This document shows positions 1 through 64,000 of a stretch of DNA of 64,000 bases, piece by piece. Each line of letters opens with the position of its first letter. The stretch's first letter is position 1. The notes beneath the pieces are model-generated. The model was not told where the DNA came from, did no database searches, and saw only the letters and a list, made by a program, of their open reading frames with translations. Origin of the DNA: Paraphysoderma sedebokerense (lineage: Eukaryota; Blastocladiomycota; Physodermatomycetes; Physodermatales; Physodermataceae); the NCBI GenBank assembly GCA_025602915.1, contig JAHLJZ010000006.1, positions 310,001 through 374,000 of the forward strand, given 5' to 3'. The position numbers and the translations under genes were made by a program.

Positions 1-1097
1 TTATAAATAAGTTGTTTAACGACATATACATTGCGCTAAGAAGAGAAAGCAATATGAGCGAAACGTTGGAAGTATGAGACAGAAAAAAAGAGCGGAGACG
101 TACTCGGTGTAAGTACAAAATATCGTGCGATAATAGAAACCCCCAAACGTCGGTTCCCGTTCGTTCAATAATAACGCAACCGTAATCTCCGAGAATATGA
201 TGAAGCTAATTTTATATGAGGAAGCAAATCAGGTAATTAACCGACTATTAGAGAAATAATATAGATGGCGCCCAAGAAAAGGAATACAAACATCTTCTTT
301 TGCCCATAAATTCGGGGTACCGAATGATTCTATTAAATCACCACCAGCTAATAATAGGATCCTTATCGGTCGTCGTGAACCTGTGTAACAGGAATTAACC
401 GAAGCAAGATAAATTGTCAGAAACTCAAAACATTCACGAAGGATTCAATGAACACAAAATACAAGAAAAAAAATGCCTTATCAACATACCATCAGGCAAC
501 ATCACCCCGCCATGTTTATTATTCAACTCTTCATTAAAATGATCTAAAACAGCAGCTGTCCTCTGGAAATCAGGCTGATCACTTTCCCAACTATCCACCA
601 TCAACCATTCTGAGACTTGAACTGCGGCTGTACACATGTTGACTCTATGATATGCACTTTCTAGTCCCGATTTATTATACGCATCATTTACCGGTGAGAA
701 ATATCCGCCTAGTAATTCAAATTTCCCTTGTTCGAGGATATAATCTCGAGCCATTTCTAGCATATTTCGGAAGTTAAGGAAAGGTAAATGGAACAAGATT
801 GAGATAAAGTAGAAGGCGTCAGAAATCGTCAGGAAGATACTTGTCTGGAGTTGAATGGATCGATAAGATTGAATGAATAAGGGAGAGATTTACCAAACAT
901 TCGTAAATGTAGATATGTCACTGGAGAGTAAGAACCACATGCTACCAATACCACTGGTTCTTTATTCGGATCTAGAGAGATAAGAAGCAAGAGCATCCGT
1001 CAGCAAACCATAGCTCTTCTGGGAATCTGTTGAGGAAGTGATAGCCACCCTCAGCAGATAACTTCAGCTTCTCCTTTGGCAGTGAATATATCGACAT
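1..1097 (-). CDS. NMA1: Nicotinamide/nicotinate mononucleotide adenylyltransferase (partial, 3' end off the left edge)
   Basis: NMNAT joins ATP to NMN or NaMN to make NAD or its deamido form. Exons read from the sequence, in order of translation, are 894-971, 490-756, 292-380, 104-205 and 1-35. Splice phases keep one frame. The nucleotide-binding stretch VVLVACGSYSPVTYLHLRMF is followed by EMARDY, GGYFSPVNDAY, a block HRVNMC...WLMVDSWES, VLDHFN, then LLLAGGDLIESF, LHHILGDYGCVIIERTG and RNVYVVKQLIY. All are family blocks in the right order. A likely first exon begins at the ATG at 1095-1097 (MSIYSLPKEKLKLSAEGGY), but its donor is uncertain, with GTGGCT giving the right phase. The last part, with the C-terminal ISSTKVR-type motif, lies outside the window. 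The family is certain; the start is less so. Confidence 0.93.
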
Positions 1098-1380
1098 TCT
1101 CAAAGATATAAAGCAAGCGGTACTCCTTTTCCAGATGAAATAAACAGAAATGGTTCTGTGGCGTGGACGGAATCGATAGCATTTGTTCTTTGTTTATCGC
1201 GTCCATGACTCGCCAGCGCAGATTATCATGATGTTGCGTTGCAATCTTTCATTATCAGAAATGCAAGAACTGGAATACCGCAAACAGTAAGAACGACCAG
1301 TCCTATTCTTTAGTTACTCTATTCACATTATCCAATTTATGATTTGATGACAGTCTTGTTATCCTTACAAGGAAAAGCCT

Positions 1381-2940
1381 CTAAATATGATCATTGTGAA
1401 GAAGACCGGCCTTGACCATGGTATCTCTCATGGTCACTCCAAGTCTAGCAGGCGATTGACAAACGGTAACTCCAGCAGCTTCCAACGCAGCAATTTTATC
1501 TCCAGCAGCACCCTTACCACCAGAAATAATAGCACCGGCGTGACCTATTGTGGAGTAAACATTGATTGGGTCACCTCGTACACAAAGTGGAAAGGACGCC
1601 CGGAACAGAAATACATACCCATTCGTCTACCCGGAGGTGCAGTTCTACCGGCAATGAATGAGACAACCGGTTTGGGGACCTTGCGTGTCAGATTGTGTTT
1701 CTTTAAATATTCAGCAGCTTCTTCTTCGGCGGTACCCCCGATTTCACCGATTAAAATGATACCCTCCGTATCTTCATCTTCCAAAAAGACTTTCAAACAA
1801 TCGACAAAATTTGTTCCATTGAAGGGATCACCTCCGATACCGACGCAGAGAGATTGTCCCAATTTAACATTGGTGGTTTGATGAACAGCCTCGTATGTGA
1901 GGGTTCCGGATCGGGAAACAATACCTTAAACAAAGGCCGTTAATATATCTTCCAATATTACTTATGTTCAAAGGAAGCCGTCGACTTACCAATACTTCCG
2001 GCTTTGTGAATGTGACCAGGCATGATACCAATCTTGCAGGCTTCGGGTTTGATGATACCGGGACAATTGGGACCGACCAATCGAGTCTTGCTTTGTGAGA
2101 GGAGTGCTTGTTTGACCTATAACAGTTTTTGTGTTAGCATAAGACCATACAGAATAGTTAACCCTTTTGCAAAAGTTGCTCTACATACCTTAACCATATC
2201 TTGTTGGGGAATACCTTCAGTAATACAGACAACTAAAGGAACTTCATTTTCAACAGCATCCAAAATGGCGGCAGCAGCGAAAGGTGGGGGAACATATATG
2301 ACACTGGCATCGGGTTGAACTTGAGCTACAGCCTGGAAATTCAGCCGATTCAATAATATTGGTAAGAAGGATAAAAGAAACAAATATATTATTAGTTGAT
2401 AAGATTATCAGTGCGACAATTATAAAAAGCTGTTTCTTAGACTGACCTCCTTGACACTTCCGAAAACGGGCAAACCTAAGTGCTCAGATCCGGCCTTACT
2501 TGGGGAAACCCCACCAACCATGTTTGTTCCATAAGCAATAGCTTGTTTAGAATGAAAAGTTCCCTATATTCATGAATTTGCAATAATTAGAATGACGGTC
2601 CGCTCGATTAAGAAAATTGATCGCACTATGTTTTGGTTTTTTATTTATTCGCGAAGTCGTACCTGTTTACCAGTGAAACCTTGACAGATAACTTTGGTAT
2701 GTTTATGGATCAACAAGTTGTTTACGCTATTGTCGTATACTGAGGTGGTCGAGAAGTTTCGGACTGTGAATGTAATTATTTCGAAATATTTGGAGCGAAT
2801 GTGGAATAGAGAGTTCCAGGTCAGCCGAATACAGAAAAATCACAACAAAACAATCCTGACAAGGCAAGACGAAGAGGATACCCACCCACAGAAGGACGCA
2901 AGAGGGTCGAAGTTAAACGTTGTCTTAATAGAGACTGCAT
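1381..2940 (-). CDS. LSC1: Succinate-CoA ligase (ADP/GDP-forming) alpha subunit, mitochondrial
   Basis: This is the TCA-cycle subunit that binds CoA and carries the phospho-histidine. Exon 1 starts at the ATG at 2938-2940 and encodes an Arg/Ser/Leu-rich presequence ([18 protein letters not shown]). It joins through a GTGGGT donor to a second exon reading [17 protein letters not shown], then [12 protein letters not shown]. Next come [58 protein letters not shown], then [19 protein letters not shown] and [15 protein letters not shown]. The phosphorylated histidine sits in RRMG|HAGAII, which is created by a splice inside the glycine codon. The protein ends in [10 protein letters not shown]. It is complete and lies downstream of NMNAT on the same strand. 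Confidence 0.95.
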
Positions 2941-3636
2941 CTTCTTTAGGGAATTAGGATGAAAAATGATATAGGAGAAGTTTTGTGTAGCCAGTCAAAG
3001 TTTAATGTTATTTGCCAAAATTTCTTGAAACCTCGTTAGCCGCAGCCCCTTTGACCGGCCACATTTCGGAATCGGAATTCGGAGCTTTTATTTGATTAGG
3101 GCCGTCGGATCTATCTACACTTCCATTACAATTTCATTGATTTCTTGCAACTTTATTTAAACCTAATATGCTATCGTGATTACTTACAACATTGCCTGAT
3201 CACAAATAAATGAGAATGGGTCCTTGCTTCCGGCGGTTGTAGTTCAACAGGAACCTCAACAATACGCATATTTGATGTAGTTTTAACTTTAAAGGGTAGA
3301 GCTCAGCAAGGAAGGTTAAACGATCACTCATGTCATAGAACATATTTTTGCGTGCATAAAATGCTGTTGGTCCTCGTCGAAGACAAGCATGGCAATCGAC
3401 CGGAAAAGTAGGCGGATAAAGCTTTTGTACTGTTGTCCTGTATTCGCAAGATGCCCAAATACCAATAACTTGCAAACAAATTCAGGGGTGCTTGTCCGAC
3501 TCACGGCGTTGAAAACAGATAAGATTGACAAGATATCAGCAGTTCTTACAGTTTAAGTTTTATATATTTTTCAACAATCATATCCAAGTACAACGTCAAT
3601 CCCTCCACTGTCTAATCAAATGTACCTTTCAGCCAC
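2941..3636. other. Intergenic region, no supported gene
   Basis: This 0.7 kb stretch lies upstream of the succinate-CoA ligase start and downstream of the NDUFS6 stop. Two overlapping minus-strand open frames at 3200-3531 match no family I know and have no clear splice partners. No tRNA-like fold was found. It probably holds the LSC1 promoter and the NDUFS6 3' region. Confidence 0.5.
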
Positions 3637-4484
3637 TTAGTGATGATGTTCCTGTTCAAATCGCAGTCCTATAAAAGTAACAGCAAGCGAGTTGAATTGT
3701 TGTTATAAAATCGAGAAAGTGGGAACAATCAGTGATTTGGTATATAAATACAAACCGCAGTATCCACAATCATGTGCACCCGGCTGATCTAAATTGATGT
3801 ACACTTTTGGATGACCTAATGCGCCACCACCTATTATCAATATTTTAAGAATGTAAAACAGAATATGGTGACATGAGATTAGCGTCGATGAACTTTTGGT
3901 GGTTCAAATAGAATACATGGGGTTGGTATTATCGTACCTCCGTCACAGACGGCCACTCGACCATGAACTTTGCGTACGGGTTGTTGTGCTATAAGTTCCA
4001 TTGCGGAAGGCGGATTTGGCTATTTGTATAGCGTCAAGGCGAGAGAGTCAATACCAGATTATGAAATACTCAATCCGGAAAAGCGAAGAACTAAAACTCT
4101 TCCATATCCGTTCATTTTGATTTCCACAATAAAGTCACACCAATCATACAATAGTCCAAAATATACTGAAGTTAATCGGAATATTGATAACGCACTTGAG
4201 CTTCCATATCGACTTGTTCAAATCTTGGGCCAGTCATGGCTCGCTGTTTCGCTTCAGGATATGATTTTGGCACATTAGTAACGGGGGCAGTAAGCCCGTG
4301 TGATGAAGAGTATGATCGGAATCTGATATATAGTGGGGCTGATATGGATGTTGGGGAAGATTTGAGCTAAATATTGGCAATTGACAACTGGTTACGACAA
4401 AACTTAGGTGAGCCGGAGAGAAAAGACAATAGATACCGGGAGGGAGAGTCTCGAGAGAGACCGAGACAGCCGAGAAACATTCAT
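3637..4484 (-). CDS. NDUFS6: NADH:ubiquinone oxidoreductase 13 kDa zinc-binding subunit (complex I)
   Basis: NDUFS6 is an accessory subunit on the matrix arm of mitochondrial complex I, holding a Zn ion between the N- and Q-modules. Exon 1 starts at the ATG at 4482-4484 with a presequence-like [16 protein letters not shown]. Later exons read [20 protein letters not shown] with FEQVDMEAQ, then [48 protein letters not shown] and [14 protein letters not shown] before the stop. The zinc ligands Cys (VCDGG), His (GHPK) and Cys-x2-Cys (CGYC) are present. The text closely follows filamentous-fungus orthologues. The join between exon 1 and the SYSSSHG exon is inferred. Presence of this gene means the host has a canonical complex I. 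Confidence 0.92.
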
Positions 4485-4680
4485 GTCGACAAGGAACCCG
4501 AAAGAGATGACTTTTGAGACAGAGAGCGATAATGGTGGACGAGGAGAGCAAAAACTAAAAATCAGACACTGGAGAGGAAGTCACGTGTTTCTTCATCTTG
4601 ATTCCTTCCCTTCCTCAACTCCGCAAATCTGTCATTCATCCATCCGCAACTAACATTCAACTGTTCTATATCTGTCGCAA
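4485..4680. promoter_or_regulatory. Shared divergent promoter, NDUFS6 / RAB2
   Basis: Only 196 bases separate the two start codons, so both promoters must lie here or overlap the 5' ends. The stretch is CT/TC-rich on the plus strand close to RAB2, as is common in fungal promoters. No specific factor site is recognised. Confidence 0.5.
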
Positions 4681-5892
<1,212 letters not shown>

Positions 5893-6362
5893 AATCAAAC
5901 AGTTAAACGTACCTTATTATATTTAGTGATCCATTAGCAGAATGTGTAATTGTAGTATTCGGTTTAAGACATTCAATTTTGAAATAATTCTGGAGAATCT
6001 TATCCCAATTGTAACATAGTTGTAATCTCTCGTTGTTAACGTTGTTTTTGCTGTTATCTGTCATTGTGACTGCCTTAAATCTGTGACGAAACTACAAATT
6101 CAACTCTTATTAAGAAGAATATTCAACTATTTATTTGTCAATCAACAAATTCATCGGATATGATTAAGTTGATCTCCTCATACACCTCTACCGATATGCG
6201 TTCCTAATCCGAGTCTTAAATTTCTTTCGATTTAATGTGCGTAGTTCAGATAATTATCTAAGATGCCTGGGCATTTCCCATTGGTTTCTAAGTAAAAAGA
6301 GAGAGAGAAACAGGAAGCGTAAACGGTGAGCCCAGATTCCTGCAACATTCCCCTACCATTCT
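5893..6362. other. Convergent intergenic region
   Basis: This is the AT-rich 3' space between RAB2 and the ATP synthase epsilon gene, which face each other. No open frame, RNA fold or repeat could be supported. Confidence 0.5.
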
Positions 6363-6843
6363 TTACAATGTTTGAAATATATATTCCAAAACTCCATTCG
6401 CTCCAGTCTGCAAATCCAATAAACCAGAACAAAAAGAATACGAAGCTAAACAGAATCGAAAGAAAATGTTCAGAATACTAACCGAGGGTCCCATCTTTCC
6501 ATTCTCCCATTTTGCACCCTTCAAAGTATATTCAGATCTTCTTAAAGCGGCTTGTTTATATTCATTTTTCAACGAATTTCGGACAGCACGAGCACAGGCT
6601 AGAGAGTATTGAAGGTAACTATTCATAATTTAATTTCGGTTTAGATCGTTTGTTTGTTCGAAAATGAGCGGAATGTATTATAAATTTGCGTAGATGCGGA
6701 AGTAGGTACAGCAGAAAGGAATTGTCAATAAAGGAGTGCACAAAGATGAAGAGATGTTAGAAGAGATTGAGAAGGGCGGAACATGAAGTAGGGCAGATAA
6801 AATTATACCTTAAACCGGCGGATCTCCAGTATGTGACTGACAT
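6363..6843 (-). CDS. ATP15: Mitochondrial F1Fo ATP synthase epsilon subunit
   Basis: This is the small central-stalk subunit of F1. Three exons: the first starts at the ATG at 6841-6843 (MSVTYWRSAGLS). The second continues YLQYSLACARAVRNSLKNEY, KQAALRRSEYTLKGAKWENG and KMGPS. The last ends TGANGVLEYIFQTL. The serine codon is split AG|T by the first intron, which fixes the phase. Family marks are YWR.AGLSYLQYS at the N terminus, the RAVRxSLK stretch and the KWENGK motif. At about 76 residues it has the normal size for fungi and animals. It is transcribed away from the HAUS4-like gene, 192 bases off. Confidence 0.93.
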
Positions 6844-7035
6844 ATTTTTCGAATGATTAGTAGTAATGGATTCTTGTGGATAAGAGCGGTGTTTGTTCCA
6901 ATTCAATGGTCGAAGAGGAACTGTGTTTATTTTGTCAGTATCACGTGATGCTAACTGAACATACACGTGACCTGCTTTTCTGAATTCACTCAACTGTCAG
7001 GCAACGAAGGCAGATATCGTATTCGTATCTCAAAA

Positions 7036-8552
7036 ATGACAATCTATATCCCGTCGCACCAACGAAAACAGTACCCGCAATTCTGCAAACTTCTTGCTAA
7101 ACTCGACTCAATACGCAACCGATCAGACACCACAAATCGCGAGGCCGACAGAGCGAAGAAAGAGGTTCGAGATTTTGACTCCATATTTAGTACAGATCAG
7201 TAAAGACGAACTGATTTGACTCACGTCCTCCTTCCAACTTCAAATCATAGATTGTGTCTGATGTTGTTGAATCGACGATAATCCTGGACGAGCTAAAGGG
7301 TGTTCAACCAGATGTAGGTCCTTTTGTGTTCAGCGCTTCAGGAATCTCATATCCTAATCCACATCCACCCCGAATTAACCTTTCGTCCGCCCTCTTTAAA
7401 TGTCAATACATCGTACTCAACTGCTATCGGAATTGATCATTTAATATGACCTCTTCATTATTGATTCCTTAATTGTGAACGTCTTTCAGCTCAAACCCGC
7501 TTCTGTACGCGTTCAAGATTACTCTATCCTGATGGGCTCTCACATTTCGTTGAATCATTATTCCTCTCCGACAGTCTCAGAGTCACAATTGAAATCGGTT
7601 GAAGAAAAAACTAAAATGAAATTGAACAGCATTATCAAGTTTGGCTCTGATGGTTTCGTCTCTTTTTTTTTTGTGATTTCTTTGGGCCTTTGTCCAAAAG
7701 TTTCCGCAAGTCTAACTAGTTGTTACAAATAGATCCGAACAATATGTCTGATAACATTGTTATCGAAGCATCTAGACTGATTCAAAGGATAGAAGAGTAT
7801 AAAACGACTATCATTGAGTCAAGGAAGCATACAGACGAAAAAACTTGGGAGTTCTTTGAACTGTTTAATTCATACGCTAAGGTTTCTGTTGTACTATTTT
7901 ATTCCATACGATTTATGTGCTAACGATATCTATGCTTTTGTTTCATCCGTTTGTTTTCTGGTTTGATTTCGTCAAATTCATTGAACGAAACTTAGCTAAT
8001 TTCATCGCTCATGATTCTGACCCACGAGGTGATAATAAAATTTAAATCAAATCTTGAATTTGAAAAATCTAAAGCGTTTAACGACTATTTTGCGGTGATC
8101 GTGAGTAATATCAGTTTAAAGTTGAAGTATGTTGGCATTTTCCCCTTCTGTTCGCATTTACTTCATGTTGTCACTGGTGACAGCCCAGCCGCGGGTTAAC
8201 AAAAATATAATATCCCATACAGGATTTTGAAGTACGAAATAATATTATCACAATATGATGATAAAGTTGTAGAAGGATTACACAATATTAAGTACGTGTC
8301 CAATTTCAAACATTGTATTGTTATTTCTTCTCAAGGGTTAATCTCCATTTCTTTTCGCTCTGTTTCAGGCAATTCCTAGAGAATGAACTCTCAACCATCA
8401 AATCTCAGTCGGTTGAAGTATCGGACAAACTTAGAGATTTTGAAACGGCAGCTATGGGTAATACAGAATTCACAAGTTTAGTCGAAATATATGCCAAATT
8501 GTTGGGTGATTTGGATTGTGTGAGGGAGGATATTGAACGATTGAAAGGTTAA
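7036..8552 (+). CDS. HAUS4: Augmin complex subunit, HAUS4-like
   Basis: Augmin is an eight-subunit complex that recruits gamma-tubulin to existing microtubules for branching nucleation. The exons, joined by short introns, give an almost wholly helical protein. The N terminus reads RKQYPQFCKLLAKLDSIRNR, resembling the HAUS4 NPYFSKLLLNL box. It continues AKKEVRDFDSIF, STIILDELKG, LKPASVRVQDYSIL, IEASRLIQRIEEYKTTIIES, EVIIKFKSNLEFEKS, ISLKLK, ILKYEIILSQYDDKVVEGLH and NIK. The C-terminal exon reads FLENELSTIKSQSVEVSDKL with FTSLVEIYAKLLGDLDCVRE. The order and character match HAUS4, including the final FDRLVKEYxxLxxxxxxKxWAL-like helix, but identity is low. Start chosen at the ATG at 7036. Some internal joins are unresolved. 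Confidence 0.65.
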
Positions 8553-9144
8553 CCATGATGCAAGTTTTACGTATGTAGAATATGGATTGAAAATTTATGT
8601 GAAACTTTTATTGTATATATGTTGCCTATTGCGGTGATTTGATTAAAACTGTAATTTATAGACTTGATGAGCGGTGACTATTCTTTCAGTAAACAAGAGT
8701 ATGCCTATGCAGAGATTTCCTATTCGGCAGATTGTATTATCTCATTCATTACGTACAAAATATCATTATAAATTTGGTTGAATATAGTATTCAATTTTTT
8801 CATCATCCTGATTTTCATCAAACTAAGCTTTCTTTCCAGGTTGCGGTTTGTGACTTTGATGTAGTCTCCAGAATAAGAAATAGACACACTCATTTTTCTT
8901 ACATTGAACCAATAAAAAAAAATTGACACAGAAGAATGTACATTACAATAGTATCCCCCTATGGTTAAAAGCGGCTATGAGATGATGAAATGAGAATTCC
9001 ACTTATATCAACATTATCAGGGTGAATATAACAGTTTGAATGAGTGGTGTAAGTGAAAGAGGAGTGGAAGTGTAGGTGATAGCGACAGTCAGGGTATGTT
9101 TGTTAAGTCAGAGATTGGTTGAGATAGTTGAATCTAGGTATTGA
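8553..9144. other. Convergent intergenic region
   Basis: This is AT-rich 3' space between the HAUS4-like gene and RPB7. Short open frames on both strands at 8720-8929 overlap each other and match nothing known. No RNA gene or repeat is supported. Confidence 0.5.
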
Positions 9145-10322
9145 TTAAGCGGGTGATAGTCCGAGGTAGTCTTCCTTGATTGTGCCAATTGCAAACTGTA
9201 GAGAGTTTCGCATTAGTATCAACGATAAATTCCACAAAAGTAAAGCAGGAGAAAATGGAGATACAAACAATTTGAGTGGCGTCTATCCTTGTTCCCACAA
9301 TTTTTATCCTAACATGACTCCCTTTGCATAGTTTCTAATGTGACAAAGGAAAAGTTGAGTTATACTACAGCTCAAAACACAACATTGCGAATAAAAGCGC
9401 ATTAAATATGGCATAACTATTCAACAAACCTGATCATATGAGACGTCAATGTAACTCGGTGGATTCGAATTCGCATCGAATTTATATGAATCCGGTATTA
9501 ACTAAGTTGTAGGCAAGTACGGGACACCGTTAGATTTTACTTTTAAAATCTAATGTTTGGTGGCTCAACTGCTTCATCATGTGTCACTTGCTCAACGCTG
9601 AAAATAAGAAATCTGACGGAAGGCTAAACGTAGAAAGAAGCTGATAAATTTGCGCCGGGACACTTACATGAGTCGACACAAATATTGTTAGTGGTCCGAC
9701 TTCCGCAAAGAAACCCATCTGTTAGGAGAAAAAGAGAACGGGACGTCAGAAGATTGGAAAAAAGCTCCGAGGCATCCAGAAAAGAAGAATTCTCAACACT
9801 TTCGGCGATGAACAGAACTAAACGAACCTTATTCACGGTTGTTATTACCGCATCAACAACTTCACCTTTAAATGGTTTAAACACAATCGCTCGGTATGTT
9901 ATGTTATACTGAGCCACCCCCATTCCCGGAAATATTTTACCCTTCCCCACATTAGCGACATCAACGACACTAATTATATACCCGAATCGACCGGAACATG
10001 AACCTTCGACTTCAGCGTATAGTCTTTTCTCGAGCTGTTCCTTTAAAGTGGGGCCAAAGTTTGAAGGGTGTAAATTTATGGTGTGTTGTAGTTCTTTCTG
10101 TTGATGTTGTTGTTTTCAGTGTAGAACGCAGCAATTCAGGATCGGATTCGCAGATTGGTGATTGAAAAAGAGTATGCATACGTATATGAGCAGATTGTAT
10201 GTTGGTCGTTACATATCGACGGATAGATGTGAGAATTAGAACCATGATATGAAAATGCTAAACAAATGGAATGAAACCGTGATCCAAAGCGAGTTTGACA
10301 CACAACATACCAAAAAGAACAT
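9145..10322 (-). CDS. RPB7: RNA polymerase II subunit RPB7
   Basis: RPB7 forms the stalk of Pol II with RPB4 and binds nascent RNA. A four-codon first exon (MFFL, ATG at 10320-10322) ends at a GTATGT donor. Then come KELQHTINLHPSNFGPTLKE, RLYAEVEGSCSGRFGYIISV, NITYRAIVFKPFKGEVVDAV (the diagnostic block), MGFFAEVGPLTIFVSTH, LIPDSYKFDANSNPPSYIDV, VRIKIVGTRIDATQ and FAIGTIKEDYLGLSPA before the stop. The tip domain and OB/S1 fold are both complete, and length is normal at about 170 residues. It lies head-to-head with the proteasome alpha4 gene. Confidence 0.96.
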
Positions 10323-11952
<1,630 letters not shown>

Positions 11953-12094
11953 TTTGTTATACAAATCGAGACCAAGTGTGTATAGTGTACAAGCCAAGCT
12001 ACGAATTATAAAGGTTGTGATTGATACTCAATGATGAGATACAGAGCAGGATGCAGACTGCGAGAGTGGATGAAAGAAACATTGCGGCGATTAC

Positions 12095-12760
12095 GCCAGT
12101 GAGAGTATTCATTTATCATCGTCATAACTTAGAGTCTGCAGATGTGTCTGGGGCATCAAAATAAGTCACTTAAAGTCACGCTTCCACATGACATTAAGTC
12201 CCTTCGACCCTTCGGTGGTGTCTGTGGAGTGCAGATTTGATTTTTGCATAACAATTTTCCGCGGATATCGTCGGAATGAAGGGCTGATTTTAAATGCTTT
12301 ATTTCCCAACAGGACGCTATGAGAAGATTCATTTATCATTGGGGTAACGTATTAGAAGGAGACTGAAGATGTGTCTGAGGCATCAAAATAAGTTACTTAA
12401 AATCACGCTTCCGCATGACATTAAGTCCTATTAAGTCCCTTGAAGCAAACCCCTTCGGTGGTGTCTGTGGAGTGCAGATTTAATTTTTTCACAACGATTT
12501 TCCGCGCACATTGTTGGTTGAGTGATGAACCGACTTTGGACACTATGAGAGACTATGAATAAATTTATGTAGAATTGAAATAACTTATTAAGGAGACTGC
12601 AGATGTGTCTAGGAACTCGAAATAAGATACTTAAAATCACGCTTCCACGTGACATTTAGTCTCCCGACACGGACCCTGCGGTGGTGTCTGTGGAGTGCAG
12701 ATTTAATTTTTGAATAACAATCTTCCGGTGATATTGTTGGATAAAATAATGTGCTTATTC
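12095..12760. repeat. Three tandem copies of a ~230-base non-coding unit, possible small structured RNA genes
   Basis: Three diverged copies follow one another. The shared word AGATGTGTCT falls near 12140, 12367 and 12601, spacings of about 227 and 234. The best-conserved block is GGTGGTGTCTGTGGAGTGCA, identical in all three (near 12214, 12457 and 12680), followed by GATTT and then (G/A)ATTTTT. Upstream each copy has ACTTAA...CACGCTTCC...TGACATTaAGT, an inverted repeat with a CGCTTCC loop. Downstream each has AACAAT...ATTGTT-like arms; in copies 2 and 3 these pair for six to seven bases although their sequences differ. A U-run resembling an Sm site (AATTTTTG) followed by a terminal hairpin is the layout of Sm-class small nuclear RNAs. 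None of the known U-RNA signatures I could test by eye fits. There is no open frame of note. Strand and transcription are unproven. Confidence 0.6.
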
Positions 12761-13057
12761 TGTACAAATGTGACACCCCAACATTTTACATTTCCGTCTG
12801 AAGAAGCCAGAGGGTAAATTAGACGATGGCTGTTATGATGTCCAGTCTCTTCAGTTTATTTTCTCATTCAGAGATGATTGATCGATAGAACTTTGGCTGT
12901 TGTGTGCATAACTGAATGTATTATACTACTAGAGAGGAGTGCGGGAATGCTGGAGTGAATGGAGGAATGAGCAAAAGGACAGAAAGACGAAGCGCGCAGG
13001 TTGCGGTGAGGGAGTGGCTTGAGAGTGGCTTCCCTCCTTCCGGCTCAACAATCCGCT

Positions 13058-13091
13058 CCAATTCCCTCTCCAATTCCCTCTCCAATTCCTC
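13058..13091. repeat. Short tandem repeat, 12-base unit
   Basis: The unit CCAATTCCCTCT occurs twice in full, at 13058-13069 and 13070-13081, and then partly. A looser CATTCCAATCC follows. It lies in the pyrimidine-rich leader of the TMEM63 gene. It is probably simple slippage. Confidence 0.8.
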
Positions 13092-13191
13092 ATTCCAATC
13101 CCGCATCCATCTCACACACTCTCCCTCCCGTCAGGCCATGTCCCGCACCTGCCTCCCTCTCTAGACCCATCCCCCGACACTCCTCTTCGTC

Positions 13192-16100
13192 ATGGCCACA
13201 TTGGACCAAATCCCGAAGGAAGCCTACACAACTGATCGTACGTTATCAACTCAACCACCACCCTCCTTCTTTGCTATCGTGCCTCTCACTGTCGCTGACT
13301 ACTCTCTTCCTTCATAGTGACGGGTCTGGCCACCCAAATTGGCATCACATCTTCAGTATGCACTGTGTGTATCCTCCTATTCATGGGCATGCGCAAGCTC
13401 AAACTATTCAAGCATCTGTATGAAGCAAGATGTTTACAGCCAGAGTAAGTACCGCTCTTCCAATCAGTGATGACAGTGAATGAAGCAGCACCCGTATATG
13501 TATTTGGTGAAACTAATCTTGATTATCTTTTGTTGAAATTGCAGGAATCCAGCACCGAGGCCACCATCGAGTTTTTACCGATTATTGGTGCAAGTCATCA
13601 AGACACCGGAATCATATATACTGGAGAATATCGGCTTAGATGCAGTCATGTATCTTGTATGTAGCAATACTCAACCTATGAGCTGTTTTTTGGATACTGA
13701 TAATTGACTGCGACGTTTCTTTCTGCTACCCACGCAAACAGAGGTTGACAGTTCTCTGCATCAAATTCACATTCGTAGCTATGCTACTTATTCCTGTCAT
13801 TTTAATCCCGATTCATACGTCATCAACCCCGACATTACCCCCCAACGGACCGAAAGGTACTGCAGTGGCGAGTACTCGTGCCTTGGATCGATACAGCATA
13901 CTAAGTGTACCATCCGGTTCTTCACTGTTTTGGTTTCACTTCATCCTTACCTACGTTGTATCGCTATCTGTTTACTATCTAACTTATACCAATTATCATT
14001 ATTATGTTCAATTGGTGAGGAACTTTCTATTGTCCAAAGCAAAGAAAGGCGAAGTTCAGTTAAGGACGATCATGATTAGAGGTGTTCCGTCAGAAATGAG
14101 AAGCGAAGAAGCGCTGCATGACTATTTTAGTAAATTAAATTTAGGAGCAGTCGAGAGCGTTGTCTTGGTTAGACAATTAACAAAACTGCAGCGCAAGATA
14201 GACCGAAGACAAAATGCGTTGCGAGATTTAGAAATTAATCATATGAAGTTAGCTAAAGAATATTATACCAAGAAGATGCGACCTTGGTGGGATATATTCG
14301 GGATTTGGAGTCTTATCAAGGTGTCAGTTTTGAACATGTGTAAAGGTGTGGAGAAATGTGCCGCTTGGATTGGGACATCGTCCATCTTCAAGTCAATTGA
14401 AAGTTTCTACGAAAATCATCTTTCATGCCGAGGGCGTCGGCGGAGGAAGCGAAATCAATCCCCAGAAAGAAAGCGTGGTCGAAAAAGAACAGAAGAGTTT
14501 ATATCAAATGGTGATACCGAATACCCGGACAATCACCGCTTAGACACTGTTCGCTCTAACCGCAGCAATCACTCGAATCCACAGAGACTGGATAAATCAT
14601 TTCTATCTCTGTCCACCAAAAAGGCGTCCTCTGTTTCGCTCATCGATACCTCACCTCCAACACCGGATTCTTATCTTACTTTAGATAAAATCGGTGATAC
14701 GCCAATTCTACCAGCAAATCGGGCACCATCATCGCTTTCTTGGGACTTCTTACTTAATCCTTCACTGCGATCACAATTGGAAGATTTACAACCGCAACAT
14801 TATACGAAGTATTTAGGTTGCGTTCCTACCGGACGCCAGGTCATTTCAATTGACCATTATTATAAGAAGTTGGTTCACTATGACCGGCAAGTACAGCGAC
14901 TGCGCGATTTAGAGGAGAACAAACATTTGTACAAACCTACCTCTACCGCCTTCATTACGTTCCGATCACCCGTCGCTGCAGCAATCTGCTCACAATCCTT
15001 GACATTATCGTGGGACAGCGCAACCGTCAAGCAAGCTCCGGAACCACGAGACATAATTTGGTCAGCATTTGCCCTTTCATCTCGCCGTTTTCGTCCCCTT
15101 CTCCGATCGTTTTTCAACGCTCTTGTCACATGCTTGATTTTTATATGGGTCATTCCGTTATACGTCGTAGTCGCTCTCGTCAATGTCGATAACCTCGCTG
15201 TATACCTGCCTTTTCTGCGACCAGTCTTAAATGGCTCGACTCTAAATCAATCTTTCCTACAAATTATATTACCGACTATTACCGCTACACTATGTAACGC
15301 AGTTATACCGTACTTCCTATTATTTTTAGCGAGATTTCAAGCTTTTTATAGTACAGGGGCTCTGATGACTAGTGTGACAGTAAGATACTATCAATTCATG
15401 TTGTTTAACGTGTTGCTAGTCTTCAGTATGTCCCAGACACTGCTGGCGTCTGTCTTTCAGTTGTTTTTCATCCCCGGAGTCAATTTTCCTGGGTTGGATA
15501 CAAACACAATTGGAAATATTTTGACTACCGTTGCTCAGGCATTGCCGCAGGTGAGCTTCTACTGTGTTCATGTTTTTGAGAACAATGTATTAACTCTTTG
15601 ATTATTTTTCCTCCGACAGGGTGCCAATTTTTATCTTAATTATGTTATTTTTCAAGCCAATTTTCATGCTCTGGAACTTCTGCAAATCAATTGGGGTGTA
15701 TTCTTGTCACTCATTACCACCTCCAGATGGTTTTCGCCGACTCCTCGAGATTACTTCAAAGCGACCCGACCTTGGCAATTCGCTTACTATTGGTATTATC
15801 CATCCCTTGTCCTCATTCTCGTCATCTCTATCACATATTCGCTCATTCAGCCTCTGATTCTTCCATTCGCCTTCGCCTACTACATTTTTGCCTACGCCGT
15901 GTTCAAACATCAATTCATGTATGCGTACGTGACACCGTACGAACGGAATGGTAAAATGTGGATCCGAGCTGTCAACTGGATTTTATACGGCATGATTTTA
16001 TTTCAAATAACAATGGCAGGATTGCTAGCTTTAAACCGAAATTTCGTAGCAGCTGGTTTATTACTTCCGTTGCCAGGGTTCACTTTATGGTTGAAGTATT

Positions 16101-17281
16101 ATTTCGACAAATTTTTGAAACCAAAGTGCGGTTATATTCCAGTTGATGCGCAGACGAAGGAAGAACACATTGGGTTGCTTGAGAAAGAGCATTCTCCGGG
16201 AAAGCATTCGGACGATTCCGAAAGAGGCGGAAAGCGTAGGAACAAGGAGCAGAAGGCAAGGAAACGTGCCTCAAGTCTATACGAAATTGAAGGACAAGAT
16301 CGGTCAAGAAGTTTTGGTATGAAAGAGAGAGTTTTTACTCAACCGATTAAGATGGAAAATGGTGGTCGCTATTACGTGACAAAGCGAATACCGTCATTAC
16401 CGGTAAATTCGGAACCTATTCTTGTCGATCAACCTATGGCTTTGAGTCCTGTGACAATGGATTACTCCTCTGCGGAATCTGAAATGGGTTCGAATGACAA
16501 CATCGATATTAAAGAGCGGCCGTCGTTGAAATCCTCCAACTCTTCCGGCCGGAAACTCTCTCCTTTGGCCCCGGTGCAATCATTGTTTACGCCAAGACCC
16601 GACAATTTTTTCCTGCGGCGTAATTCAATGGAAGCCGAACACCCAAACCCTAATCCGCAGCTGTACTTTCACCCTTGTTTATGGCAACCGTTGCCGCAAT
16701 CGATGTGGCTACCCAAAAATCCCCTACACGCCGGTCGTTTTGATTTATCGGATTGTACATTCCTTGGTGAATATTGCGTGAGCGAACGAACCTTACGCTC
16801 TCAGGTGGAAGATGGTATGCATCTTGAACCTGGATCACCGGAGGTGGAAGAATTCAGAGTTGACAGTGATAGTGGAAGTAGCTACGATAGTGAAGGCAGC
16901 GAGGACTCGGGTGATCGACGAGAAAGTATTGTTTCAGCAGTGTCAATCTCTGTTGCCAAAAATATTGATAAATTCCGAACCTGGAGTATGTCAGTTTACG
17001 GCGGTTCCCCGTTTAACTCTGAAGATTCTGCATTGAGGCGAAGTATGTCTTACGGGATGAATGGCATGGAAATGAATCCGCGAACTGAAATGGCATTTGT
17101 GAGCGGTAGAGACGACGACATGAGTGGTGGAGTTGGCGCTGCGTCTCAAGTTCATCCAAAGAATCATATTCGCTCGAGATCCGTATCACGGCATTCGAAG
17201 GGGAAGGGCAAGAATACTGGAGAAGGAGAGAAAATGCTGTATCAAATCGACGATGTGGATGTAGAAGTCGCGGTAGAGTAA
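13192..17281 (+). CDS. TMEM63/CSC1/OSCA-type hyperosmolality- or stretch-gated cation channel
   Basis: This family forms mechanically or osmotically gated cation channels in plasma or vacuolar membranes. Exons run from the ATG at 13192 (MATLDQIPKEAYTTD) through a first membrane helix (LATQIGITSSVCTVCILLFM), PRPPSSFYRLLVQ, IGLDAVMYL, then a long exon from about 13742. That exon carries two more helices, the cytosolic RNA-recognition-like loop (TIMIRGVPSEMRSEEALHDY; RQVISIDHYYKKL; STAFITFRSPVAAAICSQSL) and the core helices. Downstream from about 15621 come GANFYLNYVIFQANFHALEL, YFKATRPWQFAYYWYYPS and YAVFKHQFMYAYVTPYERNG, the conserved pore region. A cytosolic tail of some 350 residues, rich in Ser, Asp and Arg, follows. 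Total length is about 1,250 residues, longer than animal TMEM63 because of the tail and of the insert after residue 200. This resembles the fungal Rsn1 group. Confidence 0.9.
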
Positions 17282-17704
17282 AAAAGTAGGACTGGCCACA
17301 CGGCACGAAATTTTGTTTGTTTGTTTGTTGTATAGTACGCTGTAAATTAATCATCTATAGTATTGTTAATCGATAGATAATGTTTATTTTGGATACTGTT
17401 AATATAATCTACACTATGTTTATGGGTATGTCTGAGCTAGCATTTAAGATGTGATTTTGGAACAAAGCGCGTCACGTGGAGGAATCCGAGTATGCTTGAT
17501 TAATAGTTCACAGTATTGTCGGCATTGGCACTCCCGCATTCCCTGCATTCCATCTCAAGATCACACAGAGAGATCTGACAACTAAGTTTCTTCTCTAGGT
17601 GGAATCTCATTCATCTGTCACTGGCAAGCAACACTGGAAGCGTCCTTGGGAGTTGATTCAGCCATTTCGCCACCCTAACGAATGACATATACCCCCCACA
17701 CACT
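17282..17704. promoter_or_regulatory. Promoter region of the Sec7 Arf-GEF gene
   Basis: A 0.4 kb space lies between two plus-strand genes. The first 150 bases are AT-rich and fit the TMEM63 3' end. The rest is mixed and CT-rich near 17530-17600. A GCGTCACGTGGAGG at about 17468-17481 contains a CACGTG E-box. No coding signal is seen. Confidence 0.4.
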
Positions 17705-20700
17705 ATGCCAACCATGCCGGTCGCAGAATCTTCGACTATTCTAAAAACTACTCTAGAGAAACTCTCTTCCGAACTGAAATCAAATTTCAAGCGTAACAAG
17801 GATCTTTGTGACTCCTACACGGCCGCATTAAATTCATTACTCGTGGAACTAGAAAAAGCTCAATCCACTACCGAAAATGTGTCGTCCAATGATTCGACAT
17901 CGGTAGAGTCAAAGTCTACAACCACTGGAAAAACTTCCCAATCCCCCGACTCTGTATCCAATGCTTCAACCAATACTGCTGTGGCTAGTCCCCCAAATGG
18001 CGAGCCCAAACGAGTCCACCCACCGAAGGTATCGGGCGATTTCTATTGGGAACCGTTCAAAGCAGCATTACATCCAAAGCAGCCTGTTAAGATACGAGAG
18101 ATGGCATTGGATGGGATTTATAGATTAATAGCTCATAAATCTTTGCGAGGGACTATACCGCTTGCGACCACGACCGCTTCGTCCGAGACGCAATCCGCTT
18201 TATCAAAGGACAAAGATAACAAAGATTCGAAGCAACAATCAACATTATCACTTCGAAGAGACAGTGCAGACTCCAATATTTCGGATGCATCGGTGAATCA
18301 ACCACAGTACCCACGAAACGCCACCCTCATTGACGAAATTGTCCATCACGTTTGCTGTTCATTTCCACCGCTATACACGCATATCGCCGCAGAAGAATCA
18401 GTTCATATACAAGTTCTAAAAGTTCTTTTAACTGCCGTCACTTCCAACGCTTGCGAAGTTCACGATATATCGTTATTAAAAGCTCTTCAGACTTGCTTTA
18501 ATATCTTTTTGTATTCTAAGAATAAGAATATCGTGAACACGGCTAAAGCCGCTCTTACTCAAATGGTAAATTTAGTTATAACGAGGATGGAAAAGTTCTC
18601 CGATGCATTAACGAGAAAAAAGGATCAAATGAAAGCTAGAGGCGAAATGGGGAAATTAGAAATAAACGGAAATCAGGAAAAAGATGGGAAAGATATGAAT
18701 TCGAATCAGGTGACTTCTTTGAATGCTTTACCGGAAGAGAAAGAATTGAATGTTGAAGCGATTGTGAACGTAACGGAGAATGTTGTAAGTAACGGGGAGT
18801 CGAGTTCGCAAGAAGCGTCTTCTACCGCCGCATCTCCTTCCGCGGAAGTCGTCTCGAATGCTACAAGCGTGTCTAGCGTAACGAATGAAAGCAACGTACC
18901 TGACCAATCTATTAATGACACTCCAAACGAAAATGTTAACGTGTCCGAGTTAAATCCATCGGAACCTGGAAACGACAATGGTTTATCAACACAACAACCG
19001 AGCGACACCGCCGAAATTTCGTCGACCAACACGGCCGAAAAGAAAGAGTCTGAAACCAAGCAGAACGTGCCGGCGTCTGTAGGTCAGAGAAAAAAATCTG
19101 TCGCTGACCATAATTTTATAATTCCCACGCAAGACTATATTCGAAGAAATTTTGATAACCCCAATGACCCCCTTATTGGTAAGATTAAGTTAAATTGAAC
19201 TTAATGGTATCATCAACTGACTCAGTAATTGTTATCAAGGTTTCTATAATGAAGTTCTTCGAAAAGATGTGTACTTGGTGTTTCGAGCTCTTTGTCGGCT
19301 ATCAACCAAATCTTTCAACGAAAGAGAACCGATGAATCAACAGCAAGATGACGCATCATTTACCACCCGTTGTCGCCAGTTATCTCTTGAGTTGCTTCTG
19401 TCTCTCTTGAACAATTCAGGACCAACTTTCAAAGCGAACGAACAATTTATACAGTTAATTAAATCGGAGTTATGTGTTTCGTTATCGAAGAATGGTGTCT
19501 CGTCCAACGCTATGGTGTTTGAACTCAGTTTAAGCATTTTTGGGTATTTGCTAGCCTGGTTCAAAGCCCCTTTAAAAATTGAAATTGAAGTGCTCTTTAA
19601 CGAAATCTATTTACACATATTGGAAATGTCAAATGCCAGCTATAAACAGAAACTTCTCGTACTTCAATGCTTGGCCAAAATCTGCCAAGATTCTCAGACA
19701 TTAATTGATTTATATGTCAATTATGATTGTGATTTGTCCATGGCCAGTATATTCGAGCGAGTCGCTGGGGCGGTCACTAGAACTTGCCAAGGTCAAAATG
19801 TGACGCAAAGTGCAAGTCAGAGTGGTTTGGGTAGTATCTTGCCAGGATGGATAACGGGTAACGAGAAAGAAACAGAAAGTGTAGCGACTCAAGAGAAGAA
19901 ACTAAAAATAGGCGGTTTGAAATGCTTGCACGGGATAGTCACTTCAATGGTTGATAGAATTGGACTTCTCAAACCTGTACAAGGCGTGACCCATTCGAGC
20001 AATCCGACGTCCTCACATCGCCATACGAGTTCTATCTCTTCAACGTACAACCAGAATGGGTCAGAGCACAATACATCGCGCGATGCCACGTTTCAAGACA
20101 ACCCGAATCCGTACGTGATATCCAAAAATCCTCTCGACAGCATATCCATGTCACCAAACCAGTCGTCGCCAGTATTGAATGAAACAGCTGTAGCTTCACA
20201 ACCTGCTGTGTCAACAACAGCCACCATCGATATTGAAGCTTCTGCTACTATGAAGGCATTGTTGAAGCAAGGCGTCGATCAATTCAATACCAAACCTTCC
20301 CATGGTATCAAATTCCTCGTCGAAAAAGGCCTCATACAACGAGAAGTTAAACCTATCGCGAATTTTCTTCTGACGACGCCGGGATTGAACAAGAAGAAAA
20401 TCGGAGAATACCTCGGGGAAGGAGACGCTTTTAACATCGAAGTTATGCATTCTTTTGTCGATCAAATGGATTTTACTGGCATGCAGTTCGTACAAGCTCT
20501 CCGAGCTTTTCTGCAAGCTTTCAGGCTTCCGGGAGAAGCTCAGAAAATCGGTATGTGCTGCTAGTAACTCATTCTACACTTTCGGAAATATCGCTAATAT
20601 CTCGCTCTCTGATTGTGTAGATCGTTTAATGGAAAAATTTGCAGATAGATATTGTGAAACCAACCCTGACGTCTTTGAAGCTGCAGACACAGCATACGTT

Positions 20701-23700
20701 CTATCATTTTCAGGTGAGTAGTATTCCTAATAGATGACTGGACCAAAAATCAGGTCTCGAATAACAATTTTTATTCCTCTCCTCTAGTGATCATGCTCAA
20801 TACGGACTTGCACTCGAAACAAGTGAAGAACAAAATGGACAAGCCGGGATTTATCAAGAATAATAGAGGAATCAACAATAACAAAGATTTACCCGAAGAG
20901 TTTTTGGGAGCTATCTTTGATGATATCGCTAAGAATGAGATAGTGATGGAGGAAGAGCAACTTAATCAACTGTCGAAGTTGGGTCTCAGTCAATCAGAAT
21001 TAGACGATGAGCAAAAGCGAGAGTTATACAAACGGGAAACGGCACAGATACAAAAGAAATCCCAGGCTAGAATTAAAGGAAATCGGAAAAATACCGCCGA
21101 GTTTAGAACCTTAACGCACCCTGAAATTGTTCGACCGATGTACGCTATTGTTTGGGGTCCGTTTTTGGCGGCCTTTGGTCAAGCGTTCGAGGAATGTGCC
21201 GATGCGTCACAGGACTTACATTCCAATTCTCCAACGACTTCCCCTATCCATGAAACAGACGAAACAGATGTCGTGAACATGTGCGTGGACGGTTTAGCTT
21301 ACTGTGCCAGCATCGCAATGTACTTTGACCTTCAAACGGAGAGAGACGCTTGCATCAACTCGCTCGCCAATTTGACCAATCTCAGTACAATCTTTGATTT
21401 GCGACAGAAGGCAGCCTCGCCTACAACTAGTGCGGCACCTAATGCTCCCCAGCCTACTTCTAACATTAGAATAAAGAATGTCGCTGCCATGAAGGCGATC
21501 GTTAATCTACCACACAACTTTGGTGATAAATTGGAAACATCATGGGCGACGGTTCTTCGTACGTTATCGCAAATGGAATTATTACGCAGTATACTACAAG
21601 GAAATAGTTCTTCGCCCACCGAATCAAGTAGCCCTCCGATCGAATCCGCTACGAGTCCGACGTCCGTTCCTGCCACTTTCGTCGCTTTGGCTACAAACAT
21701 GGTCACAAAAACTTCTGTAGGCTTGGCCGAAAATACGAGAACAATTAAAGGAGCTACTGCAGGAATTTTTGCTTCGAACCGAAATAACGCAGATTTGGTG
21801 ATGATTGGGGAAAAGGTTCTAAATGAATTGCGAGCGCAATCACTGGTGACTGCCTCCGATAAAGTTTACAAGGCAACTGTCAAACTCAGTGGAACAGCCG
21901 TAATTCATTTCTTCCGTTGCATATGTCAGGTGTCAGTCGAGGAAGTTGAGTCGGGTTCGCCAAGGTTGTACTCGTTGGAAAAGATTGTCGAAATAGCCTA
22001 CTACAACATGAATCGAATCCGTTTCGAATGGTCGCAAATATGGAAATTACTTCAAAATCATTTCAATGTTATGGGTTGTAATTCAAATCCGAAGGTCGCT
22101 ACATTCGCGATTGACAGTCTTCGCCAACTCAGTCTTAAATTCCTTGATAAAGAAGAATTGGCTCATTTCCATACACAAAGCGATTTCATGAAACCTTTCG
22201 AATACATTATGAAAAACTCAAAGTCTCATCAAATTCGTGAATTGATAATTACAAGTTTTAGCCAAATGATCCAGTCTCGCTCAAAGTCAATCAAATCCGG
22301 CTGGAAATCCATCTTCGTGGTCTTTTCACGCGTAACCATGTTCATCTCTAACGAGCCTGAAGAGAGATCCCTGTCATTATCACTCTTGAAAAATACGTTT
22401 TCAATTTTATCACAGATGTTTGAAAGTCACTTGGAGGCGGTTGGGCCCGCTTTTGTAGAATTCTCTAGTTGTTTGGTGGATTTTTCATTGACTGACGTCG
22501 ATGAAGTAGTTGATAAGTCGCTGAAATTACTCCGTGGATGCGTAAAAGTTCTGATGGATGAACACGTCAAGAGTGAAGTTGATGGATCGACAACGCAGAG
22601 TTCTTCAGCGAAGACCACGAATATTAATAGCCCAGTCAAATCATTGAACTCGCCGCAGATAAAAGTTGGGGAAGATCAGTTCTTTCTGAAATGGTTTCCG
22701 ATATTCGGCGGCTTCTCTAAAATTATCATTGATTCCTCTTCGCCAAATTGTCGAAGTAAGGCCTTGGAGTATTTATTCAATGCATTGACCGCATCTGGAG
22801 ATTTATTTGAAAGCAAATATTGGAAGGCGATACATCGATCCGTCATTGTTCCCATTTTTGAAGACCTCGGTGAATCTGACCCTCGCCGGAAGGAGGGAGT
22901 GAACACCACAGTGTGGATTCAAGCGTTAAAGTTTTTAGTTGATTTATACATCAATCACTATCGATCTCTCGTCTCAGAGTTGGAAATTTTGGAAGGAATT
23001 TTACGTGTGACCACTTTGTTCGTCGGTCGCAAAAATGAAAACTTGTCTCAATGCGGGGTTATCTGTCTCCATCAACTGCTGACTCACATGCTTCAACAAA
23101 GTTCTTTATCGGAATCCATCGCAGTACCGCCGCAGGTTTGGACTGCCATAACGACGACTGTTGATACCATCTTCAGAATTAGCACACCCGTTGAGCTGAT
23201 GCAATTAGGACAAATTAAAAAAGTAACAACTGATGCGGGAGCCAGATTTAGTAAAGATGATCCGCAGGTGAAGGCTATTGATTTCACTCAAATCACCATT
23301 AAATGTGCTTCACATTTGGCGGCTGTTCAATCTGTGAAAGATATGGTAGAATTGCTAATGACGCAATATGCTTCTGTTCCTAAACCGCTGGATTCCAACA
23401 AGATGTATGAAACACTGCCGTATGTTACGCTGCTACATACATGGTCACAGGTTCTGTTCAATTCGTACAAGTTCGCTTTGGAATTCAACGATAACGAAGA
23501 GCTCAGGGTGTGGATCGCTAAACGAGGGTTTACCAGCCAAACTCCAAATTTAATGAAACAAGAGAACTTGACTGTTACAACTTATTTAATGTTACTTTAC
23601 TTTATCTACGGTTCGTTCGGAGATGTCTCTGTCCTTCCGATTGTCGAAGGAAGCAACTCAGATGGGACCACTTCAGCTGGTAGCATTCCTGTCCTGGAAC

Positions 23701-24086
23701 CCCTAATATCGACGTCTCGTACTTTAATCCACAAATTTATGTTCATGTTGACCGATCCGCAGAAGAATGAACGGCAAATCTCGCTCTGGTGTCCAGTGAT
23801 CGTTCTTATTTATTCTCAACTCAATTCCATCTTATTTCCTTTCCTCCCATCCACATTACCCCCTCTCGCCGATTCATTAAACGTATCATCCCCTGATTAT
23901 CCATTCGGATTTTCATCAACGCAAGATTATAAAAAGTACAAACTTGCGGAAAATGTACCCGAATTATTTTATTTGGCGACCAAATTACTCGAAACGCAAA
24001 ATATGGATTTACGAAACGTTTTGCAGGACTTTCTGGAAAATGTTAGCGTGAATATATTGAAGGGTTCTTGGACGGTATCCATTTAA
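17705..24086 (+). CDS. SEC7: Large Arf guanine-nucleotide exchange factor, BIG/Sec7 family
   Basis: BIG/Sec7 proteins activate Arf1 at the trans-Golgi. Four or more exons give about 2,050 residues, typical of the family. The N-terminal dimerisation region (from [20 protein letters not shown]) is followed by a long Ser/Thr/Asn-rich linker. Then comes the HUS box area, [20 protein letters not shown] and [15 protein letters not shown]. The Sec7 domain begins near 20250 ([20 protein letters not shown]). It contains [20 protein letters not shown] and the catalytic glutamate in [10 protein letters not shown] at about 20518-20551, then [18 protein letters not shown]-terminal HDS1-4 HEAT-like repeats follow ([40 protein letters not shown]-like). 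The catalytic glutamate is present and no truncation is seen. It converges on the carotenoid gene carRA, 141 bases away. Confidence 0.96.
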
Positions 24087-24227
24087 GGTTTAGATGTTCC
24101 TATTGTATTATATCATTACAGAGTTGATTCTTTCTCTGATTTGGGAAAAAAACTGTGATTTTGTGTAAATCCCGAGCACTAAAAAAATCATTTATTCATT
24201 TAAAGATACATTTGAATGTTTAATCCA

Positions 24228-26057
24228 TCATTCAGCGAAATACATTGTTTTTATCAAAATTTTGATTTGCCTGAACTTATTGACATATGCTCGTTCAGGA
24301 TACCTTGGAGTTTTTCTGATTTCGTCACCAATCGCGGTATACACTTTCAAGGCCACACGAACCGGAGTTCTATACAATCTAGGCAGCATTTTGATTCCTT
24401 TCTCCCCCGAAATTGCATAGGTATTCGCCAATGAAATAAGATCATGTGCGCATTCCTTTAGAATCTGGTTATCTTTGTCGGTAATTTCTCCTTTTCGACA
24501 TCGCTGAAGCAAAGCGGACTTGGAAAAGGAGGATTTCTGCGGGAAGAATTCAGGAGGAACATACACGCGATCCAATTTAGCGTCCGTAATAATATCTCTA
24601 GCGATGTTAATGACTTGAAGAGCCACACCCATATCGATTGCGTGTTGAACGATATTCTGGGAATTTTTGATTTGCTTTTGCCAATCGGATCCGTATACCG
24701 AGTGGAACATCATGTAGGTACACATTTCACCAACTGATGACGCCACATACTTTGAATATTGAACTAAATCTTTGATATCGTTGGTTGGTTTCTTCTCCAA
24801 GTCCCATTCATAACCGTTGATTAAATCGTGAACTGCATGCTTAGGTACACTGTTCGCGACACGGAAAAAGTTCCTCATAGCGGAGATCTGACAGGAAGTG
24901 AAGTCGCGCCCGTGTTTCGACCAAGCGATAGGAACCTGGTTGTATGTATCGTCGATGAATTTTCGAATCAGGGTAAGTTGAGTTCTTTTTCTTTCAGGAC
25001 TCGTGTGTTTATTATCAGCAATGTCATCGGTCACTCGGCAAAAGCCGTACATGGCGTGAATGTCGTAGCGGAGGTCCCACGGATAAAGTTTTGCAGCGAG
25101 TGAGAATGATTTGGACCCGATGCGTATGAGTTCTGTTGATAGCTTTATATCTGAAAGAAGAGTCGAGTCTAGTTGACATTCGTCTGTTAAGGTTGCTTTC
25201 ACGAAGAGCATGAACACCTGAAAGGAAGATGCATTCGAAGGAACGGGAAGAGCACCAGTGACTTTCATTATAGCCAAGGTACGATCGGCTGCGACGAAGC
25301 CACAGACTAAGTAAAGAATATAATCAGCCAATTTTGTTCGAATCAATGTAAGATTCGGGAGACTGTATGACTTACTCAAAATGACATTGGTAAGGAAGAA
25401 GAATACAGCCTCTTCGAGAGGGAGATAATCGTTCACCATTATACCGGTTGTTGCGTCCCCCATAATTTCCCATGCTCCCTCACGTAATGCTGTGGTGTCA
25501 ATCCAACACAGATATAAAGTAGACACTGCAATACAAAATGAAGCTCTCTTCCGTTGACGCCAAATATAATGTGCCGCAATTGCCCACTGTAGCGATATAA
25601 TAGGCGCGATCCACCACAGAATTGATCCTAAATAGAATGTCGGTGTACCTGGGATACCATTTTGCCAGCCCCACACCCCCATGGCGAGAAAGAACGTGAG
25701 GGGAATGAAGCGAATAGCTTCGCTTTGCTTAGCCGCCACAAGATGATGCGTAGGTAGATCACCGAACTGGAAGATAATGGAAGCGAATAATCCGGACATC
25801 AAGGTCTGTATGATGAAAAACATGTACTCTTCATACGGTACCCAACCAACTCTGCCTATAACACAAGTATCGCAGTAACCCCAAGCTCCTTTGTAAACTA
25901 TGTAATTATCCCAAGGCGTCGTGTATGTGAAGGCCATAAAGGCTAAGAATGATAGTTTGAGAACATCGAATTTGTTGATGAACGGGCGAGTGAGAAGAAA
26001 GAGGACGAAGAGGGTAGGAAGATTATAATATAAATGAACCTGCATGTATGTCAGCAT
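24228..26057 (-). CDS. carRA: Bifunctional lycopene beta-cyclase / phytoene synthase
   Basis: This is an intronless frame of 609 residues. The N-terminal half is the fungal membrane lycopene cyclase, a fusion of CrtYc- and CrtYd-like halves. It shows PWDNYI (48-53), PYEEYMFF (74-81) and, in the second half, LPLEEAVFFF (212-221); the E-E pairs are the family catalytic signature. The C-terminal half is phytoene synthase. It has the first Asp-rich motif DDIAD (344-348), GYEWDL (415-420) and the second motif ARDIITD (486-492). It therefore condenses two GGPP to phytoene and later closes both rings of lycopene to give beta-carotene. The layout cyclase-then-synthase is the fungal one (carRA, crtYB, al-2). 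It diverges from the desaturase gene across a shared promoter. All visible catalytic residues are kept. Confidence 0.97.
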   Translation of the reverse strand: MLTYMQVHLYYNLPTLFVLFLLTRPFINKFDVLKLSFLAFMAFTYTTPWDNYIVYKGAWGYCDTCVIGRVGWVPYEEYMFFIIQTLMSGLFASIIFQFGDLPTHHLVAAKQSEAIRFIPLTFFLAMGVWGWQNGIPGTPTFYLGSILWWIAPIISLQWAIAAHYIWRQRKRASFCIAVSTLYLCWIDTTALREGAWEIMGDATTGIMVNDYLPLEEAVFFFLTNVILSKSYSLPNLTLIRTKLADYILYLVCGFVAADRTLAIMKVTGALPVPSNASSFQVFMLFVKATLTDECQLDSTLLSDIKLSTELIRIGSKSFSLAAKLYPWDLRYDIHAMYGFCRVTDDIADNKHTSPERKRTQLTLIRKFIDDTYNQVPIAWSKHGRDFTSCQISAMRNFFRVANSVPKHAVHDLINGYEWDLEKKPTNDIKDLVQYSKYVASSVGEMCTYMMFHSVYGSDWQKQIKNSQNIVQHAIDMGVALQVINIARDIITDAKLDRVYVPPEFFPQKSSFSKSALLQRCRKGEITDKDNQILKECAHDLISLANTYAISGEKGIKMLPRLYRTPVRVALKVYTAIGDEIRKTPRYPERAYVNKFRQIKILIKTMYFAE

Positions 26058-26680
26058 GGTGGGCGATTAGAAGTGAGTGGTCTACTAGTCGAATTGGTGT
26101 CTGGGCAATTTCGAAGGCCGAAGTGTAGAGGAGTTACCAGTGTACTGATGGATTAAGACCTTCGTTAAATGTAGTATCTCCATTTACTCCTAGAGAAAGG
26201 AGGAATATTCAAGGGGATATGTCGCAGAATTTTTTTTTGGCAAAAACACGGAGTAACTTGGTTATTCCTCTCTCCTGGAACACCACGGTCCCACTTGAAA
26301 GGCAATCTTCCAAAATGTCTGGAAACTAAGGGACAAAAAGAGCTTAATAATTGATGTCGTATAATTTTACATGGATAATTTAATATGGTATGATATGAGG
26401 GCGGACGGAGGCCCGAGAAGGCCCAATGTCCATTATTAATGAAAGCACTTTGGCGCGTCAGTTTGCTCCGTAATGCGACTCCGCGATGGAATGCGTGCAG
26501 TCTACCCCGTCATTTTCTCCGTATTGCTCTCCGATTTATAACCCCTCCCTCGCCCCCGAACGTTTGCAGTCCTTGATACCCTCTTTAAGATCTCTTGCAG
26601 TTTTCAAAACTACTCCAGCATTCATATTCCCTGACTCCGTATTCTTACATCCCATTCCTACTCTTATTATCCCTGCCGTG
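26058..26680. promoter_or_regulatory. Shared divergent promoter of carRA and carB
   Basis: A space of 623 bases separates the two start codons. The half near carRA is AT-rich, and the half near carB is CT-rich with a probable leader from about 26490. An in-frame upstream ATG at 26486 could extend carB, but the added residues are not like the family. A bidirectional promoter between these two genes is known from Mucorales, where it answers blue light. Confidence 0.75.
26301..26310 (-). promoter_or_regulatory. APE-type light-response motif GAANNTTGCC
   Basis: The minus strand reads GAAGATTGCC, an exact match to the al-3 proximal element consensus GAANNTTGCC. That element is described in Neurospora light-induced carotenoid genes and reported in carRA-carB promoters of Mucorales. 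Eight fixed bases in a 623-base promoter, either strand, would arise by chance in about 2% of cases. Function is inferred. Confidence 0.5.
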
Positions 26681-28562
26681 ATGCTTAAAAGAGACGGAAA
26701 ACTCAAAGTTGTTATCATCGGCGCCGGTGCTGGCGGTACCGGGACCGCCGCTCGACTTGCTCATGCTGGATATGATGTCCATGTTTACGAAAAGAACGAT
26801 TTTCATGGTGGAAGATGTTCTCTGATCCACAAGAATGGTTTCAGGTTTGACCAAGGCCCGAGGTAAATCTTCGCGACTCTGCGCGGCTCTGAATATACAG
26901 GCTAACTATCCCCCTCTTAAGTCTTTATTTGATGCCAAAAATTTTTGAACAAACCTTTACGGAACTTGGGGAAGATATAAAAGATCACCTAGAACTCGTT
27001 CAATGCGATCCAAATTACTATTTATACTTTGATGATGGTAGCAAAATGGAGTTATCTAGTGACTTGGCAAAGATGAAGCAAGAGATCGAGAAAATCGAAC
27101 CAGGCTCATACGGAAGCTTTCTTCAGTTCTTGAAGGAGGGACAAGTCCATTATGACATCAGCGAGGATATGGTATTGACGAAGAACTTTGAAAAGTGGTC
27201 AGACTTTTTCAACCCCAAGAATGCCCCAGCTCTATTTCATCTTCACATCCACGACACACTCTACAGCCGCATATCGAAATTTTTCAAAACTGACAAACTT
27301 CGTCGAGCCTTCACCTTTCAATCAATGTACATGGGAATGAGCCCTTACGATGCGCCAGCTACGTATTCTCTCCTTCAATACACTGAATTCGCAGAAGGTA
27401 AAGCCAATTTATTCTCTGACGATGAGTTGCCATGATCCTTATACGGTTTTCGCGTTTCAGGGATCTGGTATCCAAAAGGCGGTTTCAACAAAGTCATCGA
27501 ACGTTTGGAGCATCTTGCTAAGAAGCGTGGAGCCAAATTTCATTACGGCAAGGGCGTTTCCAAGATCAATATCGCCGAACCAACGGGATCTCACGACGTC
27601 AACGCAAAAGAAAACTATCGCCACACTACTGGTGTCACTCTCGACGATGGAACTGTTGTCAATGCAGATATTGTGGTTTGCAACGCTGACCTGGTCTACG
27701 CTTACAACAATCTCTTACCACCCAATAACTATGCTAAACGACTTCAAAACAAGGACCAGACATCTTCCTCGTTCAGTTTTTATTGGGGCATGAAAAGGAA
27801 AATTCCCGAGCTCGATGGCCACAATATATTCCTTGCCGCCGATTACCGCGAAAGTTTTGATCAAATCTTCCAAGATTACACCCTTCCAGCAGAACCAAGT
27901 TTCTATATACATTGTCCATCTCGTCTAGATGAAGCCGCAGCCCCCGCTGGCAAGGAAGCTATCACAGTATTGATTCCTACAGGTTGCATCAATCCTGAGA
28001 AACCTCAAGACTACGAAGCGCTGCGCCAACGAGCTCGTAAGCAAGTGATCTCTATCATCGAACAGAGAACAGGAATCAAAAATTTTGAGTCTCTTATCGA
28101 ATGTGAAGTATTTAACACTCCTCAAATCTGGACTCAAAAATTCAATATCTTCAACGGCGCTATTTTAGGACTCTCCCACACAGGTACCTTAATTCTGACC
28201 TTCTTCATTCATATTTAAATCACCAGAGTACTAACGGTATTTTTTCTTCCAAAGTTCCTCAAGTCTGTTGGATGCGTCCATCTACTCGTCATGGTGAATT
28301 TAACAATCTGTTCTTCGTTGGCGCTTCTACTCACCCTGGTACCGGTGTCCCAATCGTCCTCTACGGTGCTCGTCTCGTCACAGATCAGATCAATAAAAAT
28401 GTCAAAGATAAGACTCTATACAAAGGGGATAAAGGGAACTCGATGTCGATTCTAATTGCACTCTTAGTGGCAATTATTGCTATTTGGTACGCAGTGAACA
28501 ATCCTGAAGCGGTGGAGAACACGATTGAGATGCTTCGTAGTGTAGTTGCGCAACCAAATTAG
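26681..28562 (+). CDS. carB: Phytoene desaturase (fungal CrtI type)
   Basis: Four exons (26681-26862, 26922-27397, 27461-28183, 28255-28562) join in frame to give 562 residues. CrtI-type enzymes take phytoene to lycopene with FAD. The FAD dinucleotide fold is at the N terminus (VVIIGAGAGGTGTAARLAHA, residues about 11-29), then YEKNDFHGGRCS and FDQGPSLYLMP. The middle has MYMGMSPYDAPATYSLLQY and WYPKGGFNKVIERL. The C terminus has the carotenoid-desaturase signature VGASTHPGTGVPIVLYGARL and a hydrophobic membrane tail of about 20 residues (ILIALLVAIIAIWYAV). The start at 26681 puts the FAD motif at the usual distance from the N terminus. It is transcribed towards the Brp/Blh gene. Confidence 0.97.
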
Positions 28563-28820
28563 TTAAGCTTTTCAATTTGATAATCACTGTACGAGATGTG
28601 ATCACTATTCCATCGTCAAATTTTTTTGTATTTCGTATATGGTCTGCTGTTTTCTGTCAAAATATCTGAATGTTCAGTGTGATGCATAACAATATATTCT
28701 GTTTATTTACTTTTCATGATGTCAACTGCAATTAATTGATCGGAAACCGACCCGCGGTTTAAAAATTGGCCACTTGTTCATTTTACTCTTATGAATGAGA
28801 TCGCAGACAGATAATTACAG

Positions 28821-30248
28821 TTATTTGCTCTGTTTAAACTTCCACCACCAAAACATTTCGACCAAAAACATATGTGGTGTTGTCAGCGTACTTATAGTCA
28901 CAATGAAAGCTGGCCAAAATGAATCAAAGTTAAAGTTATATACCACGCTAAGCCAATCTCTCTTAGTCCCCAATATATCATTATAATTTTGGAAATAAAA
29001 TGACATATATCCAATGACAACTATCACAGGCAATGTAAACGGGATGACCAGTGTGATCAACCCGAATAAACTCTTCGCGTCGCCATTCTTGCGGAATGGC
29101 TGAGAACGGGATCCGTGATACGAAGGTGACTTTTGATTTCCATACTTTTGATTGAGATGATTATCTGCCTGTTGTGGATATAGTAAGTATTGTTTAATCG
29201 CGAAAAAATATTCGAAGGAATGCCATATTCCAAAGTAAATCGCGAACGCTACGAAAAGGTCGGTGATATGAAACATGAGGCAAAATAAAATTGATTTGAA
29301 AATCTCGATACCGGGTTTCCACCTGCTCGTCAAATATACATTGTCTTGAACGAGAAGTGGTTGAAATGATGAGAGCATTAGGATTACAAAGTGTTGCACG
29401 ACACTGACAAGCAGGATTGTGTCGTAATGTGGCCAACTGACGTTTTCCTCCAAAACCCAGGACAGGCCTGTAACTCTGTACATAATCGGGAATGATAGCG
29501 ATCGTTGTGACAATGCAATTAGGCCCATTAATAAAATTCCTCTCGACAAAAATAGCAATCTCCAAGGAAAATGGATTTTCCCTTTCGATTTGTCGTTTGC
29601 CTTCTTGATTCTATCGAGTTCATTGGTCTGTAAGTATCCAAAATCTCCTTGACCGAAATGATACGCAGACATCGCGACAAAAGTGAAGAAAGTAATGGCT
29701 GGTGATATATACCACATCGTCGCTTGTAGTGTCATCAGTAGAATATAAGCTGAATAAAATATAACTGAAGGATACCGAGCCAATTCTTTTATCTTCGTAG
29801 ACATGAATAATCTCGAATAATAGCGACTGGACTTTCTAATTGAAGTTGCATGCAAATGAAGATGTGATGAGGATATGAGATGCTGACGATTTCTAAGATC
29901 AGGTTTCTTTCTGATATTGGCTAATCGCGTATTAGCGATTGCTCCAGTTTTGACGATCTGCTGTTGTCGGCAACAGTTCTTAGATACTTCATTCTCCTTT
30001 AAACAAATGTCTTTCCAGATTCGATAGAACAGCAAATGATCGACTGCTCCATGAGGTACGCCGCAGAAAATGACACATAACACAATAACTGGTATTTTCA
30101 GGTATTTGTCGAAGATAGCTGGTGTTGCATTAGCCAATAGTAGAATGGAGATTGTCGGTATGAACAATGGATATGGAAGAGCTCCATCAATTTCGAAAAA
30201 TCGAAGTCGAGAATGTTTGATAGCTATTTGAGATGGAGTTGAATTCAT
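28821..30248 (-). CDS. blh: Brp/Blh-family beta-carotene 15,15'-dioxygenase (retinal-forming)
   Basis: Brp/Blh enzymes are membrane proteins, unrelated to RPE65-type oxygenases, that split beta-carotene to two retinal molecules. The intronless frame gives 475 residues from the first ATG at 30246-30248. The open frame continues 36 codons upstream without an ATG. All family boxes are present: GVPHGAVDH (63-71), YHFGQGD (196-202), YFGIWHS (338-344) and TTPH (456-459). Histidines stand where bacterial Blh needs them. About eight hydrophobic helices are visible. A basic, His/Arg/Ser-rich insert of roughly 75 residues follows the first box and is absent from the bacterial enzymes I know. It converges on carB (258 bases between stops). 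Family known mainly from bacteria, archaea, some protists and viruses; in fungi retinal is normally made by a CCD enzyme. Activity is inferred from motifs. Confidence 0.93.
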   Translation of the reverse strand: MNSTPSQIAIKHSRLRFFEIDGALPYPLFIPTISILLLANATPAIFDKYLKIPVIVLCVIFCGVPHGAVDHLLFYRIWKDICLKENEVSKNCCRQQQIVKTGAIANTRLANIRKKPDLRNRQHLISSSHLHLHATSIRKSSRYYSRLFMSTKIKELARYPSVIFYSAYILLMTLQATMWYISPAITFFTFVAMSAYHFGQGDFGYLQTNELDRIKKANDKSKGKIHFPWRLLFLSRGILLMGLIALSQRSLSFPIMYRVTGLSWVLEENVSWPHYDTILLVSVVQHFVILMLSSFQPLLVQDNVYLTSRWKPGIEIFKSILFCLMFHITDLFVAFAIYFGIWHSFEYFFAIKQYLLYPQQADNHLNQKYGNQKSPSYHGSRSQPFRKNGDAKSLFGLITLVIPFTLPVIVVIGYMSFYFQNYNDILGTKRDWLSVVYNFNFDSFWPAFIVTISTLTTPHMFLVEMFWWWKFKQSK

Positions 30249-30485
30249 ATAGGAGGCAACGAGCAAACCAGTCGAAGAGGGCCATAAGGTTTTCGAAACG
30301 CGAAAGAGGATTGTTAGATGTTGGATAATTATTACGATTAATACATTACACTTCAACTGATATTGGCACCAGTATGGGAAATATTAGCGATACAATACAA
30401 TATTATCATATCTATGTTAATGTCACAGTATGCTATAGCTAAATACATATTTACAATGCAACACCGGTAAGCTATTTTTTGTGTT

Positions 30486-32170
<1,685 letters not shown>

Positions 32171-32945
32171 TCCGTTTTGAACAGATAAACTATGAGACTC
32201 GAGTCAAAGGTTTATAGTAATGAGTAGTTCAGACTCGCAGAAAATCTTCCACATTCAAGTCAGTGGGAGAAGAAGGGGCGACAATCTTAATGAGACCGAG
32301 CTGTTAACTTGTCGTCAAATATTCAAATTTTTCTACATTTATTATTATAGTTAACACGAACCAAAATATACTAAGTGGGCTAGACAGACACAATTTCAAG
32401 AAAATCTGAGAGACGTACCAGAACACGATTCGAACTCAATCCAGTGCAAGTTGTCTCCTCGTCTTTTTATTCATTCACAGGAAAGGATATTTACCACAAA
32501 AAAAAAACTTGCTTATCAGTGGCTTGATTTGATGTATTAGGAAGCAATTAATTTGGAGGAATAATATGGAATCCCGGGAAACACGACATCATGGATTCAG
32601 CCACACAAGCCACAGCCTCTTCCTTCTGCTGCCTGCGGACTTTAAACATGCCTTGAATGGTACATCGAAGGAAGGCTGCTAAAGCCCTCACTTGATGAAA
32701 TATTGGAACTTTTGCATGGCGCTGGATGACTTGCGCCTCCAATCGCACTCGACATTGACCCTGCCATCGAGTTTGAAATTTGTTGCGTCTGGCCATCACA
32801 GGAAAGACGCCTGAGATTGACAAATTGAATTAGTGACAGGATCTCGAATTTTCAATGAACTGATTCGTGTGGAGATTGAGGTAGGTCAACGATGTTTAAT
32901 TTTACTCTGTAATATAACGTTAACAAGGACCAGTTATCAACAACA
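32171..32945. other. Intergenic region with one unassigned open frame
   Basis: This stretch lies upstream of GALE. A minus-strand frame at 32548-32823 (91 residues, Arg/Gln-rich, with RHAKVPIFHQVRALAAFLRC) is open and has more even base composition than its surroundings. It matches no family I know and has no clear splice partners, so it may be a small gene or chance. A T-loop-like GAGTTCGAATC on the minus strand near 32430 lacks the other tRNA arms. Confidence 0.35.
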
Positions 32946-33017
32946 GGCCTTATAGTATAGAGGTTAGTACGTCGGATTCTGATTCCGACAACGTGAGTTC
33001 GAATCTCACTAAGGCCT
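32946..33017 (+). tRNA. tRNA-Gln (anticodon CUG)
   Basis: A full cloverleaf of 72 bases is visible. The acceptor stem GGCCTTA pairs with TAAGGCC. There is a D arm with AGAGGTTAGT. The anticodon arm is TCGGA/TCCGA around the loop TTCTGAT, giving anticodon CTG. The T arm is GTGAG-TTCGAAT-CTCAC, and a T discriminator ends it. No intron is present. The sequence resembles other eukaryotic tRNA-Gln genes (AGAGGTTAGTAC, CTG loop). A poly-T run follows within 20 bases (TTTTTTTT near 33029), a normal Pol III terminator. It is isolated between two protein genes. Confidence 0.95.
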
Positions 33018-33255
33018 AAAAGCGTGCATTTTTTTTCGTGTTGTCCTGGGTCAAGCACACATCACTTTTTCCACCTCTGATGTAAATGTCGGATGAGAGT
33101 AGCAAAATTCGAGAGGGGAATGATGTTATGTCGCATCTCTGAAAGATTTTAAAGTAGTCAACGACTCTATTTATTTATGTAGGTAGGATTATCATTATTA
33201 TGTACATAAACATTTGACCGGGTTGTCATATATAATGTTTTATTCATCTAAACTT

Positions 33256-36200
33256 CTATTCTGCTTCGTCTTCGGCCAGTGCTTGTCGACTTGCATTTGT
33301 CTTCCGCCGAGTGCTGATATTATGTCGCCTCATAAAATCGGACATCAAGTTTCGCAAAAGCGAATAAGGCAAGTAGCTATCAAATTCTGCTGTTTCCACA
33401 GATTTCGTAGATTCAGCAAACTAAACATCAATGTTAGAACGGCGAATGTGAAGAACTATCAAGATGGAAGGTGTATGGTGAATACCTTGTATAGAATAAT
33501 AAATATGGAATCGAGATCCTTGGCTCGGAAATCTTTTGCTTCAGTGGTACACTGTCGATGATACAGTCGAAGTAACACGGTAGAAGAGGCCTATTTATGC
33601 AAATTGCTCATGTGTTAGGTCACAGAGCACATTATGTTTTTTGTGATTGGTATACTTACGTTCAACAGATCCTTTCTGAAATTTGGAGAAGCAGTAGCAG
33701 ACTCAGGGAACACGTTACCCAAAGCGCAAACTGTGAATGCCTGGAACGCATCGGCGATGCAGTGTCCATTATGTTCATGAGCTTTGAAATTGAAACGTTA
33801 GTCGTACGGTCAAACGAAACATGAAGAACTCTATGGTACGATACCGTCAAATGTCGAAACGTATGCATAGGCATCCATACAGGCCATGTTCGTTAAGAGA
33901 GCGGTGAACATATATGGCAAGACGGCCCACACTCTTTTATCAATATTTAAAGTTTCTGCAGTGTTTTATGTTAATTACTTAACGCGTCGATCACTGTTAA
34001 AAAAATCAAAACGTACTGCAAAATTCGAATGCATTGTGCAACGAGGCATCTTTGTACCGACGTAAACCGATTAAGTTTGAAAAGTCATCAAACGTCTATG
34101 TATTGTCACATGAGTTAGTCGATCAGAAATAGCTACTTTCGAGGCTCATGTCCACGTTACCTGATCCTTGTCTACTCCGGATAACCAAGTTGATGAATGA
34201 TATGCCTTCGTTAGCGCATGGATATGGGGGGCCGAGTTGTTCATTACCTAGGATCGGATATTTAGACATAGATGCAGAGCTTGGAAAGAGTTGAGTCGCA
34301 GTTCATACCGTTTCCAAAGATTCGTAGAGAACGCTTCGGAAATTGAGGAGTACGCCAAGCGCGATGAGCTTTTCTACATAATCATCGATACCTGCGTTCA
34401 GGACGAAATACGGTTAGCGATGAAGTTGATTTATATCATACTTAATGTGAAGTCCTACCCTTCATTTTACGAATTGTCTCCATCCATTTCGTCTCGTTAG
34501 AAAGCAAAGCCTGCAGCTGGATGAATGACTCGAGGCTGGTTGCAAAATTATCCTGATATTCAGAGGTGTTAGATTGAAGGAAGAAACATTCTGCTGTCAT
34601 CAATATCTCACCATAACGTGCGACGCCAAGGCAGTGATGTATTTCAGTATTCTCTCATCCATGAATTTCACACCATTTGGTCCCACGAGTTCGCATAAGG
34701 CCAAAATTTCTAGAAAAGGAAGACGATTAGAAATGTCCCAGATTATGTCCAGTTAATATAAAGACATGAGCGTACCATTTCTGTCCAGGAATTCCTCGTA
34801 ACGATACGCATTCGGAATCCGGGTGAAGAAACATTTTCGTAAAGGCGAATACATGACATTACCCGTTAAACACTTTGTTGCGGCGAAGTCGACATACCTT
34901 TGTAGTAGATGTCAAAAAAATTGTCATGCATTCAGAAGAAGAAAACTCTTTACGGCGTACCAAGTCGCTAATGTAGTCAAGTAGGTTTGGTTTGGATTGA
35001 TAGTCTTTGTTTTGTTCCTCTCACGTTTTGTAGGACTCGATCGATTGATCAACTGATCGGGCAATGGTTCGCTCGTTTTCCGTGCACTATGATCGAGATG
35101 TCAAACTTCGGTTCAGTCGTTGATTCTAGTCAAATACACTATACGTACGCTTCAAGACTCGTTTGGTCGGATAAAATGGTTTTCAAGATAGAAGAAAAGT
35201 CGAATCGTGCTGATATAATATAAATACGGTCAGCGCTGAAGTGATTTTGTATGCACTTGTAAGCGTCCGTTCTTACCACATATATCAATTATATTCAAAG
35301 CATTGAAGTAACCAGTTATTAAATCTTTGAAAAGCGTAGGCTTTAGTATTGGATATGGAAAATCTTCCAATAGGGCGGCCGAGTCTTTTGATGGCGTCCA
35401 AGTTGGGTCATAGACGGAACTTTGAAGATAACTGTGAAGTAGTAATCGCATTAGAACAGAGACATTACGATTGGTACAATAAGGTCACTTACTTCTTGAC
35501 GATTTCGGTGAAAGATTCTACGAGATACTGCATCGGACAAATAGTTACATCATAAATGGTTACAGATTTGGGACGTCGTAAGGAACTTATTAGATTCCGA
35601 ACATATATTTTGGTTTTTTCGAGACTGTAAAAATAATCATTGTCAACTAACGGGGGAAGATGATTCGCGGGGACGAGAATCATTCAATACCTTGAGACTG
35701 GATTATTCGTGTACGACAATGCACTTTCCCATGCAGGTAAGGGAGGTTTTTCCGTAGCAAGCTGCTTCTTGTTGTTCTGTGCATCGGATTTCGATTCAAC
35801 GAATGACAACGCTGCCACATGAGTCACTTGTTTAGAGTACTCTACTTGTTGCATTGCTATCGCTTGGAGCATTTGTGCCGTATGATTGCCGATGACGCCA
35901 TATACCTCTTCGAGGAAGTAAGTGGTAACTTTACTGACATTTTCCAACTTGAACGAGCGAGTAGAAAAATGTTAATATCAAACATTATGAATGTTTAAAA
36001 ATTTAAGTTGACATACTTCAGTTGACCACGCCGATGATGGAACCTTTAAGAATTCTTCTCCCAACATCCCGAATACACCGAAATACTTGACTTGATTTAC
36101 ATTGCTGGTTGCTATAATCTCATTCATATGATACCGTAATGCGTCGAGGTAAAAATATAACCCGTCCAAAGAAGCTGTCTTTTCCGCATAAGTTTCTAAT

Positions 36201-38587
36201 TGATCGATGAATCTGGGTGAAACATCAACACTTCGAAGTCAGTTTCCATAAAAAAATTATCTCGGCAAATTACGTATATTGCTTACCTAGTCCGCCATGA
36301 GATCTCATTCATCAAACTGTATACCTGAGGAATATTGCGCTGTCTAGCGAATGAGAATGGGAGGGACATACAGGTCTGTAGTCTGGCCCAGTTCACTCTC
36401 AATGCCTTCAGCGGGACGTGAGCAAGTTAATAAAAATGTGCTTAGATCCGTGAGCTTGTATTATACGTACCTCTAAATTGTTGCCTTTTGCACTTTCCAT
36501 ACTGAGGTTTTTAATTGTATCAACGAGCGATAAGAATAATTCTTTGACAGTTTCCGGTATCGTATCTTTAAATTGTTGAATCATTGAATCCACCTGCTCC
36601 GACAGCTTTGGCGAATACGCTTTCGAGATGAAACTGACATAGTAACTTTGAATGACTATGAAAGCAATCAGTTTACGATCACCGGCTCTAATAAAGTTGA
36701 CACAACTGAAATACCTTCTTTATTGACTAGTACTGTTTTTTTCATCTCCAGTACCAGCCAAATCAACTCAAGGATAGTCAAATCCACGTTCGCCAAAGCC
36801 GCTTGACCCATTTTGGAATTCTTTGCTTTCCCAGAGACCATGTTGATATCAAATTGTTGAAAGTAGCATAGGATCTCATCACGGGCAAACCCCAGAGTCG
36901 CAGAGACAACCTAACAATATAATGTATGTAAGTCGGCTGACTCAAAGCTATTTTGGAAATTGCCGGTATAAACGACGCACCGGAAACTTGGGTCCCATGA
37001 TAGACGGTTGGTCTTGACATAAGGAGATGAGCTGTGTCAACTGATTCTTTATATATTCTCGTCGGTCTCGATGAAATGTAGCTGCCTTCTGAGGAAGGTT
37101 TGTGAATGCATCACTAGATAACAAAGAAAAAGTAAGTCTAGCAGCCAAGTGCATTTCTGAGAAATGCACATACTTTATAAGATTCTTCAATTTGGACATC
37201 TTTGTCATAGACTTGATAGTATTTTCATACTCTTGTTGAATATTAAATAGCTGGACAAGCAAGAAAATCTTAGCAATCGAGGACTCTGTTAATAGAAGGG
37301 GAGAACTATGTTTACCTCGTCTCGAACTAGTTTAGTGGTCGGATTATATCCGACAGCAAGCTTAAATGCCGCAAGTGCATTAGGATCTTTCATTAACTCT
37401 TGGGGGCAAGTAAGGAACCCTAAGACTATGTTCGCTGTTTGGTTCGCGATACCACTGAACCCTTTCATTCGCTATGAATGTATCATCAGTTATTCCAATA
37501 CTTCACCCAATAAAGTAAATAAACTGCATACCATGTCTTCCATACACGGTGCTCTTAGGTTTGTCGTCGCACCCATACCAACTAACGATAACCCTCCTGT
37601 TCTTCTCAACTGATCAGCCGGAGCCATCGAACCACGGCTGTAATCCATCATTCCACTACAGATTGCCCCAGAGATTTTGAACGAGATTGGATTCAAGGCC
37701 TCTATTATGTTGGCATGAGGTTTATCGACATAGATCATCAAGTCGGATACCCTATGATACAAAGAAATGAAATGACGTCGTGTGAGCATAAAATCTGTTT
37801 CAACTCGTCCGAGGCCAACAGTGAAAGTCCTTACTTTTTATAATTCGGTTCCATCATTCCATTTACCATTGTAAACACTCGACCATACGCAGCAGTAATT
37901 GATTTTCGATGTGTTCCCAATTGAGATAGCATGAGTTGAATAGTCACATAATTCATAACCAAATTCAAAAAGGGATTGGCAACATCAGGATTGATTTCGG
38001 GCTAGTTTGGACGTATTTATAACACAACGGATAAAGTTTCAAGTGAATATAAAAGTCGTGATAGTCTTATAGTCTGAAGTGTGGCAACGTACATTGATTG
38101 CGGTATCGGTTAATTTTTCAATGGATAATAAGACCATGGATGACGCATCCAAGAACTCCAAGCAACCCACGAAGACCTTGTATATCGGCTTTAATTCCTC
38201 AAATATTTCCTTGTGAGCCGCTGTGAATGCATTATGACCATTCGCCTAGACCATTTGATATCTAGTTAGAACTCCGGTTCGCTGCACCTCCAAAGGAATA
38301 CGCGCACTAGATTCTACCTTCTGAACCTCATTTACTTCAGGAAATTTCTTCAAAAAGTATTTAATTACGCCCGATAATGCATTGTCTGTTAATAACTTCA
38401 ACTTCTGCGGCCGTATGAGGTTCGTGGGGCTAGCATTTGTCGGGGAATTGGACGCTGAAGAAGACGTGGACTCGGGCGAACTTTCGGAGATAATCTTTTT
38501 TACATTATAAATTGCGATAAGCAAATCCTCTGCATGGCTGTTGAGAATTTGCAAATGCTCTGATATCTTCGTAAGATCGTATGGCAT
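33256..38587 (-). CDS. NCKAP1: NCKAP1/Nap1/HEM subunit of the SCAR/WAVE regulatory complex
   Basis: The five-part SCAR/WAVE complex switches on Arp2/3 to build actin-filled pseudopods; NCKAP1 pairs with CYFIP. Some twenty short exons spread over 5.3 kb. The N terminus from the ATG at 38585-38587 reads DLTKISEHLQILNSHAEDLL and IYNVKKI, then KLLTDNALSGVIKYFLKKFP, which follows animal NCKAP1 (EKLTILNDRGVGML, IYNIKKA, VKFIVRKFPAVE). The middle has FHRDRREYIKNQLTQLISLC with QDQPSIMGPKFP, equivalent to HRERRKFLRSALKEL and SDQPGLLGPK. The C-terminal exon has FDSYLPYSLLRNLMSDFMRR, matching the animal LLESCFPYVLLRNAYHAVY end. The text is diverged but ordered correctly. A frame-consistent upstream ATG at 38689 would add 34 residues and is less likely. 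Yeasts and mushrooms lack SCAR; crawling chytrids have it. Confidence 0.85.
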
Positions 38588-38976
38588 GTTGCTAATAGCT
38601 GAATTCAGGAGTGGGGGAGGGAAGGGAAAGGTCCGAAGGATGTTGACCGAGCGTGGAGTAACGCATTGGTCCTTTCTGAACAATAGCAATTCAGGGAGGG
38701 GCCCTCCGGCCTCCCCTTACCTAAGGACATAAATTGAAATTTATAAAATTCCATGGCTTATTCCAAAACTGGGCACTGCTTATTCCATTCATCGCTTGAC
38801 TTAACCATAATGTATACCGAATGATACTCGAAAATTGAGCTATTATTGGTGCGCACAAATTCGCGACGGGTTGTCGCTACAAATAATACCTCGCAATATA
38901 CCAATATTTGGGCCTAAAACTACCATTGCAAATTGCGCAGTACGGTGCATTCCTTAATATACTCGTCATCACTTAT
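38588..38976. promoter_or_regulatory. NCKAP1 upstream region and CCD-like gene 3' end
   Basis: A 0.39 kb space lies between two minus-strand genes. The part next to NCKAP1 is CT-rich on the coding strand; the rest is AT-rich. No further gene, RNA fold or repeat is supported. Confidence 0.4.
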
Positions 38977-41531
38977 TTACCCAAGCATCTTTCGCGTCCA
39001 ACTACCATGAAACCCGAAAGGTACAGAACAAGGCAGATAAGCTCGAGCGATTTCGTGAAGATCGCGACCATCGAGAAAGAGAATAAACGATCGGTTGACT
39101 AAATGTAGGAAAGTAAAATTTTTAATATTATCATGAACGGTCGAAATTACATGTGCGAAGGCATACCTTTGGTGTCAAGTACGACGCTAATTAGGATACC
39201 TTTGTCTTCTTCCGTTTCTGAAGCTTCGGGATCGGGGATCTGTGTTCAAGTATCGTTTTGAATAATATGAATATTAAATTGAATCCATATCATAACAAAC
39301 CATTAGGGTCTCGGAGGGATAGCATCCACTCTCTTTCCATTCTGTTCTGGTCTTCCCTGATAAATCGGCCTTCACAATAGTGTCCCAAATGGAATTCTCC
39401 TGGGTCCTGGTTTCGACACTAATAGAGATACCGTACGCATACTGATGATGCCTCATGTGGCAATTTGGATTTATACGGGGAAACTCGACGCTAAAATCCG
39501 TGCGATGAGTGTACCCAGCCTGTACATAATGTCAGTACTAATAGAGTCGAAAGGAGAAAGGGGAGAGCTAGTAGTTACTTCAGGAATTTCGTTTTTCCTT
39601 ATCTTATAAATTGCAGCCGCCTGTCAAGGAACGCGGTGTTAATTGAAAAAATATCTGGTTGGTCAAGCTTCAAGTAAATTACCTCCGGAACTTTGCTCAA
39701 GACATATCGTCTGACAGTGCCGGGCGGGAATGGCGGCATTCCCAAAGTTCTCAAGTTTCTCAACCCGAAACAATGAACAATGGTATCGTCATCATAAGCA
39801 TTTAAATCGACGCAAATACTTCCGTCGGATTCTTCCCATGCGTTGACCACATTCAATGCAAAACAAGCGGGAGCTTTAAAAATACAAATCTGATCCCGCT
39901 TTTCTCGATCGATGATATGAAAGTACATTGGGGACGAGTGATCGAACCGAAGCGCGTCACGATAGTTGCGAGCCCAGTATAGTCGAAGACTACCAAGACC
40001 GGCTGAAAATGGGTATACAACAATAATCACGTAATTTTTAGTTAAAGCGAAAGAATGAGCGTAGGTAGGTTTCGCTTGAACAGAGGCAATCATATGTCCC
40101 TTCAAAATTCTAGTCAGAAAAGCGGATGCAATTCGGCAAATGTGAAATAAGACACGTACGGGAGGTTCAAAATGATCTTCGTCCAATATAGAGAAAATAT
40201 TGTAAGTTCCTTTCGTGGGCGATAAGGAATAAGCTATCGTCTCTTTTTCTCTCTCGTCGCGTTGCACGACAGCCGGGGCTCCGTCACCCTGGAATAACGG
40301 ATTGATATCGGAATATCTAGGTAAACAATCAATTGTCATTAATTGTTGTCGTCATTCTTGCTAGACGGCATACCTAAAAACTCGCTTAGGAATCAATGTT
40401 ATAGGATCAATTTCCTGAAGCAAGCTCGCGTCCGTCAAGCAAATGAGATGATCGCCTCCTTTTGACCTCCCGAGCGGAAAATCTGGAATAATATTCATAT
40501 TCACGAGTGATCCAGAAGGGTCATTTTCAATTTGCTTTGAGTACGATTGAGCGATAGCATTTGGGTCAGTCCCGTGGACTTTTTTGTAATCTCGTGCATA
40601 ATCGCGGACCTGTCATATGTAAATGTTTTATAAGGACGAGACCAATGTCAAGGAGAGGGAATACAAAAACAAACCGTTGCCTCCACACCATTACTTGTAA
40701 ACCGAGACCGATATTTAATTTGATTTTCCTTGCCATTCACCTCAAAACGATGAACTAAGGATAACCCATCGTACCAATGATCGCTGCGCAATCGAATCGT
40801 TAAGACCCAACGCAGCAAAAATTCTAGTCCCAAGAAAATCAACGTACAAGGAGAAAACGCGAAGATTTTTTCGTTTACTAAGATACTCGATATCAAATAT
40901 GCCTGGACCGATCCTGTAGAATGCGCCATTCAGCCAAGTTGGAAGGCTTCCAGACAGGTTAAGATTTTGTTGTTCCGTTATTTCTTCACCGTTGGAAAAG
41001 CCTCTGTTGAAAACTCATTAGCTTCATGAATTTCCTCAAATTCAACGAGAAGGCGAGTGGGACGTACTGGATATATGGTACCCGTCGATCATACAGCTCA
41101 GAATCAGCATTGTAACTAACATTCAAAACCGGTTCTCCAACGATAGTCCCGCTATCTCGGCCCTGCCTCCCTTCCAGCCCTGTTTGTACTCCTCCAATTT
41201 TATAGTAAGATGAACCAAGCTCTCCTTCTGCAGGAATTCCTTGAGCTGATCTTGTGCCCACTGGGGTAATATACGGAGGATATGCGGCGGCACTTGACAC
41301 AGAGCTGGAGGCGCGAGAGCGTGGTGACGAAGAATCATAGGATTCTTGAAGGCCGCTTGTGTCTTGTAAATAGAGCTCAGACAACTTTTCTCTGGCTTTA
41401 ACAATTCCAGGCTCTTCGGATTCTTCAAAAGATTCGATTGTGGTATGCACGACCCGAGGATTGATATCCTCTGTTCGCTTTTGCGGGCTTACCGGTGGAG
41501 AGGGAAATTGAGAATCTTGCGGAATTTCCAT
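38977..41531 (-). CDS. Carotenoid cleavage oxygenase (RPE65/CCD family) lacking two iron ligands, probable pseudoenzyme
   Basis: Family members use a non-heme iron held by four histidines on a seven-bladed propeller. Exons join in frame. A disordered Ser/Pro-rich N terminus (MEIPQDSQFPSPPVSPQKRT) of about 150 residues is followed by SGSLPTWLNGAFYRIGPGIF, DHWYDGLSLVHRFEVNGKEN, VRDYARDYKKVHGTDPNAIA, LICLTDASLLQEIDPITLIP, GTYNIFSIL, KPTYAHSFALTKNYVIIVVY, ALNVVNAWEESDGSICVDLN, GILISVVLDTK and VPFGFHGSW near the C terminus. Two iron histidines remain: AHSF (like RPE65 H241) and GFHG (like H527). The other two are gone. The whole stretch from RYSDINPLFQG to FSIL, where TAHPH should lie, has no histidine, and FHHxN reads LNVVN. 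Frames and splices look intact, so this is probably a kept gene, not decay. Confidence 0.85.
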
Positions 41532-42211
41532 TTTTGAGTGTAAGGGACGAGAAATTATGGTATAACTGCCTTCTTAAAGAGAGGGAAGAAGGGATTGAAA
41601 GTGGCAGAGCAAGATGAATTTCTAAGTTTACACCGAGTTCATGACGTCACTGTACCCAAATGAGTGTTTAAACTTTTCAAGTACATTTCCATTGTCGCAC
41701 ACTATCCAACATATAGGTCGCAAATTGTACTCTAAGGGATAAGGATGCGACATCATCGGCTCAGGATATGCAATGAATCGCCAAAAGCACTTGATAACTT
41801 GCCATGCTGAAGGTTATGTGGTTTGTCCTCGTCCAGTGGAGGTGTCAAAGATGTTTCGTCGCTGCTGGAGAGCGGAGTCTCCCTTCCTCCGAGCACCATC
41901 CTCCGCATTAGTCCATTCATCCGTACAGACATACTTGTATCATCCTGTCATCTTCGGCACAAAGATAAAAAGAGTATCCTCATCCTCGCCGTCTACGGCA
42001 TTCTCATTTCCTACTTCTCGCTGCATCGTCTCTTCTTTCGCTCCGAGTCCTCCCCACACTCGCTTTGTCCGTCAACGTTTCAGCCCCGTCTGTAAACGCC
42101 TCCCTAATTAACTTTATCCGTCTGGATAAAAAGTATCGCTACTACACTTGCCAGTGCTCATATCAAACTATCATTCTCACCTTCAAATATCGCTATATCT
42201 AACTCGCTCGA
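41532..42211. promoter_or_regulatory. Divergent region between the CCD-like gene and CHS7
   Basis: A 0.68 kb space separates two outward-facing genes. The right half (from about 41820) is CT-rich on the plus strand and has overlapping open frames at 41773-42111, which I take as shadows of a pyrimidine-rich leader. No GAANNTTGCC element was noticed here. Confidence 0.4.
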
Positions 42212-43834
42212 ATGTCGAATACGGCTCCTTTGGCTTTCGGCAGTTTCAGGGATATCTGCAAAACTTCTGCTTCCCTTCCTGTCTGTAATCTGTTCAGAAA
42301 CAGAGAAGATAAAGCCTGCTCTCTTGTCGGTCTGGACTTGGGAGCGGTCAGAGTATTAGATTTCCGTATGTACTAAGGCGAATGTTTTCTTTAATCCCAT
42401 ATGTTTGGAACAATTGCCAAAACTCCTAACACAAATTGACATTTTATAAATTTATGCTTCGGTCATGAAAATTGTCATTCAATGTCACTCCATTGCCTAT
42501 ACTGCATATTACCGTATCAAAATATTTGTTTTATCGATTGTTGGCCACTCTTGCTAATTTCACTCAACTTGTGCAATTTCCGATTTCATTCTCTGCAGTT
42601 GACGTTATCGCCTGCATTCTATGTCTTGCAGGATTGGTCGCCATTGCATACAAAACCCATTCAAAATATGCTGCTGTCGGTACGTCAACTATGTCATATG
42701 AAAAGAAATCTCAACTGCGAATATTGAGATAATTTGTTGACATTAATTTTGTAACAGGACGTAAGGAAATGAACCTACTATGGTTCTCATACTTTCTCCT
42801 AATCATATCTCAGATTGTTTCTGTGGGTGGATGGACATTACCAAACGAAAGTTTTGACACTGCGAGAGTGGTGAGTATTTTGTTTATCGGTGCGAATGAA
42901 GTTGCCCAGTAAAAGCTTAACATTCATTGTAGTGGGCATCGGCTGTGCATTCAGGTTTACTGGTGGCGGTATTCTGGATATTGTTGATGAATGGTTTCGT
43001 TGGTGAGTTTTGTCATCCAATTCAACATCGATCGTTTACACTATCCTGACTGAGATCTGGTAGGCTATCAATGGGTCGAAGACGGAACACCTTTATCTCT
43101 CTATAGCATCTTTTTCAGCGCCACATTCTTCCTTTGCGGCACGATATATATTGCGGCAGATACAGGATTGGGCTATTCAACGGCTTTTCAACATGGCCCA
43201 GAGTTGACAAATGTTGCACTCTTCGTTTTATTATTTTTGTTTCCGATTTTGTCCGCCGTTGTGTACCTTATATTACAAATTGTTTTGGTGACGAAGAATT
43301 TAAGCGAGAAAAGGCCTTTGTGTAAGCAATCATTCAATTCATAATTCTATCAATGCTTCTAATATCTCTATTCAAAAACATTCATTAACACCGGATAATT
43401 GCTGTCTTGCGTTGGTTTCTATTCATCTAATCACTCTATCAGTATACCTAGGGGCGGCTTTCCTCCTTTTCGCGATTTCTCAAGTCTTCATATTCGTTCT
43501 CAACGATTCCATTTGTGAGGGCACAAAGAAGTGGATTGGTTCGTATTATTTAAAATTGACATCATTGCGGCCACTTTATTGACGAAAGCTCCCATTTATC
43601 TTTGGTATAATTCGATTTTTTTCTACAAATTTTTATAGATGGAAAAATTTTCAGCACACTTCTCCAATTCGCAGCATTGTTTTGCGTATTCAAATATTGG
43701 GCCAGCATTACCGAAGGTTTGCATTCATTCCTATTGACATTTTCGGTTTATCCAACATTACTGAAAATATGAGTTAACTTTGTTTGTTTGTTTAATCAAT
43801 AGACGAATGGGAAGATTTCGAGGACCAATTCTAG
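42212..43834 (+). CDS. CHS7: Chitin synthase export chaperone Chs7
   Basis: Chs7 is an ER membrane protein needed for folding and exit of class IV chitin synthase. Exons read MSNTAPLAFGSFRDICKTSA, SLPVCNLFRN (the N-terminal FGxFxxICxxxxLPVC box), DVIACILCLAGLVAIAYKTH, SKYAAVGRKEMNLLWFSYFL, VHSGLLVAVFWILLMNGFVG, YQWVEDGTPLSLYSIFFSAT (family signature NGFVGxQxxEDGTPLSL), VLLFLFPILSAVVYLILQIV, LYLGAAFLLFAISQVFIFVL, ICEGTKKWIDGKIFSTLLQF and VFKYWASITEDEWEDFEDQF at the end. Seven membrane segments can be counted. It is a fungal hallmark and helps place the organism. Length is normal, about 300 residues. Confidence 0.94.
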
Positions 43835-44809
43835 ATTTCCGCCCGCATAAACTTCCTTCTCTTCTTCAGCGATCATCCATATCAATCACACTTTCCCTCC
43901 AGTCTGTAAAAACCTTCATCCATCTCCGCCAAACTTGAAAATCTAATCTCCTCTCGACGCATATCTATGCTTTTCACAATCCCGTTACAATCGATTTATT
44001 CTACGATATCGAATATAGACTATATTTAATTTATAATTATTTAATATTTCATTTAATTCTTTGTTGACTTTTTTAAAATTATCTATACTGAAGGGTTCTT
44101 AGAGAATGCGACAGGATATTTAGTAATTGTGCAAAAGTGGAAATGGTTGCTATATAATGGTTGGGGAATGTCGAATAGCGCAAGTCTTATTTTTTTTGCT
44201 TAATCCTCACTGGTTACTGTTTATGGTTAAAATCCGATATAATTGTCCCTCCTGCCTGTATTCTGGTAGCTTGACTTGCCCAGAATTCCGCGCTCGAATG
44301 CATTGTAAATTTTATTTATATAGCCGTTTCCAGTGTCCTACACTGATTGATGTATTTAATTTGAAGAATACAACGTGCCGATTGCTTTGGTATCCTTTGT
44401 TTGTAGAGTATTAAATATTAAGATCAGTTTGAGAGGATCGCATGCTGAAGTTTCGCCTCGCACTTACGAGAAGGCGGCAAAGAATGCGCAAGAACATAAT
44501 TGGCCCATATTCCATTTAAACTTATGTAACGATTGGAAAATCGTGAAATTTAATACGTTCTCTATTGAATTTGAATCCTGCCGTATCTCTCGTTCGTCCG
44601 TTTCCAGTCTTTAAAGCACTTTATCCGTCAGCAGAAGCTAATCCGCAGGAAACTTCCTAGTTGATGTATATCGCCGGCCATACTGCTTTTGGTAATCCTT
44701 CCTTCGAGTGTTCGTCTAATTCCATCAACTCCTTCTCGGCCCGTCATTTTACCCCTCCAATATAGAATAATCAACTACCCACTCATTTAAACTTTACAAT
44801 GATCTAAGG
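43835..44809. other. Convergent intergenic region of 1 kb, no supported gene
   Basis: This is the longest gene-free stretch between two convergent genes (CHS7 and NXT1). It is AT-rich with short open frames at 44127-44614 that overlap in different frames and match no family. Neither a tRNA fold nor tandem repeats were found. Confidence 0.45.
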
Positions 44810-45682
44810 TTAAACAAATCGAAAACACTCGTAACTGATATAATAGTTCCCCATCTTCTCCGGATCAGGTGTTAATATTATTATGTGGTTGAACGTCTTG
44901 AGATCCTTGGCTGCGTATTTGACAGTTCCGGAGACTGGGGTAATAGTTGGCGTCAGCGATCGAATGATATTTTGCATTTGCATATTGTAAACCGGTGAAT
45001 TGCGGGTATTAAAAGGAATCCATCGCAGTACATAGTTAAAATGCAAAGTCAGCCTATGGAGGATTTGTAGAGAGACAGAATAAAGTGATCTTGGCAAATA
45101 TATACCTGTAATAAATATACTACATGCCCCTGTTGCTGTTTGTGATACTGTGACAGTAGTATAAGATTTTAATTGAAAGTTCAGTTAGTTAAATCTCGGA
45201 TACTATCGACACTGAAATACAGGCTGTATATCTCGAAGATGAGGGAAATCAAAGTGGTACCTAACAGTGGTTGACAGTCGACTGCCAGTATATCATGATT
45301 TGTTACAGGTAATTGCTGAAGGAATTGTTGAAATGACGATAGCCCTTGAAATGTATTGCCATTCCATGCTATTGCTGAATTCTCTCGATAAAACCCGCCG
45401 ACTTGCTATTATCAAAATCATATGCCAAAAATCGTAAAAGAAAGTATCAATACATAGAGAGATGTGAAAGTAAAAGAAAGCATAGCCGTCATAACAAAAG
45501 AATAGATACTGTACAATCCGTTGGGTGTCGAAAAGGTTGTAATACTGCTGTACGAAGGCATCCGCACCCTGATGAGCGATCGTAATCTGATTTCTGTAGT
45601 TCTGCTTTGTCTGTTGGCGAATAGAGGGACATGTCAATGGCAGTGATGTAATGAGAAACTAAGATGACTGACTTACACTCAT
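44810..45682 (-). CDS. NXT1: NTF2-like mRNA export factor NXT1 (p15)
   Basis: NXT1 pairs with TAP/Mex67 for mRNA export through nuclear pores. Exon 1 is only two codons plus start context (ATG AGT, ending at GTAAGT, 45680-45682). It is followed by TKQNYRNQITIAHQGADAFV and QQYYNLFDTQR, then a minus-strand exon with GFYRENSAIAWNGNTFQG and QQFLQQLPVTNHDILAVDCQ. The last exons read TITPVSGTVKYAAKDLKTFN and IIILTPDPEKMGNYYISYEC, then FRFV. The DCQP box, the SGTVKY strand and the YYISYECFRF end match NXT1 better than the Ran importer NTF2, which ends DMFRL. Budding yeast uses an unrelated Mtr2 here, so an NXT1 fits an early fungus. Confidence 0.88.
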
Positions 45683-45962
45683 TTCTTTGATTATATATGT
45701 ATTTACACTACCAATTACGCACTGAATGGTTGAAGGTACGGGTCGCCTTTTTGTTTACTCGATGCCGCATCCCTAGAACGCTTCCCTCACATCGCTGGCC
45801 CTGTGTATATAGCTAATCATTCTACATAACCTCGATCTGATAATTGCCTGTTGATTGAAATCTTTACATTTACGATTATTTCTTCCTTGAGATCCGGCAG
45901 TGCATCCACGACAACAGAATTCAACACTCGCGTTCGGTATCTTACATATTCATCAAGTTATT

Positions 45963-48900
45963 ATGACACAAACTGCCGGAATGCCTGCTGCGATCTCTGA
46001 ATCTTCGGGCGCATCAACAAAAGCAGTATTACCTTGTATTGTGCTCGTTAACTGGCTGGTTAGATATTTCTTATCGTCATGTAACCTGAAGTGATGGAAA
46101 CTAACTATGATCTGTTTCTATTCACTCTTTTACTTTGTGTTTCAAAACATAAGGCCTACCATAGGCCGAGATGTTCAATTGATCAGATTATTCAATATAT
46201 GATTAAGCTCCAGTTGGGAAAGGTGCGTACTTATTCAGCTGCATCCGTTGTAGGCCTCATGTGCTGATACTAATGTAATTCTTGTGCGCAGCTATCGACA
46301 GATAATGAGTTTTATTTTAGTTTATTTCATGCAGCCGTGATGGGGTTGTCAGAGACTTGCTTGAACGGTTCAAAAGTGCAGCAAAAATTGTTTCGTTCCG
46401 TGTTGCTCTCCATGGTATGCTGCAACTTTGTCGTCCATCTCGTTTATCTCCATTAATAAAGAATCTATTTCAGCTGCCCGAACTTGTAGAGCGTTATCAT
46501 CGAGAAAAATATACCAGTACCGAAAATCAAATACCCAATCTACAAGACTTATTGAGCTCCGTTCTAAATCAATTGAGCGGCCTTAAAGATATCTTGGACC
46601 TTTGCACTCCAATGGAAGGAAGTGAGCATAGGTCTGTAACCGCTCTATATAAACAGTTATATTTAAACCTAAGCTCATTCATTGTGTTAGCTATCCCATC
46701 ATACTTGAGTTGACAAGATCGTTGATGTATTATGGCATGTTGCCGACAAACTTCATGGAGAATTCAACGTGGATTTCTCAGTTAGGTTACAACATTGATG
46801 ATCTTAAAGCATTTATGACTCCTGACCAGGTATTATCTGCTGACTGATTTCAATTAACTTAATGGTAGCTAATACCTTATTAAACTTTTACCTTCAAAGG
46901 AAATTACTTCGACTGAGCTCGATCTGTTAACCAATCCATTGCCAGTAGATAATATCACCAAGCTCGTGGCCAAGGTAGCAACCCAAATGTCTGCCGAGCA
47001 TTCAAAATATTCTTCTATTATGTTTAATGTAAGTCACCCTCGTTCCATAATCTGATTGAACTTGGATCGTGTTAATTTTACTGTGGACATGCAGGCCATA
47101 CAAACGTGGTGCACTTCAAATAATAGAGTAGCGCTCTTTTTGTTCAGTTTGCAAGTATTGAGTCAGCCTGAAATAATGGATCTGGTTCATATATACCGCC
47201 CGATCACAGAATTAGTGACATCATTAGAGTCTGTGCTGACGATTTGGGCGTTTGATGTGGTAACAGGTAGCTTCGTCTCTGAAGTTCGTTGACAATTATT
47301 CTTTTTCTGAAGAATTTGTTCAATTTAGACGCGCAACAGATAAAAAACAATTATCAGCAATTTGGATCTGTCGCTTTGTTGTTGTTTACGTTGTGTGATC
47401 GCTGCATGGTACTTAGTTCATAAAATATGCGTTAAATTTTCGTTGAACGCCGAACTGACTTCTACTTATGGTAAACAGACGGCCAATACTGTTGAACTCG
47501 TTCTGAATACTCAAGGGACAAGTGTATATTCATGGATCATTGGCTTGCACAGCCGGAACTCGAATCAGATGGCAGAGCAATACCAGCAGCATAATGATCT
47601 CATCAATACATGGATAATACGGTTATTCTCAACTCAAACGAATTTAACCAATGCTGTTGCCGAGTTGATCACGTTCGTAGCCATTTCAACTTGCTTACTT
47701 TTTTGTTTTGATTGCCTTGTTGCGATTGAATCCATGTCGCTGGTTCTGACTCGTTAATTTCCCATCTGTTTTAAGTCTGACCCCTCTGTCTGTGTCACTC
47801 GGAATAACGAAACCAATATTTCATCGGGCAGTTGAATGCGCCGTATCTGGTGTCATTGGATTTGATAACCTATTAAATGGCTACATTTGCCTGATAGATT
47901 CAGCTTACTCTTTTTTATTACTTGATGCTATTAATGTGCTGTTGTCCTCCTTGGTCACCACAAGGTCTGATTATATAAATTCTTAGCTTTCATCTTCTGT
48001 ATAAAGATGCTCATTCATGACTCTATATAGTGTCGACGCTTTTCCCTCGCTTTTCAATGTTTTGTTTGAACTCTTCACGAAGCATGAAGTGCCACTTGTG
48101 GTTATGGTCGCCCTCGAAAACCGGTTACTGAAAACTTTGAGGATCGTTACGCCTAATCTCGCGTCTCAATCCCCAGAGCATTTGGAATTGAAGAATAAAA
48201 TTGATGTGTTGATAGAGAAGATTCAGAATCGAAGCCCGTTCAGTTTGACTCGAGCAGAGGGTTTGTCTTGTAGGGCTTTTTCGATAGCACTGCCAGTTCT
48301 GTTAACCGAGATGTTATTTCTTTTACCAGTTTCGAAACAGCATATTTATCCCGTTGCAGGAATCCTAAATCGTTCTCGTCTGTCATATTCCACCGTTTTG
48401 AATCACTTGAAAAATCCCGTTCTTCCCTCTCCTTTGGAGTCTCAAGTTCATTTGGTTGATGTAGAACTGTTTAGTCGATCTTTATCGGTTGTAGGGATGA
48501 AGGCTTTCGCGATTTCGCTTCTAGAGGAAATATTTTTGTGGATAGAAAAATCGGAAGAAAGCCAGCCTGTCGGTGAAGAAGATTTAAAGCACATTGGTGA
48601 GTTCGGTGCTTCTTCGCTGTATATATTCGACCTGTGGACTAACGCTGAGTTTACGCTCCTTTTTATTTCACAATTTAGGGGAATTTACTACCACCATGTT
48701 CTCACTCATACCTCCACACTCATCGTCTCCTTCTTTACCTGCTTATCAATCCACCCCTTATCTCCTCCTCACAATCCTATTACAAGATGTTATACCTGGA
48801 CAGCTAGATCATCTCATGAAATTATCGGAAGTCGAACATTCGGCGTCATCACCGTCGCAATCGCAAAAAGACTCTATATCGAATACAACCTCAGAGGTTG

Positions 48901-49259
48901 ATGACTTATCAACGAAAGCGAAAATTTTGGGTTATCTCAGCTCGTTCACAATTTTGCTGGTCTTTTCAGATTTTGACGTCAAGCGGAATTTGACTGTCGG
49001 CCATTATCTTAAACGGATCTTTAAGGAGAATTATGTGGTGCAAAAATTTGTTAATCGTCTCAAAAGTGATATCGAATATACTTTGATTGCAGATCATAAC
49101 ATAGGGGTGAAAAGGCAGACTTTAATGAAGGCGTTCGTGAAAGGATTTTTGAATGACGGGGAATGGGGGAGTGCAGAAGTATTTAATTTCGAGGAGACGG
49201 ATCAGAACGATGACGGGAATCAAAGTGCTTTAGCAGGCGACAGCATCATGGAAGAATAG
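45963..49259 (+). CDS. Large helical protein of unknown function
   Basis: Ten or so exons give roughly 850-950 residues. From a likely start at 45963 (MTQTAGMPAAISESSGASTK, AVLPCIVLVNWL) the frame joins AYHRPRCSIDQIIQYMIKLQ, then RFKSAAKIVSFRVALHGMLQ, IPNLQDLLSSVLNQLSGLKD, STWISQLGYNIDDLKAFMTP, ITSTELDLLTNPLPVDNITK, LFLFSLQVLSQPEIMDLVHI, LINTWIIRLFSTQTNLTNAV, ECAVSGVIGFDNLLNGYICL, then LLLDAINVLL, HLELKNKIDVLIEKIQ and VVGMKAFAISLLEEIFLWIE. The last exon contains TKAKILGYLSSFTILLVFSD, FKENYVVQKFVNRLKSDIEY and an acidic end DDGNQSALAGDSIMEE. It is alpha-solenoid-like throughout with no enzyme motif. The layout recalls Mediator Med5/MED24-type subunits, but I cannot confirm that. It is head-to-head with NXT1. 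Confidence 0.6.
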
Positions 49260-49390
49260 AAATGTGGTGTCTTGTATATAATTTTACTGCAACAAATCCG
49301 ATCAAGAAGAAGTGAGGCCAGTGCAACGTCCGTTCCCTACCTGCGTCAGCCAGGAGTCCAGGACGCGAAAGAACACGGGAACCCTTTTGT

Positions 49391-52300
49391 TTGCGTGCAT
49401 ATATTCATCCAGGAAAGGGAACATTTCTCCATAAACCACATAAACCAGTATCAGAACATTTCTCAGCTACCGATCTACGCAAGATGATGGTGCGAGACAA
49501 ACAACCGTCTGTCGGAGGAGGCCTTTCTCTCCCCTCTCAAGCACCTCCTACGAATCCGACAGGTCCAATCTCAAAATTGAAGAGGACTAACTCAGTCTTC
49601 ACCCAAGTTCCACAGCCGATTCTTGAGCTATGCAGTGCTATACAAAAGCAAGATACAGAAGCTATTGACAAAGTGATACAGACAAAGTCGCAATCTCTGT
49701 CTTTGACGACAAGAATCACTGAGCGAGGTCGGACACCTCTCCACCTTGCTGTTGATTCCAAAAGCCCCGTCGTCGTTGAGAAGTTGCTCGCTTCAGATAT
49801 ACCGTACGACATTAATATTCGAGACGACAAAGGAATTACACCTATCCATGTAGCAGTTCGAGGCGGATCAGTCGAAATAATCAAATTGTTGATGGCAAAT
49901 GGAGCTGATCCATTGGTTCAGGACGACACGAGCAATGGCAATGCTCCCATTCATCTTGCGGTTAAAAATTTCAACTGTTTCCTTGCTTTAGTGGAAGGCA
50001 TGGACGAAGAGAAACTGAAAGAAGTGATGAATTTCAGAGATAGAAAGGATTGGTGTCTCTTGCATTTGGCCTCCTATCATGGTGTGTGTGAAAACGACTT
50101 TGGTCCCATAGGGTACAATAAACTAACGGCGAAAGTTGGGAATTCGAATCAGGTCAACCAGAATTGTTAAAATTCTTAATTAAAAAAAATGACGATATTA
50201 ACAAAGAAGGAAACGGTGGCTGGACAGCAGTTTATATCGCCAGTAAGAATCTCTCCACAGTCGAATCTAGTTAGCTGAAATGCTAATTCCTGCTCACTCC
50301 ATATAGCTTGGTATCGAAAGGTAGAGCCTCTTAGAGTACTGGCTGAAGCAAAAGCCAATTTGAACGACAAATGTGACGGTAATTCCACCCCACTACACGT
50401 TGCATGTGAAAAGGGTTTGTTTCTTGTTTAAAGAAATCTCGTTGCAACAATTCAGAAAAGATAAACAGACAATCTTATAGGATATGTCGAGATAGCGCAA
50501 ATTTTATTGGAAAATGGAGCAGATGTGAATTTGTTGGATGAATCGGGTGCGTACTGGTGTGTACTTTGAATTCAGGTTAGCAAAAGCTAACTCATCCCAT
50601 AGGAAATAATGCTCTCCATCTCGCAGCTCAGAGTCTGTATTGAGTTATTATTAATTAGCGTTTGGCTGCCTTGCTCACTGATGTCCTTTTCCAGGTGGCT
50701 ATATTCACATTATTCGACTTTTGATACAGCACGACGCTTCAGCCCATGCTAAAAACCAATCAGGTTATAACGCCGCTGAAATAGCTCTCTTAGAACGGCA
50801 AATTGATACGCTACATATATTGATTCAAGAATATGGATGTTGTTTAACAAAGCCCCTTCCGTTCGACGTTGATATCGATTTGTTAATCGATGTAATTAAC
50901 AAACCATACTCTTTTATTCAAAAATATAAATCTGGAAATGGGTCACCTCATCGCATCCTTCTCGCTTTTTTCGATCATCAATTCAATGAGGTGTTGGGTT
51001 TCCCGGAAGAATGTATATTTGATGCCGAAAAATACCTCGCTTCGTCCTTCGATTGCACGATGCAGTTTACCAGCGTCGAATTGACATTTCCAAGATTGAT
51101 CAAAGATAATTATAAAAATGTCATCGACTTGTTACATCGTGTCAAATCGATTCAATCTAAAAACCGACAAATCGATTGTGGTAATCTGTTAACAGTACTC
51201 CAAGACACTTTGCTTAGCACCGTGGACGAATGGAATGATCAACTAGTCCAAATTGAATCCATCGCAGAAGAAGAAGATTATATTCGATCTCAAACAGAGG
51301 CATCGCTCAAGATTCAAGCTGAATATGAACGATTATCAGAAGACAAACAATTCTTTGATGCTTTGAAACAAGAAGATGACTTCATGCGTCTCACCATGGA
51401 TATTTTGAGTAAAAAAGCGGAACTAATAGAGAAAGTTTTGGTGATTCTTCAGAAACACAAAAATTTATTGGGGCAGGTCCGAAATTTGGACACAAGCTGC
51501 AGAAACGATTTAAACAGATTCAAGAATGATGTCGAAAAAACTTTACTTTCTTGTCAGTCGCGCTTGGATACTTTGTCATCGTTCAAGAATTTCCTCGGAA
51601 TCAAACGTGACGAAATTGAGGAATTATGGAGTCAAACATATGATCAAAGTCCCTGGCTTAAAGATATTATTCAAGAATTCTTAGAGTTGTATCCTCAAGG
51701 GTCTTCAGTTGACGGTGTTAAGTGCATTCCGATTATGTTAAACTGGTACATTGAAGAGAAGGCTGGCCAGATGATCAAAGAGCATGAATTGGTGGAAAAA
51801 TCAATGACTGTTCTGAAGGAACATATGAACGCAATTGACATTTTCTGCCGTCTTACCGACACTGCTTTTGGATCATTCATAAAAGCGCTTTCCTTCAACG
51901 TCGATACTCTCACAGGGAAAAAGCATCACTTGCAAACCGATATTCCTGATACCTACAAAATTCTTCATGATCGCCTCGTACTTAACGAAAAACTTTGTCA
52001 GACAAATATCATGCATCTGAAAAACGACATCAATAATGCAAGAGATAAGAAAAATGAAGCATGGGAAATTCGCCATTTGGCTGATCTATCGAAATATGAA
52101 AAGATAGAAGCTCAATTGCAGAAGAATCTCAAAGAAGAACAGACGAGATTAGAGAGCATTGAGCGATACGTTCCCCAAAGTTTTGATATTGTAAGGCGAC
52201 ATCTGGACTCGACTAAGGTCGATGCTTGGTTGAAGGAATTGTCTGACGCTGGCTACAAAATTAAGAGACTGTCCCAAACGAAGAAGCGAAAAAGAAGCGA

Positions 52301-52556
52301 TGAGGAATCTGATATGGACAGTGATGGTGAAGCAAATGAAACAGGGACTCAAGAAAGCGGAAGTGGTTCTCAGGCAATGGGAATTCGGAAAATGGCTATG
52401 CCAAAGAGTAAAAAGTCTAGGCTGATGGATTTCGTCGGTACCGCATTTAAAGCTATCGGGTTTTCTTGGGTCGGCACCGAAGTGGACGACGAGAAAAATT
52501 TACCGGCTGTAGCTGAAAAAGCAGACTCGACAGTAGGGGATGTCGACTCCGAATAA
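49391..52556 (+). CDS. Ankyrin-repeat protein with long coiled coil and C-terminal nuclear signal
   Basis: At least five ankyrin repeats lie in the first 330 residues: RGRTPLHLAVDSKSPVVVEK, GITPIHVAVRGGSVEIIKLL, NAPIHLAVKNFNCFLALV, STPLHVACEKGYVEIAQILL with ENGADVNLLDESG, NNALHLAAQ and GGYIHIIRLLIQHDASAHAK. A long helical half follows, encoded mostly by the exon 50697-52556. It has charged coiled-coil stretches such as LSKYEKIEAQLQKNLKEEQT. Near the end are a bipartite basic signal KRLSQTKKRKRS, an acidic DEESDMDSDGEAN patch, then PKSKKSRLMDFVG. No catalytic motif is seen. I do not recognise the full-length family. The start may be the ATG at 49391 or 49484, both in frame. Nuclear location is inferred. 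Confidence 0.75.
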
Positions 52557-52985
52557 ATATAGATACAATGTCTCGTTTTTGTGTATTATAACTAAGTATT
52601 CCCTCAAATTTTGTACGCCTATGTATGTAGTTCGAATAATTTTTGAGTGATCGCGGTCACTTGAACTCCAAAAAAAGATTTTGATTCAATCTTGTGTCTC
52701 TTGATTTGCGGCGAGGTCATGGACGAGGGCACTAGTGATAAGGACAGGGCTCAACACTCATCATTATCCAAGAGGGAAATCCGTGAGTACCGAAATATCG
52801 CTCGATATTTTGAGTCTGAGGTCGACTTTGAGGGTTCCTCAAATTTCGGCTACCGTCAGATTGTCCACTCAAATTCGAGAGGGTGTGCATTCTCTCTTAC
52901 TGTGCGATTGTTTGGTTAATTATGGAATCGATACTGATTTTGTCCGTACTTAATACGTTAGAATCATTGAGCGACCCAATTTGAA
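52557..52985. promoter_or_regulatory. Upstream region of the GATA-like gene
   Basis: A 0.43 kb space lies between two plus-strand genes. Open frames at 52692-52953 in two overlapping plus frames have no similarity I know and are ignored. No specific regulatory site is recognised. Confidence 0.4.
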
Positions 52986-55934
52986 ATGGCCATACCCGCT
53001 CAGAAGACTTCGGAAGTAAGTTCTCTGATCCATTGCTTCTGTAAAAACACTTTGGGACGATTGATTATCAGAACTTTTGAGAACCACAAATAACGAGTAT
53101 ACAGCATCATATCATACTGACATTGTATCGACATTTACTTTGGCTTTATCTCAAAATATTTTTAAAACTATCCTAGGCTTAAAGCTTGTGTTCCTTTCTC
53201 CGAATTTCCTTTCGCAAACGATCCCAATTTCTGTGGATTTTCCGATTACGACTCTGACTCCGATGGACGAGAATCTGCTGACTCCATTTCATCGGCATTC
53301 TCTGATGTATCTTCTGTCGGAACTTCTGGACAGACATCCGACGATGACGGCGCTAGTGTTCGATCTAGGGCTAGCAGTGTGGCCAGTCAGAATATTGATG
53401 ACATTGAAGATGAAGCTGGCAGTTTGACGACAGAAGGTATCACGCAATTGCAAGACATTAATTCAGAACAGGGGCAAGATAATGACGATTCGTTGGCGAT
53501 CGCCGGGGAGGCTATTGAACCCTTCGAGCAGAAAGGTGATATTGAAAACTACGAGTCAGCTTCAGCAGATGTGCTTCTATCTGTGAAGAGCAGTCCCCGT
53601 AGCGTGAAGTCAGAGAGATCTGTCGTTCGAAAATCGCCATCAACTGGGTTCTCCGTGAGAGAGCCAGGCACTGAAGGTGTAACCGAGAACATGTCTGATC
53701 CTGGAGATGATGAGATTGGAAGTCCGTTGGAAGATGAAAATTATTCAAACGTTGTGCACAGTGGTGAAGTCACTCTCAAGTCATTTTACGTCGACCCGTC
53801 CTTGCCCCAGGAGAAGTTGGACCCATTTTCATCCCTGGAGGACGAAATAGAATCTCTTTATGCTGTAAACTTCGCTAAGAAGAAGATTTCAGAGAACACT
53901 GAAATGGATTTATTCCAAGGCTGTTATATCTCTGAGGAAGTTTGTTCCCAACTTCGTAAGATTTTGACTGCATCTGAGGTGTACCGAAAGTAAGTTCAAC
54001 AATGCTTTAATGAAAGCTTTAAATGGTTACAAAATTAATGTAGAAGTCTTTTTGTGCGTAGAACACATGCAGAAGAATGTGAACACATGAGATCATTCGA
54101 CCACAATTCAATAATGGAATTAGCGTCTGTGAAAACGTCGATCCCCACAAAGTAAGTTTTAATCATCATTTCCTCATCGCTCCAAAAAAAAGAATCGAAT
54201 CTAATAGCGTACTTAAATAGGGTCCTTCAGCGAGCAAAAGCCCGGTTGCAGAAACTCTACACTTTACCTCGAATCCGTCGGGATGAAGTTGCATCACAAC
54301 TCGGGATTCTGATTGATTTGTTGCAAATGAATCCGCCGATACTTATTGACTACATCGCCGACCATCATATCCCCGAGAACGAACTTAGGCTCGATTCACA
54401 AACTTTGAGCGCGGAATTTTCGAATCTGGAACGACGCCAATCACCGCAGGGAGAGGACTTAACGACTCGATTGTTGCGTCAACGGTTCTTAAGATCCGAT
54501 TATAAAAATACTGACTTTCGTAAGTTAATGGCTTATCTATGATGAATTCGTTGACACCAGCTCAATTTCAAACCGTAATCACAGGTCATCCGGCGACTAC
54601 CTCAGAATTGTGCATACTGATGAACGATTCTATTATTACTATTCCGCCTGCTCTTCTTTCGGGTTTGTTAATCACGTCGTCGTCTGTATTCTTACCCTAT
54701 GATTAAACACTGTACTATTCTTTCTTCTAGTCTTTGATGGCTCTGTTAAGCTTTTGGCCGACACGTTACAGAGGTTAAGCCTGCCAGGCAATATTCAAGG
54801 ATACGATCGTATCAAGGCCGACGAAGTCGGCGTTATAACTGTTTCAGATATTTATAGGCCGATCAATGGTAGAATGATTGTAATGGATATGAATTTTCCC
54901 ACTACTTGCTAACTTCAACTTGTCTATCAATAGATATTACGGATTTCGTCTCTCCTATGGACTACCTTCCTCCCTCTGTGACATCGCTAGTCCCGCCCGC
55001 GCCAGCCGATTTGGTCGCTCGGCTCAACAAAGATGTTCCACTCCCTCGTCACAAATTTAATGATGACATTCTTCAGTGTTACTGGTGCCTCTCTACTCAA
55101 CCGCAGTGGAGGCCTGGGCCGAAAAATGTTAGACTGTGCAATTCTTGCGGGTTACGTTATGCCAGTACTGTTAAGCGAGATTTGGAGACTGAACTACGAA
55201 ACCTTCGAAGGTTAAAAAATTGGGTAGAGGAGTTGGAGAAGAACCGGAGAGACATGGGAGCTGGACGACCGAGAACTGAAGCTCAAAAAAAGTCACTCAT
55301 GAGACGGAGGCCATGGAATGTAGTCGATAATTTGGTGACGGCCTATGCTATGTTGAACGTAGAATCTGACCAATTTCCGGCCTCGTATCCATTTTATGAC
55401 CCCAGTTTATTCCGTGTTATTCCTCGTGATTTACTTGCAGATAACAAAGATTCAACATCGTCTCGACCAGGTGCTGCTAATCTGAATGATATTACATCAG
55501 ACACTTTTTCTATCAGTTCTCCCTCTACGTTATCATCACCTTCTAGCTCTACAGCAGTCCCCGCAATGTCATCCGGTCGTCTTCCAAACGCATGCGAATG
55601 GTGTGGAACCGTGTATTCACGGACATGGAGAAAAGGGCCGACGGGAGAACGTTCGTTATGTGGAGGTTGTGGCTTAGTCTATGAAAACCGAGTTCTGAAT
55701 GCCAACGCGGACAGTAGGAAACGTAAGAGGGATAGAGACCGGCAGGGTGAAGACGAGGAGGAAGAAAACTTAGATACTGATTCTTCAGCGCTTGATGGGA
55801 CTGAGGGATCAAGTGATGAGAGCCGGAGTGAAGTTGAATCAATTGAAACCCGTTCGTCTCTTGGTAAACCGTTTCGAAAGCGATTGAAGTATCTATCGAA
55901 AGAAATCATTGACGACAGTGACGAGGACATGTAA
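52986..55934 (+). CDS. Two-finger GATA-like zinc-finger protein
   Basis: A short first exon (MAIPAQKTSE, from 52986) ends in GTAAGT and joins a Ser/Asp-rich exon (DPNFCGFSDYDSDSDGRESA; SDDDGASVRSRASSVASQ). Then come acidic, Ser-rich sequence and helical exons (LPRIRRDEVASQLGILIDLL, TRLLRQRFLRSDYKNTDF). The C-terminal exon, from about 54934, has two GATA-type fingers. The first is CYWC...CNSCGLRYAS, with only 16 residues between cysteine pairs. The second is CEWC...CGGCGLVYENR, with 18. Both have the tryptophan and the CxxCGL turn. A basic coil KRDLETELRNLRRLKNWVEE follows finger one. A basic patch RKRKRDRDRQ and an acidic tail end the protein. It is probably a DNA-binding regulator. Which GATA group it belongs to cannot be told by eye. 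Confidence 0.75.
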
Positions 55935-56419
55935 GATGTCGAGAATTGTATAAAATGTACAAAATATCATAATGATCATAATTCTAATAGTAAATTTGAG
56001 CACATTAACTTAAAGGAAATGTCCGTAGTAAAGAAGCATCATTCTTTGATATAGACATCTCTTCGGGGCCAACTGTCAAGTGCTTGTCTGGTGCTCTCAA
56101 AGGTTAAATTCCCGTTTCATTGAATAATGCTAAGTATTAATATGATGGTATATTCTACAACATATCACAGACAAAGTTAAGCAAACTTTCCGTAACCATC
56201 AGATAAATCGCTATATACAAATTAATCCAAAGCAGTCTACAAATTATACTAATCTCCAAGCCGGAATGGTGGATGTAAGTGGAAATATGATGTTCTTCCG
56301 AAAGTGAGAAGGTGAGACGAGGAAAGCAAAGCCAAAACTTTCAATACATAGTGGTATAATTAACATCAGTAAAAATATTAGTTGGCCCGAACCGCCTTGA
56401 AGGCAATCCGAATTAAGCA
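55935..56419. other. Convergent intergenic region
   Basis: AT-rich space between the GATA-like gene and SGF73, which converge. No open frame, RNA fold or repeat could be supported. Confidence 0.5.
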
Positions 56420-57965
56420 TCATCCAGCAGAAACTTTCACACTTTTCTTTGCCAACGCTTCCCTTAATGTCTCGATGCTCGAACTCATATGTCGATGTTT
56501 CACCAAACTACGAGGTTTAGTTGCAAGTGGGGTTGCCTGATAGAATTTGATCGCTTCGTACACTGCTACTGCTTCGGTATCCGGGTCCAATGTTTCTAGT
56601 TGTATCACTTGCTGCGGTGACTCTACTTTGGTATTTGCAGCTTCTTGCGCCGCCACTGGACAGAGGCAAGTTGAGAAATGGCCATGATAATAGTTCAATG
56701 CAGTCATTTCATATTGTGAGGGGTGGAGTGCACAGTCCGCGAACGGAGACGATACAATGGTTCGATGGTGACGTGAGTGGAAGCCAAAGGAGAAGAAACA
56801 GTTTTGGCATCGGCAGTTGTTGGAGAGGATACAGAAGGCACGGAAGAGTCAGATGAGGTAATTGAATTCGATCGGGATCGCGGCGGGGTATACAGAGAAG
56901 TTGGAAAAGTTGCAGAAAGAGGCGGAATCGAAAAGGAGGGTGGCCCAAAATATGGACAAAACAGAGGATACGATAATGGAGCGGAACCGGACGACGGGTA
57001 TAGAGGATGGAATGGGAGACATAGGGGATCGAGGGAAGGCAAGATAGTGTGTGAGTTATGAATAGCAGACGATTCATGAGAAGACGTAGGCGCGGATATA
57101 GTGGGGTTGCGGGTGTTTACATTCAATACTGAAATTCATTATTTGAATTGTTTATCAAATATAGAGCATAGAAGAAAATAAATGCAACGGAAGAAACAGC
57201 ACCCGCACAGACGAAAATCCAACCAGTAAAAAATCGACAATTCATAAACTTACGTCTGTCTTTCTTCTCCTGAGCCATCCGGCTTTGGTACAACTGCACC
57301 AGTATGTCATAACCTTGAGAGCGCCCTTCGACAGCTCGCTTGGCGGCAACAGAATGATTCTTACATGTGATAGCCCGCATGCATACACCCGTGCCAAGTG
57401 GCACACCGCAATGTCTATCAAGATCGAGGGGAACTTGGAGGAGGTATGAGTGTAACAGATAAGATACATTGTACCAAATTTCCACAAACCTTTCGCTTTT
57501 CCCGATTTAGATTTCTCGGGCTTTTCACTGGCTGATTTTTTCAATGGTTTGTCGCCTAGAAAATTTTGTAAGCTCACGTAAACCGTCCAAGATAGGTAAT
57601 AAGATACTACCATCTGATTGAAGCTTCCGCTTTTTCGTCTTTACTGTAGGCGCAGGATTCGATGTCGAAGGGGTGGAGTTAGCAACCGATGTGACGGCGG
57701 CCGCGTTGGAGGTCGATGATTTTGATGTGACTTTGGTTTCTTTCATTTGAATTTTCTGACAATTTTCGAGATGTTGAAGAAAACTACTTTGAAGAGTAGG
57801 GCGAGAGCAATGATTACAAGTGACAACGACAGTTTCGGTGCTTAGTGGCGCGAGTCCAAATATATTTATGTCTTTTGAATCTAATCTTGAAGAGACTGGG
57901 GAAGCGACTTCATCCTCATTAGACAATTGCAGTATCGACTGTTCCCATTCTAAGTAATTTTCCAT
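56420..57965 (-). CDS. SGF73: SAGA complex subunit Sgf73 / ataxin-7 homologue
   Basis: Sgf73/ATXN7 anchors the histone H2B deubiquitinase module to SAGA. The first exon from the ATG at 57965 reads MENYLEWEQSILQLSNEDEV and holds the N-terminal zinc finger: VTCNHCSRPTLQSSFLQHLE with NCQ (C-x2-C...H-x3-C). The SCA7 domain lies in the next exons: DLDRHCGVPLGTGVCMRAIT with CKNHSVAAKRAVEGRSQGYD and ILVQLYQSRMAQEKKDRR. The Cys/His zinc ligands of SCA7 are all there. The GTAAGT donor after KKDR joins, in phase, the Ser/Pro-rich exon (NVNTRNPTISAPTSSHESSA). The last exon has LDPDTEAVAVYEAIKFYQA and MSSSIETLREALAKKS, like the C-terminal helix of fungal Sgf73. The exon with overlapping open frames at 56704-57126 is the least certain part. 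Confidence 0.88.
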
Positions 57966-59161
57966 TATAAAGATTTTTAAAATGTCATTAGTACGACTTG
58001 GAGCGAGAAAGACATTTCATTATGAACATAATATTAAAATTTAAATAAGGGCAAGCGGTGCTTAAATCACATTGGGGATTGCATTAAATAGATACATTAA
58101 AAAATTGGACGGACAAATGAAGACATTTCCGGCCGAGCAACTGGGACAAACGATAACGGTAATGAGACAAAAACAACACACCGTCTATACCAAGACTTCC
58201 TTTCACAGACAGCCAGGAAGACATATATAGGGGGAGGCCGAAGCCGCGGAGAGTTGAGGAGATGAGTACAAGACTGAAGACGGGGAACGGGGGGAGGAAG
58301 AGCGGATGTCGGTGATGATGTGCGCTGTGGATGAGGACAATTCGCCGTGGATGAGAAGGGAGAAAGTCACCTGTTCATCATCCGGGCATCTCGCACCCGG
58401 GAGAGCGACCGCATCCGTATTCAATGATGAATCATGATTCCTACACTGTTCATCCGCCGACGACGTTGAATTCTTTTATTTCCCCAGATCTGTTGAATGT
58501 GACACATAGCACTCCGGTTTGCGTTATAATCTCCATCACATTTTCCGGTTGAACTGGTGTGCTGGCTCAATATTAGCAAATGAATTCCGCGAAATTGCAG
58601 AGAATACCGAACATAAATTCGTGTTCACTTGAAAGAGGAATGTGAATCCATATTGATACAACAAATATCTATATACCTCTATGATTTATGGTCGCTGCAA
58701 ATGAAGCAGCTCAAGCATTTCCTCTTTTGTATGCAATGTTCGATATGGAGAAGGAGTATGGTAACTTTCGGAATGCTAAAGAGCGGCGAACCATTCATAT
58801 AGAAGTGGTTTTGGCTTTTCTTCCTCAGCCGGTTATCGTTTATAATGATATCCATAATGATGTCAAGATCAATATCAAATATGTAGTCGGATAACATTAG
58901 CGGCAGAGGCGCATCCAATAAAGATAAATAGTATCTTTGTCATGTATGAATAATGTTTCTTATATTTTGCAAGCTTACGAGACTGGATCTGCTATCGCCG
59001 TGGAATGTCAGCGAGGATGCACAGATGTATGGAGAAGATTGCCCCAGCAAAAGATGTTGCCGAATGGCTGAATATACTGAGGGATGACGTGAAGACACCC
59101 AATTTCAATTCCACCAAAAACCCTATTCAATTTCCACATCGCCGTTGAATCACTTGCCAGA
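57966..59161. promoter_or_regulatory. Long divergent region between SGF73 and CSN8
   Basis: A 1.2 kb stretch has no supported protein gene. A GC-richer island at about 58200-58420 (GGGGAACGGGGGGAGGAAGA) has an open frame on the minus strand, but its residues resemble no family. Frames at 58679-58918 on both strands overlap exactly and are discounted. It probably includes both promoters. A non-coding RNA cannot be excluded. Confidence 0.4.
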
Positions 59162-60224
59162 ATGACCCCCTCTCCGCAGAATGAATCCATTCCTTCTTAT
59201 CAGCAGCAGATACATGTTCTTGTCTCTTCAGCTAAGTGGAGCGATCTCATCAAATACTGCGAGGACGCCGAGCTCGAGGTTCGTTATCACACCCGAATAC
59301 ACCTGGAACAATTGATCTGATGGTACTTACACTTTTATGCCCAAACAGACAGCTGCAAACGACATAGCCGGAAGTGTACCTCCTGAAATTGTGATTCCAT
59401 TACTTCTCGGATATTTAATAATAGACGACATGTAAGTCAGTCCGCAACTAGAGGTTTGGGCGGGTCGGTTTATTTGAGTTGTTGCATCAGTTTATCTCAG
59501 AATTCCGATATCACACTGTCGGTTTCGGTGTTATAGAGATGCAGTTTTTGAAAAGTGATTACAACTGAAAGATCTGAATTCTCAAGTTTATTTTTTAAAC
59601 GAAAGTCGTGAATACTGATAACGCTTTGTCATTTCCCTTGATCTTTATACAATTTGACACGGAACAAAAGGTCTTCGGCACGACATCTTCTTCATCAGAT
59701 TCCTCCCAATAGCCTCACCCCTGCTCATCCTGACTTTCCTTCTGTTATTGCACTCGCAAACCATCTCTTTTCGGTCTTTACGAATCCGACATTATCGCTA
59801 GTAGACTTTTATCGTCTTGCGGACTCCCATCCTTTTTCCCCTCTCCATAAACATTTAGTGAAAGCTCTCGTTGAAGCCACCAAAGAGAGAATGTACATGC
59901 TACTTTGTAAAGGATACGAGACAGTGAATGAAGAAACTGTTGCTAGTCTGCTTGGAATGGCGGAAAAGGCCACAAAACCCAAAGTGGACGAAAAAACGAA
60001 AAAAGTATTGATGGATCGGGGCTGGCAGTTGAAAGAGTTGTCAGATGGCAAATTAGTTTGGATACCATGTAAACCCGGTATGGTTGACATTTGTTTTGCT
60101 TATTTAACCTATGGCCCTAACTGTCCCTGTGTTTTCTGCTTTGCTAGTACGGTCACGTTCACAAAAAGTCAATCTGGACCAACTCTCTCAGTTAGCTGAC
60201 TTTGCTGTGGCACTGGAAATGTGA
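59162..60224 (+). CDS. CSN8: COP9 signalosome subunit 8
   Basis: CSN8 is a PCI-domain subunit of the COP9 signalosome, which removes NEDD8 from cullin ubiquitin ligases. From the ATG at 59162 the exons read SYQQQIHVLVSSAKWSDLIK with YCEDAELE, then VPPEIVIPLLLGYLIIDDM, NKRSSARHLLHQIPPNSLTP, HPFSPLHKHLVKALVEATKE, RMYMLLCKGYETVNEETVAS, RGWQLKELSDGKLVWIPCKP and, in the last exon, RSRSQKVNLDQLSQLADFAV with ALEM. The order follows human CSN8: DMNNARYLWKRIP, the [21 protein letters not shown] helix, the GWQ turn and a C-terminal LARLTDYVAFLE helix. Identity is modest. CSN8 is absent from budding yeast and often overlooked in fungi. Confidence 0.85.
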
Positions 60225-60601
60225 ACAGAATGTATTAGAATAAATCTATCAATTTCATGAGAATCTATCAGCAGTTAGTCATGTGGCGAAACTGGTTGGG
60301 CCATGTAAAATACAATTTAATGATGTTCTGACCATCATTGAATGTTGAAGACGAGTCAAAACGTTTGCTTGCCAATACAGTCACTATTGTCCATAACGAA
60401 ATATGATACATTTGCGCGCTGGCGAAATGATTCGGAGTATACTCCATAAGCTCGTCACATTGAATCTAGTGGTTTCGCCCTACAAATTCAAAAACGTGGA
60501 AATTATTGTACCAGGTAACTCAATAGCGCGCGAAATTTATTCTATCGATGATTTGCAAATCAATTTTATTAAAGTATACATTATGCACTCTACACTAAAA
60601 G
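60225..60601. other. Convergent intergenic region
   Basis: Space between CSN8 and the E3-binding-type gene, which converge. A plus-strand open frame at 60403-60666 runs antisense into the latter gene and is probably chance. No other feature is supported. Confidence 0.45.
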
Positions 60602-62680
60602 TTACTGCGCCACTCGCAAGTAATGTTGCACCCTATCCCAAAATCTTCCAACCGCAGATTCATTGACTTTATCTCTGACTATATCAATTTTCACATCGAC
60701 CACTTTTTTCATTTTACCGCTTTCTACTTCCGGCGCCACTCCAGACAAAAAGTCATATAGATCTTCGGTTTGCGATTCCTCCGCGTTACTCGAGTCTGTA
60801 TGACTTGTTAATCCCTCTTGCTCAGGGTCAACTTCTGGCTCAAAAGAGGACGAAGATCCAGTTAAATAATCGAGGAACATATTATGAGAATCAGTATCAG
60901 TGAGTTGGAAATGTGTAGTATCTCGGACTTTCTTCACTGGACCAATGATAATAGAGAATGGAGACGACGGAATCGGGGATTTGCTGATGCTATTGATAAA
61001 GCGCGTTCAGAACCACAAGCAAAAATTTTAATTGACGGTTACATTATGAAATACATACGTGACGGAGGGTGTATTTGGCGGCGAGGTCTCGGAAGAGCGA
61101 CCGCTCTGCAGCTCCTACATAAACAACAATTGAATAAAGCGTAAACTTTCGACTGACACTTTAAAATACAAACCTTCAACAAATTCGCAACATCAAGAAC
61201 AGACTTGGCCCCTAAATTCTTTATATTACTTCGTCTTAAACCGGCTGGTGAATCAAATGCGAGTGTCAACATTGAGGTATCGATTGCTTTGCAGACATCT
61301 GGAACATCTCTTAATGCTTTTGCGACGGCATGTGTAAGTATTCCATCCACTTCATGGCCCGAAGACATCATGTTAGTACATTATCCAACGCATAATAGAG
61401 TTATAAATTTTTTAATAGATACCATCAACATCCTTCCTCGACCGCAATACCTGTGAAGGAAGAGAGGAATGGTTACCACCGACACCATTTCTAAAAACCA
61501 GATATGGTCAGAAGATACTTACTTGACTCAATTCGAGTTGTTTCTGTGACACAAATTTTGATGGTGCCGACGGTTGTGGCGGAGGTACCTAACAAAAGTC
61601 CACAAAAGGTTCAGAAAATTTTCATGTCTGATTCAAGGTATAATTATTCATTTACCTCGGACATCGGCTTATGCTTCTTTGGAGGTTCGACTGGCTTCCC
61701 TTCTAAATAACTAATGATATCCCCCTTTAAGAGACGTCCCTTATGCCCAGAAGCAGGGATTTTGTCGGCCATGTCTAACAAATTGTTAGATTTAAGGAGA
61801 TGGTAGACGGCAGGCGAAAGATGACGTTGAAATGACGGTGTTGATGACGACATGTTGGAAGAAAGCTCTACTGACGGTTGAACTTAAAACAAAAGATGAG
61901 GTCAGCCCGGTTAAAAATTACTTATGACGGACTAAGAAAATTTTACCGGAAGGAGGGGACGTTGGCGGGGGTGGAGGCGTCGACGCAAGAGGTTTGCTGC
62001 TTTCTGGTTTCGGCTTTTCAGCTGACTTAGTTTGAGATTTCTGCGGAGGTGTAAATGTTGCAATGTCGTCTCCTTCCTCCATCAGATATGCGATAACAGT
62101 GTTCACTTTAACTTTTGACCCGCCTTCCTTGACCTTAGGCAACTGTTACTTTCTAAATTTACGAATTATCGACTGTACGATTTATCTTACCATAATCTTT
62201 GCCAAAATGCCTTCATCAGGGGCTTCGACTTCTATCTGCGCTTTATCAGTTTCTACTTCAAATAATACCTCTCCTGGCTCCACCTTGTCGCCTAAAATTC
62301 GAAAGAACGATCAGAATCCGTGCGCTATAATAATTCAAAGCGAAATTATATAACCTTCGCTTTTCAACCATTTCAATATGGTACCCTCTGTCATAGTTGG
62401 GGAGAGTGCAGGCTGTAAATGATCAAGATATCGTAATGTAAGAAGTCAAGCATCGAGACAGAGAAAAGCAATAAGTCGAATCATACCATCAAAAGCTCAC
62501 TCGCGGCAAATGAAGACCTAGAAAGATGTAAACCTACAAACTATATGAGAAATAATTCGCTCATGCAAGCAACCAAAGGATATATCTACCTCTTAAACTG
62601 TTGCTGAAGACGGGTGAGCAAGAGCGAGGCCGCGATACTGGCCGAATAGAGCGCAGTAGTGATGAGTGGATACGATACAT
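60602..62680 (-). CDS. PDX1: Pyruvate dehydrogenase complex E3-binding protein type (lipoyl domain protein X)
   Basis: Protein X tethers dihydrolipoamide dehydrogenase to the E2 core of mitochondrial pyruvate dehydrogenase. The start at 62678-62680 gives a mitochondrial presequence ([20 protein letters not shown]). A lipoyl domain follows: [43 protein letters not shown] with the lipoylated lysine in ETDKA, and [17 protein letters not shown]. Then a Pro/Lys/Ser-rich linker and a peripheral-subunit-binding domain: [40 protein letters not shown]. The region after it is short and weakly E2-like ([20 protein letters not shown]). I see no DHRxxDG acyltransferase motif, and it ends in acidic sequence and YLRVAQ. 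This points to E3-binding protein, not a catalytic E2. Confidence 0.82.
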
Positions 62681-63181
62681 GACGAGAAAATTGCGAAAGG
62701 CAAGGTATCCTCTTTTGCTTTCAGCAACGACCGAGGAAAAAATATGACGGAATGATAAGACGTTTATTTTCGTTGTTATCGTCGCTAATCTCCGCACATC
62801 ATTCGAGCAAAATTTTCGGCCAGTTCCAAAACAAGGGCGCACGTGCCTGAGAATCCATTTGAATGTCCCCGCGAACAATCGAGATTCCTCCAGTATTCCT
62901 CCCTCCCAAAATGCAGGACAGATCATATTATTACTGACCTACAGCCCTAGCAAAGTAAGGGATTCCATACATTTAATAATGCCATAGGATGATACCATTC
63001 AACGTTTGAGAGGGGTTCCGCGACCAAGAACAAAGAGACGTGAACGTTAATCGTTTAACGAACTGTACATTATTTATTTACAATTATTTTAGACACTAAT
63101 GTACACAATACCATAACTCTGACTAACCGATCACCTGGTCGTATATATGTACGTACATTGAAAACGCCCTACTTCGTCCCT
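62681..63181. promoter_or_regulatory. Upstream region of the PDX1-like gene
   Basis: A 0.5 kb space between two minus-strand genes. The open frame at 62561-62926 overlaps the PDX1 start and continues upstream of it in frame, but the extra residues dilute the presequence, so the inner ATG is preferred. The right half is AT-rich 3' sequence of the permease gene. Confidence 0.4.
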
Positions 63182-64000
63182 TTACTGTTTCAGTTCCTTG
63201 CTTAAACTCATAGATTTTCCGAGACTCTTTAACGGTATTAAAGCTGCCACAATTCCCGCCACTACACTTCCAGCCACAGCTACAAGGAACATGTCCCATG
63301 GAAAAACAAAAGCGGTTTCCATTCTGACGAAAAGGACACGCTGAGCGTTCACCACATAAGCAACAACGACACCGATCAATGTCTACGAAATGAATTAAAA
63401 AGGTAAACGTGAGCGCCAAACACGAAAGGAGTTGATCACAAGAAAGTAACAGTACCCCTATAAATGTGGCAGATATCATCACAATTACATTCTCCCACAT
63501 AATTGCTCTGATCAGTAGATTCCTCTGCACGCCGATACACCTCAAAATGACAATCTCCTTTTTCATTTCCATGATTTTGACAAATACGCTCAATCCTAAA
63601 CTCACAACTCCCAGTAACACCGGCAATATCATGACGAACAAGAAAACAATGTTAAACATGTCGTTCGTTTTTTCGACAGCCTCCACTTCGTCCGGTAAGT
63701 TCGAAATAGTGGGAAATATTCCGGGCGGAAGACTTTCTGAAAGAACATTTCGTAATGCAGTTATCATTGACGATTTAACGTCAGGTGGGATGTACGTTTC
63801 AGGATATTTTAATTTAATATGAATATTTTGAATGGGTAATGTTTCAGTCGATGTGTAAGTATTGTTTGTGAGACTCATATACGTCGCCAGCGAGGCAATT
63901 GACATTGTAGGTACAGACGATCTTGGAGGAAATTCGGAGACACCCTTAAACATTGGCGCCGTTTTAAGATAAGCGATAGGGCGGATGGAATGCCGGATGA
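63182..64000 (-). CDS. FtsX/MacB-like ABC-type permease protein (partial, 5' end off the right edge)
   Basis: FtsX-type domains have four membrane helices and an extracytosolic domain; bacterial members work with an ABC ATPase. Visible here is the C-terminal part. It has an outside domain (FKGVSEFPPRSSVPTMSIAS, then KYPETYIPPDVKSSMITALR), a helix FLFVMILPVLLGVVSLGLSV, the typical turn KIMEMKKEIVILRCIGVQRN, a second helix VIVMISATFIG, a 51-90 base intron with donor GTACTG, a third helix TLIGVVVAYVVN and a last helix VAVAGSVVAGIVAALIPLKS before the end SKELKQ. The EIxILRxIG motif is diagnostic. The ATG at 63951-63953 may be internal, because open frame continues to the edge. Large FtsX proteins occur in zoosporic fungi and other protists; the substrate is unknown. 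Confidence 0.8.

Follow-up and report, generated by a model that had tools for sequence, protein, structure and literature searches.

In Fusarium, the car cluster (carRA, carB, carX and carO) places fungal carRA and carB beside the gene of a retinal-forming beta-carotene oxygenase (PMC5715946). This oxygenase, CarX, belongs to the CCD family, and the rhodopsin gene carO forms part of the cluster. The CyclOp of Blastocladiella emersonii (BeGC1/BeCNG1) consists of a rhodopsin-guanylyl cyclase fusion and a CNG-type channel, with the last step of retinal synthesis described as the work of a carotenoid dioxygenase (PMC4046227). The same source reports that blocking carotenogenesis abolishes the phototaxis of Blastocladiella zoospores and that retinal restores it. 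Brp/Blh enzymes are known from bacteria, where blh is linked to crt genes (Rius et al. 2023, PMC10016063). That study also describes Blh in the heterotrophic eukaryotes Thecamonas and Oxyrrhis, including a crtIBY-Blh fusion (SAHNTO) in Thecamonas, and assigns their carotene genes to Actinobacteria, Bacteroidetes or Archaea. In the choanoflagellate giant-virus cluster that it covers, blh adjoins carotene genes and the cyclase is crtY.

The window analysed here is a stretch of 64,000 nucleotides from the genome of Paraphysoderma sedebokerense. This species is a member of the Blastocladiomycota and a parasite of Haematococcus, and the fungal host assumed in the original prediction is borne out. 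Its zoospores are described as uniflagellate with a lipid globule (PMC4851982). Between positions 24228 and 30248, three genes, carRA, carB and a Brp/Blh gene (blh), lie side by side at the coordinates first proposed (Table 1). The genes carRA and carB are divergent, with 623 bp between their starts (428 bp with the alternative carB start), and carB and blh lie tail to tail with 257 bp between their ends. No further plausible gene was seen among the three, either in the open reading frames of at least 100 amino acids or on reading the sequence. The gene models, the spacing and the reading frames thus agree with the prediction of three adjacent genes within 6 kb. Divergent carRA and carB are also a feature of the Mucorales. 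The gap between the two starts may act as a shared promoter, and a scan for short strings found no telling regulatory motifs in it.

Table 1. Features of the window discussed in the text.
Feature	Position	Strand	Basis or remark
carRA, bifunctional lycopene cyclase / phytoene synthase, 586 aa spliced	24228..26057	-	PF00494, TIGR03462, nr identity
Divergent intergenic region carRA/carB	26058..26680	.	gene orientation; putative shared promoter
carB, phytoene desaturase, 562 aa, four exons	26681 (or 26486)..28563	+	splice model, TIGR02734
Brp/Blh-family beta-carotene 15,15'-dioxygenase (predicted), 475 aa, intronless model	28821..30248	-	PF15461, TIGR03753
CCD (RPE65-family) gene, 8.7 kb from blh	38995..40999	-	PF03055; not counted in cluster

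The locus is probably a fungal carotene-to-retinal gene cluster that supplies a rhodopsin-guanylyl cyclase encoded on another contig. CarRA would join two molecules of GGPP to form phytoene, CarB would desaturate phytoene to lycopene, and CarRA would then cyclise lycopene to beta-carotene. The Brp/Blh protein, a putative membrane protein, would cut the central 15,15' bond of beta-carotene, yielding two molecules of retinal, and so would fill the role held by CarX in Fusarium. The three genes would be co-expressed, and the retinal would charge the rhodopsin-guanylyl cyclase. In the flagellated zoospore, the cGMP formed by the latter would control a cyclic-nucleotide-gated channel and may thereby serve phototaxis. 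If genes were placed at random, the chance of a single-copy blh adjoining carB would be about two divided by the number of genes, which, with the genes uncounted, may be of the order of 1e-4.

A complete gene set from GGPP to retinal had been predicted, and the products of all three genes score above curated HMM cut-offs. The carRA open frame of 609 amino acids contains a canonical intron of 69 nt (25307-25375, GTAAGT...TTAG). Its removal leaves a protein identical to an nr entry (P0032) from P. sedebokerense. This protein joins a squalene/phytoene synthase domain (PF00494, E = 7.2e-55 in the profile search) to two stretches of CarR lycopene cyclase, for which TIGR03462 gives 119.7 bits (cut-off 39.4), and this is the fused organisation of fungal carRA. 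PF18916 had no match in either the whole-genome search or that profile search, though TIGR03462 passes its cut-off. The relatives of carRA are the usual fungal ones, that of B. emersonii being 39% identical. The splice model of carB has introns at 26863-26921, 27398-27460 and 28184-28254, and its product is a CrtI-type phytoene desaturase (TIGR02734, 435.4 bits against 238.1). Polyprenyl synthase matches were obtained at three places in the genome.

The 475-residue protein belongs to the Brp/Blh family by the HMM comparison that had been proposed for it, with 91.1 bits for PF15461 (cut-off 28, E = 1.2e-25) and 115.4 bits for TIGR03753 (cut-off 95.25). It is the sole PF15461 match in the 27.3 Mb genome. 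Several weak GT..AG pairs could delimit in-frame introns, none of them preferred; the single-exon model is supported by an apparent database entry with the same 475 amino acids, on a contig of 631767 bases. A simple hydropathy profile gives eight peaks, some of them overlapping. Residues 81-160 form a loop of about 80 extra, basic residues (17 K/R, 4 D/E). A search of solved structures (PDB) with the Blh alignment (A1) returned no match.

The named relatives of Blh that were found are bacterial or archaeal, and blh has a GC content of 0.387, slightly under the minimum of 0.395 among four genes around it, as would be expected if the locus were an assembly contamination or chimera. Such an artefact is very improbable. 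The contig is 632 kb long, the spliced carB lies on one side of blh, and eukaryotic genes surround it, including a flanking Sec7/BIG-type gene. The GC3 and codon-usage distance of blh fall within the range of the four neighbours, and its similarity to bacterial proteins is just ~21-30% over the longer aligned stretches. Contamination at the locus, named at the outset as a possible refutation, is thus judged unlikely.

Identity of Blh to its relatives in general is ~20-30% over long stretches. The phylogeny that had been called for was run on 99 rows, all kept, made up of 32 proteins (that of the window included) and 67 loci, with other eukaryotic Blh sequences left out. The protein fell in no supported set; its end branch measured 3.77, and the tree carried warnings of long branches meeting. 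Word-based protein searches, which are of limited sensitivity, gave 30 + 1 non-self matches, most of them nameless and none named as fungal; no Blh named from Blastocladiella appeared. The same database is rich in fungal proteins, and the carRA search drew some from Blastocladiella, Allomyces, Catenaria and Sorochytrium. Four scans of viral contigs gave 130, 8, 61 and 34 pattern matches, none of which was confirmed by tblastn; the source may even so be a remote viral one. Blh is a deep orphan, in that fungal-named, viral and close bacterial relatives were not found in the searches. It was presumably acquired by lateral transfer, with a probably bacterial donor. The original prediction had set CCD enzymes as fungal against Blh as non-fungal, a contrast that is too sharp, since Rius et al. 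mention fungi in their Blh tree (PMC10016063). No description of Blh in Paraphysoderma, or of a fungal carRA-carB-blh cluster, was found in the portions of the literature that were covered.

All Brp/Blh boxes had been described as intact. This holds for H66, H197, H343 and H459 (PHG, YHFG, WHS and PHM), which are conserved in 99, 99, 99 and 98 of the 99 aligned rows, window included. It fails at a further position, where Y347 stands in place of H192 of the marine enzyme, one of four histidines that a bacterial Blh requires. This equivalence is based on the histidine spacing in the alignment and on the 66A03 sequence of the marine Blh. The histidine is a marker of activity and not a definition of the family, and the window protein lacks it. 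In the marine enzyme, the alanine mutant of H192 is reviewed as having less than 5% activity (PMC9227343). The protein could therefore be a membrane pseudo-enzyme devoid of dioxygenase activity, for example a binder of carotenoid or retinal, and its long lone branch, its extra basic loop and the tyrosine itself would fit such a role. In addition, inspection of the neighbourhoods of two other blh genes without this histidine (L060 and L076) revealed neither a carotene nor a rhodopsin gene. We nevertheless regard a pseudo-enzyme as quite improbable. The frame is open and the four histidines are kept, and the position is non-histidine in 25 of the 99 rows, window included, so Y347 does not exclude membership of the family. 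One of these genes, on a Psychroflexus contig (L054), adjoins a rhodopsin gene, and Blh activity is thus still likely on prediction. Four genomes with such a Blh were tested; all four had a rhodopsin match and a single Blh match, and three had no RPE65 match. Both H71 and the H192 equivalent occur in 64 of the 99 rows, H71 alone in 24, the H192 equivalent alone in 10 and neither in one. This distribution is suggestive of H71 substituting for the lost histidine, although the rows are related and the exception, L054, is the gene that adjoins a rhodopsin gene.

A user of the retinal appears to be present: a rhodopsin-guanylyl cyclase fusion is encoded in the genome, alongside a CNG channel candidate. 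The search for a rhodopsin-guanylyl cyclase that had been suggested located one outside the cluster, on contig C17. Its spliced product carries both Pfam domains, the cyclase in part, with the first and last exons lying outside the model. The rhodopsin contains the motif ADIGAKVF, which includes the Schiff-base lysine, and the protein has the CyclOp organisation of a type I rhodopsin with this lysine fused to a class III cyclase. Among solved structures it best matches 6sir (4.3e-40), titled "nucleotide cyclase", and 6ao9 (6.3e-39), titled "Bacterio-rhodopsin/guanylyl cyclase 1 fusion protein". The CNG-channel-like gene on C24 is a candidate pieced together from rough frame pieces, since the ion-channel family search had no match on that contig. 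Among prokaryotes, a microbial rhodopsin match was found in 16/16 genomes with Blh, hand-picked from the 67 Blh loci, against 0/14 controls.

Blh may not be the sole maker of retinal, because the CCD family (PF03055) has matches at five places in the genome, and three of these CCDs (on C5, C43 and C2) keep all four iron-ligand histidines on inspection of rough translations. Retinal might then come mainly from an intact CCD, with Blh redundant or adapted to another carotenoid, such as host-derived pigments during infection. A carotenoid dioxygenase is described for Blastocladiella, as noted above, and a carotenoid oxygenase for some chytrids (PMC9616733). We consider this unlikely. No ligand-intact CCD lies near carRA and carB on their contig (C6), whereas Blh does. 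The CCD 8.7 kb from blh has two of its four ligand histidines replaced (the third by alignment, the first by eye). The C43 stretch matches solved structures of the CCD family, the best being 6vcf, presumably the Nitrosotalea enzyme. That enzyme is reviewed as inactive on beta-carotene (PMC9227343), which says little on the C43 protein itself.

With Blh as the probable source of retinal, the cluster would work like the Fusarium type without being a member of it, because its oxygenase is a Blh and its rhodopsin is encoded on C17. It shares the Brp/Blh family (TIGR03753, PF15461) with the bacterial loci, which include the blh-rhodopsin adjacency of L054, and differs from them in its fused fungal carRA, its eukaryotic gene structure and the distance and unsupported placement of its Blh. 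The usual fungal relatives of carRA set it apart from Thecamonas and Oxyrrhis, and its CarR-type cyclase and want of a confirmed viral relative from the giant-virus cluster. The rhodopsin-cyclase fusion and candidate channel resemble the CyclOp of B. emersonii, but the last step would be carried out by Blh. A fuller account, in which our confidence falls a little short of even, is that a blastoclad swapped the CCD step for a laterally acquired Brp/Blh, inserted beside an ancestral carRA-carB pair. An algal parasite would thereby have gained a one-locus chromophore supply for its CyclOp eye, with an active site that functions in the absence of the characterised enzyme's fourth histidine.

If this is true, a fungal carotene cluster would physically include a retinal-forming enzyme from a second family, unrelated to the first, and the capacity of fungi to form retinal should be scored for Blh besides CCD oxygenases. 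A Blh with Y347 would offer a natural test of which histidines the enzyme needs. The cluster would also account for how a zoosporic fungus might produce chromophore of its own while parasitising algae rich in carotenoids.

The original prediction placed a carotene-to-retinal gene cluster in a fungus, using a Brp/Blh enzyme, and profile searches of the assembly (27.3 Mb, 195 contigs) bear out the family assignment. The 475-residue window protein is matched by PF15461 (E = 1.2e-25) and by TIGR03753 (“beta-carotene 15,15'-dioxygenase, Brp/Blh family”) at 115.4 bits, above the cut-off of 95.25, and the genome contains no PF15461 match other than blh. A protein database entry of equal length apparently exists. 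CarRA contains a phytoene-synthase domain (E = 7.2e-55) and two lycopene-cyclase stretches matched by TIGR03462; PF18916 gave no match in the profile search of the genome. CarB reaches 435.4 bits with TIGR02734 (phytoene desaturase family), against a cut-off of 238.1. Polyprenyl synthase matches occur at three places in the genome.

Positions of the genes and loci discussed (window positions unless a contig or locus is named)
Feature	Position	Strand	Remarks
Sec7/BIG-type gene	end at 24086		flank on carRA side
carRA	26057 to 24228	minus	609 aa unspliced
carRA intron	25375-25307	minus	GTAAGT...TTAG
carB	start 26681 (alternative 26486)	plus	3 introns: 59, 63, 71 nt
blh	30248 to 28821	minus	single-exon frame, 475 aa
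NAD-dependent epimerase gene			beyond blh
RPE65-family gene	38995-40999	minus	from genome profile search
Protein bearing two GATA zinc-finger stretches (PF00320)	54906-55931	plus	
Rhodopsin, then guanylyl cyclase (L002)	C17:75967-77352		both on the same strand
Channel segments (L099)	C24:103500-110500		adjoin cyclic-nucleotide-binding domain
Second rhodopsin match (L003)	C45:15614-15877		weak (25 bits), internal stops
Psychroflexus MAG, rhodopsin frame	L054:3486-4211		
Psychroflexus MAG, blh frame	L054:4320-5219		

The best match of carRA in nr is “bifunctional enzyme CarRP-like protein [Paraphysoderma sedebokerense]”; this species is a blastoclad that parasitises Haematococcus. The 23 residues that follow residue 227 of the unspliced frame are absent from the nr protein, and excision of the intron yields its sequence exactly. 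The starts of carRA and carB are 623 bp apart (428 bp with the alternative carB start), and this gap could be a shared promoter. The carRA-carB arrangement is divergent in the Mucorales. The genes carB and blh lie tail to tail, with 257 bp between them. Literature searches, covering titles, abstract starts and main-text passages of openly accessible papers, returned no description of a fungal carRA-carB-blh cluster. Fungi are stated to occur in a published Blh tree (Rius et al. 2023; PMC10016063), in passages that give no fungal names, and a blh gene has been reported in the alga Guillardia (PMC7714340). The retinal cluster described in Fusarium contains CarX and the rhodopsin CarO (PMC5715946).

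The active-site histidines were compared in an alignment of 99 rows, comprising 32 proteins from protein-database searches (window protein included) and all 67 genome loci. Residues H66, H197 and H343 each align with His in 99/99 rows, and the columns of H459 and H71 hold it in 98 and 88 rows, respectively. Position 347 is Tyr in the window protein and His in 74/99 rows. By spacing and the sequence of 66A03, a characterised marine bacterial Blh, we take this position to be His192 of that enzyme. As summarised in a review, Ala at His21, His78, His188 or His192 leaves 66A03 with <5% activity (PMC9227343). All Brp/Blh boxes had been called intact; this holds for H66, H197, H343 and H459 but needs one exception, since the equivalent of the activity-sensitive His192 is replaced by Tyr. 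The genomes of four rows without His at 347 (prokaryote loci L054, L060, L076 and L086) were examined for retinal-system genes. In these assemblies, which may be incomplete, a rhodopsin match and a single Blh match are present in all four, and an RPE65-type match is absent from three. Two His-bearing genomes were compared, one with a single Blh match and the other with two. The blh and rhodopsin frames of L054 are divergent neighbours, and no carotene or rhodopsin genes were seen near blh of L060 and L076. All in all, the absence of His at 347 is no strong argument against the activity predicted from sequence. The stretch L054:3486-5219, with its rhodopsin-adjoining Blh lacking the His192 equivalent, offers a test case for the His requirement.

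Matches to the carotenoid cleavage oxygenases (CCDs, RPE65-family) occur at five places in the genome (C5, C43, C2, C1 and C6), and thus the retinal-making role may be common to Blh and CCDs, or may have been taken over by Blh. Inspection of rough translations indicates that the CCDs of C5, C43 and C2 keep all four His. The linkage of blh to carRA and carB favours Blh in this role. The CCD of C1 is incomplete in the stretch examined, and that of C6, within the window, has lost two His. Its third iron-ligand His is Asn in an alignment with solved CCD-family enzymes and the first is Val by eye, with the second and fourth kept; the protein is possibly a non-oxygenase member. Surveys of zoosporic fungi score “carotenoid oxygenase” for retinal (PMC9616733; PMC8371127). 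As giant-virus enzymes are among their queries, a Blh query may have been included; the main text of PMC9616733 makes no mention of Paraphysoderma.

The 67 genome loci belong chiefly to Rhodothermota, Balneolota, Bacteroidota and Actinomycetota, with a few Euryarchaeota and Proteobacteria, and share about 21-30% identity with the window protein over longer stretches. In the maximum-likelihood tree (99 rows), the window protein has an end branch of 3.77, with long-branch warnings, and falls into no supported group. Scans of viral contigs confirmed no viral relative. A database of about 5.8 billion proteins, many fungal ones included, returned no match named as fungal among 30 non-self matches (most of them nameless) and one further, nameless, non-self match. 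The simplest reading is that blh was gained by lateral acquisition. Its codon-usage distance to the pool of four neighbouring genes is 0.127 (neighbours' own range 0.097-0.135) and its GC3 is 0.401 (0.400-0.445); both lie inside the neighbours' ranges and give no sign that the gene arrived recently. The total GC of blh, at 0.387, is slightly below the neighbours' 0.395-0.428.

Such a cluster had been proposed to supply rhodopsin chromophore, and a genome search for rhodopsin and rhodopsin-guanylyl cyclase genes located a fusion on C17. With two introns spliced by script, a single frame results that contains both Pfam domains; its cyclase domain is partial, and the first and last exons lie outside the model. 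The spliced product shows a coiled-coil-like linker by eye and the motif ADIGAKVF, which carries the Schiff-base lysine. Its best solved-structure matches are 6sir, titled “nucleotide cyclase” (4.3e-40), and 6ao9, titled “Bacterio-rhodopsin/guanylyl cyclase 1 fusion protein” (6.3e-39), and the gene is, by its predicted product, a rhodopsin-guanylyl cyclase fusion of the CyclOp type. On C24, where the PF00520 profile search of the genome gave no match, a rough concatenation of the segments matches KCNH, SthK, HCN and CNG channels, and the gene is a candidate cyclic-nucleotide-gated-channel-like counterpart of BeCNG1. Ion-channel matches on C41, C82 and C97 have identical scores and spans, which suggests duplicated stretches in the assembly.

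Own production of the retinal chromophore has been reported for the chytrid Rhizoclosmatium (PMC12264004). The zoospores of P. sedebokerense are described as transient and uniflagellate, with a lipid globule, and a light-triggered change of its elongate amoebae was, by the source's own account, not formally tested (PMC4851982). In Blastocladiella emersonii, a rhodopsin-guanylyl cyclase fusion is reported to serve retinal-dependent zoospore phototaxis (PMC4046227). In P. sedebokerense, the user of the retinal would be the rhodopsin-guanylyl cyclase of C17.
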